Origin: an uncultured Planktomarina sp.
GTDB lineage: Bacteria; Pseudomonadota; Alphaproteobacteria; Rhodobacterales; Rhodobacteraceae
Length of the DNA stretch: 64,000 nucleotides
Assembly: GCA_943788425.1 (NCBI GenBank)
Contig: CALSQF010000006.1
Location: 186,001-250,000, forward strand
Direction: 5' to 3'
In this document: one piece after another, positions 1-64,000 of the stretch
How the letters are laid out: each line of letters begins with the position of its first letter
How positions within the stretch are numbered: the first letter of the stretch is position 1
Notes under the pieces: model-generated
The model's database searches: none
The model's input: only the letters and a program-made list of their open reading frames with translations
What the model was told of the DNA's origin: nothing
Position numbers and translations under genes: made by a program

Positions 1-681
1 ATTCCCGCAACCTCAAATACCTGATCTGCGTAAAATCATGATAGGCGGCTCCTTTTGCACCATAGGTGATAAGCATGCCATCAAGCCCAAGGCTGGCTAA
101 ACTGGACATGCGCTGAGCCTGCTGCAAAGCTTCTACCTCATGTTCATTCGCACATAAAATATTCACAAAGGGCAAAACCTCTTCCGCTGCCTTCGCCTCG
201 AATGGGGCGACCGAATACACCACGCGCGTGCCTTGAGCCCGCGCCATGCGGGCTGCACAAACCTGATGGGCAGTTTCATTTTGCATCACCAGCCAACCAT
301 CCACACGGATCGGGGCCAGCCATTGGGTGAGCTGCGTCTCGCTCATCGCCGTATTGGCTCCTAAATATAGCGTAATGGCATTTTCACCATCCGCGGCCAC
401 CGTGATAATTGCATGACCAGAGGCACAGGACAGGCGGGCAATTGCATCACTTGCCACACCCAAAGACACAAGCAGCTCAAGCAGCCACACCCCATCATGG
501 CCCACCGCTCCTAAGTGCCCCACATCCGCACCCGCTTGAGCCATGGCTACAGTTTGATTGGCTCACTTACCACCAAAGACCTGATCTAAAACGGTCGCTG
601 AAAGGTTTCCCCAGGTGCCAGGATATGGGGCACCTTGTAGAAATAACTGGCGTTGATAGAGCCAAAATTGTAGCTCGTCAT
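1..681 (-). pseudogene. rbsK: Ribokinase (PfkB family) pseudogene, 3' end outside window
   Basis: The leftward reading gives clear ribokinase similarity in pieces. A start codon at 681 overlaps the maeB stop (ATGA) and opens a 31-residue N-terminus with the family's SIN and APGET motifs, ending at a TAG at 586-588. The next segment is in another frame and has an in-frame TGA at 563-565, exactly where GGKGANQ needs its second glycine. The frame then stays open through SGHAIITV, GENAIT, QNET and GAKGA motifs to about position 30. There the similarity (FEVAG, preceding the DTTAAGD region) moves to a third frame. At least two frameshifts and one nonsense codon make a functional kinase unlikely. 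Coupling to maeB suggests the gene was once expressed in that operon. Confidence 0.85.
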
Positions 682-2933
682 CTGATGTTGCAGGCAGCAA
701 TCGCCGCCATGTTGAGAATGTCATTCACAGAAGACACGGTCGAACAAATTTGAATTGGCTTATCGATGCCCGTCAAAATAGGTCCGATCACTGTCGCGCC
801 ACCCATTTCCTGCATCAACTTCACCGAGATCGAAGCCGAATGCCGCGCTGGAACCACTAAGACATTCGCCGGGCCAGTTAGGCGGCTGAAGGGATATTTC
901 TTCATCTCATTGACGTTGAGCGCGACATCCACAGCCATCTCGCCCTCAAATTCAAAATCGACCCCACGTTTCAACAAGACATCCGGAGCAATGCGCATCT
1001 TTTCAGCACGCTCTGAAACCGGATAGCCGAAGGTTGAAAAACTCACAAAAGCCACGCGCGGCTCTAAGCCCAAGGCGCGCGCCACGCTCGCACCGCGTTC
1101 GGCGATGTCGGCAAGGTCATTTTCATCGGGCCATTCATGCACCAATGTGTCAGCAATCAAAGTGATTTTGCCTTTGGACAAAACCGCGGTTACCCCAACC
1201 GCGCCATCATGTGGGCCCACGTCATAAACATGGCTGATCAATTCCAAAACATGAGCCGATTTGCGCGTCACCCCCGTGACCAGACCGTCACCATGCCCAT
1301 GCGCAAGCATCAACGATGCAAAAACGTGACGATCCCGAGCCGCAAGACGATGCACGTCGGTTTTATCAAAACCTTTGCGTTGCAAGCGTTGATAGAGATA
1401 ATTTTTGTAATCTTCCAAATGTTCTGTGTTCGCGGCATTCACCACTTCCAGCTCACCGACGGCATCACCAAGTCCCGCCGCCTCCAATCCTTGATGCACG
1501 TCACTTTCCCGACCCACGACAATGGATTTTCCAAATCCTTGGCGTTGATACAATACAGCAGCGCGCAAGACACGCTCGTCATCCCCTTCGGCAAAGATAA
1601 TCCGAGCCTGCGCCGAACGTGCGCGCGCATTGATCCCGCGCAAAATACTCGCAGTGGGGTCCATGCGGGTTTTCAAAGACAGCTCATAACCGTCCATATC
1701 CACAATCGGCCGGCGGGCCGCGCCAGTGTCCATTCCAGCACGCGCAACCGCGGGCGGAATGCGGTAGATCAAACGCGGATCAAAGGGCGTAGGGATGATA
1801 TAATCCCGGCCAAAGCTCAACTTCGTGCCATAGGCCAGAGCCACTTCATCGGGTACCTCTTCACGGGCTAAATCCGCGAGCGCGCGCGCGCAGGCTATCT
1901 TCATCTCATCATTGATCGCTCGAGCGTGAATATCCAGCGCGCCACGGAACAAATAGGGGAAGCCCAAAACATTGTTGACCTGATTGGGATAATCAGACCG
2001 TCCTGTTGCCACAATCGCATCTGGACGCACGGCATGTGCCTCTTCAGGCGTGATTTCAGGATTGGGATTGGCCATGGCAAAAATCACTGGGTCCAGGGCC
2101 ATGCTTTCCACCATTGCCGGCGTAACTGCACCCTTAACGGAAACACCCAAGAACACATCTGCGCCCACCATAGCATCATCCAAACTGCGCAACTCTGTTG
2201 AAATAGCATGGGCAGATTTCCATTGGTTCATACCCTCAGTACGCCCCTGATAAATCACGCCTTTAGTGTCACACACAATACAATTATTATGTTTAGCACC
2301 CATGGATTTCAAAAGTTCAATACAAGCGATCCCAGCCGCTCCAGCTCCATTCAAAACAATCTTCACATCCTGAATTTTTTTACCAGATAGATGCAGCGCA
2401 TTGATCAGACCTGCCGCGCAGATCACAGCTGTTCCATGTTGGTCATCATGGAAAACCGGTATATCCATCACCTCTTTCAAGGCTTGCTCGATGATGAAAC
2501 ACTCGGGTGCCTTAATGTCTTCGAGGTTGATACCACCAAAAGTTGGGCCCATGAGCTTCACGGCATTGATAAATTCTTCTGGGTTTTCGGTGTCCAGCTC
2601 AATATCGATGGAGTTCACATCCGCAAAGCGCTTAAATAAAACCGCCTTACCTTCCATAACGGGCTTAGAACCCAAGGCTCCAAGATTACCAAGACCCAAC
2701 ACGGCCGTCCCATTGGAAATTACCGCCACAAGGTTGCCCTTGTTGGTATAGTCATAGGCCAGTTCAGGTTTATCAGCGATGGCCAAACACGGTACCGCAA
2801 CACCCGGCGAATAGGCCAAGGAAAGATCGCGCTGTGTTGTCATTGGCACAGAAGCGGTAATCTCAAATTTACCGGGCGTTGGCTCTAAGTGGTAGGCCAG
2901 CGCATCAGCATCTGTGACTTTATTATTAGGCAT
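678..2933 (-). CDS. maeB: NADP-dependent malic enzyme with C-terminal phosphotransacetylase-like domain
   Basis: A 751-residue protein of the long malic enzyme type that decarboxylates malate to pyruvate with reduction of NADP, linking the TCA cycle to pyruvate and NADPH supply. Residues about 1-430 form the malic enzyme part, with SPGVAVPC, the FHDDQHGTA motif and a Rossmann GAGAAGIA. Residues about 440-751 resemble phosphate acetyltransferase (VTRKSAHVL, FSTFGYP, GPANVLVVP), a domain thought to be regulatory rather than catalytic in this family. The length is normal. Its stop overlaps the start of the broken rbsK. A perfect 18-bp palindrome lies just upstream. Confidence 0.96.
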   Translation of the reverse strand: MPNNKVTDADALAYHLEPTPGKFEITASVPMTTQRDLSLAYSPGVAVPCLAIADKPELAYDYTNKGNLVAVISNGTAVLGLGNLGALGSKPVMEGKAVLFKRFADVNSIDIELDTENPEEFINAVKLMGPTFGGINLEDIKAPECFIIEQALKEVMDIPVFHDDQHGTAVICAAGLINALHLSGKKIQDVKIVLNGAGAAGIACIELLKSMGAKHNNCIVCDTKGVIYQGRTEGMNQWKSAHAISTELRSLDDAMVGADVFLGVSVKGAVTPAMVESMALDPVIFAMANPNPEITPEEAHAVRPDAIVATGRSDYPNQVNNVLGFPYLFRGALDIHARAINDEMKIACARALADLAREEVPDEVALAYGTKLSFGRDYIIPTPFDPRLIYRIPPAVARAGMDTGAARRPIVDMDGYELSLKTRMDPTASILRGINARARSAQARIIFAEGDDERVLRAAVLYQRQGFGKSIVVGRESDVHQGLEAAGLGDAVGELEVVNAANTEHLEDYKNYLYQRLQRKGFDKTDVHRLAARDRHVFASLMLAHGHGDGLVTGVTRKSAHVLELISHVYDVGPHDGAVGVTAVLSKGKITLIADTLVHEWPDENDLADIAERGASVARALGLEPRVAFVSFSTFGYPVSERAEKMRIAPDVLLKRGVDFEFEGEMAVDVALNVNEMKKYPFSRLTGPANVLVVPARHSASISVKLMQEMGGATVIGPILTGIDKPIQICSTVSSVNDILNMAAIAACNIR

Positions 2934-2953
2934 TGCAGCGCTCCGTTTAAAAT

Positions 2954-2971
2954 TAGTTTAATATTAAACTA
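2954..2971. promoter_or_regulatory. 18-bp perfect AT-rich palindrome upstream of maeB (candidate operator)
   Basis: The sequence TAGTTTAATATTAAACTA is a perfect inverted repeat about 20 bases before the maeB start, in the 254-base gap between maeB and mutS. Its size, symmetry and place fit an operator for a dimeric repressor over the maeB promoter. The regulator is not known from this window. The rest of the gap shows no gene. Confidence 0.5.
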
Positions 2972-3187
2972 TCTATTTCTCTGGTGCAATTCAGTTTTTG
3001 ACAGCCCCCCAATACGGAGCAACTGCGCCGCTTGTGCTTTGGTGCGCTGCGCACCAACCCTGCGCCACCTTCGCACCAGAATGAACCACCGCCAACCTGA
3101 GGTCAAACCAATTCAAAAACCATTCCGATGATCGCTTTCTTTCATCGCAGGTTTTGCCTAATACTTGCCATAAATGGAGATAAATCT

Positions 3188-5833
3188 GTGAGCAAGCCCG
3201 ACCAGTCAGTCACGCCCATGATGGCACAATTTCTTAAAATCAAGGAGGACCACCCCTCCGCCCTATTGTTTTATCGCATGGGGGATTTTTACGAGCTGTT
3301 TTTCGACGATGCTGTCGCTGCCGCACAGGCGCTCGATATTACCCTAACGAAACGCGGCAAACATCAGGGCGCGGATATCCCAATGTGCGGCGTGCCAGTG
3401 CATGCAGCGGAAGGTTATTTGCTCAACCTCATTCGAAAAGGGTTTCGTGTTGCGGTCTGTGAACAGCTGGAAAACCCGCAAGAGGCAAAGAAGCGCGGCG
3501 CGAAATCCGTTGTGAAACGGGGCGTGGTTCGTTTGGTCACCCCGGGCACCTTAACCGAAGATACGCTGCTCCACCCGCGGGAGAGTAATTTTCTGGCCAG
3601 TTTTGTTCAGGTGCGCAACCAGAGCTGCCTGTCCTGGGTAGATATTTCGACCGGAGATCTGCGCTATAGCCCCTGCCCGCCCGTGCGTTTGGGGCCAGAG
3701 CTTGCCCGGCTTGCCCCGGCGGAAGTGCTCGTGGCTGAGCGGGCCTCCAATGAAATTTTAGAAATTATCCAAGAGTGCGGCGCAGCAGCGACCGAGTTGC
3801 CAAAAGACATTTTTGACAGCACCGCCGGCGCAGACAAGATTTGCAAGGCCTATGGTGTTGGAGACCTTGGCGGTCTTGGAAAATTTGGTCGTGCAGATAT
3901 CGCAGCAATTTCTGGGCTGATTGAATACCTCTCCGCCACTCAGAAAGGCCAACTGCCACTTCTGCGCCAGCCTGTTTGTGAAGCCCAAGATGGTTTTGTC
4001 GCGATTGATGCGGCGACGCGCAAAAATCTTGAACTGACCCAAACGCTCTCAGGGGAAAGATCTGGCTCCTTGTTGTCCGTTGTGGATCGTTCTGTGACCG
4101 CTGCAGGGGCGCGGCTTCTGTCTCGCCGCATCACAACACCATCTCAACGCCTGGCAACCATCGAGGAGCGCGCTTCGGCTGTGGCGTTTTTCTGTGGACA
4201 AAGCGGTTTGCGCGGAGCGGTGCGTTCAGCTTTGAAGCAATTGCCCGATGTTGAACGCGCCTTGGGGCGTGTGGCTCTGGAGCGCAGTGGTCCAAGAGAC
4301 TTGCTGGCACTTGGGAGCGGCATCACCCAGGCCGCGCAGGTGCGAGCGCTTTTAGCCCAACACGATTTACCGCCACTCCTGCAAAATGCTGCAGATGATT
4401 TGAAGGGTTTTGAGGACCTGTTCGATGAATTGGATCGCGCCTTGGTCTCCGAGGCGCCCCTTCTGGCGCGGGATGGTGGCTTTGTCGCCACTGGCTATTC
4501 GACGGAGCTAGATGAGATAACCGCCCTTCGGGATGAAGCGCGGTCGGTCATTGCGAGCATGCAAGCCGATTACGCCAATCAATCCGGAGTTCCATCTCTA
4601 AAAATAAAGCATAACAATGTGCTGGGATATTTCATTGAAACCACCGCGACCCATGCCCAGCGCATGGTGGCGGCGCCTTTGAGTGATACGTTTATTCACC
4701 GACAAACCACTGCCAATGCTGTTCGCTTTACGACGGTCGAACTGGGCGATATGGAAACCAAAACCCTAAATGCCGCCGGCCGGGCGACAGGGTTGGAGCT
4801 AGAAGTTTTTGCCGGTCTCTGCGCGCAGGTTTTAGATCATGCCGCCCCGCTGCAAGCTTTGGCGGTGGCGATTGCAGAAATTGACGTGGCGGCTGCTTTT
4901 TCAGAATTGGCCATGGTCGAGGGCTGGATCCGACCCGTTTTGAATGACAGCCGCGACTTTATCATTGAGCAGGGCCGCCATCCGGTGGTCGAGGCTGCCA
5001 TCAAAGCGCAGGCGGAAACGGTGTTTGTTGCCAATGATTGCCATTTGACCAGCACAGAAGACATGATTTGGTTGCTCACCGGACCGAACATGGCCGGTAA
5101 ATCAACATTCTTGCGTCAAAATGCTTTGATTGCTCTTTTGGCACAGGCCGGCTCCTTTGTACCGGCTGCTCGGGCTGAAATTGGCATTGTTTCACAAATT
5201 TTTAGCCGCGTTGGGGCAGCCGATGATTTGGCCCGCGGACGGTCGACCTTTATGGTGGAAATGGTGGAAACCGCCACCATTTTGAACCAAGCAGATGACC
5301 GCGCCTTGGTGATTTTGGATGAAATTGGCCGTGGCACTTCAACCTATGATGGGCTGTCTATCGCCTGGGCAACACTGGAGCATTTGCACGACGTCAATCA
5401 GTGCCGCGCCTTATTTGCCACGCATTACCATGAGCTCACCCAGCTCACTGCCAAACTTGACCATGTGGACAATGCAACCGTTACCGTTCGGGAGTATCAA
5501 GGAGATGTGGTATTCTTACATGAGGTAAAAAAAGGCGCTGCGAATCGATCCTATGGGGTGCAAGTGGCTAAATTAGCCGGTCTGCCACATTCCGTTTTAG
5601 AGCGTGCAAAAGTGGTACTTGAAACTTTAGAGCGGGGCGAGCGCGAAGGACATATCAAGCAAAAAGCCCTCATCGACGATTTGCCCCTTTTTTCCGCGGT
5701 GGCGACGACAGCGCCCGCTCCCTCGGCTCAATCAGAGCTTGAGGAGGCATTTAATGCGATTCAGCCCGATAGTTTGAGCGCCAAACAGGCCTTGGATCTC
5801 ATTTATGAGCTGAAATCCAAATTTAAAACATAA
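3188..5833 (+). CDS. mutS: DNA mismatch repair ATPase MutS
   Basis: MutS binds mismatches and starts methyl-independent or methyl-directed repair with MutL. The mismatch-binding domain carries the F-x-E motif as FYELF near the N-terminus. The C-terminal ATPase has Walker A (TGPNMAGKST), the ST-rich DDLARGRSTFMVE stretch and Walker B (VILDEIGRGTS), followed by the ATHYHEL signature. I chose GTG at 3188 (881 residues) because GGAGA at 3176-3180 sits seven bases before it. An in-frame ATG at 3128 has no Shine-Dalgarno sequence and would add a tail not usual in MutS. It converges on grpE with a shared terminator between. Confidence 0.96.
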   Translation: MSKPDQSVTPMMAQFLKIKEDHPSALLFYRMGDFYELFFDDAVAAAQALDITLTKRGKHQGADIPMCGVPVHAAEGYLLNLIRKGFRVAVCEQLENPQEAKKRGAKSVVKRGVVRLVTPGTLTEDTLLHPRESNFLASFVQVRNQSCLSWVDISTGDLRYSPCPPVRLGPELARLAPAEVLVAERASNEILEIIQECGAAATELPKDIFDSTAGADKICKAYGVGDLGGLGKFGRADIAAISGLIEYLSATQKGQLPLLRQPVCEAQDGFVAIDAATRKNLELTQTLSGERSGSLLSVVDRSVTAAGARLLSRRITTPSQRLATIEERASAVAFFCGQSGLRGAVRSALKQLPDVERALGRVALERSGPRDLLALGSGITQAAQVRALLAQHDLPPLLQNAADDLKGFEDLFDELDRALVSEAPLLARDGGFVATGYSTELDEITALRDEARSVIASMQADYANQSGVPSLKIKHNNVLGYFIETTATHAQRMVAAPLSDTFIHRQTTANAVRFTTVELGDMETKTLNAAGRATGLELEVFAGLCAQVLDHAAPLQALAVAIAEIDVAAAFSELAMVEGWIRPVLNDSRDFIIEQGRHPVVEAAIKAQAETVFVANDCHLTSTEDMIWLLTGPNMAGKSTFLRQNALIALLAQAGSFVPAARAEIGIVSQIFSRVGAADDLARGRSTFMVEMVETATILNQADDRALVILDEIGRGTSTYDGLSIAWATLEHLHDVNQCRALFATHYHELTQLTAKLDHVDNATVTVREYQGDVVFLHEVKKGAANRSYGVQVAKLAGLPHSVLERAKVVLETLERGEREGHIKQKALIDDLPLFSAVATTAPAPSAQSELEEAFNAIQPDSLSAKQALDLIYELKSKFKT

Positions 5834-5835
5834 AA

Positions 5836-5857
5836 GGCGGCCGATGAGCCGCCCTTC
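5836..5857. terminator. Bidirectional terminator between mutS and grpE
   Basis: GGCGGC at 5836-5841 pairs with GCCGCC at 5848-5853 around a six-base loop. On the minus strand the stem is followed by TTTTATG, a better U-tract than the one on the plus strand, so it should stop grpE transcripts well and mutS transcripts partly. Confidence 0.7.
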
Positions 5858-5883
5858 GTTATCATAAAGATTATTGTAGGGCC

Positions 5884-6438
5884 CTAGCCTGGCGTTGAAG
5901 ACACACCTACTTGCGCGGGGCGCAGAAGGCGATCGTGCAGCATAAAGCCTTCGGTCATCACCTGAATGATATCCCCTGCTTTTGTTCCCGGAACGGGCGC
6001 TTCAAACATTGCTTCATGGTTTTGTGGATCAAAACGCTCGCCAATTTCTGGCGAAATGGGTTCGATGCCATGTTTTTTAAAAACATTGACAACTTCCCGC
6101 ATGGTCAGCTCCACCCCTTCAATCAACGCGGCCGAAACTTCACGTTGTTCATCTGTCGCTGCCTCAAGGCCGCGTTTGAGATTATCGTACACCGGCAGTA
6201 GATCACGGGCGAGCTTTGAGCCGCCATAGTTTTCGGCTTCTCTGCGTTCACGGTCACCGCGTTTGCGGGCATTTTCCGCATCTGCAAGAGCCCGCATCCA
6301 CCGATCCTTGAGATCATCACGTTCGGCGCGCAGAGCATCAAGCTCTAACTCCTCTTCGGTGTATTCTTCGTCACCATATTCTTCTTCTTCAGCAAGACTA
6401 ACGTCCTGGAGAAACTCGTCTTCATGTTCTTTTGCCAT
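5884..6438 (-). CDS. grpE: Nucleotide exchange factor GrpE
   Basis: A cytoplasmic co-chaperone that releases ADP from DnaK. The 184-residue protein has a very acidic N-terminus, a coiled-coil stretch (about residues 28-75, LDALRAERDDLKDRWMRALAD then ENARKRGDRE) and the C-terminal beta-wing signature with GFMLHDRLLRPAQV. It lies six bases downstream of hrcA in the same direction, the common alphaproteobacterial hrcA-grpE pair. Its partners dnaK and dnaJ are some 43 kb away in this window. Confidence 0.96.
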   Translation of the reverse strand: MAKEHEDEFLQDVSLAEEEEYGDEEYTEEELELDALRAERDDLKDRWMRALADAENARKRGDRERREAENYGGSKLARDLLPVYDNLKRGLEAATDEQREVSAALIEGVELTMREVVNVFKKHGIEPISPEIGERFDPQNHEAMFEAPVPGTKAGDIIQVMTEGFMLHDRLLRPAQVGVSSTPG

Positions 6439-6444
6439 CTGGAC

Positions 6445-7506
6445 CTAACCTCGATCAGATAAAACCCGCCCGACCATTTGAGCGGTATAATTCACGATTG
6501 GCACGATCCGACCGTAATTCAGACGCGTGGGTCCGATTACTCCAATGGCGCCAACCACCCTTTGGTCAGCGTTCATATAGGGAGAAACCACCAAAGAGGA
6601 ACCCGAAAGTGAAAATAGTTTGTTCTCAGAGCCAATAAAAATGCGAACACCCTCGCCTTCATCGGTTAATTGCAAGAATTCCGCTATATCTCGCTTGCGT
6701 TCGAGGTCATCAAAGAGGACCCGTACCCGCTCCAAATCCTCCGCTGTGCCGGTGGTCTCGAGGAGATTCGATCTGCCGCGGACAATTAATCGCTCATTAT
6801 CACCGCCAGCGTCCTGCATGACGGCCACCCCAGCCTCAACCAGACCCGTGGTCAAAACATCTAATTCGGAGCGATGTTTTTCGATCTCCACGATAATACT
6901 AGATTTCAACTCTTGCAATGTCCGGCCCTGACCAATGGCATTCAAAAAATTCACAGCCTCGCGTATTTGGCTCGGAGTTTGACCCAAAGGTGGGCGAAAT
7001 ACCCGGTTTTCAACCTCACCATTGGCAAAAACCAAAACCGCGAGCGCACGATCAGTAGCCAAAGACACAAATTCAATATGCTTTATGGGCGAAGATTTTT
7101 TTGGCGCCAGAACCAAAGATGCGCCACGAGTAAGCCCAGATAGGGCGCTGGACATACGATCAAGCATGCCTGTTATACTGTCATTTTCGTCCATCGTAGC
7201 GGAAATTTTGCGCTGCGTGGCCTTATCGGGCTCGCCAACCTCCAAGATTCCATCGACAAACATACGCAAACCAAGTTCCGTCGGCTGACGGCCAGCAGAA
7301 GTATGCGGGCTATCGAGCAGGCCAAGAAGTTCTAAGTCTTTCATGACATTGCGAATGGTGGCGGCACTCACGGTCTCGGTCATATGCTGAGTTAACGTGT
7401 TACTGCCCATCGGCTCTCCCGAAGACAGGTAGCTTTCCACAACCCGTTGAAACACTTCACGGCTGCGGGCATCCATTTCTGAAAATAACTCTGTCGACGA
7501 GTCCAT
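6445..7506 (-). CDS. hrcA: Heat-inducible transcription repressor HrcA
   Basis: HrcA represses chaperonin operons by binding CIRCE inverted repeats and is helped by GroEL. The 353-residue protein starts with a winged-helix DNA-binding domain (about residues 15-85, with VSAATIRNVMKDLELLGLLDSPHTSAGR) and continues with the GAF-like dimerisation domain. It heads the hrcA-grpE pair and diverges from rph with only 66 bases between the starts. I see no CIRCE element in that gap or before dnaK, so its main target (usually groESL) should be elsewhere. Confidence 0.96.
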   Translation of the reverse strand: MDSSTELFSEMDARSREVFQRVVESYLSSGEPMGSNTLTQHMTETVSAATIRNVMKDLELLGLLDSPHTSAGRQPTELGLRMFVDGILEVGEPDKATQRKISATMDENDSITGMLDRMSSALSGLTRGASLVLAPKKSSPIKHIEFVSLATDRALAVLVFANGEVENRVFRPPLGQTPSQIREAVNFLNAIGQGRTLQELKSSIIVEIEKHRSELDVLTTGLVEAGVAVMQDAGGDNERLIVRGRSNLLETTGTAEDLERVRVLFDDLERKRDIAEFLQLTDEGEGVRIFIGSENKLFSLSGSSLVVSPYMNADQRVVGAIGVIGPTRLNYGRIVPIVNYTAQMVGRVLSDRG

Positions 7507-7572
7507 TCACCTAAGCCTTGCTATTTGTGGTCCTCTTCGCATATTCGCGCATGAACAGTGAGAGGACAAGCT

Positions 7573-8283
7573 ATGCGACCATCCAATCGAGAATTAAATC
7601 AAATGCGTGACATTGTGATTGAAACACACGTCACCCGACATGCAGAGGGATCTTGTTTGATCAAGATTGGCGACACACATGTGCTTTGTACAGCCAGTTT
7701 GGAAGAGCGCGTGCCGCCTTTTCTTCGGAACTCGGGGTTGGGTTGGGTAACGGCAGAATATGGGATGCTGCCCCGCGCCACCCATACAAGAATGCGCCGA
7801 GAGGCCAAAAACGGTCAATCTGGGCGTACGCAAGAGATTCAGCGGCTCATTGGGCGGAGTTTGCGCGCCGGTGTGGATCGCGTCGCCCTGGGTGAGCGGC
7901 AGATCAGTATCGATTGTGACGTGATCCAGGCGGATGGCGGAACACGCTGCGCTGCGATTACAGGTGGCTGGGTTGCGCTTAAGCTTGCCGTGCAAAAACT
8001 CATGAAGGCCGGGGATGTTATAAGCGATCCGCTTTTGGATCCTGTGGCTGCAGTGAGCTGCGGTATCTATGCCGGCCAAGCAGTTTTGGATTTAGACTAC
8101 CCCGAGGACAGTGAAGCCGGGGTTGATGGCAATTTCGTTATGTTGGGATCGGGCAAATTGGTTGAAGTCCAAATGTCGGCTGAGGGCTCAACATTCTCAC
8201 GCGACCAAATGGGGCAACTGATTGATCTGGCTGAAGCTGGCGTGGCGCAATTGGTAGCTACTCAATTGGCGGCCGTTGGCTGA
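7573..8283 (+). CDS. rph: Ribonuclease PH
   Basis: A phosphorolytic 3'-5' exoribonuclease that trims tRNA 3' ends. The sequence begins [13 protein letters not shown], and shows the family's ARRxxxR-like core ([17 protein letters not shown]), the [15 protein letters not shown] catalytic stretch and the [10 protein letters not shown] metal-site motif. I chose ATG at 7573 (236 residues) with AGAGGA six bases upstream, over a GTG at 7558. The stop overlaps the rdgB start, so the two are translationally coupled. Confidence 0.96.
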
Positions 8284-8891
8284 TGCGAGCGCTCACCGAA
8301 CCAAAGATTGTTCTAGCCAGTCATAACAAAGGCAAATTGCGCGAAATTCAGGCGCTTTTGGCACCCTTTGGTGTCGCATGTGTAAGTGCTGGCGATCTGG
8401 GCCTGGACGAGCCGGCGGAAACAGAAACAAGTTTCGCAGGAAATGCGCGCCTGAAGGCGCATTTTGCGGCCCAAGCAACAGGTTTGCCAGCTCTGTCTGA
8501 CGATAGTGGCATCTGTGTCGACGGGTTAGGTGGCGCTCCAGGGGTTTACACGGCTGATTGGGCGGAAACCTCCAATGGTCGCAATTTTACGATGGCCATG
8601 ACGCGGGCTTGGGAAGAGCTGGAAGCGGCCGATGCGCCTTTTCCGCGCCATTCGCAATTTAATTGTACATTGTGCCTGGCTTGGCCAGACGGTCACGATG
8701 AGGTTTTTGCTGGTATCGTGCCGGGCCAAGTGGTCTGGCCAATGCGTGGCATTCATGGGTTTGGCTTTGATCCCATGTTTCAACCCGATGGGTATGATCA
8801 AACATTTGCTGAAATGCTCCCAGAACATAAACACCCGATCAGTCATCGGGCGGATGCCTTCAAAAAACTGGTGTCTGGCTGCCTCACATGA
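8283..8891 (+). CDS. rdgB: dITP/XTP pyrophosphatase (RdgB/HAM1 family)
   Basis: Removes non-canonical purine triphosphates such as dITP and XTP from the nucleotide pool. The 202-residue protein has the opening LASHNKGKLREI phosphate-binding motif, ALSDDSGICVDGLGGAPGVYTA and the GFGFDPMF loop, ending with the ISHRADAFKKL signature. It overlaps rph by one base and hemW by four bases, so rph-rdgB-hemW looks like one operon. Confidence 0.96.
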   Translation: MRALTEPKIVLASHNKGKLREIQALLAPFGVACVSAGDLGLDEPAETETSFAGNARLKAHFAAQATGLPALSDDSGICVDGLGGAPGVYTADWAETSNGRNFTMAMTRAWEELEAADAPFPRHSQFNCTLCLAWPDGHDEVFAGIVPGQVVWPMRGIHGFGFDPMFQPDGYDQTFAEMLPEHKHPISHRADAFKKLVSGCLT

Positions 8892-10039
8892 TGGAAGATT
8901 GGCACCATGGCGGGTTTGGACTTTATATCCATTGGCCATTTTGTGAAGCAAAATGCCCATATTGTGACTTTAATTCCTATGTCAACGCGGCGGTAGACAA
9001 CGATGTATGGGAAAAGGCTCTCCTGAGCGAACTGGATCGCCATGGGGTCCTTACCCGGGGTCGTCTGTTGAATTCAATTTTTTTCGGAGGGGGTACGCCA
9101 AGCTTGATGCCACCCAAAATGGTTGAGCGCCTGATTGATCGCGCGCGGGTGCATTGGTCTTTCGCAAATGATATTGAGATCACGCTTGAGGCCAATCCGT
9201 CCTCGGTTGAAGCCTCGCGCCTTGCTGATTTTCGCGCCGCCGGGGTGAGCCGTATATCCATGGGAATTCAGGCGCTAAACGATCCCGACTTGAAGCGCCT
9301 CGGTCGTTTGCACTCCGCGGCAGAGGCGCGATCCGCTCTCACTGTCGCGAAGACATATTTTGACCAGGTCAGTTTTGATTTGATCTATGCGCGGCAAGAT
9401 CAAACGCTTGAGGCCTGGCAAAAGGAGCTAAGCGAAGCCATAGATATGAGCGCGGGGCACCTATCTTTGTATCAACTTACAATTGAACCTGGAACGGCCT
9501 TTGGCTTTCGGGCGCAGGCAGGGAAATTGGCAGGGTTGCCCAATGAAGACTTAAGCGCTGATATGTTTGACGCAACCAATGAGATCTGCGCCAAAGCGGG
9601 TCTATACGCCTATGAAGTGTCCAATTATTCACACAAGTCATTGGAATCTAAACATAATAAAATTTATTGGCGCGGTGGCGATTATATCGGAATAGGGCCC
9701 GGGGCCCATGGCCGCTTGACCCTGTCAGGAAAACGCCACGCTACAAGAACAGTCCTAGCGCCCCAGACCTGGTTGGAACGGGTAGAGTTGCAAAAGAGCG
9801 GCACCAGTCACCAAGAAACATTAACCCCGCGAGATCACGCCAATGAGCTTATCATGATGGGATTACGAATATTAGATGGGATTTCTCGAACGCGCATTGA
9901 GAGCATCGCCAATGCGCCGCTCGATATTCCAAGTCACCTGCTGGACATGCGCCTGCTAGACCTCTCTGAAAATCAACTTCGCGCCACAAAATCCGGTCGC
10001 CCGCTTTTGAATCAACTGGTCCAAGCCCTGATGTATTAA
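8888..10039 (+). CDS. hemW: Radical SAM protein HemW (heme chaperone)
   Basis: The 383-residue protein has the radical SAM cysteine motif as CEAKCPYC near residue 20 in the setting YIHWPFCEAKCPYCDF, then GGGTPSLM and the EANPSS and GVSRISMGIQ motifs. HemW proteins were long called oxygen-independent coproporphyrinogen oxidases, but they lack the residues for that reaction and are known to bind and deliver heme. Lack of the extra N-terminal cysteine of HemN supports HemW. It starts inside the rdgB stop and converges on parB. Confidence 0.93.
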   Translation: MMEDWHHGGFGLYIHWPFCEAKCPYCDFNSYVNAAVDNDVWEKALLSELDRHGVLTRGRLLNSIFFGGGTPSLMPPKMVERLIDRARVHWSFANDIEITLEANPSSVEASRLADFRAAGVSRISMGIQALNDPDLKRLGRLHSAAEARSALTVAKTYFDQVSFDLIYARQDQTLEAWQKELSEAIDMSAGHLSLYQLTIEPGTAFGFRAQAGKLAGLPNEDLSADMFDATNEICAKAGLYAYEVSNYSHKSLESKHNKIYWRGGDYIGIGPGAHGRLTLSGKRHATRTVLAPQTWLERVELQKSGTSHQETLTPRDHANELIMMGLRILDGISRTRIESIANAPLDIPSHLLDMRLLDLSENQLRATKSGRPLLNQLVQALMY

Positions 10040-10926
10040 AGCCCTGCTAAGTGGCGACAAAGCTCATCGAGCTGCTCTAGATTTTTATAGCGGATGGTAA
10101 TCGAGCCGCCCTCTTGTCCCGGGTTATGCGTGATGGAGACCGCCATTTTAAGAGCTGCGGAAAGATCACCTTCAAGCGCACGCGTATCTGCGTCTTTGGC
10201 AGATTTTGGCATGCGGCCTTTGCTGGGCGCTTTCGGCTCTTTCACCAATTTTTCCGTCTGTCGAACAGACAACCCACGCGCCACAACAACACGCGCCAAA
10301 TCAGAGGCATTGTGCGCCGTAATCAATGCGCGGGCGTGACCACTTGACAGGCTGCCATTGATGACAAGAGCTTGAACATCTTTTGGAAGTGCCAGAAGGC
10401 GCAGAATATTTGCGATATGTGGACGCGATTTGCCAAGCGCTTCTGCCATCTGCTCTTGCGTATGACCAAATTTATCCATGAGCTGGCGATATCCAATCGC
10501 CTCTTCGATGGGGTTGAGGTCTGCGCGCTGGATATTTTCGATAATTGCGATCTCGAGAACGTCCGAATCAGAAAATTCCCGCACCACAATGGGCAATTCA
10601 TGTAGCTGGGCGAGCTGGGAGGCCCGCCACCGCCGTTCCCCCGCGACGATTTCATATTCGCCGGTTTTGTCTGGATGCGCACGCACGACCAGCGGCTGAA
10701 TAACACCCTTCGAACGAATTGACCCGGCAAGATCGTTTAATTCATCAACATCAAAATGCCGACGCGGTTGGTCCGGATTGGGGTGCACATTTTCGATCGG
10801 CACAAGCATATCACTGCGCCGCTCAGAGCTGCTGGGCCCTGTGTCACCGACTGTCTGTTCAATATCAGCCATCAGCGCCGATAGGCCCCGACCGAGACCT
10901 CTTTGGCGTTTGGGGGTATTGGCCAT
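10036..10926 (-). CDS. parB: Chromosome partitioning protein ParB
   Basis: ParB is a CTPase that binds parS, spreads on DNA and works with ParA to segregate the origin region. The 296-residue protein begins with the typical basic RQRGLGRGLSALM, then the CTP-binding region with GERRWRAS, the helix-turn-helix GHTQEQMAEALGKSRPHIANILRLL and SSGHARAL. The start at 10926 follows an AGGA six bases upstream; a longer reading to 11013 would run through parA. Two parS sites lie 1.4 and 3.3 kb upstream, within rsmG and mnmG. Confidence 0.96.
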   Translation of the reverse strand: MANTPKRQRGLGRGLSALMADIEQTVGDTGPSSSERRSDMLVPIENVHPNPDQPRRHFDVDELNDLAGSIRSKGVIQPLVVRAHPDKTGEYEIVAGERRWRASQLAQLHELPIVVREFSDSDVLEIAIIENIQRADLNPIEEAIGYRQLMDKFGHTQEQMAEALGKSRPHIANILRLLALPKDVQALVINGSLSSGHARALITAHNASDLARVVVARGLSVRQTEKLVKEPKAPSKGRMPKSAKDADTRALEGDLSAALKMAVSITHNPGQEGGSITIRYKNLEQLDELCRHLAGL

Positions 10927-10945
10927 TTTATATCCTAACTCTTTA

Positions 10946-11722
10946 TCATCTGCGTGCCAAAATTTCTTGTGCGAGGGCGCGATAGGCCTCTGCACCTTTG
11001 GATCGGCTATCATAACTCAACACGGGCATCGCAAAGGACGGCGCCTCGCTTATTCTCACGTTTCGCGGGATGACCGTTTTAAAAACCAATTCACCCAAGT
11101 TTTCCCGCGCATCCTCCTCGACCTGCAAGGATAGGCGATTGCGCGCGTCGTACATTGTCAGCACCACCCCTTCAATTCGAAGATCTGGGTTGCCAAGATC
11201 TCGCACCTCTCGCACGGACATTAACAATTGCGACAAACCCTCTAAAGCGAAAAATTCGCTTTGCAAAGGAATGATAAGGGCGTGGGCTGCAATCAAGGCG
11301 TTTACTGTTAGGACGTTGAGTGACGGCGGACAATCCAACAATATATAATCGTATTTTAACAGATCTGAGTTGCTCAAAACTTTACGCAACATCTCGCTTC
11401 GGTTTTTCGCGCTGGCCAATTCAATGTCCGCAGAGCTGAGATCTGTTGTCGATGGAACAAGGTCGATGTTTTCGATATCTGTTTTTTGAATAAACCGGGG
11501 CTCCACTTGGGTGCCGATCAAAACATCATAGGTTGTGAACGCGCGCGCATCCGCATGAGAGCCAAGCCCGGTTGACGCGTTTCCCTGGGGGTCAAGATCC
11601 ATAACCAGCACTTTAAAACCAGCTTCCGCGATTGCTGCTGCCAAATTTAGGGTTGTGGTTGTCTTCCCGACCCCACCTTTTTGATTGGCGATGGCGAATA
11701 TTTTTTGTTTAGGCTGCTGCAC
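10946..11722 (-). CDS. parA: Chromosome partitioning ATPase ParA
   Basis: A Walker-type ATPase that forms nucleoid gradients to move ParB-parS complexes. The 258-residue chromosomal-type protein has the deviant Walker A KGGVGKTTTT at residues about 15-24, the VMDLDPQGNAS motif and LLDCPPSLN Walker B. It has no N-terminal DNA-binding domain, unlike plasmid ParA proteins. It overlaps rsmG by 14 bases and is followed 19 bases later by parB. Confidence 0.97.
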   Translation of the reverse strand: MQQPKQKIFAIANQKGGVGKTTTTLNLAAAIAEAGFKVLVMDLDPQGNASTGLGSHADARAFTTYDVLIGTQVEPRFIQKTDIENIDLVPSTTDLSSADIELASAKNRSEMLRKVLSNSDLLKYDYILLDCPPSLNVLTVNALIAAHALIIPLQSEFFALEGLSQLLMSVREVRDLGNPDLRIEGVVLTMYDARNRLSLQVEEDARENLGELVFKTVIPRNVRISEAPSFAMPVLSYDSRSKGAEAYRALAQEILARR

Positions 11723-12332
11723 GTCGAATATTCCTGATTTTCAACACCGCTGCGTGAATGTCTGTCTGGCTCGGCACGATGTCGTGCTCAAATGACCATG
11801 ATTTTTGCGCCGCCACAAGTTCATCCTGATGACTTTGCCCCTTCATGAACAAACACACGCCGTCCGTTTCAACAAGAGTTTCTGCATATTCTAAAAGCTT
11901 GGGCAAAGCTGCGAGAGCACGCGCCGAAACGGTAGCGGCCCGAGCAAGGGTTAAAGATTCAACCCTAAAGCTGTGGATTTCACAATTTAACTCTAAAGTA
12001 GCCGCAGCCTGACGAAGGAAAGCGGCCTTTCGCAGGTCACTTTCAACCAATATAACGCAAGTGGAGGGAGAGATTTCTTTCAAACAAATCGCCACAACGA
12101 TGCCGGGAAACCCACCACCGCTGCCAATATCTATCCAACAATCAGACAGCTTCGCCAATGCGATGATTTGTGCCGAATCTTCAATATGACGGCTCCAGAT
12201 GTTTGAAATGCTGCCCTTTGCGATCAAGTTGATAACCGGATTCCACTTTTTAACGAGCGCAACGAACTCATTGAGCTGCGCCGTTGTTTCACGTGAAACA
12301 CTCAGGCTGGTGAGTTTTTCTTGCCTAGTCAT
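11709..12332 (-). CDS. rsmG: 16S rRNA (guanine-527-N7)-methyltransferase RsmG
   Basis: Methylates G527 of 16S rRNA using S-adenosylmethionine; the gene was formerly gidB. The 207-residue protein shows the SAM-binding motif WIDIGSGGGFPGI and the later SARALAALPKLLEYA stretch. Its N-terminal codons for SVSRETT (residues 11-17) are also a perfect parS site. It overlaps mnmG upstream by four bases and parA downstream by 14, so translation of the block is probably coupled. Confidence 0.96.
   Translation of the reverse strand: MTRQEKLTSLSVSRETTAQLNEFVALVKKWNPVINLIAKGSISNIWSRHIEDSAQIIALAKLSDCWIDIGSGGGFPGIVVAICLKEISPSTCVILVESDLRKAAFLRQAAATLELNCEIHSFRVESLTLARAATVSARALAALPKLLEYAETLVETDGVCLFMKGQSHQDELVAAQKSWSFEHDIVPSQTDIHAAVLKIRNIRRAAA
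12285..12300. promoter_or_regulatory. parS site 1 (ParB-binding), inside rsmG
   Basis: TGTTTCACGTGAAACA is a perfect 16-base palindrome identical to the broad bacterial parS consensus. It lies within codons 10-17 of rsmG, about 1.4 kb from parB and 5 kb from the candidate origin. Confidence 0.93.
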
Positions 12333-14188
12333 CCGGTATTTTTCAACCCTTTGGACTTGATACTTAACAAAACAGCCGTCAAAGCTGCCGGCGTCACCCC
12401 CTCGATATTCTTAGCGGCACCAAGCGACTCTGGACGCGCCGCGTTTAGTTTTGAAATCAGCTCAGACGACAAACCAGGAACCCCCACGTAATGAAAACTT
12501 TTTGGTATCTTAACGCTCAAATCCCGAGCTAAGGCATCAATATCGCGGCCCTGGCGCTCAATATAAGTTACATAGAGCGCCTCTCGTGCGGCCTGGACCA
12601 AAGACTCCGCATCACAATCAGCTAACCCTGGGGCCAGACTGGAAAGATTAGAAACCGTCACCCCGGGAATCGAAAGCAACTCATGCCCACTGCGACGACG
12701 CCCGTCGAGACCAAGATCTATTCCTGCCTTACGGGCTTGGTTGGGTGAAACAGCCATTGATGACAATAGGGCACGGCACTCGTCTAAATGCGTCATCTTT
12801 TCCCGATAGGCGCCAAACCTAGATTCCGACACGAGGCCGGACGTGTAACCTTGCTCGGTTAACCGCTGATCAGCGTTATCAGCGCGGAGCTTTAATCGAA
12901 ACTCCGCCCGTGATGTAAACATCCGATAAGGCTCAGTTGCGCCGCGTGTTATTAAATCGTCAATCATCACCCCAATATAGCTGGTACTACGATCAAATGT
13001 GATGGGCGACACGCCCTTAAGCCGCTTCGCAACACCAATGGCTGCAACTAAGCCTTGGGCTGCGGCCTCCTCATACCCTGTGGTTCCATTAATTTGGCCC
13101 GCCAAGAACAATCCACCCATCAAGCTTGATTCCAAATCACTTGATAAGCCTTGAGGATTAAGAAAATCATACTCTATGGCATAGCCCGGTTGTTGAATTT
13201 CAACATTCTCCAGCCCCACAATCGACCTGACATAGGCTTCTTGAACATCTTGCGGCAAAGACGACGAAATGCCGTTAGGATACACGCAATTTGTCGTAAG
13301 CCCTTCAGGCTCCAAAAACACTTGGTGGCTAGATTTATCGGCAAAGCGGGTTATTTTATCTTCAATAGAAGGGCAATACCGCGGCCCAATACCCTCTATA
13401 TGCCCGCCATACATTGCCGATTTATCAATATTTTCCCGAATAATATCATGGGTTTGGCTGTTTGTATGGGTGATGCCGCAGCTTACCTGCCGCACCGTTG
13501 GTCCTTTAGAAAGAAACGACAACATGACTGGATCAAAATCCGCAGGTTGAAGCTCCAACTGACGCCAATCAATGGTATCTCCATTCAGACGTGGTGGTGT
13601 ACCCGTTTTCAATCGGCCAAATACAGCGCCCAAAGATTCCATCTTCTGCGACAGCACGTCAGCCGCTTTTTCTCCCATGCGACCGGCAGAAACTCTTTTA
13701 TCGCCGATGTGTATAACGCCCCGCATGAAAGTCCCAGCAGTCAGAATAACCGTATGGGCAAGAATTTCTGAGCCATCAGCCAAACGAACACCTGTCACAG
13801 CGCCGCCACTTGACATTAGGTCCGCCGCCTCTCCTTCGATCAGTATATAGTCTTGTTTTGCCAGCAAGGCCTGTATCGCCTGTAAATACAGCTTTCGGTC
13901 TGATTGTGTCCGTGGGCCCTGTACAGCGGGGCCTTTGCTTCTATTAAGCAGACGAAATTGGATGCCAGACAAATCGGCTGCTGTGCCGATGATCCCATCA
14001 AGAGCATCAATCTCGCGAACCAAATGGCCCTTACCCAGCCCCCCAATTGCCGGGTTACATGACATCACGCCGACTTTGCTCTGATCCAAGGTCACAAGCG
14101 CAGCCCGCAAGCCATACCTGCAAACCGCATGAAGCGCTTCACAACCTGCGTGGCCTCCACCTACAATCACAACATCAAAATGTTTCAC
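12329..14188 (-). CDS. mnmG: tRNA uridine-34 carboxymethylaminomethyl modification enzyme MnmG
   Basis: With MnmE this FAD enzyme adds the carboxymethylaminomethyl group at wobble U34 of certain tRNAs. It has the dinucleotide-binding VVIVGGGHAGCEA motif at the N-terminus, the CNPAIGGLGKGHLVREIDALDG signature, the GTPPRL and GYEEAAAQG motifs and the C-terminal helical MnmE-binding part. I chose GTG at 14188 (619 residues), which begins right before the Rossmann motif. A TTG at 14218 inside the mnmE end is the alternative. The start lies in the second parS site. Confidence 0.93.
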   Translation of the reverse strand: MKHFDVVIVGGGHAGCEALHAVCRYGLRAALVTLDQSKVGVMSCNPAIGGLGKGHLVREIDALDGIIGTAADLSGIQFRLLNRSKGPAVQGPRTQSDRKLYLQAIQALLAKQDYILIEGEAADLMSSGGAVTGVRLADGSEILAHTVILTAGTFMRGVIHIGDKRVSAGRMGEKAADVLSQKMESLGAVFGRLKTGTPPRLNGDTIDWRQLELQPADFDPVMLSFLSKGPTVRQVSCGITHTNSQTHDIIRENIDKSAMYGGHIEGIGPRYCPSIEDKITRFADKSSHQVFLEPEGLTTNCVYPNGISSSLPQDVQEAYVRSIVGLENVEIQQPGYAIEYDFLNPQGLSSDLESSLMGGLFLAGQINGTTGYEEAAAQGLVAAIGVAKRLKGVSPITFDRSTSYIGVMIDDLITRGATEPYRMFTSRAEFRLKLRADNADQRLTEQGYTSGLVSESRFGAYREKMTHLDECRALLSSMAVSPNQARKAGIDLGLDGRRRSGHELLSIPGVTVSNLSSLAPGLADCDAESLVQAAREALYVTYIERQGRDIDALARDLSVKIPKSFHYVGVPGLSSELISKLNAARPESLGAAKNIEGVTPAALTAVLLSIKSKGLKNTG

Positions 14189-14196
14189 GTGAAACG
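14181..14196. promoter_or_regulatory. parS site 2 (ParB-binding, one mismatch), at the mnmG start
   Basis: TGTTTCACGTGAAACG differs from the perfect parS palindrome only at its last base. It covers the probable GTG start of mnmG and lies 1.9 kb from the first site. Confidence 0.85.
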
Positions 14197-14202
14197 CGCC
14201 CC

Positions 14203-15489
14203 CTACTTCCCCAAACAAAAGCTTGAAAAGATTTCATCCAACACAGATTCTATATCAATCCGACCAAAAACAAAATCCAATTCACTAAGTGCAAAATAGA
14301 GCTCCTGGCTGGCAAGCTCAAACGGCAGCGGGTCGGATTGGACAAGTGCCAAAACCCGCGCAAGAAAAGATTCTGCCGAGCGCAACCCAGTGATTTGCCG
14401 TTCTCGAATGGCAACCACATCCGTTGGCGTTTTCACCGCTAATCGTTCAGCAATTAGGTTCAATAGCTCTGATACGCCTTGACCGGTTTTCCCAGAGATC
14501 GCCTCGAAATCAAAACCACGCTCATCTCCCTTATTCAGCCGAACAATATCACCATCGCGCATTGTAATCGGAAGAGGCTCTCCTTCCTCTTCTATCAGAA
14601 ACACACGAATATCAGCAACATCCGCCATTTCGTAGGCCTTTGAAATACCTAGTTTTTCTATCTCATCTTTAGAGTCGCGCAAACCCGCTGTATCCAAGAA
14701 GCTCACCGCAAGCCCCTGCAAATCCACCCGACACTCAATGACATCTCGCGTCGTTCCAGCCACATCTGAAGTTATCGCGGCCTGTCGCCCTACAATAGAG
14801 TTGAGCAAAGTGGATTTACCAACATTCGGCGCACCAATAATCGCAACCGTAAAACCAGTGCGAATTTTAGCCGCCACAGTAGATCGCTCCAAAATAGCAG
14901 AAATAGAAGCGTGCGTTTCTTCGACCAACTGGATCACCTCAATAGAAAGATCATCCGGAATTTCTTCATCCGAAAAGTCGATGCTGGCCTCTAAAAGAGC
15001 CACTGCGCGCAACAGCTTGCCACGCCACCGCTCTCCAGCATCCCCGAAACTTCCATCCAAGACACGAATAGCCTGCTGACGCTGCGATTCGGTTTCAGCG
15101 TCAATTAAGTCCGATAATGCCTCGACCTGATTAAGATCTAGCTGACCATTTTCAAGCGCGCGGCGGGTAAACTCTCCAGGCCCTGCCAGACGACAGCCCT
15201 TCTGTGCCGAAAGCTCCGACAACAGTCGCGCTACAGTGGCCAACCCACCGTGAACTTGAAACTCAACGACACGTTCCCCTGTAAAGCTCGCACCATTCTC
15301 AAAACAAAGCACAACTGCACGGTCTATAAGCGCCCCATCACAACCTCGAACCGCCCGCAAACCGGTGCGGCCTACATCAGGCAGGTCGCAAAATACTGAC
15401 GCAATATCAAAAGCTTGGGGCCCTGATACACGAATAACAGAGACCCCTGCCCGGCCCGTCGCTGTTGCCTGCGCAAAAATAGTGTCCAT
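14203..15489 (-). CDS. mnmE: tRNA modification GTPase MnmE
   Basis: Partner of MnmG in wobble-uridine modification. The 428-residue protein has the N-terminal formyl-THF-binding domain (MDTIFAQATATGRAGVSVIRVSG region, PGEFTRRA), then an inserted G domain with GAPNVGKST, TTRDVIE, DTAGLRDS and NKGD, and the C-terminal catalytic Cys motif CLGK at the very end. I chose ATG at 15489, which gives the usual MDTIFA start; a GTG at 15498 directly after the rho stop is possible. It follows rho by nine bases. Confidence 0.95.
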   Translation of the reverse strand: MDTIFAQATATGRAGVSVIRVSGPQAFDIASVFCDLPDVGRTGLRAVRGCDGALIDRAVVLCFENGASFTGERVVEFQVHGGLATVARLLSELSAQKGCRLAGPGEFTRRALENGQLDLNQVEALSDLIDAETESQRQQAIRVLDGSFGDAGERWRGKLLRAVALLEASIDFSDEEIPDDLSIEVIQLVEETHASISAILERSTVAAKIRTGFTVAIIGAPNVGKSTLLNSIVGRQAAITSDVAGTTRDVIECRVDLQGLAVSFLDTAGLRDSKDEIEKLGISKAYEMADVADIRVFLIEEEGEPLPITMRDGDIVRLNKGDERGFDFEAISGKTGQGVSELLNLIAERLAVKTPTDVVAIRERQITGLRSAESFLARVLALVQSDPLPFELASQELYFALSELDFVFGRIDIESVLDEIFSSFCLGK

Positions 15490-15498
15490 CACAGACAC

Positions 15499-16770
15499 TT
15501 AGGTGTTCATAGAATCAAAGAATTCCGAATTAGATTTCGTCTGTTTCAACTTAGAAATCAGGAATTCAATCGCATCTGTCGTTCCCATCGGGTTCAAAAT
15601 CCGCCTCAACACATAGGTTTTTTGCAAATCGACTTTATCGACCAGTAAATCTTCCTTACGCGTACCTGATTTCAAAACATCCATTGCCGGGAACACCCGC
15701 TTGTCAGCTACTTTGCGATCCAAAACAATTTCGGAGTTGCCAGTACCTTTGAATTCCTCAAAAATAACTTCATCCATGCGGCTGCCAGTATCAATCAAAG
15801 CTGTCGCAATAATGGTCAAAGAGCCGCCCTCTTCGATATTTCGAGCCGCCCCAAAAAAGCGCTTTGGCCGCTGCAAAGCATTCGCATCCACACCTCCGGT
15901 CAAGACTTTACCTGATGAAGGCACAACCGTGTTAAACGCCCGACCCAATCGAGTAATTGAATCCAACAAGATGACAACATCACGTTTGTGCTCAACCAAA
16001 CGTTTTGCTTTTTCAATCACCATTTCAGACACAGCAACGTGACGCGTCGCAGGCTCATCAAAGGTAGAGCTCACAACCTCACCCTTCACGGACCGCTGCA
16101 TATCGGTCACCTCTTCCGGCCGCTCATCAATCAATAGAACAATCAAATAACATTCCGGATGGTTTCGTTCTATCGAATTGGCAATGTTTTGTAATAAAAC
16201 AGTTTTACCCGTGCGTGGCGGCGCAACGATCAAAGACCTCTGACCTTTACCAATCGGCGCAACCAAGTCAATAATCCGTGCCGAACGATCCTTCGTTGTT
16301 GGGTCTTCGAGCTCCATATTTAACCGCTCATCCGGATAAAGCGGCGTCAGGTTTTCAAATGCCACCTTATGACGTGCATGTTCTGGGTTCTCAAAGTTGA
16401 TTTTCTCAACCTTAGTCATACCAAAATAACGCTCAGTATCCTCTGGCGCCTTAATGATACCCTCAATGGTATCCCCGGTTCGTAGTGAAAACTGCCGGAT
16501 CATTTCCGGTGAAACATAAATATCGTCTGGACCCGGCAGATAATTTGCCTCGGGTGACCGCAAGAAACCAAAACCGTCTTGAAGCACTTCTAAGACCCCA
16601 TCGCCGGAAATCTCTGCGCCGTCTTCCGCACGCTCTTTTAAAATCGAGAACATCATATCGCCCTTTCGCATGGTAGAGGCGTTCTCAATTTCCAGTTCCT
16701 CTGCCATAGAAAGCAGATCTTTTGGGCTTTTTGCCTTTAATTCGGCCAAAGTCACACGGTTACTTGTCAT
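15499..16770 (-). CDS. rho: Transcription termination factor Rho
   Basis: A hexameric RNA helicase that ends untranslated transcripts. The 423-residue protein has the N-terminal domain ([23 protein letters not shown]), the cold-shock-like RNA-binding [17 protein letters not shown] region, Walker A (VAPPRTGKT), the [14 protein letters not shown] Walker B region and the Q/R-loop [16 protein letters not shown] at 16770 follows a GGAAGAGA Shine-Dalgarno; an upstream in-frame start at 16788 is less likely. No unusual insertion is present. Confidence 0.97.
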
Positions 16771-16893
16771 GGAGTCTCTTCCTGCCAAAGGTTCCCCTAG
16801 GCACCACAGATGTTATTAAGAAAAAGCGATCCCGGACGGGCGCACCCTCTCGTTACTTAAAAGCAAAGGATGAGTCAAATATTACAGGCTTAT

Positions 16894-17346
16894 TCAAAAT
16901 GGACGAACCACAACCATAATAACGATTGCCAACAACAAGACTGTCGGCACTTCATTCATTATTCTGTAAGTTTTGCCAGTCAGCTGATTGTCACCCAGCT
17001 CGAAACCTCTTTGCCGTTTGGCTAACCAAAAATGAAACCATGTCATAGCTATAATGGAAATTAGTTTAACCCAAGGCCAGACGTCCGACCAATCTAACAC
17101 TCCAGGTATCACCGCCAAAGACAGCCCAAAACCCCAAGTCGCGAACATAGCAGGCGTCATAATGACCTTTAACAATTTTGATTCCATCATAGAAAACAAA
17201 CGATCAGTCTGAGAATAAACCTCTACTTTTTCGCTATGATGTACAAAAAGGCGTGGCAGATAAAAAATTCCAGCCATCCAGGAAATTACCGAAATTATAT
17301 GGCCAGCTTTCAACCATGGGTACATCGCAACTAAGTAATCTATCAT
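16894..17346 (-). CDS. hemJ: Protoporphyrinogen IX oxidase HemJ (CopD/YNL/HemJ family)
   Basis: An inner-membrane protein that oxidises protoporphyrinogen IX in heme and bacteriochlorophyll synthesis. The 150-residue protein has four hydrophobic segments and the conserved WMAGIFYLPRLFVHH motif at about residues 23-37, whose His and Arg are typical of HemJ. It lies about 120 bases upstream of rho in the same direction and borders the candidate origin. In many relatives hemE is next to this gene near the origin; it is absent here. Confidence 0.92.
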   Translation of the reverse strand: MIDYLVAMYPWLKAGHIISVISWMAGIFYLPRLFVHHSEKVEVYSQTDRLFSMMESKLLKVIMTPAMFATWGFGLSLAVIPGVLDWSDVWPWVKLISIIAMTWFHFWLAKRQRGFELGDNQLTGKTYRIMNEVPTVLLLAIVIMVVVRPF

Positions 17347-17741
17347 TTCACGGTACCTTCTCCACTTTATAATAATAATAATATTAGATGATTTTAGTAG
17401 AGAGATGTAGTGCTGGTGAATTCTGTGGATTAAATTTTATCTATGTGTTTATGAACAGGTGGATAAAAACAACAACAAAAACACAACATGAAAATTATTT
17501 ATATAAAAACAAGAGCTTAAAAAATATACATGTGTATAATCCTGTTGATTAAAGCCATTAAACATACCAAAGAAAAAATTATCATCAGCAAAGAATTTTC
17601 CATATCCACAGAAGATAAATTCACTGAGAGATTCTAAATTTGAATGAAACTCAGTAAGAATTCTTGTATTTGCAAAAGACCACGATTACCCCCACAGTTC
17701 AGTCACAGGTCACAGCAAACATATCCACAGGTTTATCTTAC
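17347..17741. other. Candidate chromosomal origin of replication (oriC)
   Basis: A 395-base, very AT-rich gap between the divergent hemJ and maf-aroE genes. It has one perfect DnaA box, TTATACACA (minus strand, 17531-17539), and four close ones: TAATCCACA (minus, 17424-17432), TTATCCACC (minus, 17458-17466), ATATCCACA (plus, 17602-17610) and ATATCCACA (plus, 17721-17729). AT-only tracts around 17368-17400 and 17490-17530 could be the unwinding element. The flanks (hemJ-rho-mnmE-mnmG-rsmG-parA-parB on one side, maf on the other) match the known alphaproteobacterial origin neighbourhood, and two parS sites lie within 5.5 kb. Confidence 0.82.
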
Positions 17742-19157
17742 ATGGATCTTATCCTCGCGTCTCAATCTGCCACGCGCCGCCGCATTTTAAACTCGGCACG
17801 AATGAGTGCTCGGTTTATGTCACCACAGATTGATGAAGAAAATATTACGAAATCTTTGAGCGCAGAGCAGGCCGCGCCGCGCGACATTGCCGATACTTTA
17901 GCAGAACATAAAGCACTAAAAATATCTCGAAAGAATCTAGACTGTTGGGTGATTGGCTGTGATCAAATATTGGTCTTTGAAGGAGAAATATTTGGAAAGC
18001 CCGCCTCTCGTGAAGCGCTAAAAGACTCTCTATCTCGCCTTTCTGGACAAACGCATAGATTGATAACTGCCAATGTTATTTACAAGGATTGCAAACCTCA
18101 GTGGCGACATATCGCTATCAGCTATATGTCGATGCGGTCCATGAGTGCGGCTGAAATAGACGCTTACGTTGCAACATATTGGCAGGAGGTGAAACAAGCC
18201 GCGGGCGGCTATCACTTCGAAAGAACACCAGATCTCTTTTTTGCTGTTCGAGGTAATTGGTTTGACATCATGGGGCTTTCGATCGGGCCAATCATAGGGT
18301 TTTTAAATCAAATCGACACAAATAACCCATACCAAAATCCGAAACTTGCGGCTGTTTTGGGTCATCCGATTGCTCAAAGTAAGTCACCTCGGATACACGG
18401 GCACTGGCTTGAAAAAAATGGCATATCAGGGGATTATATCGCGATAGATATTCCCCCTGCGCATTTTAATGACACTCTAAATATGCTCTTTGACGTTGGA
18501 TTCTCAGGATTTAATGTCACCATTCCGCATAAGGAACAAGCATTGGCATTCGCCGATCACATGAGCCCGAGAGCGCAACGCATAGGCGCAGCCAATACAC
18601 TGATAAAAACGGACATCGGTGATATTCGTGCAGATAATACAGATGGTTACGGCTTCATAACCAACCTATCCACGCAAAGTGAGACCTGGCAACCGAAGGC
18701 TGGCCCTGCTTTGGTTTTGGGAGCAGGTGGCGCTGCGCGAGCGATTTTGGTTGCCCTTTTGGACGTGGGCGTCCCAAAAATCTATCTTTCCAATCGGACC
18801 CGTGCCCGCGCTGATGACCTGGCCGCTGAAATATCTGACCTTATTGAAGTGATTGATTGGCAGGATAAAGAAGATGTTTTACCAGAGGCGTTCACCGTGG
18901 TGAACAGCACCTCTCTTGGTATGACGGGCAAAGCGGCTCTAGATTTTGACTTGACCGACATAAACCCACATGCACTCGTAACAGATCTCATTTACGCGCC
19001 TTTAGAAACCCAGCTCTTAAAAGACGCGCGTGGACGTGGATGTGAAGTGGTGGGCGGAATTGGTATGTTACTGCATCAAGCTGTGCCTGGTTTTGAAGCT
19101 TGGTTTGGCACCCGGCCCGAGGTGGATCAAGAGCTAGAGGCGTTGATGCTTACATGA
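17742..19157 (+). CDS. Fused Maf-family nucleotide pyrophosphatase and shikimate dehydrogenase (Maf-AroE)
   Basis: One uninterrupted 471-residue frame holds two enzymes. Residues 1-190 are a Maf nucleoside-triphosphate pyrophosphatase: SQSATRRRIL at 8-16, the catalytic GCDQ at 72-75 and the KP of the base-binding loop at 86-87. Residues about 201-471 are shikimate dehydrogenase: SKSPRIHG at 213-220, Lys264 in NVTIPHK, Asp301 in DNTDG, and the NADP-binding GAGGAARA at 327-334 followed by NRTRARA. The linker is about ten residues and contains no start codon. In relatives I know, maf and aroE are adjacent separate genes, so a lost stop is the likely origin. The stop overlaps the coaE start. ATG at 17742 fits the Maf N-terminus. 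Confidence 0.92.
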   Translation: MDLILASQSATRRRILNSARMSARFMSPQIDEENITKSLSAEQAAPRDIADTLAEHKALKISRKNLDCWVIGCDQILVFEGEIFGKPASREALKDSLSRLSGQTHRLITANVIYKDCKPQWRHIAISYMSMRSMSAAEIDAYVATYWQEVKQAAGGYHFERTPDLFFAVRGNWFDIMGLSIGPIIGFLNQIDTNNPYQNPKLAAVLGHPIAQSKSPRIHGHWLEKNGISGDYIAIDIPPAHFNDTLNMLFDVGFSGFNVTIPHKEQALAFADHMSPRAQRIGAANTLIKTDIGDIRADNTDGYGFITNLSTQSETWQPKAGPALVLGAGGAARAILVALLDVGVPKIYLSNRTRARADDLAAEISDLIEVIDWQDKEDVLPEAFTVVNSTSLGMTGKAALDFDLTDINPHALVTDLIYAPLETQLLKDARGRGCEVVGGIGMLLHQAVPGFEAWFGTRPEVDQELEALMLT

Positions 19158-19747
19158 GTTTTTTATTGGGATTAACCGGATCTATCGGCATGGGCAAATC
19201 AACAACTGCCCAGTTATTCGCCGACCGCGGGTGCAAAATTTGGGACGCCGACAGCACTGTTCACCGCGCCTATAGCAAAAACGGCATGGCTGTGACTGTT
19301 ATTGCGAAGATTGCCCCCGGCGCCGTGCTTCAAGGAGCGGTAGATCGCGCAAAGCTTCGTGCACTTATTTCACAAGACGCCAGCCTTTTGCCAAAGCTAG
19401 AAGCGATCATTCACCCGCTTGTTAAACAAGATCGGTACGCATTTATTGCCAATAATCCAAAGTCTATCTTGGTATTTGACATCCCCTTGTTGTTTGAGCT
19501 CAATTCACAAACTGATTTTGACGCCGTGGCATGTGTAATGTTGAGTTTTGAGGCGCAAAAATCCCGTGTTTTGGCACGATCAGGGATGACGGAAGAGCAT
19601 TTTGAGATGATCCGATCCAAACAATGGCCGGCCGAAAAAAAAGCTGCTGAGGCAGATTACATAATTGACACAACCAGTCTTGAAACAGCAGCCCAGGCGG
19701 TCGATGCTATTTTAAAAGATATCAAAAAAAGGCAAAGAAATGCGTGA
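19154..19747 (+). CDS. coaE: Dephospho-CoA kinase
   Basis: Last step of coenzyme A synthesis: phosphorylates dephospho-CoA at the 3'-hydroxyl. The 197-residue protein has the P-loop [12 protein letters not shown] at the N-terminus, the [10 protein letters not shown] motif, and the FDIPLLFE lid region. ATG at 19154 overlaps the maf-aroE stop (ATGA), and the 3' end overlaps dnaQ by eight bases. maf-aroE, coaE and dnaQ thus form one tightly coupled operon. Confidence 0.96.
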
Positions 19748-20435
19748 AATTGTCTTGGATACAGAAACCACGGGGTTTGAGCCGAGTGAAGGGGATCGGA
19801 TTGTTGAGATTGGAGCAGTAGAACTGTTCAATCACTTGCCGACCGGCCGAACCTATCACCAATATATCAACCCAGAACGCAACATGCCGGAAGCTGCGTT
19901 TAATGTGCACGGATTGAGTAAAGAATTTTTATCAAATAAACCACTATTTAAAGACATCGCACAAGAATTCATTGATTTTATTAAAGATTCAAAGCTTGTC
20001 ATACATAACGCTTCTTTTGACATGAAATTTTTAAATGCAGAGCTGAAGTGGGTAAATCGGCCAGCCTTACCCAATCATCAAGCAATTGACACTCTTGCGA
20101 TTGCCCGCCGTAAATTTCCTGGCTCTCCAGCTTCACTGGATGCTTTGTGCCGCAGGTTTGGTATTGATAACTCTTCTCGAACATTGCACGGGGCATTGCT
20201 CGATTCCGAAATCTTAGCCGAGGTCTATTTGGAGCTGGTGGGTGGTCGCCAGCCAGATTTGGTTTTATCTGGCCCGGAGGTCAAAACATCGGCGGATGGT
20301 TCCCCATCTTGTGATTGGCGCCCCGCGCCCCGGCCAAAACCCCTGCCATCCAGACTCTCAGAGACAGAAAAAGCGGCGCATGATTCATTCATCGCCGCTT
20401 TAGGATCTGTTGCTCTTTGGACAAAAGAGACTTAG
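19740..20435 (+). CDS. dnaQ: DNA polymerase III epsilon subunit (proofreading exonuclease)
   Basis: The 3'-5' proofreading subunit of the replicative polymerase. A 231-residue DEDDh exonuclease: Exo [10 protein letters not shown] at residues 6-14, Exo II around [10 protein letters not shown], and Exo III with [15 protein letters not shown] giving the H and final D. The C-terminal tail, which would bind the alpha subunit, is short. Its TAG stop overlaps the oppositely directed secB TAA, with the two stops sharing two bases. Confidence 0.95.
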
Positions 20436-20938
20436 TTTGCTTTCGATTTGGCGTTTTCAGCAACGCGCCGTTGAATTTCATTGCGATAGAGTTGAACGAA
20501 ATCCATGGAGTCGAGGTTAAGCGGTGGGAAGCCACCATCTCGTGTGACATCGCTGATGATGCGTCGTAAGAAAGGGAAGATCATGCGCGGACATTCGATC
20601 ATCAAATAGGGATGCAGTTGATCTTCTGGCAGGTTTTCAACGTGAAAAATGCCTGCATATTCCAGCTCTAACAAAAACATCGGTTCGCCCTTATCTTTTG
20701 TTTTGGACGAAATTTCTGTTTTGATGATGACTTCAAATTGGTTTTCGATTGGACGCTTTTTTGCATCAATATTGACTTGAACAGACACATCGGGCTGCGC
20801 TTCACCGCTAATGCCCTTTTGAGCCAATACGTTCTCGAAAGACATATCGCGAACATACTGTGCTAAAACTTTCATTTTCAGAGGCTTAGGTGCGGCCTCT
20901 TCTTCGTTTTTAGCATTTTCAATCGGTTCTTGTGCCAT
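20432..20938 (-). CDS. secB: Protein-export chaperone SecB
   Basis: A cytosolic tetrameric chaperone that keeps preproteins unfolded and passes them to SecA. The 168-residue protein carries [13 protein letters not shown], the [11 protein letters not shown] core, [29 protein letters not shown] and a C-terminal [13 protein letters not shown] at 20938 follows AGGA in the leader; a longer in-frame reading to 21067 would overlap the fxsA gene and has no matching N-terminus. It is convergent with dnaQ. Confidence 0.96.
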
Positions 20939-20993
20939 CCTGGTCGCTCCTAAAAATATATCTTGAGCCGCATAACAGAATGCGGTGTGACCC

Positions 20994-21452
20994 TCAATGC
21001 TTTGTCGGGTCAGCGGAGCTTTGTGGCTCTGAAATATCTGTATAGTCCGCATCAATAACGGTATCATCTGAGCTGGTCTGGTGGGTGGAGAATTTCACAT
21101 TGGCCGATGTCAGCCTTGAACGGATCATGTTTGTGATCAGGTGCCGGAAGGGCGGAAAGAGAAGCAAGAATCCAAAAGCATCAGTGAAAAACCCTGGTGT
21201 GAGTAGCAGAGCACCGGCAAATAAAATCATTGCTCCATGCGCTAACGGCTCGGTTGGGTCTTTCATGGCCTTAAACGATCCTTGAAGCGCACTTAACACC
21301 TGCGCGCCCTGACTGCGCACAAGCGCGGTTCCAACAATGGCGGTCAATAAAACGATGAGCAACGTTGACCATAGGCCTATCGTGTAACCGACTTGGATAA
21401 AAAGGCCGATCTCGATTAACGGCACCGCTATAAAAGCTATCAACAACCGCAT
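20994..21452 (-). CDS. fxsA: FxsA family inner-membrane protein
   Basis: A 152-residue membrane protein of the FxsA family. Three or four hydrophobic segments are visible: IAFIAVPLIEIGLFIQVG, STLLIVLLTAIVG, and AMILFAGALLLTPGFFTDAFGFLLLFPPFR, the last bearing the family's TPGFFTD signature. The C-terminal tail is polar. In E. coli FxsA blocks phage exclusion when overproduced; the normal role is unknown. ATG at 21452 has GGAGAG eight bases upstream, which decides against ATG 21470. It diverges from the Tim44-like gene. Confidence 0.9.
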   Translation of the reverse strand: MRLLIAFIAVPLIEIGLFIQVGYTIGLWSTLLIVLLTAIVGTALVRSQGAQVLSALQGSFKAMKDPTEPLAHGAMILFAGALLLTPGFFTDAFGFLLLFPPFRHLITNMIRSRLTSANVKFSTHQTSSDDTVIDADYTDISEPQSSADPTKH

Positions 21453-21557
21453 TTTGGCTCTCCAATTCATCTGTGTGCCGGTGGACTTGGACCACCTGCT
21501 GCCCTACATAGGTATCAAGATCGAACATTTCTATTCCTCATGGGGCAACAGATCACA

Positions 21558-22214
21558 ATGAACATGCAAATTATACAATTATTGGCTTTAGCGGGTATCG
21601 CCATTTATCTTATTTTGAAGTTGCGGGGTGTTCTGGGCACAAGAGAGGGCCATGAGGGTCCACGAGCAGATATTGTTGAGCGCGCTGATTACCGGCCAAA
21701 GCTTGAAGTGATTGAAGGTGGTCCAGATCAGGACATTACAGACCACGTTGCAGAAGGCAGTGACGCAGCATCAGCGCTTTTGGGTATGAAGCAAGCCGAG
21801 CCGCCATTTTCTGTAACTGAATTTCTATATGGTTCGAAAAGCGCCTATGAAATGATTTTAATGGCTTTTGAGAATGGCGATTTGGACAGTGTCAAAGCCT
21901 TCTTGAATGCAGATGTCTATGACGCATTTGCCTCCGTTATAGAGGCCCGCAAGGCACAGGGACTTTCGATTGAGGCGGAATTCATTGGTGTGCGAGATAC
22001 TGGCTTAATTGGAGCGACCTTTGACCCTAAAAGTCAGGCGGCTCAGATTGACGTGCGTTTCATCTGTGAGCTGACCTCGGTGGTGCGCAATGCGGATGGG
22101 GATATTATTGAGGGCAATGAAACCGAGGTTAAACGCCAGCGCGATGTCTGGACGTTCGGTCGCACAATGGGTGCCGACGATCCAAACTGGCAGCTTATTG
22201 CTACGGGCGAATGA
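21558..22214 (+). CDS. Tim44-like domain protein (TimA-type)
   Basis: A 218-residue protein with one N-terminal membrane segment (IIQLLALAGIAIYLILKLRGVLG) and a C-terminal Tim44-like fold from about residue 75 (EFLYGSKSAYEMILMAFENGD onward). Alphaproteobacterial proteins of this kind resemble the mitochondrial import motor subunit Tim44 and may tether proteins at the inner membrane; the exact role here is not known. The start could be ATG 21558, 21564 or 21540; I used 21558. It overlaps mltA by four bases, and its neighbours secB and fxsA are also envelope or export genes. Confidence 0.87.
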   Translation: MNMQIIQLLALAGIAIYLILKLRGVLGTREGHEGPRADIVERADYRPKLEVIEGGPDQDITDHVAEGSDAASALLGMKQAEPPFSVTEFLYGSKSAYEMILMAFENGDLDSVKAFLNADVYDAFASVIEARKAQGLSIEAEFIGVRDTGLIGATFDPKSQAAQIDVRFICELTSVVRNADGDIIEGNETEVKRQRDVWTFGRTMGADDPNWQLIATGE

Positions 22215-23239
22215 TCTTTAGGCCACTGCTTCTGGCCGGCATTTTTGCGGCCTTTGGGTTGCCGGTGACCGCAGGCAACAGCTATCAGCCTATTCCATTT
22301 TCGGCGCTCAATGGTTGGATAGATGATGACCACGCGGCGGCGCTCGAGGCTTTTAAGGTTACTTGCGGAGATATGTCCGGTGAAGACTGGCAAGCCCTTT
22401 GCGCAGTTGCACATCAAAATGCAAATAGCCGACTGTATTTCGAAACATTTTTCCAACCAATCTTAACCAAGACCACAGAACCAGCTCTGTTTACTGGGTA
22501 TTATGAAACTGAAATTGATGGCTCTCGCGCGCGAACTGGGCGGTTTCAGTATCCAATTTATGGTGTGCCAGATGAGGTTCGTGCTGGTGGCATTTGGAAA
22601 ACGCGCAGAGATATAGAGGAAAACGAAGTTTTGAAGGGTAGGGGGTTGGAGCTGGCCTGGGTGGAAAATCCTGCTGATATTTTCTTTATGCAGATTCAAG
22701 GATCGGGCCGCGTGCGTCTGCAAGATGGCTCCACCCTTCGCTTTGGGTTTGGTGGATCCAACGGCCGTCGTTATCAGGCCATTGGCCCCCATTTGGTTGC
22801 ACTGGGTGTTTTGCAAGAGCATGAAGTATCCGCAAACCGCATAAAACAATGGGTGCTGAATAACCCTAAAAAGGGACAAGAAATTGTTTGGGAAAATCCA
22901 GCCTATGTCTTTTTTCGCCGCGTTGATGATGTGTCCAGCGACCGAGGCCCACTTGGCGCGATGAACCGCTCACTCACCGCGCTGCGTACTTTGGCTGTTG
23001 ATCCCAAATACGTCACTCTTGGAGCGCCGATATGGCTTGAAAAGGGGGGATCAAGACCTCTAAACCGCCTCATGATCGCCCAAGATACAGGGTCCGCTAT
23101 AACAGGACCGCAGCGCGCTGATGTGTTTTTTGGCACGGGCGATCAGGCTGGGATTGCAGCCGGCTTGACCAAAGATTCGGGTCGCATGATCCTATTACTG
23201 CCGATCCAAGAGGCCCGCGCTCGAGTTTTGGGACCGTAG
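22211..23239 (+). CDS. mltA: Membrane-bound lytic murein transglycosylase A
   Basis: Cleaves peptidoglycan with formation of 1,6-anhydromuramic acid. The 342-residue protein has a signal peptide (about residues 1-21, FRPLLLAGIFAAFGLPVTAG), the MltA domain with FTGYYE and MQIQGSGRVRL, and the C-terminal 3D domain with QDTGSAITGPQRADVFFG containing the catalytic-site Asp. I do not see a lipobox, so it is probably periplasmic rather than a lipoprotein. It starts within the end of the Tim44-like gene. Confidence 0.94.
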   Translation: MIFRPLLLAGIFAAFGLPVTAGNSYQPIPFSALNGWIDDDHAAALEAFKVTCGDMSGEDWQALCAVAHQNANSRLYFETFFQPILTKTTEPALFTGYYETEIDGSRARTGRFQYPIYGVPDEVRAGGIWKTRRDIEENEVLKGRGLELAWVENPADIFFMQIQGSGRVRLQDGSTLRFGFGGSNGRRYQAIGPHLVALGVLQEHEVSANRIKQWVLNNPKKGQEIVWENPAYVFFRRVDDVSSDRGPLGAMNRSLTALRTLAVDPKYVTLGAPIWLEKGGSRPLNRLMIAQDTGSAITGPQRADVFFGTGDQAGIAAGLTKDSGRMILLLPIQEARARVLGP

Positions 23240-23241
23240 AG

Positions 23242-23820
23242 ATGGCCAGAAAACTGCGTCCAGAAGAACGAGAGCTTTGGAACAAAGTTGCCGATACCGC
23301 AACGCCCCTGGTTCCACCGGCAAAGATGGAGATGCCGCGCGCCCTCTCTTTGCCAAAAGCAAAGATCGAGCGCCCCGCATCGGTACAGCCGGACCTCAAG
23401 GGTTTTAAAATTGGTGCAAAATCACGATCTACGCCTTTGGTTGGCGGAGGTCAGGCGCCGGTGAAGCCTGCGCCTGTGATGGATGCAAAGTCTTTTGGGA
23501 AGTTAACGCGTGGCAAGCTGCGGCCCGAAGGGCGCATCGACCTTCATGGGATGACAATGGCGGAAGCCCACCCAGCCTTGCAAGATTTCATTCTGGGATC
23601 CGCGCAACTGCAGCGCCGATTGGTTCTTGTGATTACCGGCAAGGGCAAATCCAAGCCAGATTATGGGCCCATTCCAGAACGTCATGGGGTATTGAGGCAT
23701 AATGTTCCGATTTGGTTGCGCCAATCACCGCTGTCTTCGGTGATTTTAGAAGTGACTCCCGCCCATCAGCGCCACGGTGGCGCTGGCGCGTTGTATGTTT
23801 ATTTGCGCCGGGGCCGCTAG
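23242..23820 (+). CDS. Smr domain protein (SmrA-like)
   Basis: A 192-residue protein with a C-terminal Smr domain from about residue 92: DLHGMTMAEAHPALQDFI, VLVITGKGKSK and the HGGAGALYVYLRR end. Smr domains are nucleic-acid nucleases or nicking domains related to the MutS2 C-terminus. The N-terminal half is basic and proline-rich with low complexity. It begins two bases after the mltA stop, and its own stop overlaps the stop of the convergent MFS gene. Confidence 0.9.
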   Translation: MARKLRPEERELWNKVADTATPLVPPAKMEMPRALSLPKAKIERPASVQPDLKGFKIGAKSRSTPLVGGGQAPVKPAPVMDAKSFGKLTRGKLRPEGRIDLHGMTMAEAHPALQDFILGSAQLQRRLVLVITGKGKSKPDYGPIPERHGVLRHNVPIWLRQSPLSSVILEVTPAHQRHGGAGALYVYLRRGR

Positions 23821-25028
23821 TTGGATAAGCGTGTGCGTACACGCTTAACACCGGCCCACATCATAAGAGATGAGAAGCCAAAAAACACGGAAACCGCGAC
23901 ATATTGTATATCAAGGGGTAGATCGTAATCCAGTAAAACCCCGGTTACCGCGGGACCAATCGCGGAGCCCAAAACCATGATAGCCGCTGCCGCCGCCTTG
24001 ATGGAACCGAGGTGTTTCGTGCCGTAAAATTCTGCCCAAAAAGCATTTGGAAGGGTTGCGTTTGCACCTGAGGATAGGCCAAGGAAAATAAATCCTACCA
24101 AAACCGCCATCAGCGATTGCCCAAATGCAAAAATCAAAAAGGCCCCAATCATTGGCAATTGAAAATAGGGGATCAGGCGGGCGGTGTCAAATTTGTCGAG
24201 CAAGATCCCAGATAAGATCATCGCGGCTATAGAAACCAGCGTGTAAACTGGAAACATGGCCACCAATTGCAAATGTTCCCACCCTTTAATTTCTGCAAAA
24301 TGCACCTGAAGGAAGAAAAAAGCGGTGTTAAACGCTGATTGTCCCAACAGTGCTGGGATCATGAACCAAAACAATGGATGGCGGAGTGCCTGATTGCGGC
24401 TCCAATGGCGCCCGCCCATACCTAAAGATTGCCCCTCAGTAGCGCTGGATTGAGGGCTGCGCTCTTCTGCCAGCAACCAAAGCAGCGCGGGAATGGCCAA
24501 AGCTGTGACGCCGGCCGCCAAGATCCATACGCTTTGCCAGGAGAAAAGCAACAAAAGGCTGACCACTAAAATTGGATAGCAGGCTTCACCAACGGAAAAC
24601 CCAAGGCTGGCAACAGAAAGCGCTTTGCCGCGGTTGGCCACAAACCAGCGGGACATCGCCACTGCCGCGATATGGGTCGACATGCCCTGACCGGTGAAGC
24701 GCAAACAAAAAATGACCACTGGCAGCAAGGCCACCCAGGGATTAAATGCCATGAACAAACAAGAGGCCGCGAGGGTGGCTAAGACAATCGGTCCCAGGTG
24801 CCGCACCCGCATGACATCAGTTAACCCACCGGACCAAATCATTACAATTGCGGATGCAAATGTGCCAAAGCCGTATATCGCACCCCAATCTCCATGAGAT
24901 AGATTGAAGGCTGCGCGGATCTCACCTGCAAATATAGATATGAAATACGTTTGCCCAAAGCTCGAGATTAAAGTGAGCAGGGCTCCAGCCGTTAGCCAGC
25001 GGCTGTTTTGGAAAATAAAACGTATCAT
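23817..25028 (-). CDS. Major facilitator superfamily transporter
   Basis: A 403-residue inner-membrane protein with about twelve hydrophobic segments. The segments are spaced as in MFS carriers, with a GGLTDVMRVRHLGP loop after helix 2 matching the family's D-R/K-x-G-R/K-R type motif and a central hydrophilic loop (about residues 190-210). No substrate can be read from the sequence. It lies 37 bases downstream of hslU in the same direction but shares no clear function with it. Confidence 0.87.
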   Translation of the reverse strand: MIRFIFQNSRWLTAGALLTLISSFGQTYFISIFAGEIRAAFNLSHGDWGAIYGFGTFASAIVMIWSGGLTDVMRVRHLGPIVLATLAASCLFMAFNPWVALLPVVIFCLRFTGQGMSTHIAAVAMSRWFVANRGKALSVASLGFSVGEACYPILVVSLLLLFSWQSVWILAAGVTALAIPALLWLLAEERSPQSSATEGQSLGMGGRHWSRNQALRHPLFWFMIPALLGQSAFNTAFFFLQVHFAEIKGWEHLQLVAMFPVYTLVSIAAMILSGILLDKFDTARLIPYFQLPMIGAFLIFAFGQSLMAVLVGFIFLGLSSGANATLPNAFWAEFYGTKHLGSIKAAAAAIMVLGSAIGPAVTGVLLDYDLPLDIQYVAVSVFFGFSSLMMWAGVKRVRTRLSN

Positions 25029-25065
25029 GCGCTGTTGTCAGATGAAATCTGACCGCTGACAAGAG

Positions 25066-26373
25066 CTATAACACGTAACGAGACAGATCTGTCGACTGCA
25101 GCAGGCTATCGAGATGCTTGTCGACATAAGCCTTATCAATAACAACTTCAGAGCCCGCCTGATCTGGTGCAGCGAAGGACAATTCCTCAAACACCCGTTC
25201 AATGACCGTATAAAGACGCCGTGCGCCGATGTTTTCAACAGAGCGGTTCACCTCGGCGGCCGCTTGCGCCAAGGCTTTAATACCATCTTCACTAAAGCTG
25301 ACAGAGACATCCTCTGTGCTCATCAGAGCAGAATATTGCAGGGTTAATGCGTTCTCTGTTTCGAAAAGAATGCGTATAAAATCTTCTTCGGTGAGATCAT
25401 GCAGCTCTACACGGATCGGCAGGCGGCCCTGAAGCTCAGGCAGAAGGTCGGATGGTTTTGCAACATGAAAAGCCCCGGAGGCTATAAACAAAATGTGATC
25501 GGTTTTCACAGGCCCATGTTTGGTGGACACAGTTGTACCTTCAATCAAAGGCAATAAATCGCGCTGCACACCTTCGCGACTGACATCTGCGCCCCGCGCA
25601 TCGGCGCGCGCGCAGACCTTATCAATCTCGTCGAGAAACACGATTCCGCTTTGCTCCACGGCGGTCAGGGCGGCTTTGGTGACGATTTCATCGTCGAGGA
25701 GTTTATCCGCCTCTTCTCCCAGTAAAACGTCATAACTGGCGGCTACGGTCATCTTTTTGCGGCTAGTTCTGCCGCCCATGGCTTTCCCGAAGATATCTCC
25801 AAGGTTCATCATTCCCATTTGACTGCCAGGTTGACCGGGTAGATCCAGTGCTGACAGGGGGTTAGACGTATCGGCAACCTCAAGTTCGATGACCGTGTCA
25901 TCCAATTCTCCACCGCGCAATTTTTTGCGGAACATTTCGCGGGTTGCGTCGCGCGCGTCTGTTCCAGCAATGGCCTCAACCACGCGTTCTTCGGCAGCCT
26001 CTTTTGCGCGCGCACGGACGTCTTCGCGCATGTGATCGCGGGTCATGGCGATGCTCGAGTCGACCAAATCTCGAATAATTTGCTCAACGTCCCGGCCGAC
26101 ATAGCCCACTTCAGTGAATTTTGTGGCTTCGACCTTTAGAAAAGGGGCCCGAGCCAATTTGGCCAACCGGCGGCTAATTTCGGTTTTGCCAACCCCGGTA
26201 GGGCCAATCATGAGAATATTTTTGGGATAAACCTCGTCACGGAGCTCATCTGGCAATTGTTTGCGGCGCCACCGGTTGCGCATCGCAACAGCTACAGCGC
26301 GTTTGGCATCATTTTGGCCGACAATATTGCGATCTAGCTCAGATACGATTTCGCGCGGGGTTAGGTCGGTCAC
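25066..26373 (-). CDS. hslU: ATP-dependent protease ATPase subunit HslU
   Basis: The AAA+ unfoldase of the HslUV protease. The 435-residue protein has [17 protein letters not shown], Walker [10 protein letters not shown], the [15 protein letters not shown] pore motif, Walker [11 protein letters not shown], the [12 protein letters not shown] sensor and the C-terminal ending SRYVL that docks in HslV. It overlaps hslV by four bases (ATGA), so the two are coupled. Confidence 0.97.
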
Positions 26374-26927
26374 TTTGAAATTACCTCAACGGTTAAATTG
26401 CCATTTGTGTAGACACAAATATCTGACGCAATCGCCATGGCCTTACGGGCAATTTCCTCTGCGCTGAGATTTGTTTCCTGCAGGCCGCGTGCTGCAGCCA
26501 GAGCGAAGTTGCCACCAGAGCCAATGGCCGCAATTCCATGTTCCGGCTCCAGCACATCACCGGCGCCAGTGATTATTAAGAGTTCAGCCCCATCGGTGAC
26601 AATCAGCATGGCCTCAAGTTTCTGCAAATATTTATCTGTGCGCCAATCCTTGGCCAGTTCAACGCAGGCGCGTTGCAGCTGACCAGGTGTGGCTTCTAGC
26701 TTCGCCTCAAGTCGCTCCAGGAGGGTAAAGGCGTCCGCTGTAGAGCCGGCAAAACCCACGACAACATCATTTCCGCTGGGTGATAGGCGCCGCACTTTGC
26801 GAGCGGACCCTTTTATGACCGTTGGTCCGAGGCTGACCTGCCCATCGCCGGCAACCACAACTTGAGAGCCTTTTCGCACACCAACAATCGTTGTGCCGTG
26901 CCATCCGGGAAATTTTGTATCGCTCAT
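26370..26927 (-). CDS. hslV: ATP-dependent protease proteolytic subunit HslV
   Basis: The threonine peptidase of HslUV. The 185-residue protein has the mature N-terminal Thr in [11 protein letters not shown], with processing expected before TTIV (about residue 12), then [11 protein letters not shown] and the [14 protein letters not shown] turn. Relatives share this short N-terminal extension. It is followed by hslU with a four-base overlap and preceded by the trxA terminator. Confidence 0.97.
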
Positions 26928-26984
26928 CTGCTTCTCCTCACTACGGACGCTATATGGGAAATGCCAGTGCTGGCAACAAGGGCA

Positions 26985-27012
26985 CGAAAAAAGGCGCTCA
27001 ACGGAGCGCCTT
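26985..27012 (-). terminator. Rho-independent terminator downstream of trxA
   Basis: On the minus strand GGCGCTC (27010-27004) and GAGCGCC (26999-26993) form a seven-pair stem with a four-base loop, followed by TTTTTT. It separates trxA from hslV. Confidence 0.88.
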
Positions 27013-27034
27013 TCGTAGAACTTGAGATTTCAAC

Positions 27035-27355
27035 TTAAATGGCGTCGTCAATCCAACTCTTTAATGCCGCCTTTGGGGCTGCGCCGGTTTTGTTGGAAAT
27101 GACTTGGCCATCTTTAAACAAAAACAAAGCTGGAATGCCGCGGACACCAAGGGCCGCAGCCGCAGAGGGGTTGCTGTCGACATCCACCTTAACCACTTTG
27201 ATTTTGCCTTCCATTTCAACAGAAAGCTCTTCAAGTGAAGGGCCAATTTGCTTGCACGGCCCGCACCATTCTGCCCAAAAATCCACCACAACGGGGAGAT
27301 CTGAGTCTTTTACAATACTATTAAAAGTTGCGTCTGTAGCGGCGACAGTGGCCAT
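27035..27355 (-). CDS. trxA: Thioredoxin
   Basis: A 106-residue cytosolic thiol-disulfide reductant with the active site [10 protein letters not shown] at residues about 29-38, the cis-proline region [13 protein letters not shown] and the usual single-domain length. ATG at 27355 has GGAG nine bases upstream; an extended in-frame start at 27388 is unlikely. It follows the broken addA, the usual addB-addA-trxA order in this family, and is closed by a strong terminator. Confidence 0.96.
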
Positions 27356-27413
27356 GGTGTTACTCCAAATGCTATAAGGCTTTCTCAAGAGTTAGAGTTG
27401 CAAGCGCCCAGCG

Positions 27414-30400
27414 TCAAGTGAGTGGCGTATTTGTTAAGGATGAAATCACGAGATCTTTCGGCAGCGGCATGAGCTCCAGGGTTTTTGTCCATAAAATCGC
27501 GGTTTCGATGTCATGATCGGGATAGATTTGTGACAAGGCAGCCGCATAGGCTCCCATCTGTCTTAAAAGCCCGCTTGGAACTTGTTCAGCTTCGCTTGGC
27601 ACGATCTGATTGGTTTTGAAATCCACCGCCAAAACCCGCGTGGGTGAGACGAGCAACCGGTCTATTGAGCCCTGTATTGGATCGCCGTTCAGCTCTGGCA
27701 GGTGGGCCGTTACATCGACTTCAGCTAGACTTTCAGGCGCAAAAATATGTGCCAAATCTGGCCTTTGCAGCACCGCGCCGGCCTCTTGGCAGGCAGACGC
27801 TCGGACATCTGCTTCAATTAACCGCTCGGCGATATTACCCCATTGATCTTGCGGCGCATTGGGCAAGACTTCCAAAAGCCGATGCACCGCCGTTCCCACG
27901 CGTTTTGCTGTTTCAGCGCCTTGAGGCGCGCCACCTGGCAACACCTTGTCTCCGCCTAAATCGGATGGCGCGCGGGCGCTCACAGGGGCTTGAGGCGGTT
28001 TGGCGAAGGGCACAGCCCAGCTTGGGACAGATTGTTTTATCACCTGTCGGTTTTTCAGTATCGCGTTGGGTACCCACGGACCATTGCAACGGCTCATAGC
28101 GTAATCCCAACCCCGCGATCGTCGGCAAATGGTGAGGCACCGAGGGTAGAAATAGCGTTATTTATGACGCTATGCCAACAATCGTCCGTCTCTTTTATTG
28201 CCCCCGAACCCATAACAATCAGCCAGCTCTCCGCGCGGGTGATGGCAACATAAAGCAGACGGTCACGCTCTCTTCCTTTTGCTGACTTTGCACATGTCAG
28301 TCAGGCTGGCTTTTAACCCATGCCGGTATGAAATCTTTGTTTGGAGGCCAAATAGCGACATTATTATGGGCCATGACTCAGTGGCCGCCTTGGGGGCTTT
28401 GCGTGGCGCAGTGTCGGGCAAAATGACGATTGGCGCCTCCAAGCCCTTGGCGCCATGGACGGTCATCACACGAATTTTGTCACCAACACTGTCCATCTGG
28501 CGCTTGATCTCCAGGTCATCCGCGTCCAGCCAGAGGAGAAACCCAGTGAGATTGGGAATATTGCTGCGCTCATAGGCAAGAGATTGACTGACCAAAGCAT
28601 CAATCCCTTCGGCAGCCTCTGGCCCCAATTGGCCCAACAAAGCTGATCGACCACCGCGGGTGGTCAATATATGTTCGATTAATTCAAACGGGCGCTTGAA
28701 ATCCGCAAGATCGCGGAGCTCAGTCAGCCGTTGAACAGTCTGTGGAAATTCCACTTCACGGTTTTGCAAACTGCGCCACAAAAGGGGCGAGTCTCGCCCC
28801 TGCGCAAGGCTATACAGATCTTGTTCGGACCACCCAAAAAGTGGAGATTTCAACGCTTCGGCTAAAGACAGATTGTCTTCCGGTAGCGCCAAAAAGGCCA
28901 GCAAGGAACGGATGTCGCGAACCGCCAGCTCGGCGGCGACTTTCAAACGATCGGCTCCAGCTATTGGTAGGCGGGCTTCCTTACAGGCCCGGTGGATTTC
29001 TCTAAATAACAGTTTTTGACGGCCCTGAACCAGAATTAAAAAATCGCCAGCGGTGATCTTACGCTGAAAGGCGACCCCCTTGTCATCTAGCTGAGTAAGC
29101 GTCTCAGTTTCGATTAGATCACAGATATGCTCGGCCAGAGCATCAGCCAATTGTTTGTCCTGGTGATCTGTTGACACCTCATTGACCGGATCAGTCCAAT
29201 GGTGCGGTTCAGCCTTATCAGGGGCTTGAAACACAGGCCAAACATCAACGCGGCCTGGAAGATCTTTTTTAAACGCCAAATGTGCAGATCCTGAACCAAG
29301 TCCGTTGCGATTGGCAAAGACCTGATCCACAACACCCAAGATCGCCGACGATGAGCGAAAGGAGTGATCCAAAGTGGTCGATTGAAACGGCTGATCAATT
29401 TCACGCAATTTTTGGGAAAATTGGTCACGCATCCGGTCAAACCCATCCGGGTCTGCGCCTTGGAAGGAATAGATTGACTGTTTTTTATCGCCCACAACAA
29501 AGATTGTTCGGGGCACATCTGCCCGCGCGCCCTCACCAGATGTGAATTCCTGTGCGAGGAGTCGGATGACATCCCATTGCGCTGGACTGGTATCTTGGGC
29601 CTCATCCACCAAAATATGATCAATGCCACCATCCAAGCGAAATAAGACCCATGTGGCGACACGCTCATCAGAAAGAAGATGGCGTGTGCGCACTATAAGG
29701 TCATTAAAGTCCAAAAATCCCCGCACCTGTTTTCGTGCACGATAGGTGCTGACAAACTCAGTGGCAAAATCATAGAGCGCGAGGCTGCGTTTTGCGACAT
29801 TCAGGTTCAAGCGGCTATGCCGCCCGGCTTCAACGCGTGACATAAGCGCCTCAACCTGTGCCATGCTGGGCAATTCAGCTCGCGTGGCCTTCGTGGGAAA
29901 CGATCCTATTTTGGCTGAGCCTGGGGCTTTGCCCGTCTTGTTTAAAAATACGGATTCCAACGTCGGAAGGTCGGCAGTTGTGAGTGTTGGGCCGTTGATG
30001 GCCTGTAATTTAAGACCGGCTTTAAAGTCGTGGCCCGTTTCGTCCTTGGTCAGCAGGAGCGCTCGAAGCTCTTCAATGTGCTGGAGATCGTCAGGCAAGA
30101 AAAAGTCGTGTGCCAGGTCGGCGTCATTATATCCGGGCGTCAGGCCGAGCGCCTCCCAAATACCATCTGCGTCGGGATAGGTGTCGAAATGATGATCCAA
30201 ATGCAAGATTGAATGCAGAAAATTTTGTAATTCTGCTCCAGTCAAATGTTCTGCGATACCATCAAAGCTGGATCGCCCAGAGCCATCTGCAATGCCTTCC
30301 ACCACCTCATCAAGAAGAAGATTTTGGGCCCGTTCGTCGATCTCGACAAATTGTGGGTTTACACCCGCTTCGAGCGGAAAACGCCGCAAGATTGAGGCGC

Positions 30401-30779
30401 AGAAGGAATGGATGGTTTGAATTTTTAAACCACCGGGAGCCTCCACCGCGCGGGCAAAGAGCGTTCGGGCCCGTTCAATGTCTTCTGGCTCGAGGCCGCG
30501 CTCTACGCCAAGGCTGGCCAGCTCTTCCAAAAGCTTGGCATCGTCCAACATAGTCCAGCGACCCAGTCGCTTGAAAAGCCGGTTTTGCATTTCTGACGCC
30601 GCAGCTTTTGTATATGTCAGACACAGAATGTTTTGCGGCATTACCCCATCAAGCAACAGCCGCGCCACACGGTCTGTCAGCACACGCGTTTTTCCAGAGC
30701 CCGCATTGGCCGCGAGCCATGTCGAGCGCGCCGGATGGGCGGCTTCGATTTGTCGGAGGCTTGCATCACTCAATTTCAT
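27414..30779 (-). pseudogene. addA: Double-strand break repair helicase-nuclease AddA, frameshifted near its 3' end
   Basis: The first frame from ATG 30779 (overlapping the addB stop) stays open for 838 codons and shows UvrD-type helicase motifs: Walker A NAGSGKTRVL, LVDEAQDTSPAQWD, VGDKKQSIYSFQGA and VMTVHGAKGLE. It ends at 28263 in nonsense. Between about 28362 and 28050 the expected protein is found in four successive other frames: WPPNKDFIPAW, then RDRLLYVAITRAESW (helicase motif VI), then LRYEPLQW, then the last frame ending at 27414. The last frame carries the RecB-type nuclease motifs GTAVHRLLE and VDFKTNQ. At least four frame changes in about 300 bases separate motif VI and the nuclease from the rest. 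AddB looks intact. Sequencing error cannot be excluded, but clustering argues for real decay. Confidence 0.85.
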
Positions 30780-33694
30780 TTTGACACCTTGATGACTGTG
30801 GCGCGTTGGTTGGTGGTCCATTCACCGTAGCGGGCCAAGTGGTCATAATCGGACGAAGCGTCTGCTTTTAGCATTGCGCGTCGTGCGGTATAGCCCTGTT
30901 CGGCAGATTGATAGGCGCGGATCAATTTGGAAAAATCTGACCACACATCCGCCTCATCCATCGGAGCCGATAGTTCACAGGGTGAATTATCAAGGCCGAT
31001 ATAGGTTGCCCCCGCCACTTTGAGTGGTCCCAATCCAAGAAATCCACCGCGCCGCAGGATCTCAACCTCCAGCAGGAGCTGTTTGTCAAAATGTAATTGT
31101 TGTGCGGGCGTTGGCGGCTTGCCAGTTTTGTAGTCGTAGATATGGGCTGTGCCATCTTTCAAAATGTCAATTCGATCAGCCGTGCCATTGAGTGTAAAAT
31201 TGAGCTCGGGCAGGTTAATTTCACCCTTAATTTCCGTTTTGGTCATGATGGTGCTGGCTTGGCGCACCAGCTCTTGCGTGACAAACCAGTCAGCAAATCG
31301 AACCACGCGGGCCAGCCACAGTCTGCGCGCAGCGGGCCAGGGCACGGTGGTTTGAAACCGTTCTTCCGCCATGGCTAGGAGCGTTGCTTTGGCGGCCTCT
31401 GCACTGGCCCAGGGGCCAGTCTGCAAAAAAGCTTCCAAAAGATCATGAATTAGCGTCCCGCGCAGCGGGGCGTCGGGCGATTTGTTCAACGGGTCTAGGC
31501 GCTTTAGGTTCAAAATGCGTTTGGCATAGATTGCATAGGGGTCACGGATCAGGTGCTTGATGTCCGTTACCGCCAAGCTTTCAGGCCGGCACGCCACCGG
31601 CGGAGCGACCGAAGGTCTGGTGCTCAGCGGAGTGTCTTGTGGCTCCTCTAGGGCTTCGACTTTTCCAAGCCAATCTTTACCTCGGGCGCGCATGCGGTCC
31701 ATCCATGAATCATCACCTAGCTTTTCAAGCCCGTTCAATAGGTTTTCAATTCGATTGAGCCAGCGGGAGGGTACGGTTTCCGCATCATCGGATCTTAAGG
31801 ATCGCGTAAGCCAAACGGTTTTGGCGCCAATGGCCTGTTGAAAATCATGAGCTGACAGACCAATGCGGCGTTCTGGCAAAAGCAGACCCGCTTGCAACCG
31901 CAAGCTGCGGTTCAGCCAAGGGTCTGGGGCTGGGGGCTCGGGCCAGGTGCCGTCATTTAATCCGGCAAGAATGACCAGATCGGCGCTTTGTACCCGAGCC
32001 TCCAACGTACCCCAAATCCTGATATTGGAATGCACATGATTTTGGTCGCGGGTTTGTCCAGCGTTCAAAACACCGCGCAAAATGGCACTATAATCGATGA
32101 GCTCAACATCTCCCGCAGCTGGGGCGTATTTTATAAGGTTCTCGATCTCCGTTTTCGTGTCGCGCCCGGGAGCTTGTTCCCACAGCTCGCCATCCTGCCC
32201 AAAGAGACCCGCTGACAATTGCTCTGCGAGCTTGCGGTGATGCGCGATCCAATCCTCCAGCGGCTGAGATCCCTCCGGCCATTGATCAAAGATGTTGGCA
32301 TTGATCCAATCTACCCATGGGCGATAATGATCTTGGGCCTCAGCCCATTTTAAGAGGGTCTGTGGTGTTAGGAAGGCCGGACCGCGGCGGCGTAGATAAA
32401 GCTCGAGCTCGCGGGCGTTGCGTAGGTGTTGACCACGGCCTTCGCCAGAATGGGTGAGCGGATGTTTCAACAAGACCAATAGGGTTTCAGAGGTGAGCTG
32501 TGGCTGTGCCAGATCTAAGACATGCAACAAAAACCGACCCGGTGCTGTCAGGCTCAAGGGAATTCCGGCGCTGTCATCGGGGGTGATATCCCATGCAGCC
32601 AGCGCTGTTGCTATGCGCCGGGTCAAATTACGATCGGGGGTTATCACCGCAGCTGTTTGCCCCAGTCCCGCGGCGTGCCGCAGCTGCAGCGCAATAGCTT
32701 TTGCCTCGACTCTTTGGTTCGGCGCTTCTAGCCAGGTGATATCCTGAGTGGCTCGGTCAAGCTCTGTCAGATATGGCCCCTCCTGCCGCCAGTGATGGGT
32801 CACTGGCGCTGGGCGCAAAGCCAAGGATACCAATCGATTGCGAGCCGCCGCCTGCGGTGCCGCTTCGGTCCAGGGTATGACTTGATCCGGCGTAAGATCC
32901 AAGGCATTCAGCAGGCGCGAAAATCGATATTGTGGATGGTCTTCGCTGGTTTTTGGATCTGACAGCTCGGCCCAAACCCGGCACGGCATGTCAAAATCAA
33001 ATCCTGGCAAAATCACGGCACCTTGCGGCAACCCTGCGACCGCTTTCATCAGATGAAAAGTTGTGCCGCGGGATCCGGTTGAGCCGGCCAGTAAGATCGG
33101 ATGGTCTGGCGGGTTTTCTTGCCAACGCAGAGTAAGGGCCAAAACGCTGGCCCGCTGGCGGGCTTCTTGATCTGGCGCTTCACCACCTTCAAAATAGCGT
33201 TGCACGATGGCGATAAATTGTAGTGCGCGCTCCCAATGGCCTGAGAAATCGGAAATGTCAAGACTTTCAATGACAGCGGGTGCGATGCCTTCCCCTTGCA
33301 TTTCATCCATCAAACTTGCCAGGCTATTGGCCAAATCAAAGATAGCGCTTGCCGGCGCCAGCCCCTCAACGCGTTGGATCAATAGGCGCACCAGCTGTGC
33401 AATTTCCAGCCTGCGCTTCAGAGTTGGGACTGGCATTGGAAGATCCGTCAGAAGTGGGTCATGCGCCAAATCTGTGACCAAAGTAAACCTTGGCATCAAG
33501 CGCGCGGGGCCTTGCAAAAATAACTCGGCTAATCGCCTCTGCATGCGTTGCGTGTTGACATAGACTTCAACCCGCGCCCAGTGTTCCGGAGGCCCCTCTT
33601 GCAGACGTGTGGTTAACCCATCGAGCAATGTGTCTGGGAAGGCTTGACCTGAATAGGTGCCAAAAACGCGAAATTTTGGCCGATCATCAAACAT
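30776..33694 (-). CDS. addB: Double-strand break repair protein AddB
   Basis: Partner of AddA in the helicase-nuclease that resects double-strand breaks for RecA. The 972-residue frame is open throughout, with an inactive-helicase-like N-terminal part (LLAGSTGSRGTTFHLM), VILAGLNDGTWPE in the middle and a C-terminal RecB-type nuclease domain from about residue 730 (GTLIHDLLEAF, then the HIYDYKTGKPP motif). The length is normal. ATG at 33694 overlaps the murU stop. Its operon partner addA is broken just downstream. Confidence 0.92.
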   Translation of the reverse strand: MFDDRPKFRVFGTYSGQAFPDTLLDGLTTRLQEGPPEHWARVEVYVNTQRMQRRLAELFLQGPARLMPRFTLVTDLAHDPLLTDLPMPVPTLKRRLEIAQLVRLLIQRVEGLAPASAIFDLANSLASLMDEMQGEGIAPAVIESLDISDFSGHWERALQFIAIVQRYFEGGEAPDQEARQRASVLALTLRWQENPPDHPILLAGSTGSRGTTFHLMKAVAGLPQGAVILPGFDFDMPCRVWAELSDPKTSEDHPQYRFSRLLNALDLTPDQVIPWTEAAPQAAARNRLVSLALRPAPVTHHWRQEGPYLTELDRATQDITWLEAPNQRVEAKAIALQLRHAAGLGQTAAVITPDRNLTRRIATALAAWDITPDDSAGIPLSLTAPGRFLLHVLDLAQPQLTSETLLVLLKHPLTHSGEGRGQHLRNARELELYLRRRGPAFLTPQTLLKWAEAQDHYRPWVDWINANIFDQWPEGSQPLEDWIAHHRKLAEQLSAGLFGQDGELWEQAPGRDTKTEIENLIKYAPAAGDVELIDYSAILRGVLNAGQTRDQNHVHSNIRIWGTLEARVQSADLVILAGLNDGTWPEPPAPDPWLNRSLRLQAGLLLPERRIGLSAHDFQQAIGAKTVWLTRSLRSDDAETVPSRWLNRIENLLNGLEKLGDDSWMDRMRARGKDWLGKVEALEEPQDTPLSTRPSVAPPVACRPESLAVTDIKHLIRDPYAIYAKRILNLKRLDPLNKSPDAPLRGTLIHDLLEAFLQTGPWASAEAAKATLLAMAEERFQTTVPWPAARRLWLARVVRFADWFVTQELVRQASTIMTKTEIKGEINLPELNFTLNGTADRIDILKDGTAHIYDYKTGKPPTPAQQLHFDKQLLLEVEILRRGGFLGLGPLKVAGATYIGLDNSPCELSAPMDEADVWSDFSKLIRAYQSAEQGYTARRAMLKADASSDYDHLARYGEWTTNQRATVIKVSK

Positions 33695-34373
33695 GGTTTG
33701 TACCCAGCAATTTTTCACCAAGGGCAATATTTTCGGGTCTGCCGATGTCGCACCATTGCCCCGGATAGAGGCACGCGCGCAGAGTGTTTTTTGCCATTAA
33801 TTCATCCCAAATGATATTGAGCGAAAACTGTGTTTCTCGAACGTTTTGCACTGTGTCCAGTCGAATAATCTGTACACCGAGATATACAAAACTCCCAACC
33901 CGGGTAACCCCGCCGTCTTGAGAAATGGAGAAATCTCCCGGTCCTGTGCGGCCGCTGACTTGGCTTATGGGCGCACAGAGGAGCAATGCATCGCAGTCGT
34001 CGCGCCAATTTTGAAATAGATAGGAAAAGGGATTGGGCCCAGACCATATGGCATCGCTGTTGCTGGTAAAAATTACTGGCCCGTTAAAGAACTTACTGGC
34101 ATTTTTGAGCCCACCGCCGGTGTCCAGGATATTGGGTTCATGCACAACCTGAGCTGGGTAATTTTCCAAATGTTTTGCGATTTTATCGCCTAGATAATGG
34201 GTGTTGACCACAGTTTTGGTAATTCCGCCCGCTGTCGCGAGCGTCAATGTTCGATCAAGCAGGCTTTCCTCAGCCACGGGGATCAGCGGTTTGGGGAGAT
34301 CAACGGTGAGTGGCTGCATGCGACTGCCAAAACCGGCAGCAAATAGCATTAGCTCATCGGGCGGCTGGCGCAT
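33687..34373 (-). CDS. murU: N-acetylmuramate-1-phosphate uridylyltransferase (MurU)
   Basis: A 228-residue nucleotidyltransferase of the peptidoglycan-recycling bypass: it makes UDP-MurNAc from MurNAc 1-phosphate. It has MLFAAGFGSRMQPLT with the pyrophosphorylase signature, LPKPLIPV, NTHYLGDKI and DTGGGLKNA. ATG at 34373 overlaps amgK by 25 bases; an alternative ATG at 34349 in a TAATG overlap with the amgK stop would begin directly at MLFAAGFG. The amgK-murU pair supports this substrate over other sugar phosphates. Confidence 0.88.
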   Translation of the reverse strand: MRQPPDELMLFAAGFGSRMQPLTVDLPKPLIPVAEESLLDRTLTLATAGGITKTVVNTHYLGDKIAKHLENYPAQVVHEPNILDTGGGLKNASKFFNGPVIFTSNSDAIWSGPNPFSYLFQNWRDDCDALLLCAPISQVSGRTGPGDFSISQDGGVTRVGSFVYLGVQIIRLDTVQNVRETQFSLNIIWDELMAKNTLRACLYPGQWCDIGRPENIALGEKLLGTNHV

Positions 34374-35344
34374 TTGGCTCTCAATTCTGATTGTAGTTCC
34401 GGCGTGGGTTCGGGAAGGGATTGGCAGAGCCGGAACAGATCGGACAGATCTGGGTGGGATAAATCACGCCAAAGGTTGTTCCAAACATGTGGCATCAATT
34501 TAAGGTATCCGGGCTTGCCATCTCTGAGACATAGCCTTGCGAATAGGGCAAGAACTCTGAGGTTGCGCTGGGCGCTCAGGGTGGACAATGCACGGTGAAA
34601 ATCATCTGAGCCGGCGTAGGTTTGGTCCAGCGTATCCTTAAGCCACCGCTCAACATCGGGATGTAAGCTGCGGCGGGCGTCGTGGATGAGTGAAGCGGCG
34701 TCATACAGCGGGTGGCCGAGTTCGGCGTCTTGAAAGTCCAAGAGCCCAATTTGCGCCAGTCCGGATTGCTCAGGTCGATAGACGACATTTTGCGCATGGT
34801 AGTCGCGCAGGACGAGAACGGGATGTGTCCAGTCGAGGCTGTCCAAGTGTTGGCGCAGCTCCGTTGCAATGGCCGCTGCGATGTCTGGGCTGCAATACCA
34901 CTGTAGGGTAATCTCAGCAGCCTGCGCCATAGCTTGCGGAAAATAGGATCCGACCTTCGGCGGCGGCGGCTTTTGGTGCAACTGGTTCAGAGCGTCGAGG
35001 CACAGTTGGTAGAGTGGGTATTCGAGCTCAGGGGTGGTGTTGGCGACATCAAAAAGCAGCTGATCGCCGAAATCCTCCAAAAGGATCAGCCCAAGAGAGT
35101 GATTTGCGGCATAAATCTCAGGCGCAGATAGGCCACATCCTTTCAGATGCGCGGCAATATTAAGAAAGGGCTGGATATCTTCGCCGCTGATTGGGTCGGC
35201 ATCCATTAATATGGCGGGGCCCTTTTTTGGGTGGATCAAACGTTCATATTTTCGATTGCCAGCATCTCCCGCCAATGGCGCGCGCTGTGCCATGTCCCAA
35301 CCGGCGGCTTGTAGGAAGGCGTCAATATCAGCGCTGCGATTCAT
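34349..35344 (-). CDS. amgK: N-acetylmuramate/N-acetylglucosamine kinase AmgK
   Basis: An anomeric sugar kinase that phosphorylates recovered MurNAc and GlcNAc, feeding MurU. The 331-residue aminoglycoside-phosphotransferase fold has AGDAGNRKYERL as nucleotide loop, LILLEDFGDQLL, the catalytic VLRDYHAQNV (Brenner-type motif) and IGLLDFQDAELGHPLYD metal-binding Asp. In relatives a tsaE gene usually precedes it; here the upstream DNA is debris. Confidence 0.9.
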   Translation of the reverse strand: MNRSADIDAFLQAAGWDMAQRAPLAGDAGNRKYERLIHPKKGPAILMDADPISGEDIQPFLNIAAHLKGCGLSAPEIYAANHSLGLILLEDFGDQLLFDVANTTPELEYPLYQLCLDALNQLHQKPPPPKVGSYFPQAMAQAAEITLQWYCSPDIAAAIATELRQHLDSLDWTHPVLVLRDYHAQNVVYRPEQSGLAQIGLLDFQDAELGHPLYDAASLIHDARRSLHPDVERWLKDTLDQTYAGSDDFHRALSTLSAQRNLRVLALFARLCLRDGKPGYLKLMPHVWNNLWRDLSHPDLSDLFRLCQSLPEPTPELQSELRAKCASRPMS

Positions 35345-36000
35345 GCCAACGTCTCCGTCCTCGTGGCTTTACGCCGTTGGCCAACAGAGCTCGCGATCGA
35401 ACCATTGTGCGTGACGTTGGGTTGGGAAGACAAGGGCGGGGCGTGCATGGGGGTACAATACGGCGGGCACCCGATGCTGCAAGCGAAAATTAGGCCACTG
35501 ATTGCTGATGGGTGACGCTAGCAGGTTGGTTGCCCGGGCCAAGTTCAATCAACGTGAGACGATTGGCCTGTGGGGTACATTGCAAGGCGAATGGCTGACC
35601 CTTTTTTGAGGATAAAACAGCCTTCCAACATTTTCGATCGCCACGGCTCAAGACTGTTCCGCGCATTTTGTTCCAGGCGTCATGTGGCAACATCTGTTTT
35701 TGCCAAAGCTGAAGACAGCCCGAAAGGGATTTTTCAGAGCTGTTTTATTGCCCCATGTGACGCGCCGGTCATGGCTGGTAATCCAGATGGGATATGGATG
35801 CAGCTCAGCTGCATTTGGCCTGTGGTCATATGAATCCCCGGCAGTTTGGCCGGTGCTTCGATGCGAATGGTCGGCCCGCAGGGCCCGGGCTGCTTCGCTC
35901 AGGTTCTTGCGTAGCAAGGCATATCCCGAAGACATGGCTACCAGCGTTGCAAGAAACACCAAGCCCGAGATCAACAAATTTTGTTCAACGATTCCCAATA
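35345..36000 (-). pseudogene. Gene debris: remnant of a PAS-domain membrane protein; no intact tsaE
   Basis: From ATG 35998 a frame encodes one membrane segment (LLISGLVFLATLVAMSSGYALL) then a PAS-like stretch (YPIWITSHDRRVTWGNKTAL) before ending at 35648. The continuing similarity-like sequence (WNKMRGTVL, ALQCTPQANRLTLIELGPG) is in another frame ending at 35490, so at least one frameshift is present. The joined product would be about 170 residues, much shorter than the roughly 500-residue PAS proteins I know from this position in relatives. Bases 35345-35489 hold only short unrecognised leftward frames; the tsaE gene expected here is not seen. Confidence 0.6.
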
Positions 36001-36057
36001 CATTAAGACCCTTTCGGGCGCAGTGTGGCGCAAGGGTCTTAATACCGAATTAATCGC

Positions 36058-37425
36058 TCAACCAATTTTTATTTGTTGGTTTTTACCAACAGGCCCATTT
36101 TTGGCTTCCAGCTTGTGGCGTGGCCAAGTGCTGGTCACGATAGCACCACGAAGTGGATCTTTCCGTGTTCCATTGGAAAACTCCAGCTGCGCGCCAGATC
36201 TTTCGAGTAGGGTTTTTGCGATGAATAGTCCAAGCCCCATGCCATCATATCCGGGGCGGGCGCCCTCCGCAGAGGATCGATTGCGGCGGCGGACAAAGGG
36301 ATCGCCGATGCGATTGATGACTTGCGGTGCATATCCACGCCCATCGTCGGAAATTGTTACGACCAAAGTGTCTTTGTTCCAGCGAATATCCACCCGCACT
36401 TCGGATTGGGAAAAATCCACCGCGTTTTGAATTAAATTGCGTAAGCCGTGGATCACCTCGGGCTTGCGGAAGGTGAGCGGTTGATCGGGGTCGGTTTCCA
36501 GATTGGCTTCAAAAGCGAAGGTGACAGTTTTACCGCGGTCAAGGTGCGGCTCCGCTGCTTCTTGTACCAGAGCGGACCACAATGTGGTGCGCAGGTGCAG
36601 ATCTTCTTTTCCAGCGCGTCCCATGGAGCGAAGGATTGCGCCACATCGTTCGGCTTGTTCTTTGATAAGCTGGGCGTCGGCATGTAGGGGTTCGGTATCT
36701 TTCAGCTCTTCCATCAATTCTGCACTGACCAATTTTATCGTTGCGAGGGGCGTGCCCAATTCATGTGCTGTGGCGGCCACAACGCCGCCGAGGTCGGTCA
36801 GTTTTTGCTCCCGCGCCAAGGCCATTTGCGTAGCCAAAAGCGCCTCTGACATCGAGGTCATTTCAGCAGTCACGCGACGGGTATAGATCGAGATAAAGAT
36901 GATGCCTGTGACAATAGCCACCCAAAAGCCGAATACAAAAACCATTGGCATTTCAAGTACCCCCCCATCCGCAGCGCGCAGGGGCAGGTGAACCAAAGCG
37001 ACGGCGGTGGTAATGGCCACTGCACAAGAGGCTAAAAGAAGCGTTGAGCGGGTGGGAAGCACTGTAGCGGCGATTGTGACTGGGGCCAAAATCAGCAGGG
37101 CAAATGGGTTGTTGAGTCCTCCGGTGAAAGCCAGGAGCAAGGACAGTTGCAGCGTGTCGAACAGCAGGGTGAAAACCGTTTCAGCTTCAGACAGGCGGCG
37201 ATTGTCGGGGAAGATGAGACCCGCAAAAATATTGGCAATGATTGATAGGCCAATCACTGCAGCGCAGGGGCCCAGCGGCAAAGAGAGGCCATAAAGCTCT
37301 TGCCCAACAGCCAGTGCTAATATTTGCCCAGTAATTGCCACCCAACGCACGGTCACGAGCGTACGCAAGCGCATCCAATTGCTGCGAGCATTTTGGTCGA
37401 TATAGCCGATTCTGGACTGTGACAT
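36058..37425 (-). CDS. regB: Redox sensor histidine kinase RegB (PrrB)
   Basis: Global redox sensor that phosphorylates RegA when quinones are reduced or oxygen is low, controlling photosynthesis, respiration and CO2 and nitrogen metabolism. The 455-residue protein has six N-terminal membrane segments, the ubiquinone-site motif GGLNNPF at 102-108, the H-box AHELGTPLATIKL with His221, the redox Cys261 in ERCGAILRSMGR, and an ATPase domain with N, G1 (DDGRGYAP) and GMGLGLFIAKTLL. It diverges from senC-regA, the usual layout of this regulon. Confidence 0.96.
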   Translation of the reverse strand: MSQSRIGYIDQNARSNWMRLRTLVTVRWVAITGQILALAVGQELYGLSLPLGPCAAVIGLSIIANIFAGLIFPDNRRLSEAETVFTLLFDTLQLSLLLAFTGGLNNPFALLILAPVTIAATVLPTRSTLLLASCAVAITTAVALVHLPLRAADGGVLEMPMVFVFGFWVAIVTGIIFISIYTRRVTAEMTSMSEALLATQMALAREQKLTDLGGVVAATAHELGTPLATIKLVSAELMEELKDTEPLHADAQLIKEQAERCGAILRSMGRAGKEDLHLRTTLWSALVQEAAEPHLDRGKTVTFAFEANLETDPDQPLTFRKPEVIHGLRNLIQNAVDFSQSEVRVDIRWNKDTLVVTISDDGRGYAPQVINRIGDPFVRRRNRSSAEGARPGYDGMGLGLFIAKTLLERSGAQLEFSNGTRKDPLRGAIVTSTWPRHKLEAKNGPVGKNQQIKIG

Positions 37426-37503
37426 TTTATGTTCCCGTGACGATCTGAGGCTGCATCTTTGTAAGATATGTCATAGGAGTATCTTAGAAACCATAAGGGG
37501 GCC

Positions 37504-38127
37504 ATGATGTCAGTGACGAAATTCGCAGCCTTTGCTGGTTCCGCGGTTGTTGTGACGCTGGCGGTGACCTTTGCGATGACCCAGATCATGTTGCCTGCAC
37601 AGCGATTTGAGGATTGTATTGAAGGCTCAGTTGCGGGTGGCAATATTGGTGGGCCGTTTGAGCTCATGGATCATAGGGGGCAAATGGTGACGGATGCCCA
37701 GGTTCTCGATCAACCCGCTTTGGTTTATTTTGGTTACACTTTTTGTCCGGACGTCTGCCCCATGGATGTGGCGCGCAATGTGGTAGCGGTCGAAATTTTG
37801 GCTGATGCGGGCCTTAAGGTGAAGCCAGTGTTTATCACAATTGATCCAGCGCGGGATACAGTTGAATATTTGGCAGATTTTGTTGTCAATAACCATCCCG
37901 AAATGGTGGGTTTAACTGGCACCGCAGAGCAGATTGCGAAAGCAGCTCGAGCTTATAAGGCTTATTACCGCAAGCAACCGAGCGAAAGTGAGGACTATTA
38001 CCTTATGGACCACTCAAGTTTTTCTTATTTTATGGTTCCAGATGTCGGCTTTGTTGACTTCTTGCGCAGTGATCTTTCCCCAGAGGTGGTTGCGGATCGC
38101 TTGGCCTGTGTTTTGAGGGCCCCTTGA
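37504..38127 (+). CDS. senC: SCO1/SenC/PrrC family copper-binding protein
   Basis: A membrane-anchored thioredoxin-fold copper chaperone for cbb3-type or aa3-type cytochrome oxidase that also influences RegB signalling. The 207-residue protein has an N-terminal anchor (about residues 6-30), the copper ligands Cys81 and Cys85 in FCPDVCP and His170 in MDHSSF. AAGG lies five bases before ATG 37504; the second ATG at 37507 is equally possible. It sits between divergent regB and the downstream regA. Confidence 0.95.
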   Translation: MMSVTKFAAFAGSAVVVTLAVTFAMTQIMLPAQRFEDCIEGSVAGGNIGGPFELMDHRGQMVTDAQVLDQPALVYFGYTFCPDVCPMDVARNVVAVEILADAGLKVKPVFITIDPARDTVEYLADFVVNNHPEMVGLTGTAEQIAKAARAYKAYYRKQPSESEDYYLMDHSSFSYFMVPDVGFVDFLRSDLSPEVVADRLACVLRAP

Positions 38128-38183
38128 TACTAGCCATATTCGAACCATCTTGTTAACTTAAAGAAAATCGGAAGGATCAGATC

Positions 38184-38735
38184 ATGGCAAATGAGCCGCG
38201 GGACATTGGTGAAGATAAATCTTTGCTTTTGGTAGATGATGATGAGCCGTTTCTAAAGCGTTTGGCAAAAGCGATGGAAAAACGCGGATTTTCGGTTGAG
38301 CAAGCCGGTTCTGTCGCCGCAGGTCGGGCGATTGCCACAGCGCGCCCTCCGGCATTCGCGGTCGTGGATTTGCGGCTGGAAGATGGCAACGGTCTGGATG
38401 TTGTGGAAGTCCTGCGCGCGAAGCGTCCTGACTCCCGGGTTGTGGTTTTGACCGGCTATGGAGCGATTGCGACGGCAGTTGCGGCTGTGAAGATTGGTGC
38501 GACGGATTATCTGTCCAAGCCAGCCGACGCCAAAGATATCACGAATGCCCTTCTAGCCACTGGGGATGAATTGCCCCCGCCCCCAGAGAATCCAATGTCC
38601 GCGGATCGTGTACGCTGGGAGCATATTCAGAGGGTGTTTGAGCTGTGCGACCGCAACGTCAGTGAAACAGCGCGGCGCCTGTCCATGCATCGCCGGACAC
38701 TGCAGCGTATCTTGGCAAAACGTAGCCCGCGTTAG
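38184..38735 (+). CDS. regA: Redox response regulator RegA (PrrA/ActR)
   Basis: Response regulator of RegB that activates photosynthesis and other redox genes. The 183-residue protein has receiver acidic residues in VDDDEP (about 17-22), phospho-acceptor Asp62 in VVDLRLEDGNGLDVV, the Thr and Lys of LTGYGA and YLSKPAD, a proline-rich linker (PPPPENP) and the C-terminal Fis-type helix-turn-helix NVSETARRLSMHRRTLQRILAKRSPR, nearly invariant in the family. It ends near a terminator shared with convergent ahcY. Confidence 0.97.
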   Translation: MANEPRDIGEDKSLLLVDDDEPFLKRLAKAMEKRGFSVEQAGSVAAGRAIATARPPAFAVVDLRLEDGNGLDVVEVLRAKRPDSRVVVLTGYGAIATAVAAVKIGATDYLSKPADAKDITNALLATGDELPPPPENPMSADRVRWEHIQRVFELCDRNVSETARRLSMHRRTLQRILAKRSPR

Positions 38736-38745
38736 TGACGCCGTG

Positions 38746-38810
38746 GGCTGTTTTTGAAATATAAGTTTTACGCAAAAAAACAGCCCAGCGATTTAAGCCG
38801 GGCTGTTTTA
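38746..38810. terminator. Bidirectional terminator between regA and ahcY, with alternative stems
   Basis: ACAGCCC (38780-38786) pairs with GGGCTGT (38800-38806); an A-run precedes and a T-run follows, so it can stop both strands. A further GGGCTGTTTTT at 38746-38756 can instead pair with the AAAAACAGCCC arm, giving a second, longer hairpin for the regA transcript. Confidence 0.8.
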
Positions 38811-38815
38811 GTGTT

Positions 38816-40207
38816 TTAGTAGCGATAATGCTCTGGCTTGAATGGGCCTTCGGAGCTCACACCAATGTAGGCGGCTTGCTCGTTATTGAGCTTCGACAAC
38901 TTCACTCCAATACGATCCAAGTGCAGACGGGCCACCTTTTCGTCCAAATGTTTGGGCAGGATGTATACGTCATTTTTGTAGTCATTTCCTTTGGTCCAAA
39001 GCTCAATTTGTGCCAAGACTTGGTTTGTAAAGGAGGCGGACATCACAAATGAGGGGTGGCCAGTGGCATTGCCGAGGTTCAACAATCGACCTTCCGAAAG
39101 CAGGATTAAACGATTGCCATTTGGCATTTCGATCATGTCTACCTGCTCTTTGATATTGGTCCATTTGTGGTTCTTGAGGCTGGCGACCTGAATTTCATTG
39201 TCGAAGTGACCGATGTTGCCGACGATCGCCATATCTTTCATGTCACGCATATGTTCGATGCGGATGACATCCTTGTTGCCTGTTGTGGTGATGAAGATAT
39301 CTGCGCTGGACACAACATCTTCAAGCAGTATAACCTCAAAGCCATCCATGGCGGCTTGCAATGCACAGATGGGGTCGACTTCCGTGACCTTCACACGCGC
39401 ACCGGCACCGCGCAAGGAGGCAGCAGAGCCTTTGCCCACATCGCCATAACCCAAAACGACAGCCACTTTACCAGCCATCATCGTATCAGTGGCGCGGCGG
39501 ATGCCATCGACCAGTGATTCTTTACAGCCATATTTATTGTCGAATTTTGACTTGGTGACTGAATCGTTCACGTTGATGGCGGGGAAGGGGAGCTGGCCTT
39601 GTTTGACCAATTCGTACAGGCGGTGCACGCCTGTGGTGGTTTCTTCGGACACACCTTGGATTGCGGCACGGGTTTTTGTGAACCAACCGGGTGTTTCGGA
39701 CATGCGTTTTTTGATCTGAGCGAAGATGGCCGCTTCCTCTTCGGATTTTGGCACCTCGATAAGATCGGTTTCACCTTCTTCCACCCGTGCACCCAACAGC
39801 ACATAGAGCGTCGCATCGCCGCCATCATCAAGGATCATGTTTGCACCTTCTGGGAACATGAAAGACCGGTCGAGATAATCCCAATGCTCTTCCAAGGACT
39901 GGCCTTTAATCGCAAACACTGGCGTGCCGCCTGCGGCGATTGCTGCTGCGGCGTGATCCTGGGTGGAGAAAATGTTGCAAGAGGCCCAGCGCACATCTGC
40001 ACCAAGATCAACGAGTGTTTCAATCAGGACAGCGGTTTGGATGGTCATATGCAATGAGCCAACAATGCGTGCGCCTTTCAAAGGCTTGGAGGCCCCATAT
40101 TCTTTCCGCAACGCCATTAGCCCTGGCATTTCAGTTTCGGCGATATCCAATTCCTTACGACCGAATGCAGCCAGAGAGATGTCTTTTACGATATAGTCAT
40201 GTGCCAT
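38816..40207 (-). CDS. ahcY: S-adenosylhomocysteine hydrolase
   Basis: Splits S-adenosylhomocysteine into adenosine and homocysteine in the activated methyl cycle. The 463-residue NAD enzyme has [15 protein letters not shown], the [14 protein letters not shown] motif, the [15 protein letters not shown] lysine and aspartate region, the NAD-binding [12 protein letters not shown] and the C-terminal EHYRY. The insertion relative to mammalian enzymes is normal for bacteria. It lies next to regA as in many Rhodobacteraceae. GAGG lies seven bases before the ATG. Confidence 0.97.
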
Positions 40208-40227
40208 TTAACGGTCCTCATGGGGTT

Positions 40228-40289
40228 CTATTGTCTATGGGATTCAAGATTTGTGCCGCCATAACATTGCGTTGCTCTCTCGACAATAG
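40228..40289 (-). promoter_or_regulatory. Inverted repeat in the ahcY leader
   Basis: CTATTGTC at 40228-40235 and its complement GACAATAG at 40282-40289 flank 46 bases in the 125-base divergent gap between ahcY and the HD hydrolase. The arms could form a stem in the ahcY 5' leader or be separated protein-binding half-sites. I could not match it to a known S-adenosylhomocysteine riboswitch. Confidence 0.3.
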
Positions 40290-40332
40290 GGCAGGGCGCA
40301 AGTTAACCTATCGCGAAAAAGGGCAGGCACTT

Positions 40333-40923
40333 ATGAAACAACCCCGCGCATGGCAAAGGATGCTCTCTGGTCGTCGGCTGGATTTGCTGGATCCGACACC
40401 GGTTGATATTGAGGTGGAAGATATCGCTCATGGGTTGGCCTTTGTGGCGCGCTGGAACGGCCAAACCGTTGGTAATTTTGCCTATTCTGTGGCGGAACAC
40501 TCTTTGTTGGTTGAACAGATTTTTTTGTGCCTTCATCCTAAGGCCTCGCCTGCGCATCGATTAACCGCGCTTCTGCACGATGCGCCAGAATATGTTATTG
40601 GAGATATGATCTCTCCTGTAAAGGCATCGGTCGGACCAGGATATGATGATCTCGACAAACGGTTGACCGCTGCCATTCATATCCGTTTTGGACTGCCGGC
40701 CGTCACGGCCTCGACATTAAAAAAGCAGATTAAAAAAGCTGACAAGATTAGTGCATGGTTGGAAGCCACCCAGCTGGCAGGGTTTTCGCGGGCGGAAGCG
40801 GATCGGCTGTTCGGCAGGGTGGACGCCAATCTTGCTGGCAGCTTAACCCTCCATTTGCGCCCCCCTCTGGAGGTGCGGCAAGACTTTACGGCGAAACATG
40901 CAGAGCTTCTGGCGCGGATGTGA
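40333..40923 (+). CDS. HD-domain hydrolase, YfbR-like 5'-nucleotidase
   Basis: A 196-residue protein with the HD metal-binding pattern: His in VAEHSLLVEQI, the LLHDAPEYVIGDM signature with adjacent His-Asp, and the distal Asp in KKADKISAWLEA. The fold resembles YfbR, a 5'-deoxynucleotidase acting on dNMPs, but substrate is inferred. I chose ATG at 40333, which starts just before the conserved part; a longer frame runs antisense into ahcY and is not believable. It diverges from ahcY. Confidence 0.82.
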   Translation: MKQPRAWQRMLSGRRLDLLDPTPVDIEVEDIAHGLAFVARWNGQTVGNFAYSVAEHSLLVEQIFLCLHPKASPAHRLTALLHDAPEYVIGDMISPVKASVGPGYDDLDKRLTAAIHIRFGLPAVTASTLKKQIKKADKISAWLEATQLAGFSRAEADRLFGRVDANLAGSLTLHLRPPLEVRQDFTAKHAELLARM

Positions 40924-41034
40924 TCACCGACGTTGCCAATGTACATTGAGGCATAATGTATCGGTGCTGCCTTCAAAGCAGGGCAGGGCTTTTGTGAGCT
41001 GGGTGCAACTGAAAATACGACTGTTTCACCAAAA

Positions 41035-41062
41035 AGGCCTTCCCCAAAATGGAAAAGGGCCT
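41035..41062. terminator. Possible terminator between the HD hydrolase and the amidinotransferase
   Basis: AGGCCTTCC (41035-41043) can pair with GGAAAAGGGCCT (41051-41062) with a small bulge, in the 166-base gap between convergent genes. The U-tracts are poor, so confidence is limited. Nothing else is seen in this gap. Confidence 0.4.
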
Positions 41063-41089
41063 ATCGAGTTGTGCGCTTAAAGAGCCGGT

Positions 41090-42208
41090 TCAGACCTTTG
41101 TAAAGTAGTCCTCACAGACGCCTTCGCGGTAAACATCTGCAGTACAACAATGCAGCCCGCCGCCAAAGGCATAGGCATCTCGTAGGTCGACCTCGACCAC
41201 TTCCATGCCCAGCTTGTCCATTTGTTCCGCCTGATAGACCTCAGATTTTTCGACACAAACAGTTTTTGGGTCTAGGACGAGAACATTCATGCTCAGCCAT
41301 GTGGAGGAATAGCATAGAGGTGGCGGTGCATTATGGGCCGGTTGGGCGGAATCGACAATCTGCCAATCGTTCTTTTGGAACATCTCGCGCTGGTCATCAG
41401 GCAGGCGGCGCTGTGGATTGTTCAAGATGAGCCCGGGCCGCAAGGGGGTGAATGTTGCGTCAATGTGAATGGGGTAGGGGTCACCTGGGAAATTCACCGC
41501 ATGCACCCTATGTTCTGGGAAGTGGCGGCGCAGCCACTCGATTCCTTTAAGGTTGGTGGTAAACCCATGTTGAACCACCAAATCGCGGCCAAACCGGAGA
41601 ACATCGGCGGCGTCGAACAATGGCTCCTCCTCGGTGGTGACAAAGAATTTCTCAGCCGTCCATTTTAGCCGTTTCTCAACACCAATTTTTTCAGATAGGT
41701 AATCGGGATGATAATCCGCATCCGTCAACCGAGGCTTGGGCGCAGATTCATGACGAAAATTCGGGTCTTCTTCAAAATACTTTTGCATCAAGGGGCGGTA
41801 GTTCAAGTACTCAAACCAGCGACAGCGATAAGACATGGTTGCTTCGAGCATTTCGGATCCGACGGTCAGCAAGACGTCGCGCGGCGGCATGCAGCCAAAT
41901 TGGCTCTGGGTTGAGAAATCTGGCGTCTGCACTGGCACAGAGTGATCAATTGATGTGGGACGATCCACACGAATGCCACGTTTTTCCAACTGACTGGCGA
42001 AATTATCGAGCAACTCATTGGCGCGATCAATCGTTTCTTGTGGCCTGCGTCCCCATTGGCCACGCATATCGCTATCTTCTGGTACCTTAGCGTCTAGAGC
42101 GGGCTCTTCCGCTGGAATATGGCAATCGTCCGCCCGGCCAACTATGACATGGCGCAGCGGGTCCCATTCATTCCAGCTATTAACAATTGTCTTTCCAGTG
42201 TTGCGCAT
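41090..42208 (-). CDS. Amidinotransferase (glycine amidinotransferase / StrB family)
   Basis: A 372-residue guanidino-group-modifying enzyme. It opens with VNSWNEWDPLRHVIVGRADD and GQWGRRPQETIDRANE, typical of arginine:glycine and arginine:inosamine-phosphate amidinotransferases. The catalytic set is visible: Asp in LFDAADVLRFG (about residue 200), His in YPIHIDATF (about 250) and Cys354 in GGGLHCCTADV. The acceptor amine is unknown, since no creatine or streptomycin-like pathway genes are nearby. It stands alone, divergent from the ribonuclease D-like gene with a 187-base gap. Confidence 0.85.
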   Translation of the reverse strand: MRNTGKTIVNSWNEWDPLRHVIVGRADDCHIPAEEPALDAKVPEDSDMRGQWGRRPQETIDRANELLDNFASQLEKRGIRVDRPTSIDHSVPVQTPDFSTQSQFGCMPPRDVLLTVGSEMLEATMSYRCRWFEYLNYRPLMQKYFEEDPNFRHESAPKPRLTDADYHPDYLSEKIGVEKRLKWTAEKFFVTTEEEPLFDAADVLRFGRDLVVQHGFTTNLKGIEWLRRHFPEHRVHAVNFPGDPYPIHIDATFTPLRPGLILNNPQRRLPDDQREMFQKNDWQIVDSAQPAHNAPPPLCYSSTWLSMNVLVLDPKTVCVEKSEVYQAEQMDKLGMEVVEVDLRDAYAFGGGLHCCTADVYREGVCEDYFTKV

Positions 42209-42395
42209 TTTCAGGCTCCTGATCGTGTGATGGCATGAATTGGTAAACTGCAGATAAATCGTTTTTTAGGCAGTGGCTATATCAAAGCGAAGGGCGAAGG
42301 GTGACGCGCGACGTTTCGGGGTCTATATTGAATTGACAGCAAGGCTCTAGAGGGGCAGGCAGGCGATAGGACCGGCTCAAATACAAGGGATCACA

Positions 42396-43010
42396 ATGAC
42401 GAATCATGTTTATAAAGGCGATTTGCCGGAAGGCTTGGATCTAGGCCAAATTGTGGCCATTGATTGTGAGACTATGGGGCTGAACCCTAAGCGCGACCGT
42501 CTTTGTGTGGTGCAGCTGTCCAGCGGTGATGGCCATGCGCATTTGGTGCAAGTGGCTAAGGGGCAAACTTCGGCGCCTAATCTATGCCGGATGCTGGAAG
42601 ATCCCAGTGTTCTCAAACTATTTCACTTTGGCCGATTTGATATCGCAGCCATGAAGGAGGCTTTTGGGGCTTTGACTGCGCCGGTCTATTGCACAAAGAT
42701 TGCCAGTCGCATGACCCGAACTTACACGGATCGGCATGGGTTGAAAAACCTGCTGCAAGAATTGCTCAGCGTGGATATTTCCAAACAACAGCAGTCTTCC
42801 GATTGGGGCGTGGCGCATTTGTCTAAGGCGCAAGTGGAATATGCAGCGTCCGATGTGCTTTACCTGCATGAATTGCATGAGCGGCTGAATGAGATGCTGA
42901 TCCGTGAGGGGCGCATGGAGTTGGCGCAATCTTGCTTTGACTTTTTACCCACGCGGGCAGAGCTAGATCTCGCAGGTTGGCCAGACAGCGATATCTTTGC
43001 CCATTCTTAG
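42396..43010 (+). CDS. rnd: Ribonuclease D-like 3'-5' exonuclease
   Basis: A 204-residue DEDDy exonuclease: Exo I AIDCETMGL at residues 22-30, Exo II KLFHFGRFDIAAM, and Exo III VEYAASDVLYLHELHERL with the final Tyr and Asp. It lacks the two C-terminal HRDC domains of E. coli RNase D, as is usual for the short alphaproteobacterial form, so its role in tRNA maturation is only inferred. It precedes the lptCAB genes, as in relatives. Confidence 0.9.
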   Translation: MTNHVYKGDLPEGLDLGQIVAIDCETMGLNPKRDRLCVVQLSSGDGHAHLVQVAKGQTSAPNLCRMLEDPSVLKLFHFGRFDIAAMKEAFGALTAPVYCTKIASRMTRTYTDRHGLKNLLQELLSVDISKQQQSSDWGVAHLSKAQVEYAASDVLYLHELHERLNEMLIREGRMELAQSCFDFLPTRAELDLAGWPDSDIFAHS

Positions 43011-43036
43011 GCTGAGATTCGATAGCGGAGAGACCT

Positions 43037-43645
43037 ATGCATTTTTCCTTCGACGACGGTTATTCGGCGCTTGTAGCATGGCTTAAAACCCTGTTGCCCA
43101 TCGTTGCGCTGGGCCTGTTGTCGACGATTTTTCTGTTTTCTGGAAAAGTGGACGTGACCCAATCCTTGCCCTATGCCGAACATAACGTTGCTGAAATTAT
43201 CCGCGAACAGCGTATTACACAGCCGTATTTCACCGGCATCGCCAGCAATGGCATAGAAATTGCCCTCTCTGCGGCCTATGCCTCACCGCAGGTTGAAAAT
43301 GCAAAAATTCTTGAGATCACCGATCTATCTGTCGTGCTCAGATCCACCAATGACCATAGTGTCCAAGTTACCGCGGGGCGGGGCGCTTTGGACTCGGCAA
43401 CGCAAACCGCGCAGATCTCAAAGAATGTTCATATTGCAGCGCTGCCAGATTTTTGGCTGACAACCGAGGTCTTGGACATGAATCTCAAGCAGGGTGTGGC
43501 GTCTGCCAAAGGTGGATTTCAGGGGGTGACCGCCGTGGGCGCGATCACTGCGGGGGAAATGCATCTGCAAATGGCCGCCGACGATCAGCAAATCGTTTTC
43601 ATAAATGATGTGCGGCTGGTATACTCTCCAAAACTTATTGATTGA
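43037..43645 (+). CDS. lptC: LPS export ABC transporter periplasmic protein LptC
   Basis: A bitopic inner-membrane protein that links the LptBFG transporter with the periplasmic LptA bridge. The 202-residue protein has one N-terminal membrane anchor (LKTLLPIVALGLLSTIFLFSG, about residues 15-36) and a periplasmic part rich in beta strands, with the PYFTGIASNGIEIALSA stretch typical of the family. It is followed by lptA with the Shine-Dalgarno sequence lying in its stop region. Confidence 0.9.
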   Translation: MHFSFDDGYSALVAWLKTLLPIVALGLLSTIFLFSGKVDVTQSLPYAEHNVAEIIREQRITQPYFTGIASNGIEIALSAAYASPQVENAKILEITDLSVVLRSTNDHSVQVTAGRGALDSATQTAQISKNVHIAALPDFWLTTEVLDMNLKQGVASAKGGFQGVTAVGAITAGEMHLQMAADDQQIVFINDVRLVYSPKLID

Positions 43646-43653
43646 GGTTATCC

Positions 43654-44142
43654 GTGCGCCACATTTTGCTGCTCATTACATTTCTGCTCTCGACAGCTTG
43701 CGGGGCCTTTGCCGTTTCGGCGCAAACCGCCCTGTCCTTGGATGGGTTTCAAAGTGATCCAGAGGCTTCTGTTGAAATTTTGGCCGACAGGCTCACGGTC
43801 AGCCAAACAAATGGCGCCGCGCGGTTTGAGGGCAATGTTGTGATTGCTCAGGGGGATATGCGCCTATCCGCAGATCTTGTGGATGTCACCTATCTGGAGG
43901 CTGGCGGGATCGCGCGGCTGTCTGCCAGCGGAAGTGTTCTTTTGGTGTCACCGACGGAGTCAGCCCAAGCGGACAGCGCGAATTATGATCTTACCGGGCG
44001 CGAATTGCGGATGCGAGGTGCTGTTTTGCTCAACCAGGGCCCTGTAAGCCTATCCGCCGATCTTCTGACAATTGATCTTGATACGGGGGGCGCCGTGATG
44101 GAGGGTCGCGTGCGTACTGTGCTGCCAAGTGGATCCAAATAA
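43654..44142 (+). CDS. lptA: LPS transport periplasmic protein LptA
   Basis: Periplasmic beta-jellyroll protein forming the bridge that carries LPS to the outer membrane. The 162-residue protein has a signal peptide (RHILLLITFLLSTACGAFAVSAQ) and the OstA-like fold with VEILADRLTVSQTNGAARFEGNVVIAQGDMRL patterning. GTG at 43654 is preceded by GAGG at six bases; a TTG at 43642 would add four residues. Its stop overlaps lptB by one base. Confidence 0.9.
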   Translation: MRHILLLITFLLSTACGAFAVSAQTALSLDGFQSDPEASVEILADRLTVSQTNGAARFEGNVVIAQGDMRLSADLVDVTYLEAGGIARLSASGSVLLVSPTESAQADSANYDLTGRELRMRGAVLLNQGPVSLSADLLTIDLDTGGAVMEGRVRTVLPSGSK

Positions 44143-44900
44143 TGCCGTATCCGCAGTTTGAAATTTCAGATGGCAAGGGTGGCCTCAAAATAGAGTCGCT
44201 GCGAAAGAGCTACCGTAAACGGTTGGTCATCAGTGACGTGAGCATGCATTTGCACCGTGGTGAAGTTGTGGCGCTTTTGGGGCCAAATGGCTCGGGCAAA
44301 ACCACCTGTTTTTATTCCATCGCTGGGCTGGTCACGCCCGAGGGGGGGCGGGTGAGCATTGATGGCCGCGATGTCACGCGCCTGCCCATGTATCGGCGGG
44401 CCCGGTTTGGCATTGGGTATCTACCGCAAGAAATATCGATTTTTCGCGGCATGAATGTTGAGGACAATATTCGCGCAGTCCTGGAATTGAGCGTGAAAGA
44501 CCGAGATCGACGCTCAGAGCGCTTGGAAGAATTGCTCAATGAATTTTCTATTGAACATCTGCGTCGGTCCCCAGCGCTTGCGCTGTCAGGCGGTCAACGC
44601 CGACGGGTTGAAATTGCGAGATGCTTGGCGGCAAACCCAAAATATTTGCTGTTAGATGAGCCTTTTGCCGGGGTAGATCCAATCGCGGTTGGGGAAATTC
44701 GCAATTTGGTATCAGATCTGAAAAAGCGCGGTCTTGGGGTGTTGATCACCGATCATAATGTCCGAGAAACGCTCGATATCGTCGATCGCGCATATATTCT
44801 GCATGACGGCGTGGTTCTGCGCAGCGGCACTGCGAAAGAAATCGTTGAGGACGAAAATGTTCGGCGTGTTTATCTGGGCGAAAATTTCAGATTGAGCTAA
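44142..44900 (+). CDS. lptB: LPS export ABC transporter ATP-binding protein LptB
   Basis: The ATPase that powers LPS extraction with LptF and LptG. The 252-residue protein has Walker A LLGPNGSGKTT, the Q-loop GIGYLPQEISIFRGMNVEDNI, the ABC signature LSGGQRRRVEIARCLA, Walker B LLLDEPFAGVDPIAV and the switch His in ITDHNVRETLDI. It starts in the lptA stop (TAATG), so the lptCAB operon is coupled. hpf and ptsN follow. Confidence 0.96.
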   Translation: MPYPQFEISDGKGGLKIESLRKSYRKRLVISDVSMHLHRGEVVALLGPNGSGKTTCFYSIAGLVTPEGGRVSIDGRDVTRLPMYRRARFGIGYLPQEISIFRGMNVEDNIRAVLELSVKDRDRRSERLEELLNEFSIEHLRRSPALALSGGQRRRVEIARCLAANPKYLLLDEPFAGVDPIAVGEIRNLVSDLKKRGLGVLITDHNVRETLDIVDRAYILHDGVVLRSGTAKEIVEDENVRRVYLGENFRLS

Positions 44901-44914
44901 TTTTCAATTTTGAG

Positions 44915-44964
44915 TTGACAATTGCCCTGGATATTTGGCCAAATAGAGTTGTGACATGTTGTCA
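44915..44964 (+). promoter_or_regulatory. Promoter region of hpf with two palindromes
   Basis: A TTGACA hexamer (44915-44920) is followed by a perfect 14-base palindrome TATTTGGCCAAATA (44932-44945) and then TGACA-TGT-TGTCA (44952-44964). The arrangement suggests a regulated promoter for hpf-ptsN in the 192-base gap after lptB. The binding proteins are unknown. Confidence 0.45.
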
Positions 44965-45092
44965 TAATATTCAGCCAATTCAAACAAACTGCTCGCTGCA
45001 GCTTGCGACCATGTATGGGATCGTGAGGCGTGATTGATATGGCCCAACGCGCCCCTGGCTGGTCATATTGAGGCTGACAAAAAGGAGACCAA

Positions 45093-45659
45093 ATGCTATA
45101 TCAAATTTCCGGAAAACAAATCGACATTGGCGCTGCACTTCAGGCTCATGTAAAATCTGTTGTGGACGCCATAGCCTCAAAATACGCAGAGCGACCAACG
45201 GATGCGTCGGTTATATTCTCGCGCAGCTCCAATGAATTTGTCTGTGAGGTCAGTGTACATTTGTCGACCGGGTTAACGGCGCAAGCCAAAGCGCATGATC
45301 ATGAAATATATGCCGCTTTTGACTCTGCTGCTGACAAAATGGAGAAACAATTACGCAGATATAAGCGCAGATTGAAAGATCATCATAAAGAACGCGCGCA
45401 GCCCGTTGAATTCTCGGAAGCATCCTCGTATATCCTCGCTCAACAGGACGATTCGACCGATAACGAACCGGAAAGTCTGCAACCTCTAATTGTGGCGGAG
45501 ATGGAACAAAAAATCCAATCCCTGTCTGTAGGAGAGGCCGTTATGCAGATGGAACTCGCGGGGGCGCCGGTTCTCGTCTTTAAAAACGAAGGTCATAATG
45601 GAGTGAATGTTGTATACCGCCGTGACGATGGCAATATTGGATGGGTCGACCCGACTTAA
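45093..45659 (+). CDS. hpf: Long-form ribosome hibernation promoting factor
   Basis: Binds idle ribosomes and makes 100S dimers in stationary phase. The 188-residue protein has the S30AE domain at about residues 1-100 (ISGKQIDIGAALQAHVKSVVDAIASKY, HDHEIYAAFDSAADKMEKQLRRYKRRLKDHH) and the C-terminal dimerisation domain (VMQMELAGAPVLVFKNEGHNGVNVVYRRDDGNIGWVDP), so it is the long form. An AGGAG Shine-Dalgarno precedes it. ptsN follows after 24 bases. Confidence 0.95.
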   Translation: MLYQISGKQIDIGAALQAHVKSVVDAIASKYAERPTDASVIFSRSSNEFVCEVSVHLSTGLTAQAKAHDHEIYAAFDSAADKMEKQLRRYKRRLKDHHKERAQPVEFSEASSYILAQQDDSTDNEPESLQPLIVAEMEQKIQSLSVGEAVMQMELAGAPVLVFKNEGHNGVNVVYRRDDGNIGWVDPT

Positions 45660-45683
45660 GCTAAAATACAACTAGGATTATTA

Positions 45684-46148
45684 ATGGATCTACTTGAAAT
45701 TATTCATCCCGACGCCGTGCGTTGCGCGCAATCTGTGGGCAGCAAAAAACGTTTGTTCCACGACCTCTCCACCATGGCAGCGCAGGTCTATGATATGGAT
45801 TGTGATGGAGTGGTCGCGGCCCTGCTGGAGCGCGAAAATTTGGGTCCAACTGGCGTAGGGCGCGGTGTCGCCCTGCCCCATGCACGTCTTGAAAATCTTG
45901 ATCGCATAGTGGGCTGTTTTATTAAATTGGATCGACCGATTGATTTTGGCGCCGTAGACCGTCAGCCGGTCGATTTGGTGTTTGCCCTCTTTGCCCCGTT
46001 GAATAGCGGTGTGGAGCATCTGAAGGCTTTGGCCCTGGTCTCGCGGACGCTGCGTGATTCTGATGTTTGCATGAAACTGCGCAACAACGAGAGCGCCAGC
46101 ACCTTGCTCGCGATCTTGCAGGAAGGCCCAAGCTCGGTCGCGGCCTAA
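45684..46148 (+). CDS. ptsN: Nitrogen phosphotransferase system IIA protein PtsN
   Basis: The EIIA-Ntr output protein of the nitrogen PTS, involved in regulating potassium transport and other processes by its phosphorylation state. The 154-residue protein carries the phosphorylated His in GVGRGVALPHARLENLDR (about residue 65) and the PVDLVFALFAPLNSGVEHLKALALVSRTLRD core. It is the last gene of the lptCAB-hpf-ptsN block, and its stop overlaps the end of a convergent pseudogene. Confidence 0.94.
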   Translation: MDLLEIIHPDAVRCAQSVGSKKRLFHDLSTMAAQVYDMDCDGVVAALLERENLGPTGVGRGVALPHARLENLDRIVGCFIKLDRPIDFGAVDRQPVDLVFALFAPLNSGVEHLKALALVSRTLRDSDVCMKLRNNESASTLLAILQEGPSSVAA

Positions 46149-46555
46149 AACTCTAATGGTTTAAAGCCAAAATTGGAATAATCCGCAGCATAGTCCTCGC
46201 GGGTCAAAGCCTCGAGCTCCGTAACATAGATTTCCGAGAGCGCCGGGCTTTGCGGCAGGGGTGCGGTAGGCGGGTTTTGCCAGGTTAGCCCCGCCTGCTG
46301 GGTTAATAGTTCCAAATCCTCTTCCAAAGTGTCTGCGCGCACGATCATATGTGGCGCTGCGAATTTGCAAAAACTTGGATAATTTGTGTTTGACTGGCCC
46401 AGGCGCCATCAACCCGCAACGCGGTTTGACCAACTAAATTGAATTTCAGAAATTTCAGGAATTCGTCGAAGCATAGGCGAGTTTGCGTGGGTGATAAGGG
46501 TGGATCATCTGGGTGCTCGGGAAGAGGGAGGTTATGCACGGGATCGCTCGAGTTC
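46145..46555 (-). pseudogene. Sulfotransferase-like pseudogene fragment
   Basis: The leftward frame ending at 46145 (LYAQDY-like ending: TREDYAADYSNFGF) and the frame upstream of it (FDEFLKFLKF, NLVGQTALRVDGAWASQT) together look like the C-terminal part of a roseobacter sulfotransferase family protein. The frame changes at a T-run near 46365-46375, where KFAAPHMIVRAD continues the protein in the other frame. The N-terminal half, including the expected PAPS-binding loop, is missing, cut at a junction with a galU fragment. Confidence 0.68.
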
Positions 46556-46774
46556 TGGGGCTTCATCAAAATAATCTTTTAAAGCACCTTTGCCGCGTGA
46601 GGTCACAAAAATGAATTCTTTGATCCCGGCCGCTCTCGCTTCATCAATCGCATATTGCACGAGTGGTCGATCCACTAACCTCATAACTTCTTTTGGTATG
46701 GATTTTGTTGCAGGCAAAAACCGCCTGCCGTGGCCGGCGGCTGGGAAAATAGCTTTGGTAACTTTATGTTTCAT
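46532..46774 (-). pseudogene. galU: 5' fragment of UTP-glucose-1-phosphate uridylyltransferase
   Basis: From ATG 46774 the first 76 or so residues match GalU closely: [22 protein letters not shown], then [44 protein letters not shown]. The family runs to about 300 residues; here the frame stops after 80 and the DNA continues as a sulfotransferase remnant. A deletion joining the two genes near 46540-46555 is the simplest explanation. The G-x-G-x-R-F loop also reads GHGRRF where LGTRF is usual. A full galU may exist elsewhere. The 187 bases upstream hold no gene. Confidence 0.85.
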
Positions 46775-46961
46775 TTTTTCTAAATATTTTTCTACTATGG
46801 TCGAGCCGCCCGAAATTTTGGCGAAAGATTAAAATTATCTAAGAAAACTATATATACGTTTCTAAATTGTCTCGCTTTCCGTAGGATCAACACCCTAGGG
46901 TTGTGTAAACTTTTATCTTTTGAATCTCGTGGCTTCTGCACATGTGGTCTTTGTTTTGAGC

Positions 46962-47759
46962 TCATGGTTTTTGTAAGGTTATCCCCTTGGCAAAGGCAAT
47001 AAAATATGGGTTTTCATAGCCATGCTTGCCGTAGGTCATAGGCGTCAGGTCATCAAGCCGCACAACACCGCCGCCGGCCCCGTTCAAAACGGCATGCCCA
47101 GCTGCTGTGTCCCATTCCATGGTGCGGCCTGCGCGTGGGTAAAGATCAGCTTCACCGGTTGCGATTAGGCAAAACTTGAGTGACGAACCCGCGCTTTTTA
47201 AGTCGGATACTGGGTATTTTGCAATATAGGCATCTGTTGCTGGGTCTCTGTGTGATTTCGAGGCGACAACGCGCAAACCATCAGGGTTCGGAACGGCCAC
47301 GGAGATATTTTGGCAGGTGCCGATTTTTTCCAACTCGAATGGGCCAGTTTCCTCACGAGATTGCCCTTGGGCATCTGTATAAAACAACCTGTGTTTTGCA
47401 GGGGCATAGACGATGCCCCGAATGGGGGTGCCGTCGACCACATAGGCAATATTTACTGTAAAATCTCCGCGGCGATGGACAAACTCCTTTGTGCCATCCA
47501 AAGGATCGACGATAAAAAACTCCGTGCCTTTTAAAGAATGGCTGTCCGCTTGCTCCTCTGTGATTAAGGCGACATCTGGAAAGGCGGCCTGCAAACCATC
47601 GGAAATAATCGCATCCGCAGCTTCATCGGCGGCGGTCACCGGGCTGGAATCTGATTTGGTTTTGACCTCAAAATCTGGGCCATTATAAATCTCCATGATC
47701 GCGCAGCCCGCTTCAAGGGCAAGCCTGCGCATGACCTGTTGTAATGCGGTAAAATCCAA
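46962..47759 (-). CDS. cysQ: 3'(2'),5'-bisphosphate nucleotidase CysQ
   Basis: Removes the 3'-phosphate from PAP and PAPS, by-products of sulfate assimilation and of sulfotransferases. The 265-residue inositol-monophosphatase-fold protein has the metal-binding ITEEQ, DPLDGTKEF and WDTAAGHAVLNGAGG motifs. It sits beside a dead sulfotransferase gene, a plausible source of PAP in the past. It could act on other phosphate esters of the family. Confidence 0.93.
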   Translation of the reverse strand: MDFTALQQVMRRLALEAGCAIMEIYNGPDFEVKTKSDSSPVTAADEAADAIISDGLQAAFPDVALITEEQADSHSLKGTEFFIVDPLDGTKEFVHRRGDFTVNIAYVVDGTPIRGIVYAPAKHRLFYTDAQGQSREETGPFELEKIGTCQNISVAVPNPDGLRVVASKSHRDPATDAYIAKYPVSDLKSAGSSLKFCLIATGEADLYPRAGRTMEWDTAAGHAVLNGAGGGVVRLDDLTPMTYGKHGYENPYFIAFAKGITLQKP

Positions 47760-47870
47760 AACTTAAACGTTCCTTGCCCGATTGTTGAATTAATTCATAT
47801 TTTCTTGTAACTTACGGCGCATTCGTCAAAGTTGCAATTCGACTTTTTTTATATTTTTGAAAAACTACAA

Positions 47871-48698
47871 ATGTTTGCTAAACCTCGCCATACACGCTCC
47901 GATATATCGGGAACCCTTACTTTTTTCGAGCAGGTCTATTTTGGCACAGTGCGCAGCATGGGCAAATCCAGTGGCTGGAACGCTGTGCTCGGATTGATTG
48001 GGTCCATGGCTCAGACGGTTGTGTTTGTTATGGCCTTCTATTTTATGTTTCAGCTGATGGGGGTCAGGACGTCGCCAATCAAGGGCGATTATATGCTCTA
48101 TATTATTTCAGACATCGCCATGTTCATGACAAATAATACAGCTGTGCAATCTGTGTCCAAGGCGGAAGGGCCGACCTCTGGCATGATGCAACATGCGCCA
48201 ATGAATACGATGATTGCTGTATGTTCGGCAGCGCTGCAAAGTCTATATCAACAAACCATTACCATCGGAACAATCCTTCTAATTTACCATCTTGCTTTCA
48301 ACCCAGTGGATATTTTTAACTCAATAGGCTTGGTCGGTGTGTTTTTGCTTTGCTGGTTTACTGGCGTGGCCATTGGTATGGTGTTTTTGGCCTTAACGCC
48401 CTGGCACCAGCCACTCGTTAATATTCTTTTGATGGTCTATCGCCGAGTGAATATGCTGGCATCAGGGAAAATATTCGTTGCCAATACATTACTATCTTTC
48501 ATGTTGGTCATGTTCGACTGGAACCCTTTGTTTCACTGCGTGGACCAAGTGCGCGGTATGATGTTCATCAATTATTCACCGATGCACTCCAATTTATCTT
48601 ATTCATTGAAGGTGGCTTTGGTTGTTGTGGTCCAGGGTCTTATGGGCGAATTTTTTACCCGAAAACGTGCCTCTATGAGCTGGGGATCGACTCGATAA
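47871..48698 (+). CDS. ABC-2 type polysaccharide exporter permease
   Basis: A 275-residue inner-membrane protein with about six hydrophobic segments, starting with LGLIGSMAQTVVFVMAFYFMFQLMG. Overall layout, with VYRRVNMLASGKIF and the WNPLFHCVDQVRGMMF motif before the last helix, fits KpsM/Wzm-type permeases that export capsule or O-antigen polysaccharides with an ATPase partner. The frame is intact but no ATPase gene is near, and adjacent polysaccharide-type genes are broken. I chose ATG 47871; a TTG at 47832 is the other option. Confidence 0.78.
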   Translation: MFAKPRHTRSDISGTLTFFEQVYFGTVRSMGKSSGWNAVLGLIGSMAQTVVFVMAFYFMFQLMGVRTSPIKGDYMLYIISDIAMFMTNNTAVQSVSKAEGPTSGMMQHAPMNTMIAVCSAALQSLYQQTITIGTILLIYHLAFNPVDIFNSIGLVGVFLLCWFTGVAIGMVFLALTPWHQPLVNILLMVYRRVNMLASGKIFVANTLLSFMLVMFDWNPLFHCVDQVRGMMFINYSPMHSNLSYSLKVALVVVVQGLMGEFFTRKRASMSWGSTR

Positions 48699-48703
48699 GG
48701 ACG

Positions 48704-49342
48704 TCAACGCACCACGCGCAGAGTGATATTGAGCCGTCCCCCCTCTTTTAGAAGAGATGAGCTGCCGAATTTGATCCGGTCAATGCCGTGATAGTTGAGC
48801 CTTGCGGGACCGCCCATCACCGCAACATCGCCGGACTGTAGCCAAATTGATTCCGTTTTGTCGCCGCGCTCGGTGCCGCCCACGCGAAACAGGGCATCAT
48901 CCCCCAAAGATATGGACACAACGGGCCAATCAAAATTGGCTTCATCCCGATCTTGATGCAGCCCCATGCGCGCGCCTTCGCCATAGAAATTGATCAAGCA
49001 GCATTCTGGGTCTGGAACCTCTCCTGCGACTGCCCGCCAGATGGCCATGATCGAGTCTGGAATTGCTGGCCAATTCACGCCAGACGGGTGGTGCTTTTCA
49101 TATCGATATCCACGCTGATCTGAAAACCAGCCAAAGTCACCAGCGGCCGTTAGTCGTACAGACATCGGTTTCCCAGATTTTGTTTTTGGCGAAAAAACGG
49201 GTGCTTGAGCGGCCACCGCTCGTAGCTCCTCGACTAGCCGTAATTGATCGCTTGAGGGTAAAAATTCTTTAAAAACAGATATTCCCCCCACACTTAGGGT
49301 GTGGCTTGGTGTGGTTTGCCTATTTAACTTTATGAAATCCAA
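48704..49342 (-). CDS. alkB: Alkylated DNA repair dioxygenase AlkB
   Basis: An iron and 2-oxoglutarate dependent dioxygenase that removes methyl groups from 1-methyladenine and 3-methylcytosine. The 212-residue protein has NFYGEGARMGLHQDRDE with the iron ligands His and Asp, the distal His in LNYHGIDRI, and the RLNITLRVVR end with two Arg for 2-oxoglutarate. The start seems to be TTG at 49342: GGAGG lies nine bases upstream and no ATG in frame precedes the conserved part. It faces the ABC-2 permease gene. Confidence 0.92.
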   Translation of the reverse strand: MDFIKLNRQTTPSHTLSVGGISVFKEFLPSSDQLRLVEELRAVAAQAPVFSPKTKSGKPMSVRLTAAGDFGWFSDQRGYRYEKHHPSGVNWPAIPDSIMAIWRAVAGEVPDPECCLINFYGEGARMGLHQDRDEANFDWPVVSISLGDDALFRVGGTERGDKTESIWLQSGDVAVMGGPARLNYHGIDRIKFGSSSLLKEGGRLNITLRVVR

Positions 49343-49361
49343 ATTTCATTGCCTCCAAGTG

Positions 49362-49390
49362 GTTGCAGGGGGTGTTTGACACACCTATAT
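49362..49390 (+). promoter_or_regulatory. Possible heat-shock (RpoH-type) promoter of dnaK
   Basis: GTTG at 49362-49365 and CTATAT at 49385-49390 resemble the alphaproteobacterial sigma-32 elements (CTTG and CTATAT), although the spacer of 19 bases is long. No CIRCE inverted repeat is seen between 49343 and the dnaK start, so HrcA probably does not act here. Confidence 0.3.
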
Positions 49391-49497
49391 AGCGCGATGA
49401 GCTGGTAGTTTAGATGAACTGCTGAATTAATTGGGGCACAGGCGCCGTACTGCGGGCCGAAAGCCTCGGTGTCGCCAGAGCGAAGGGATGCTAAGAA

Positions 49498-51405
49498 ATG
49501 GCTAAAGTCATTGGAATTGACCTTGGAACAACAAACAGCTGCTTGTCGATCATGGACGGATCGCAACCGCGGGTAATTGAAAATGCAGAGGGCGCACGAA
49601 CCACGCCGTCAATTGTTGCCTTTACCGAAAATGAGCGCCTTGTGGGCCAACCTGCAAAACGCCAGGCTGTTACCAACCCAGAAAACACGGTCTTTGGCGT
49701 AAAGCGCTTGGTTGGCCGTCGGTATGACGATGCTCATCTGAAAAAAGATAGAAAAAACCTTCCTTTCAAGGTCTTTAGTGGTAGCAATGGGGACGCTTGG
49801 GTTGAAGCACAGGGCGATCAATTCTCCCCGTCTCAAATTTCGGCATTCATTTTGCAAAAAATGAAAGAAACAGCCGAGAGCTATCTTGGCGAAGATGTTT
49901 CACAAGCGGTCATCACCGTGCCGGCCTATTTCAATGATGCGCAGCGCCAAGCGACGAAAGATGCAGGCAAGATTGCTGGCCTTGAAGTTCTGCGCATTAT
50001 AAACGAGCCAACGGCTGCGGCCCTAGCCTATGGTTTGGACAAAAAAGAATCGCAAATCATTGCCGTCTATGACCTTGGCGGTGGGACATTCGATGTCACC
50101 ATCTTGGAAATCGACGACGGCCTGTTTGAAGTCAAATCTACCAATGGAGATACCTTCCTTGGCGGGGAAGACTTTGACATGCGTATCGTTAACTACCTTG
50201 CGGAAGAATTCCAAAAGGAAAATGGCGTTGATCTGACCAAAGATAAAATGGCTTTGCAGCGCTTAAAAGAAGCGGCGGAAAAGGCAAAAATTGAATTGTC
50301 CTCTTCCAGCCAAACAGAAATTAATCAGCCATTCATCTCAATGGACGGGGCATCTGGTCAGCCTTTGCACCTGGTCGTGAAACTTACACGGGCCAAATTG
50401 GAAAGCTTGGTGGGCGATCTCATCAAAGCGTCTTTGAAGCCCTGTCAAGCAGCGCTGAAAGACGCCGGCCTGTCTACGAGCGATATCGACGAAATCGTTT
50501 TGGTTGGTGGGATGACCCGCATGCCAAAAGTGATTGAGGAAGTGACCAAATTCTTTGGCAAAGAGCCAAACAAAGGCGTGAATCCTGATGAAGTTGTTGC
50601 CATGGGCGCGGCCATTCAAGCCGGTGTTTTGCAAGGTGATGTGAAAGACGTTGTTTTGCTCGACGTCACACCTTTGTCCTTGGGTATCGAAACTTTGGGC
50701 GGTGTGTTCACACGCTTAATCGACCGCAACACCACCATCCCAACCAAGAAATCACAAGTGTTCTCCACTGCAGAAGACAATCAAAACGCAGTGACCATTC
50801 GTGTGTTCCAGGGTGAGCGGGAAATGGCAGCTGACAATAAGATCCTTGGTCAGTTCAATCTGGAAAGCATTCCACCCGCGCCGCGCGGTATGCCGCAAAT
50901 TGAGGTGACATTCGACATTGATGCCAATGGGATCGTATCGGTTGGTGCGACGGACAAGGGCACCGGCAAGGAGCAAAAAATCACCATCCAAGCTTCGGGT
51001 GGTCTGTCAGATACAGATATCGAGGCTATGGTTAAAGATGCGGAAGCCAACGCGGATGCAGATAAAGACCGCCGCGAGCTCGTGGAAGCTAAGAACCAGG
51101 CGGAAAGCCTGATTCATTCCACTGAAAAAGCGATGGAAGAGCACAACGACAAGGTCGACCCAACTACAATCGAAGCGATTGAATTGGCTATGGCGGCATT
51201 GCGCGATGATCTGGAATCAGAAGATGCGGGTAAAATCAAAGCTGGCATCCAAAACGTAACTGAGGCGGCGATGAAGCTTGGGGAAGCGATTTATAAAGCC
51301 AGCCAAGAAGCCGAAGCTAATGGCGATGTTGACGATGGTCCTGTTGCGGATGATGACATCTTGGATGCAGATTTCGAAGATCTGGACGGCGACAAACGCA
51401 CCTAA
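49498..51405 (+). CDS. dnaK: Chaperone DnaK (Hsp70)
   Basis: The main Hsp70 chaperone. The 635-residue protein has the ATPase signature [23 protein letters not shown], and [12 protein letters not shown], the interdomain linker [13 protein letters not shown], the substrate-binding domain with [12 protein letters not shown], and the acidic C-terminal tail ending [13 protein letters not shown] terminator between dnaK and dnaJ should make dnaK the more abundant product. Co-chaperone grpE lies near the other end of the window. Confidence 0.98.
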
Positions 51406-51425
51406 CGCCAAGTAAGGATCAGTCT

Positions 51426-51457
51426 AAACCGGCCAGCGATTTTGTCGGCCGGTTTTT
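51426..51457 (+). terminator. Terminator/attenuator between dnaK and dnaJ
   Basis: AAACCGGCC (51426-51434) and GGCCGGTTT (51447-51455) form a nine-pair stem with a twelve-base loop, followed by a T-run. It ends dnaK transcripts, with partial read-through or a separate promoter needed for dnaJ. Confidence 0.9.
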
Positions 51458-51480
51458 CCGTTCCAGAGGGGATAGTTTAG

Positions 51481-52629
51481 ATGTCAAAACGCGATTACTA
51501 CGAAACGCTCGGGATCTCGAAAGGGGCCACGGCGGAGGAAATTAAAAAAGCCTATCGTCGCAAGGCGAAGGAGCTTCATCCAGATCGCAACGCAGATAAT
51601 CCAGCCTCTGAGGATCTCTTCAAAGAGGCGAATGAGGCTTATGAAGTTCTCAAAGACAGCAATAAAAAGGCCGCCTACGATCGTTACGGTCATGCGGCGT
51701 TCGAAGACGGCATGGGCGGCGGCGGTGGTGGCCGGCCTGGCGGACAAGGAGATTTCTCTAGTGCCTTTTCCGATGTCTTCGACGATCTTTTTGGCGATTT
51801 CATGGGTGGACGTGGTGGCGGTGGCCGGCAACGTGCGGCGCGTGGTGCGGACTTGCGTTATAATATGCGCGTTACCCTCGAAGAGGCGTTTGGCGGGTTA
51901 CAAAAAACCATTAATGTGCCAACGGCTGTGTCCTGTGCAAATTGTTCGGGGACAGGCGCGGCTTCTGGTAGCGAACCAGCGACCTGTGGCACCTGCTCGG
52001 GCATGGGTAAAGTACGCGCGCAACAAGGATTTTTCACTGTTGAGCGTACCTGCCCCAGCTGTTCTGGCGCAGGACAGGTGATCAAAAACCCATGCTCGAG
52101 CTGCCATGGCGCTGGGCGGGTTGAAAAAGACCGGGCGCTGTCCGTCAATATCCCAGCGGGTGTCGAAACTGGCACGCGCATTCGCCTGTCGGGCGAAGGC
52201 GAGGCGGGTGCACGCGGAGGACCTCAAGGTGATCTTTATATTTTCATTGAGGTGGCAGATCACCAGATTTTTGAGCGCGAGGGCAACAATCTGTTTTGCA
52301 ACGTACCCGTGTCGATGACCTCTGCTGCATTGGGCGGCGATATCGAAGTGCCTAATATCGACGGGGGCCGCAGCCGGGTTAAGATCCCAAGTGGTAGCCA
52401 ATCCGGCCGGCAAATGCGGTTGCGTTCTAAGGGCATGCCCTCTGTGCGTGGCGGTGGCGTGGGCGACATGTTCATTGAGCTACAGGTAGAAACGCCAGTA
52501 AATTTGACAGCGCGTCAAAAAGAAATTCTGAAAGAGTTTGAAGCGCTCTCAAGTGACAACAGCCCCGAGAGCCAAGGCTTTTTTAAAAAGGTCAAACGGT
52601 TTTGGGATGGGGTTAAGGGTCAAGAATAA
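51481..52629 (+). CDS. dnaJ: Chaperone DnaJ (Hsp40)
   Basis: Stimulates DnaK ATPase and delivers substrates. The 382-residue protein is a class A J protein: J domain at residues 1-70 with the HPD in [10 protein letters not shown], a Gly-rich linker (about 77-120), four CxxCxGxG zinc-finger repeats ([32 protein letters not shown]) and the C-terminal beta domains. The length is normal. It is downstream of dnaK, after a terminator. Confidence 0.98.
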
Positions 52630-52634
52630 AGTGC

Positions 52635-52670
52635 AAAGCCTAGCGTTTGATAAGAGTAGCGCTGGGCTTT
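52635..52670. terminator. Terminator between dnaJ and the convergent OmpA-type gene
   Basis: AAAGCCTAGCG (52635-52645) pairs with CGCTGGGCTTT (52660-52670), one pair being G-T, with T-rich flanks on both strands. It partly overlaps the stop codon of the leftward gene. Confidence 0.75.
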
Positions 52671-54169
52671 TATTTGACCCAAATCTCAACCCGGCGGTTT
52701 TGATTTTGACCCCAGGCGGTATCATTGCAGGCCAGTGGCAAGCCCTCCCCTAATCCGAGAACCTCAAACTCGTCACTGAGCTGGGCATCATCTAGCAGTG
52801 TGGCGATGGTGGCGCGCACAGCGCGGGCGCGGTCGAGAGAAATTTGCACATTGCCATCCGCACTTCCTTGGCTGTCGCTGAAACCAACAAACAAGATCTT
52901 GCGACCTTCAAAATATCCATTCACAAACAATCGTTTGAGGAACTGGAAGTTGGATTGCGAGCCAGCGTCCATGATCTGCGTACCCTCTAAAAAGCGGAAG
53001 GTGAGAGACATTCGCTCATAGCCATTCAGGTTGAGCACAGCTTGGCGCAAGTCCTCAGTGCGCATGTCCATATCCGTGTTTAAAATTGCATTAATCAAGA
53101 GGCCGGATTGCCCATGAATCTCGGTCTTTTCGGGGCTGCGGCTGGTGAAACCCAGCCTCTGCACCGCGTCTTGCGCCTCTGGCGTCAGCAAAAAGGCCCA
53201 AAAGGCGCGGGTGAAGTTTTGCATCTTCTTGGGTGCGGCGATCAGGTAGATCGGCGTTTGCAAAGGATGCGCGTGGGTTTGGACTTCGGCGGGCATCGCC
53301 TGTGGACCGCATCCCACGCTCACTTGGACCAATGTGTCCTGTGTCACCTGATCGGTGCTTACCGTTAAGCGACCGGGGGTGTGTACGCCCTTGGGCGGCA
53401 TCGGCCGGATGTCATCAACAACTCTCAAGAGTTGCTTGAGCGCCAAAGTTTGATCCTCTTGTCCTGTGAGAATGGCTGGGTACTGCCTGCCTGCGGCAAG
53501 TGGCCAAAGCCTGGGCTTCTCACCTAACATCGCTACCAATTGGCTCATGGTGATGATCCTGTTGGGATTGCTGGGCTGGGAATATAAATACAGATCTTGC
53601 CACCCTACAACCAGAGAGTTTTGCGGATGGTCCAAGGCACCGAACATATCTTTTTTGAGGGCAGCTTGCTCTTCTGGCGTCGCGTCGCGCAGCATCAACG
53701 CAAAATGAGCCTGGTCATTTAAAATATCTAAAATCGCATCCCCGCTATTGCGATCAGACAGCGTAAAAACCGCATGTGCCTCGTCATTATTTGGATCAAA
53801 TAAGGTGATTTGGCCCGCCAATTCTTGAGACAGCTGATAGGTATAGCCCTGATGTTCTGCAAAGGATTGAATAAGCGGCAGGAGCAGCGCGGAATTCAAT
53901 GAACCGTCACCCGAGAATGTGACGTTTTCGGGTGATGCTCTCAAGGTGGGACAGGTCGCCCCTCGGCAGACCACCATTTCAGCCGCTAAGGTTAATGGCC
54001 CAAACTCGGATTGAATTTGATAGATTTCCCCATCGAATGAGGTCAGCGTGCCAGAAACTGAAAAAGAACCATCGCGCAAAACCAGCTCGACGGGATCCGC
54101 GAACGCCGTGCCGATGCTCCCGAAAAAGCAGGCCGCAGCCCATAGCCCTATGCTCAAAATACGATGCAA
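52670..54169 (-). CDS. Periplasmic phosphate-binding-like protein fused to an OmpA peptidoglycan-binding domain
   Basis: A 499-residue secreted protein: signal peptide at about 1-24 (ILSIGLWAAACFFGSIGTAFA), an N-terminal region of about 60 residues, a PstS-like periplasmic substrate-binding region (about 80-350, with GDGSLNSALLLPLIQSFAEHQG), and a C-terminal OmpA domain from about 380 (ILFVGFSDSQGSADGNVQISLDRARAVRATI, GLGEGLPLACNDTAWGQNQNRRVEIWV). The OmpA part should tether the protein to peptidoglycan. Similar fusions are annotated in roseobacters as phosphate ABC transporter substrate-binding/OmpA family proteins. No transporter genes are near, and ligand is unproven. Confidence 0.82.
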   Translation of the reverse strand: MHRILSIGLWAAACFFGSIGTAFADPVELVLRDGSFSVSGTLTSFDGEIYQIQSEFGPLTLAAEMVVCRGATCPTLRASPENVTFSGDGSLNSALLLPLIQSFAEHQGYTYQLSQELAGQITLFDPNNDEAHAVFTLSDRNSGDAILDILNDQAHFALMLRDATPEEQAALKKDMFGALDHPQNSLVVGWQDLYLYSQPSNPNRIITMSQLVAMLGEKPRLWPLAAGRQYPAILTGQEDQTLALKQLLRVVDDIRPMPPKGVHTPGRLTVSTDQVTQDTLVQVSVGCGPQAMPAEVQTHAHPLQTPIYLIAAPKKMQNFTRAFWAFLLTPEAQDAVQRLGFTSRSPEKTEIHGQSGLLINAILNTDMDMRTEDLRQAVLNLNGYERMSLTFRFLEGTQIMDAGSQSNFQFLKRLFVNGYFEGRKILFVGFSDSQGSADGNVQISLDRARAVRATIATLLDDAQLSDEFEVLGLGEGLPLACNDTAWGQNQNRRVEIWVK

Positions 54170-54282
54170 ATGAGGTCAACCCAAGCAACTTTAAGGTCTC
54201 ACTGTCGTGGTTTTCACTGATTCTATCAACAAAATAATAGCTTGAGCACTGACTTCTTGATCAAAATTCCGAGTGCATCAGT

Positions 54283-55201
54283 TTAAGCGAAGGCCACCTG
54301 CGCAATAGGGCGCATCCGCTCTAGAATTTTTTGTTTGGCTTTGGAGCGATCATTGCGTCGCTGTGGGACACTGACGAAGGAGCCCAAAATTTTTGTATAG
54401 GACAAAAACTGAACACTTGGATCATCGGGGCCTACAAGCCTATAGCCACCGAAAAAAGGCCTCTATGGCATCAGCAGGAATGATTTGCCCGTTCTCAAGA
54501 TCTTCGGAGCTGCGAAGAATAGCTTTATAATCAAGCAACAGTCAGGCGATGTCATGACCCACGGGCGCTGGTTGGTTTTTTGATATATTGGTTCCGGTCA
54601 AACAGGTGCCATCAAAGATGAGATTGCGCATATGAAAATTGCCATATTGAACCGCAGATACAGTCTGTTAATTGGAATATTTTACCGCGAGCTCAGATAG
54701 CCGTTCAACCCCGTTCAAAATAAGAGGTTTGGCGACAACTTTCAGGTCTCCAGACTGAATTTTTCTCCCAGATCATGGTAGTAATTCACCGCATGCTTTG
54801 GCTGAAAAATGCGGATCTCAGAGACTTTGGTTCGATGATAAGTATCCAACCATTCTCCAGCCATTTGCAACAGTTCAAGCTGCTTGGCGATATCCAAACA
54901 CATGGGTTTGATTAGAGACACGCGCCCAGTGCGTTGAAAGGCGCGAGATGCTTTTCCCAACCGCAGATAATGCGCGGCAAAGGCGGCCTGTGCGCGGGGG
55001 TCGCAGTTGCAGCCGATATTTGAACAGCCCGTGGTTTGGGTGCTCGACCAAATAAGAAATACGGGCCCGATCTTTCTCTTCATGTTTTGACAGCAACACA
55101 TAAGAGCAGCGCACAATAGGCAGCTGAGCCTCCTCCAAAACACCTGGCCAGGCTGCATGGGCGGCTTTCTCAAGTTGTGTTATGGGGTCTTCGAGCCACA
55201 T
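54283..55201 (-). pseudogene. Aminoglycoside/choline-type phosphotransferase pseudogene
   Basis: Leftward DNA from ATG 55201 gives pieces of a phosphotransferase in several frames: a start segment (AAHAAWPGVLEEA, LSKHEEKDRARISYLVEHP), a second in another frame (AGEWLDTYHRTKV), a third with VVAKPLILNGVERLSELA, and YGNFHMRNLIFDG, which corresponds to the catalytic HGDFHxxN loop with His-Gly-Asp read as Tyr-Gly-Asn. In-frame stops occur after KYSN and after GHDIA (TGA where CGA for Arg is expected), and the frame shifts again at a T-run near 54455. The last frame ends at 54283. The gene is clearly dead. Confidence 0.82.
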
Positions 55202-55325
55202 GGCGGCATTCCATTAAATAAATTGCAAAATTTAAAATATACTAGACGAATCTAGAGCAGCGATTGGTGTGATTTTATACAAATCTTAATGCGGCATTGA
55301 CCAGTAAAACATGCGTTTTTTTAAT

Positions 55326-56759
55326 TTACGAAGGAATTATGGGATCGATCGGGCCAAGTGGGCCGCCGCATGTTAATTCGACCTGGCGCGCTGCGGCCAA
55401 AAGCGTGGCTTCGCCCCGCGGCTTCCCGATCAGTTGCAGCCCCACCGGCAGGCCGCGTGGGCCGCGTCCTACGGGCACGGATATTGCCGGCAGGCTGGTG
55501 GTTGTAGCCAGAAAGGCAAAGCGCAACCAATCCATATAGTTGGTCAGCTCAACACCGCCCACATGGCGCACCCACTCTTCAGAGGCCAAATGCGGCATGC
55601 AACCCACCGTTGGGCAAGCAAGCACGTCGAATGTCTCAAACAAACTTAGCATATTGTTGAACAGGATGGAGCGATTCAGATTGGCGGCGATAATATCTTC
55701 GATAGTCAACGCCTGTCCAAAGGCAGTGTTTTCAGCCAGGGTAGATTTGAAATGTGCCTGGACCTCTGGGGGGAGACGTTTTGCTGCTGTGGCCCACATA
55801 AGTCCGCGCAGCGTGTGATAGCTGCGCTCAAGATGAGCAAGATCTGGGCAGGTCTCTTCGATGCGGGCGCCATTTTTCTCAAGTTGTCGCATCACTGCCG
55901 CAAGGTGCAGGGCCATTTCGGGATCGACCTGTCCAAAGCCTCCCAAATCCGGGGCAAAGGCAATTTTCAGCTTCCCCTCGGCGCGAATGACAGCCTCCTG
56001 ATAGGGAATTTCAGGCGCAGGATAGGAAATCGCGATCTGTGGATCAAAACCTGCCATTGCATCTAAAAACAATGCGCAATCTCTTACGGAACGGGCCATC
56101 GGGCCCTGCACCCCTTCAATAATGAAAGCCGTGTCCTGTCCTGGTCCGCCGGCAATGCCTGGACTTGGGCGCAAACCTACGATGCCGCAATAGGCGGCTG
56201 GGGTGCGCAGGCTGCCGCCGTGATCGGACCCTTGGCTCAGCCAAATTTCCCCTGCGGCCAAAGAGGCTGCCGCGCCGCCTGATGATCCGCCTGGATTGAG
56301 TGCGGTATTCCAAGGGTTTCGGGTTTGTCCGAAGACATCATTGAATGTATTGCCGCCTGCGCCGAATTCGGGCGTGTTGGTTTTGCCCAAAATCACTGCC
56401 CCGTGCCGTTCCAATTGATCCACCAAAGGATCATTGTGTTGCGGTATAAATTCCGTCAGCCCTTTGGTTCCGAAAGTTGTGCGGACATTGGCGACGGCGC
56501 TGAGGTCTTTGATCGTGATCGGCAAGCCCGCCAGACAACCGGCCGGGGCGGTGTCTTGGTTTGATAAATCCACAGCCCGCGCGCGCGCCTCACACAGGGT
56601 GGGTGTGGCATTGATCATTGGGCCAGTCTGGTCAATACGCGCCACAGCCGCATCTATCAGTTCTGCCGAGGAAATTTTTTTGGCTTTCAGCAGGTTGACA
56701 ATTTCATGGGCTTCAAGTCCACAAAGTTCTGGCCCAGTGAATAACGGATCTGATGTCAT
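55326..56759 (-). CDS. Amidase (amidase signature family)
   Basis: A 477-residue hydrolase of carbon-nitrogen bonds with a complete Ser-cisSer-Lys triad: Lys84 in PITIKDLSAV, the cis-Ser in NPGGSSGGAAASLAAG (about residues 159-160) and nucleophile Ser183 in GSDHGGSLRTPAA. It lacks the hallmarks of GatA context (no gatB or gatC nearby), so it is probably a catabolic amidase of unknown substrate. ATG 56759 has AAGGG eight bases upstream. It lies 11 bases downstream of sulP and may be cotranscribed with it. The gap after it (55202-55325) holds no gene. Confidence 0.9.
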   Translation of the reverse strand: MTSDPLFTGPELCGLEAHEIVNLLKAKKISSAELIDAAVARIDQTGPMINATPTLCEARARAVDLSNQDTAPAGCLAGLPITIKDLSAVANVRTTFGTKGLTEFIPQHNDPLVDQLERHGAVILGKTNTPEFGAGGNTFNDVFGQTRNPWNTALNPGGSSGGAAASLAAGEIWLSQGSDHGGSLRTPAAYCGIVGLRPSPGIAGGPGQDTAFIIEGVQGPMARSVRDCALFLDAMAGFDPQIAISYPAPEIPYQEAVIRAEGKLKIAFAPDLGGFGQVDPEMALHLAAVMRQLEKNGARIEETCPDLAHLERSYHTLRGLMWATAAKRLPPEVQAHFKSTLAENTAFGQALTIEDIIAANLNRSILFNNMLSLFETFDVLACPTVGCMPHLASEEWVRHVGGVELTNYMDWLRFAFLATTTSLPAISVPVGRGPRGLPVGLQLIGKPRGEATLLAAARQVELTCGGPLGPIDPIIPS

Positions 56760-56770
56760 TATATGCACCC

Positions 56771-58537
56771 TTAACGTGATAGCTTAATGACTGCATCATA
56801 GGTGGAGATGGCTAAAGTCAAAGGGATAAGTTGGTCCATAGCCCGTTTTTGGCTCAAAAAAATGTCTCCCGTGAGCTGCGCAAGAAACTCCGTTCCCGTT
56901 AATCGGTCCATGACCGGCCCCTTCACCTCTGACAGATGGAAGGACACGCCCATATCTCGAAGCCGCGCATTTACCACTTCTAAGGAGTCTAGCGCGCTCA
57001 TATCAATGTCATTGATAGCGGAACACATTAAAACCACATGCCGCAATTGTGGCTGCTGTGTGGCGCGTGCAAACAGGTGATCTTCCAAGAAGCGCGCATT
57101 GGCGAAATAGAGGCTTTCATCCACGCGAATTGATAAAATATGAGGTTGGGTGATGACATCGTAGCGCAGAATATTTCGGTAGTGTTCCGAATTTGGCACT
57201 TGCCCCACGGTTGCGATATGGGGTCGTGAGGATTTGTAGAGATGGATCAAGATCGAAACCAAGACGCCCGTGATCACCCCAGTTTCAACGCCCACAGCTA
57301 GCGTTCCAGCCATAGTGGCTGCAACGGCAGTGAAATCTGCCTTTGAATAACGCCAGGCTTTCCCCAAGATCTTAAAATCCACCAAAGAGAGCACGGCGAC
57401 GATGATCGTTGCGGCTAAAGTGGCTTTGGGCAGAAAGAAGATGAGGGGTGTTAGAAATAGGGAGGCAAAGATCAGGCCCACTGCCGTATAGACTCCGGCC
57501 GCTGGTGTTTCGGCGCCTGCATCGTAATTGACGACCGATCTCGAAAAACCGCCCGTTACGGGAAAGCCAGATGTAAGGGACGCACCAATATTGGCGGCGC
57601 CAAGGCCGATCAGCTCTTGATCTGGATCAATACGTTGGCGTTTTTTTGCCGCTAGAGTTTGCGCTACGGAGATGGATTCTACGAAACCAATGACAGAAAT
57701 CAATATGGCTGACGTCAGAAGGCTGCTCCAGAGATCAAGTGAAAATTTTGGCAATGTGAGGGGCGGCAAACCCTGTGGGACCGCGCCTACAATATTTACG
57801 CCCAAGCTTTGCAGGTCGAGCAGCCACACCACTGCGGTGGTGGCGACAATTGCGGCAACTGGCCCCGTCTTTGCCATGATTTTGGCCACAGGCTCGGCGA
57901 GGCCCAGCATCACTAAGAGCGGCAGCAAACCTTTGCGGACCCAGAATAGAAAGGCTGTTGTAAGGCCTCCAATCAGGGTGGTGATCCAATTGATGTCCTG
58001 TCGATATGCCCAAAGAGACTCTGCCAATTGCAACAGATTATGGCCCTCGGCCTGAATGCCGAAAATGGCCTTTAGTTGACTGGCAGCAATGATCAGCCCG
58101 GAGGCTGTGATAAACCCAGCGATGACAGGATGTGACAGGAAGTTCGCCATGAAACCCAGGCGAAATACCCCCATTGCGACCAAGAAGATGCCTGACAAAA
58201 AGGCCAGGGCGATGGCGGCAAAGATATAGTCTTCACTGCCTGGAGCGGCGATGCGTGAGATTGAGGCTGCGGTCAGCAAGGACACGACGGCCACCGGGCC
58301 GACGGCTAAAGATCGGCTTGTGCCGAATACTGCATAAAGTGTGATGGGCATGATGGATGCGTAAAGACCCATTTGCGGTGGCAGGCCTGCGAGCATAGCA
58401 TAGGCCAAGGACTGCGGAATTAACATGATGGTCACAATCACCGCCGCGGAGAGATCATTGGTAAATGACGCGCGATTGTATGTTTTGCCCCAAGTCAGAA
58501 TTGGCAGATATTGGGTGAATATCGCTGTGAGTTTCAT
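56771..58537 (-). CDS. SulP family anion permease with STAS domain
   Basis: A 588-residue inner-membrane protein of the SulP family (sulfate, bicarbonate or other anions). About ten to twelve membrane segments include the signature region SLAYAMLAGLPPQMGLYASIM. The cytoplasmic STAS domain occupies about residues 440-560 (ILSIRVDESLYFANARFLEDHL, VLMCSAINDIDMSALDSLEVV). The neighbouring sulfide module suggests a role in exporting or importing sulfur oxyanions, which is inference. ATG 58537 starts just before the conserved part. Confidence 0.9.
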   Translation of the reverse strand: MKLTAIFTQYLPILTWGKTYNRASFTNDLSAAVIVTIMLIPQSLAYAMLAGLPPQMGLYASIMPITLYAVFGTSRSLAVGPVAVVSLLTAASISRIAAPGSEDYIFAAIALAFLSGIFLVAMGVFRLGFMANFLSHPVIAGFITASGLIIAASQLKAIFGIQAEGHNLLQLAESLWAYRQDINWITTLIGGLTTAFLFWVRKGLLPLLVMLGLAEPVAKIMAKTGPVAAIVATTAVVWLLDLQSLGVNIVGAVPQGLPPLTLPKFSLDLWSSLLTSAILISVIGFVESISVAQTLAAKKRQRIDPDQELIGLGAANIGASLTSGFPVTGGFSRSVVNYDAGAETPAAGVYTAVGLIFASLFLTPLIFFLPKATLAATIIVAVLSLVDFKILGKAWRYSKADFTAVAATMAGTLAVGVETGVITGVLVSILIHLYKSSRPHIATVGQVPNSEHYRNILRYDVITQPHILSIRVDESLYFANARFLEDHLFARATQQPQLRHVVLMCSAINDIDMSALDSLEVVNARLRDMGVSFHLSEVKGPVMDRLTGTEFLAQLTGDIFLSQKRAMDQLIPLTLAISTYDAVIKLSR

Positions 58538-58621
58538 GTCAGTGTTCCGGTCATGATCGGCGGGTGGTTGGCGCATGTCACGATTTTTGCGCGCAACCGG
58601 TTTTACGGTGAGAACGCTGCT

Positions 58622-59047
58622 CTAAAGGGCGGCCGCGGAGAGCCTTGGGGTGAGTGCGGTCAGATCATGTCCAGCAGATTTTGCGACTGCAAGAATATCA
58701 TCCACGGATTGCCCAAATTGGGCTTGATGCAAAGCCCAAAGGGCGGTTGCGCGCATGCCGCTGCGGCAATAGGCGAAAATGGGACTTGGGCTTTTTGTGA
58801 CCATATCCGCAAATTCCGCGATTTGCGCGTCAGAAATTTGACCGGGAACGATGGGCAGATAATGCGCTGCAATCTCCAAAGACGTGGCCTGCGTTTTCAG
58901 GGCTTCAAATGCCGGTTGACCGGCCCCCTCGCCATCAGGGCGCAGACAAATAACTGATTTGATGCCAGAGATTTGAAGATCTTCGATATCATCAATTTCA
59001 ATCTGGGGTCCAACATAGAACTGATCCGAGAGCTTTTTCATAGACAT
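58622..59047 (-). CDS. TIGR01244-type sulfur transferase / Blh-like phosphatase domain protein
   Basis: A 141-residue protein of the DUF442 family, with a tyrosine-phosphatase-like fold. It has QFYVGPQIEIDDIEDLQISGIKSVICLRPDGE and the active-site loop YCRSGMRA matching C-x5-R. In other bacteria this domain is fused to a persulfide dioxygenase in Blh; here it is a separate gene next to the MBL gene. It probably handles persulfide products. It is 61 bases downstream of the MBL gene. Confidence 0.87.
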   Translation of the reverse strand: MSMKKLSDQFYVGPQIEIDDIEDLQISGIKSVICLRPDGEGAGQPAFEALKTQATSLEIAAHYLPIVPGQISDAQIAEFADMVTKSPSPIFAYCRSGMRATALWALHQAQFGQSVDDILAVAKSAGHDLTALTPRLSAAAL

Positions 59048-59108
59048 GGCTTATCCTTTTGCCGCGATTGTTAATCGGGCAATTGTGTTTCAAAAGTGAG
59101 CGGCGGTT

Positions 59109-59993
59109 TTACAAAGAGTTGATTGGAACTTTCAGGCTCGGGCGCCCTTCGTCATCTGTAGGAACTTCGCCCGCTCGCATGTTGACTTGCAGGGCTGGAA
59201 TGATCAGCTTCGGCATTACCAAGGTGGCGTCGCGCTCGGTGCGCATTTTCACAAAGGCATCGCGGGTTGCACCGCCACCAACATGGATGTTGAAGGCGCG
59301 TTCTTCTGCCACGGTGGTTTCCCACTGAATATCGCGCCCATTGGGCCCATAGTCGTGACACATAAACAAGCGCGTTTCATCTGGCAGGCTCAACACTTTT
59401 TGGATGGAATCATATAAGATCCCCGCATCACCACCGGGAAAATCCGCGCGCGCAGACCCCCCATCAGGCATGAATAATGTGTCGCCAACGAAAGCTGTAT
59501 CCCCCATGACATGCACCATACAAGCTGGGGTATGTCCGGGCGTGGCGATGACGCTGGCTTGCATTTGTCCCACGTGATAGCTGTCCCCATCTTCAAACAG
59601 CGCATCAAATTGTGATCCATCACGTTGGAAAGCGGTTCCTTCATTGAAGATCTTACCAAAGGTCTCCTGCACCTGAATGATTTTCTCACTGATCCCTATT
59701 TTGCCGCCCAACTTCTCTTGCAAATAGGGCGCAGCGGAAAGGTGATCGGCGTGCACATGGGTTTCGATGATCCACTGGAGCTCTAGACCACGATCTTTGA
59801 TCGTTTTGATGATGTCATCGGCGCTTTCAAAGGTGATCCGGCCAGCCGCATAATCCATATTCATGACGGAATCGATGACGGCGCAGGCATTGCCGCTCGG
59901 CTCCTTTACAATATAGCTGATGGTGTTGGTCTGCGCATCAAAGAAGGCCGTAACCTCCGGCTGGTCCAGGGTGCTCGGTTTTGTATCAGACAT
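59109..59993 (-). CDS. MBL-fold hydrolase, persulfide dioxygenase-like (Blh/ETHE1 type)
   Basis: A 294-residue metallo-beta-lactamase-fold protein with the ETHVHADHLSA metal motif, a TPGHTPACMVHVMG His motif, the GDTLFMPDGGSARADFPGGDA Asp loop and the CHDYGPNG His motif. These match the Blh and ETHE1-like class that oxidise glutathione persulfide. ATG 59993 is preceded by AAAGG; a longer start at 60026 would overlap the yeeE leader. Its neighbours are a Blh-like phosphatase and two YeeE transporters. Confidence 0.9.
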   Translation of the reverse strand: MSDTKPSTLDQPEVTAFFDAQTNTISYIVKEPSGNACAVIDSVMNMDYAAGRITFESADDIIKTIKDRGLELQWIIETHVHADHLSAAPYLQEKLGGKIGISEKIIQVQETFGKIFNEGTAFQRDGSQFDALFEDGDSYHVGQMQASVIATPGHTPACMVHVMGDTAFVGDTLFMPDGGSARADFPGGDAGILYDSIQKVLSLPDETRLFMCHDYGPNGRDIQWETTVAEERAFNIHVGGGATRDAFVKMRTERDATLVMPKLIIPALQVNMRAGEVPTDDEGRPSLKVPINSL

Positions 59994-60029
59994 TGGATCG
60001 CCTTTCTGGATAACCTGTAATCGCAAAGT

Positions 60030-60455
60030 TTAAACGCGGCTGTCTCGCCGTTGAAGAACGTATTTGGATGCGGCCATCCCTGTCAACATTGTGGCGACAA
60101 AGATCAATGTGCCTTCAGCGGCCAGTGGCAGCGCAGTCATTGCTGGACCGGGGCAGAATCCGCCCAAGCCCCAACCCACACCGAATATCGCAGAACCTGT
60201 AATTAAACGTGCGTCCAAATCGGTGCGGCTGGGCAGATGGAAGACGTTGTTGAAAAATGGCTTATTGCGGCGGATGACCAACCAAAATCCAGGCATGGTG
60301 ACAGCAATCGCGCCGCCCATAACGAAGGCAAGGCTTGGATCCCATGTGCCGAAGAGGTCAAGGAAATTTTGGACCTTAGCTGGATCGGCCATGCCCGATA
60401 GCAAGAGACCGAAGCCAAACAAAAGACCGGAAATGAGTGTAAGGAGATTTTTCAT
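60030..60455 (-). CDS. YeeE/YedE family transporter subunit (second)
   Basis: A 141-residue membrane protein with four hydrophobic segments and the family's GWGLGGFCPGPA motif containing the conserved Cys, plus FGLLLSGMADPAKV. It resembles the PmpB-like half-size YeeE proteins thought to move thiosulfate or other sulfur species. ATG 60455 lies four bases after the stop of the first yeeE gene, so the pair probably forms one heteromeric channel. Confidence 0.88.
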   Translation of the reverse strand: MKNLLTLISGLLFGFGLLLSGMADPAKVQNFLDLFGTWDPSLAFVMGGAIAVTMPGFWLVIRRNKPFFNNVFHLPSRTDLDARLITGSAIFGVGWGLGGFCPGPAMTALPLAAEGTLIFVATMLTGMAASKYVLQRRDSRV

Positions 60456-60459
60456 GGTC

Positions 60460-60894
60460 CTAGCTCTCAAAAACATGACGAAGCAACAAAACGGCAACAA
60501 AGCCGGTGCTCATGAAGGTTAATGTTGCAAAAATGGAGCGACTGGAAAGACGAGAAATGCCGCATACCCCGTGGCCACTTGTGCAGCCATTGCCCCAGAC
60601 CGATCCAAAACCGACCAGAACGCCGGCCAGGGCCAAAAGCGGCAGGTTATTTGAAACAGTTTGTAGCGGGGCTTGACCGTTGATTGTGATCCAAAGGGGT
60701 GCGGCGAGTAAGAGACCGATTATAAAGATCAGACCCTGCGGGAGTGATTGATCTTTGCTGGCGGGGGGCAGCATGCGTGAGAGGATGCCGCTGATCCCAG
60801 CAATACGACCATGGGTCGCCATCAATAAGACTGCTGAAGCACCGATAAGGCCGCCTCCCAAAAGTGACAGAAGTGGTGTGAACTCGGTTTCCAT
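60460..60894 (-). CDS. YeeE/YedE family transporter subunit (first)
   Basis: A 144-residue membrane protein with four hydrophobic segments and the [17 protein letters not shown] motif holding the conserved cysteines of the YeeE family; it is the PmpA-like half. ATG 60894 has AGGGG seven bases upstream. It heads the leftward module yeeE-yeeE-MBL-phosphatase. No bigR repressor gene, often found in such modules, is present. Confidence 0.88.
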
Positions 60895-61080
60895 AATTGG
60901 CCCCTTGTTATGCCATATTTGATATTCCAATTTTCATATATAAACGATTGATAATATACAAGCGTAAAATTACACTCTTTCGCAGGATGGGCTCACACCA
61001 GTCGGTACGGCGCGATAAGGCCTATTGCCCAGCCAATGAATTCGCTGGTCACTCGGCGAATTGCTCCCTATGTATTAAGA

Positions 61081-61560
61081 ATGGACGTTCTCGTGTTTGT
61101 TATTTTGTTGGGCACATGTTTTGCCGCTGGCGCAACTGGGGCATTGTTTCAACCTGGAAGCTGGTATCAGGCGCTCAGCAAACCTGTCTGGACTCCGCCC
61201 AACTGGGCTTTTCCGTTGGCATGGACGACCATCTATTTTTCCGTTTCCTTCGCGGGCGCTCGCGTGGCAGATATGCAGGGCAACGCTGTTGCCCTAGCCT
61301 TTTGGGCTATGCAGGCAGGGTTCTCGACCCTATGGACACCGGTGTTTTTTGGGCTGCGGCGATTGCGTGGTGCGCTATTGGTGATGTTGCCACTGTGGCT
61401 ATCGGTATTCGGAGCGACCCTAGCTATGTTTGAGCTGGATTGGGCCGCTGGCCTGGCATTTTTGCCCTATATGATCTGGGTCACCGTAGCTGCTGCATTA
61501 AACTACCGGGTTGCACAGCTGAATCCCACGGTTGCACCCCGAGACCTGTCAGCGGATTAA
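61081..61560 (+). CDS. tspO: Tryptophan-rich sensory protein TspO
   Basis: A five-helix outer-membrane (in Rhodobacter) or membrane protein that binds porphyrins and represses photosynthesis genes under oxygen. The 159-residue protein has GALFQPGSWYQALSKPVWTPPNWAFPLAWTTIYF, the WAMQAGFSTLWTPVFFGLRR helix and LPYMIWVTVAAALNYRVAQLN. Tryptophan and proline patterning is complete. I chose ATG 61081 to fit the R. sphaeroides N-terminus; an ATG at 61036 would add 15 residues. Its position at a photosynthesis gene cluster fits. Confidence 0.92.
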   Translation: MDVLVFVILLGTCFAAGATGALFQPGSWYQALSKPVWTPPNWAFPLAWTTIYFSVSFAGARVADMQGNAVALAFWAMQAGFSTLWTPVFFGLRRLRGALLVMLPLWLSVFGATLAMFELDWAAGLAFLPYMIWVTVAAALNYRVAQLNPTVAPRDLSAD

Positions 61561-61634
61561 CCTTGTGATGGATTTATCGCCATTCCTTGCATTTTGCGGC
61601 TCATTTTTATCGGTCATATCGGTGGGGTTGGCGC

Positions 61635-62234
61635 ATGCCGCATGAGCGGATTTCGATCTATGTTGTTGATGGCGATTCATGGGCGTTGGAAACCCACACA
61701 GCAGTGTTGAGCGCAGCGGGTCATACCACGTTTCCCTGCAACTCTGCTGAGCAATTTTTGAAACTGTTTGATATAGAAAGTAAAGCCTGTGTGGTTATGG
61801 AGCTGCGGTTGCCTGGAATGTCGGGCAGCGAGCTGCAGGATTATCTAGCCTCCAACGGGCTGGATATTCCAATCGTGATACTAACAGCTCATGGCGACGT
61901 GCCCCTCGCGGTGAAAGCTCTGCGGGCTGGAGCTGTAGATTTTATCGAAAAGCCGGCGCCTGACTCTCGATTATTGGAGGCCATCGGCACTGCTTCGGAG
62001 CTCATATTTGACAGAGAGCCAAACCGTCTTTCGCAGCAAATCATTGCACAGCGTTTGCGTTCCTTGACGGAGCGCGAGCGCGAGGTTTTAGAACATCTCC
62101 TTAAAGGAAAGCTGAACAAAGAGATCGCTGTGGACCTAAATGTGAGCCAGCGCACAATCGAAGCGCATCGTGCCCGCATACGCGAAAAGACACAGGCACG
62201 CCGGATTGTAGATTTGGTCCGAATGTTTGGTTAA
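61635..62234 (+). CDS. FixJ-like response regulator with degenerate receiver
   Basis: A 199-residue protein with an N-terminal receiver and a C-terminal LuxR-type helix-turn-helix (about 135-199: SLTEREREVLEHLLKGKLNKEIAVDLNVSQRTIEAHRARIREKT). The receiver keeps Thr84 and Lys106 (FIEKP), but the phospho-acceptor Asp is replaced by Glu56 in VVMELRLPGMSG and one acidic-pocket residue is Gly13 in VVDGDS. It thus may be constitutively active or signal without phosphorylation. No partner kinase is nearby. ATG 61635 was chosen over a TTG at 61587. It probably regulates photosynthesis or tetrapyrrole genes by context. Confidence 0.88.
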   Translation: MPHERISIYVVDGDSWALETHTAVLSAAGHTTFPCNSAEQFLKLFDIESKACVVMELRLPGMSGSELQDYLASNGLDIPIVILTAHGDVPLAVKALRAGAVDFIEKPAPDSRLLEAIGTASELIFDREPNRLSQQIIAQRLRSLTEREREVLEHLLKGKLNKEIAVDLNVSQRTIEAHRARIREKTQARRIVDLVRMFG

Positions 62235-62602
62235 GGGCAGAAACTAAGTATAATTACCTAAGTACTTTCCCTAATTATGCCACAGTCCGTTCTGTGCTCT
62301 AAAGATTTTGTCGGTGTCGATGCGTTTGCTCGGACATTGGCAAAGAATACGAGCTTCTACTTAATAAATGAAAGCCTTATGATTTGGCCTTCAGCCTGAG
62401 TTTATACGATAACGTGATTTTTTGGAGGATGAAATCGAGTTTTAACATGGAACCTGCTGTATGGGAGTATTGCTACAAAGGATTGTAGCCCCCAATTGAT
62501 TTGAAATGAGCGGCCCTCTCGCCAAGGTAACCGTCATTTCGTAATCTGATGCAGCGTGAGTACCGGTCTCCATGTGGGTAACGAGTGATAGGGGACACAT
62601 GA
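62235..62602. promoter_or_regulatory. 368-base non-coding leader upstream of ppaA
   Basis: No gene is seen here. An inverted repeat ATAATTA (62250-62256) and TAATTAT (62272-62278) with a 15-base spacer lies just after the FixJ-like gene. A GGAGG directly abutting an ATG at 62429 opens only 19 codons. I found no TGT-N12-ACA PpsR site on reading. Confidence 0.35.
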
Positions 62603-63442
62603 ATGTCGAAACAACAAGGCTCCGCTTCAGGAGTGCAGTCGACAGATGCCTTCGAATGGGAAGTGTATCACAATAGCGAAACAAATATATTTGAACTCAG
62701 CAAAAAGCTGCCGGAAGACCTAGTTGCCAGCCTGGCGCGAGAGGTAATTTTGCGCGTGGCATCAAGGACTGTAGCTGCCGGCGCGGCCGCGCGCCCAGTG
62801 ACGCAAGAGGCGTTGCTGGCATTCAGCACGGCGCTCGCGTCCGACAGTCCCAAAAGCGCCGCAAAGATCATTGCTGCGGAACGCAAAGCTGGTCGTCCGG
62901 TGGAGGACATCTACGTCAATTTCTTGGCGCCAGCTGCGCGACAATTGGGCGATATGTGGAACAGCGATCACATCACATTTGCGCAGGTGACGGTTGGCTC
63001 CGGTCGCATTTTTGCGATTATGCGATCAATGCGGCACATGTTTAAAACTGCTGCCCTACCCGATGAGCCGGAGGTTATTTTCGCCTCTGTGCCGGGCGAG
63101 ACTCACACGCTTGGGGTTCGTATGGCAGCAGATTTTTTCCGAAATGATGGATGGAATATTTCTCTACTGGTGGGCCTTTCCCATGATGATCTGCTTGCTG
63201 AAATCTCTCAGATTTCCAGCCACATCATAGGTCTTTCATTCAGCGGTGAACATTCGCTTGAAGCGCTGTCACAGCTGATTGTCGCGCTTCACATTTGCGC
63301 GCCGCATCTGTCAATTGTGGTTTGTGGCCATGAGGCCGAAGAGTTTCGCGCTATTTTGGACCTCATGGGTGTCGATGGGATCGCCGCAACCATAGAAGAG
63401 GCAAGGCTGCATTTCACGCGGTTGTCACAGGCTGAGGGGTAA
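62603..63442 (+). CDS. ppaA: PpaA/AerR-type cobalamin-binding photosynthesis regulator
   Basis: An antirepressor that works with PpsR/CrtJ to tune photosynthesis genes by light and oxygen. The 279-residue protein has a helical N-terminal part, the motif LAPAARQLGDMWNSDHITFAQVTVGSGRI (about 108-136) that caps the cofactor, and a C-terminal B12-binding domain with E166-x-H168-x-x-G171 (GETHTLG), the variant of DxHxxG seen in this group. His168 is the likely lower ligand. It stands next to convergent ppsR, as in other phototrophic relatives. Confidence 0.93.
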   Translation: MSKQQGSASGVQSTDAFEWEVYHNSETNIFELSKKLPEDLVASLAREVILRVASRTVAAGAAARPVTQEALLAFSTALASDSPKSAAKIIAAERKAGRPVEDIYVNFLAPAARQLGDMWNSDHITFAQVTVGSGRIFAIMRSMRHMFKTAALPDEPEVIFASVPGETHTLGVRMAADFFRNDGWNISLLVGLSHDDLLAEISQISSHIIGLSFSGEHSLEALSQLIVALHICAPHLSIVVCGHEAEEFRAILDLMGVDGIAATIEEARLHFTRLSQAEG

Positions 63443-63451
63443 TTTAATCTC

Positions 63452-64000
63452 TCACACCAGGTCGTATTTCCGTAATTTTACATAGAGTGATTGCCGTGAC
63501 AATCCGAGCATCTCGGCTGCGGCGACGCGGTTGTTCGAGGTCATGCCAATCGCGGTTTCTATACACATTTTTTCAACCACATCGGTGCTGCGCGCGACAA
63601 TATCCTTGAGTGATTGGCTGCCAATTAGTTCAACAACGGAGTTAATCTCTTCTTTTGACATTTGACTGGAGGACGTCGAGACCGCCTCGACACGACGGGC
63701 ATTGCGCAGGAGCAGCACACAAATTGGTTCACGTTCTGTGCGGACTTGTGTGGTCGAAATGTCGACGGGGCGCTCGTCGCCATGTTCGTTTAAAATCTTT
63801 GTCGAATAAAGCCGCATCTTACCAGTGCGGCGCGCGCTTTCTAAAATTACATTGAGATCGACTGACCCACGGGAAAAGAATTCGGACATGCTGCGCCCAC
63901 TCAGTGTTTGCGGATGAGTCACATTGGCCAAGGAGACAAAGGCCTCATTCGCACTCATTATCTGGCCTGACATATTTACAAACACAATTGGGTCGACCCC
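63452..64000 (-). CDS. ppsR: Photosynthesis repressor PpsR (CrtJ), 3' part, continues past window end
   Basis: Aerobic repressor of bacteriochlorophyll, carotenoid and antenna genes. The frame is open from 64000 to its stop at 63452, giving about 182 C-terminal residues: the end of a PAS domain (IVFVNMSGQIMSANEAFVSL, about 60 residues of it recognisable), a linker helix, and the C-terminal Fis-type helix-turn-helix NNRVAAAEMLGLSRQSLYVKLRKYDL. The conserved redox Cys in the HTH approach is present in KMCIETAIGM. The N-terminal PAS domains are outside the window. Its stop is ten bases from that of ppaA. Confidence 0.92.
   Translation of the reverse strand, partial: GVDPIVFVNMSGQIMSANEAFVSLANVTHPQTLSGRSMSEFFSRGSVDLNVILESARRTGKMRLYSTKILNEHGDERPVDISTTQVRTEREPICVLLLRNARRVEAVSTSSSQMSKEEINSVVELIGSQSLKDIVARSTDVVEKMCIETAIGMTSNNRVAAAEMLGLSRQSLYVKLRKYDLV

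Follow-up and report, generated by a model that had tools for sequence, protein, structure and literature searches.

A known type of alphaproteobacterial replication origin (oriC) lies in the hemE-maf neighbourhood; in the wider relatives compared in the present study, the order is rho, hemJ, hemE, a gap with DnaA boxes, maf, aroE, and coaE. We take Caulobacter Cori to be the named example of this neighbourhood. According to published studies, parAB is near ori in almost all of 179 closed alphaproteobacterial genomes (PMC8116508), and the origins of Rhodobacter sphaeroides were placed by skew and OriFinder (PMC6315104). In E. coli, a published account describes an AT-rich unwinding element beside the boxes of oriC and an IHF site among the boxes (PMC10380432). 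In a published survey, the spacer that separates the DnaA box from the DnaA-trios is most often 13 bp, and the trio found most often is 3'-GAT-5' (PMC8287927).

In the present study, we analyzed a window of 64,000 nucleotides (the whole stretch C6:186001-250000) from an uncultured Planktomarina sp.; the assembly has 2,543,630 bp in 19 contigs and is 93% complete, and contig C6 has 551,605 bp. A sequence-only reading of this window had proposed that an AT-rich gap of 395 bp between two divergent genes, hemJ and maf, is oriC. The coordinates of the gap proved exact, with the ATG of hemJ at 17346 (minus strand) and that of maf at 17742 (plus strand), and its GC content is 0.301; the genes run outward from it, seven to the left and three to the right (Table 1). 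The proposal is strongly supported by the minimum of the GC skew, a cluster of DnaA boxes, nearby parS sites, and neighbours that are kept in relatives, where the AT valleys, a TAG-box joint, and the boxes recur as well. Thus, the hemJ-maf gap (17347-17741) is almost certainly the chromosomal replication origin. As in the hemE-maf type, hemJ and rho are on one side, maf, aroE, and coaE are on the other, and parAB is close; however, hemE is gone from the border. The bacterial oriC is a well-known type of element, and the useful addition is its location here and its conserved inner layout. Among the papers listed in a literature search of mainly open-access articles, no title or abstract shown dealt with a hemJ-maf origin in Planktomarina, and a search for hemJ together with oriC found no paper.

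Table 1. Features of the hemJ-maf gap and its neighbourhood (positions in the window)
Feature	Position	Strand	Basis or remark
oriC (assignment almost certain), intergenic gap hemJ/maf	17347-17741		skew minimum, best box window of contig, kept in relatives
hemJ, left border of oriC	16894-17346	-	TIGR00701
maf-aroE fusion gene, right border of oriC	17742-19157	+	one open frame
Candidate DNA unwinding element, GC 0.15, hemJ side	17367-17406		AT valley kept in GC-rich relatives; putative function
TAG-N13-TGTGGATTA joint: TAG, 13-bp spacer, R1-like box 17424-17432 (-)	17408-17432	+	
DnaA box, 1 mismatch, R1-like, part of joint	17424-17432	-	consensus scan
DnaA box, 1 mismatch (TTATGAACA)	17449-17457	+	consensus scan
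DnaA box, 1 mismatch (TTATCCACC)	17458-17466	-	consensus scan
IHF-like site (AAACAAGAGCTTA, 1 mismatch), central AT valley	17507-17519	+	weak motif, putative
DnaA box, perfect (TTATACACA)	17531-17539	-	consensus scan
DnaA box, 1 mismatch (ATATCCACA)	17602-17610	+	consensus scan
DnaA box, 1 mismatch (ATATCCACA), maf side	17721-17729	+	consensus scan
parS, perfect 16-bp palindrome	12285-12300		5,047 bp from gap
parS, one mismatch	14181-14196		3,151 bp from gap
parB	10036-11013	-	TIGR00180
parA	10946-11722	-	ParA/MinD-type ATPase models, those shown all sub-cut-off; adjoins parB
rsmG	11709-12332	-	TIGR00138
mnmG	12329-14218	-	TIGR00136
mnmE	14203-15498	-	NF003661
rho	15499-16788	-	TIGR00767

A check named by the earlier reading was the cumulative GC skew of the chromosome, which we computed over the whole of contig C6 rather than over a closed chromosome. 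The minimum was found at C6:203794, which corresponds to position 17794 of the window, at a distance of 53 bp from the gap on the maf side. The 20-kb bins up to C6:220000, 11 in number, were all negative. Beyond that point, 14 of 17 bins were positive, the exceptions (280001, 320001, and 540001) being slightly negative (-0.002, -0.002, and -0.028). The keto (GT) skew had its minimum at window 29856, 12 kb to the right of that of the GC skew. Between 17 and 30 kb the curve of the GC skew is shallow, so that the resolution of skew by itself is about 10 kb; the divergent orientation of the genes also contributes to the local skew. In assigning the origin to the hemJ-maf gap, we therefore rely on the boxes and the relatives as well.

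In a complete one-contig genome of the same genus (G011, 3,288,122 bp), sampled as 40 stretches of 20 kb (800 kb), the skew turns at or near the same hemJ-maf gap. All 18 stretches from 1,732,501 to 3,135,001 were negative and 21 of the 22 others were positive (the negative one on the rising side was 742501), with the peak of the cumulative skew near 1.69 Mb. The turn falls between the 3,135,001 stretch and the stretch that holds the gap, the sampling having excluded 3,155,001-3,212,000. In the gap-holding stretch, the first 3 kb were positive before the dip, and the local minimum at 3,220,183 was within maf-aroE (3,219,631-3,221,043), 861 bp from the gap.

In many bacteria dnaA adjoins oriC, and an origin beside dnaA is often assumed when chromosomes are numbered from this gene. 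Here, dnaA is located at C6:141770-142255, 61 kb to the left of the gap, and its reading frame is full length (451 aa); in G011, dnaA is at base 422, approximately 68 kb from the gap. A paper that compares the genus Algirhabdus with Planktomarina refers to 'the dnaA origin of replication', located with Ori-Finder 2 and by plotting the skew (PMC11943960). A coarse skew plot would not resolve a distance of 61-68 kb, which is about 2% of a chromosome. However, the cumulative skew of C6 keeps falling past dnaA, from -6064 to -7102 over C6:160001-180000, and both good parS sites are by the hemJ-maf gap. The earlier reading had also called for a search for another gap with denser boxes next to dnaA or hemE; the 7 kb around dnaA contain three scattered boxes, each with one mismatch, and the 6.5 kb around hemE contain two. 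An origin beside dnaA is thus very unlikely.

With up to one mismatch to TTATNCACA allowed, the hemJ-maf gap contains six DnaA boxes, one perfect and five with one mismatch, in both orientations. The perfect box previously read at 17531-17539 is present, on the minus strand; as for the near matches, which had been given as four in both orientations, the orientations were correct and the number was not, since there are five. Dinucleotide shuffles of the gap had a mean of 1.11 boxes, and none of 100 reached six. Among all 551,211 positions of a 395-bp window on the contig, at least four boxes were found only around the gap, and the next best non-overlapping windows had three. The signal is the cluster of boxes, because the 64-kb window as a whole is not enriched (42 boxes vs 41.6 expected). 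The boxes here are of the TTATNCACA kind, whereas the G-boxes of Caulobacter are TGATCCACA (PMC4285127). Furthermore, no CtrA site (TTAA-N7-TTAA), as expected for CtrA control of the Caulobacter type, was found in the gap; it has one GANTC site.

We also searched the whole 2.54-Mb assembly for the parS pattern TGTTTCACGTGAAACA with up to two mismatches. At up to one mismatch there are two sites, both near the gap and beside parAB, in agreement with the earlier statement that two parS sites lie within 5.5 kb; in a random sequence of the length of the assembly, 0.0006 perfect and 0.03 one-mismatch sites are expected by chance. At up to two mismatches there are three (the third, with two mismatches, is on contig C12), and the reversed-pattern control also gave 3, so the number at this threshold has no evidential value; we place the weight on the first two sites. 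parAB itself is 5.6-7.3 kb from the gap. The list of neighbouring genes held for rho, mnmE, mnmG, rsmG, and parB, which pass curated HMM cut-offs, and parA was assigned by sub-cut-off matches together with its position.

As a correction to the earlier reading, the genes maf and aroE are fused in one open frame (the product of aroE being shikimate dehydrogenase). A joined match was found in 17 of 20 genomes of the genus, including that of the present organism, and in two of the 17 there is a break late in aroE; of the remaining three, two have no match and one has only a Maf paralogue. Outside the genus, Maf and AroE are two separate matches wherever both occur at one place. A literature search for a Maf-AroE fusion found no paper.

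To this locus we compared 90 related loci, 17 from the genus (collected via maf-aroE) and 73 collected via hemJ similarity, most of them from Rhodobacteraceae, with flanks of approximately 1.5 kb in the former group and at most 4 kb in the latter. hemJ is present in all 90 and maf in 89 (it is absent in L110), so both genes border a gap in 89 of the 90. These 89 gaps represent 78 distinct sequences, and some of the loci represent the same species. The gap is 350-444 bp in 85 of the 89; the other lengths are 268, 320, 1265, and 1272 bp, the last two in L129 and L131. The related gaps contain a median of 4 boxes at up to one mismatch (shuffle mean, 0.52), and in 78 of the 89 at most five of 100 shuffles reach the observed count. 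Three of the 89 (L088, L120, and L128) have no box at one mismatch. In these three and in L043/L072 (one sequence), matches to this box consensus or to the TAG-N13 joint are weak or lacking, and the DnaA boxes of these gaps may differ.

These comparisons bear also on whether the gap might be no more than the promoter region of the divergent genes hemJ and maf, in which the DnaA boxes serve transcription control. The two genes do diverge from it, and AT-rich and TAG blocks 20-65 bp from hemJ could, judging from position only, overlap a hemJ promoter. However, the skew minimum, the nearby parS sites, the length of 350-444 bp kept in nearly all of the related gaps, and the six clustered boxes exceed the needs of a promoter, and this explanation is extremely improbable. 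Promoter and origin roles may coexist in the gap.

The absence of hemE from the border, already pointed out in the sequence-only reading, was borne out: hemE is at C6:269235-270257, 65.7 kb to the right of the gap, and no hemE match was found in the 90 related loci within the flanks covered. We therefore turn to a wider comparison of 11 loci from genomes hand-picked among 61, four of the same family and seven of the same class. In seven of the 11 (six of the seven same-class loci and L184 of the same family), hemE is at the hemJ side of a box-bearing gap; these gaps have two to seven boxes and are 429-3,287 bp long, a length that may include other genes. hemE was not found at the border in L182 or in L177, L178, and L179 of the same family, and the genomes of the latter three carry it elsewhere.

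Such an arrangement in the wider relatives could suggest that replication starts at hemE in its new place, 66 kb to the right of the gap, and one perfect box is indeed present at C6:269190, just upstream of hemE. However, this is one of only two boxes in 6.5 kb, and the skew is already positive there (0.045 in bin C6:260001). Furthermore, hemE of these wider relatives is joined to this very hemJ-maf locus, an indication that it was hemE that moved. We consider an origin at hemE to be highly improbable; on skew and box density, both dnaA and hemE were rejected as sites of the origin. The simplest reading of the gene orders is that hemE probably left the border within this family (Rhodobacteraceae) while the origin stayed in the hemJ-maf gap, so its absence would reflect a changed neighbour and not a changed origin.

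With regard to the inner layout of the gap, the AT valley on the hemJ side (Table 1) is accompanied by a second one at 17487-17526, also with a GC content of 0.15, and the lowest 50-mer of the gap starts at 17491 (GC 0.14). When the GC profiles of 33 GC-rich gaps of the relatives are combined into a mean, the 40-mers with the lowest GC start 20-40 and 160-180 bp from hemJ; gap by gap, the lowest 40-mer starts at 9-38 in 24 of the 33 and at 133-182 in the other nine. Boxes concentrate 60-140, 180-260, and 380-420 bp from hemJ (74 distinct gaps of 330-450 bp, of the 78). Composition alone leaves the melting valley undecided, because both valleys are equally AT-rich and the lowest 50-mer is central. 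The hemJ-side valley is probably the unwinding element, and we prefer it because it flanks the first box array.

Between this valley and the first box is TAG-N13-TGTGGAT (17408-17430), the sole copy on either strand of the contig. Among the 78 distinct gaps, TAG is at a spacing of exactly 13 in 33, and each other spacing from 5 to 21 is found in at most 11; when one mismatch in TGTGGAT is allowed, 42 of the 78 have the joint (first 160 bp). GTAG occurs at that distance in 35 of the 59 gaps with TGTGGAT in the first 220 bp, compared with 0.28 (maximum 3) after shuffling of the upstream bases, the gaps being related to one another so that these counts give no independent probability. In E. coli K-12, the same TAG-N13-TGTGGAT is next to a perfect DnaA box in the annotated oriC, where boxes are likewise in both orientations; this perfect box is presumably R1. 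The neighbours there are different, namely mnmG and mioC. The joint also resembles the basal unwinding system (BUS) with DnaA-trios of B. subtilis and H. pylori in having TAG (3'-GAT-5') at the 13-bp spacer, if the polarity of the BUS trio relative to the box is as we assume in this match. However, there is no run of three in-register trios at this joint. The published three-trio rule (three or more trios with A in the middle, no farther than 16 bp from a DnaA box) proved unspecific here, and we do not claim it: 55 of the 89 gaps fitted, compared with 12.5 in mononucleotide shuffles, but 52 fitted on the wrong side of the boxes, which served as the control. The doubled motif TAGTAG, at up to 16 bp from a box, was found in 10 of the 89 on the right side and in none on the wrong side.

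One possible explanation of the joint is that a TAG placed precisely 13 bp from an R1-like box constitutes an ancestral minimal trigger of unwinding, common to the family and E. coli, in which one trio suffices without a run. Beyond the family, the joint is mostly absent: in the wider loci, an exact box with TAG at 12-14 bp was found in two of the four same-family loci (spacings of 13 and 14) and in one of the seven same-class loci (14). We regard an ancestral trigger as rather unlikely, because only this one of the seven loci from other families has TAG at 12-14 bp, and there at 14.

The central AT valley contains an IHF-like site, found with WATCAANNNNTTR, which we assume to be the IHF consensus. 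Such a site (up to one mismatch, plus strand, 140-200 bp from hemJ) is present in 33 of 74 gaps, compared with 7.6 in local shuffles (maximum 14), the motif being weak; on the opposite strand there were 7. Perfect sites numbered 8, compared with 0.37 in shuffles. In the control, E. coli oriC, the scan at one mismatch found no site; the parallel with the IHF site of E. coli is thus one of position and recurrence. Given this miss in the control, we treat the IHF-like site as a lead. The genome carries three HU/IHF-family genes.

The layout is that of a DnaA-type origin, with its unwinding element probably on the hemJ side. By analogy with E. coli and B. subtilis, the product of dnaA, a gene at a distance of 61 kb, would bind the boxes at 17424-17466, 17531-17610, and 17721-17729, and a protein of the IHF type may introduce a bend into the AT-rich middle at approximately 17507. 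A DnaA filament that starts from the hemJ-proximal R1-like box (17424-17432) would first meet the TAG 13 bp from this box and open the AT stretch at approximately 17367-17410, if it grows in that direction, and the helicase would load at the opened stretch. Two forks would then depart, one over hemJ, rho, and parAB and the other over maf-aroE, coaE, and dnaQ, while ParB, bound to the two parS sites 3-5 kb away, would separate the new origins.

Our results locate the origin of a marine roseobacter in a gap of 395 bp that is 61 kb away from dnaA, and offer a reason why hemE, the usual marker of the origin, is absent at this gap. Through the relatives, a single origin of approximately 400 bp is available in 78 distinct natural forms, and the parts common to these forms, namely the AT flank, the TAG-N13-box joint, the box arrays, and the central AT valley, are directly testable.
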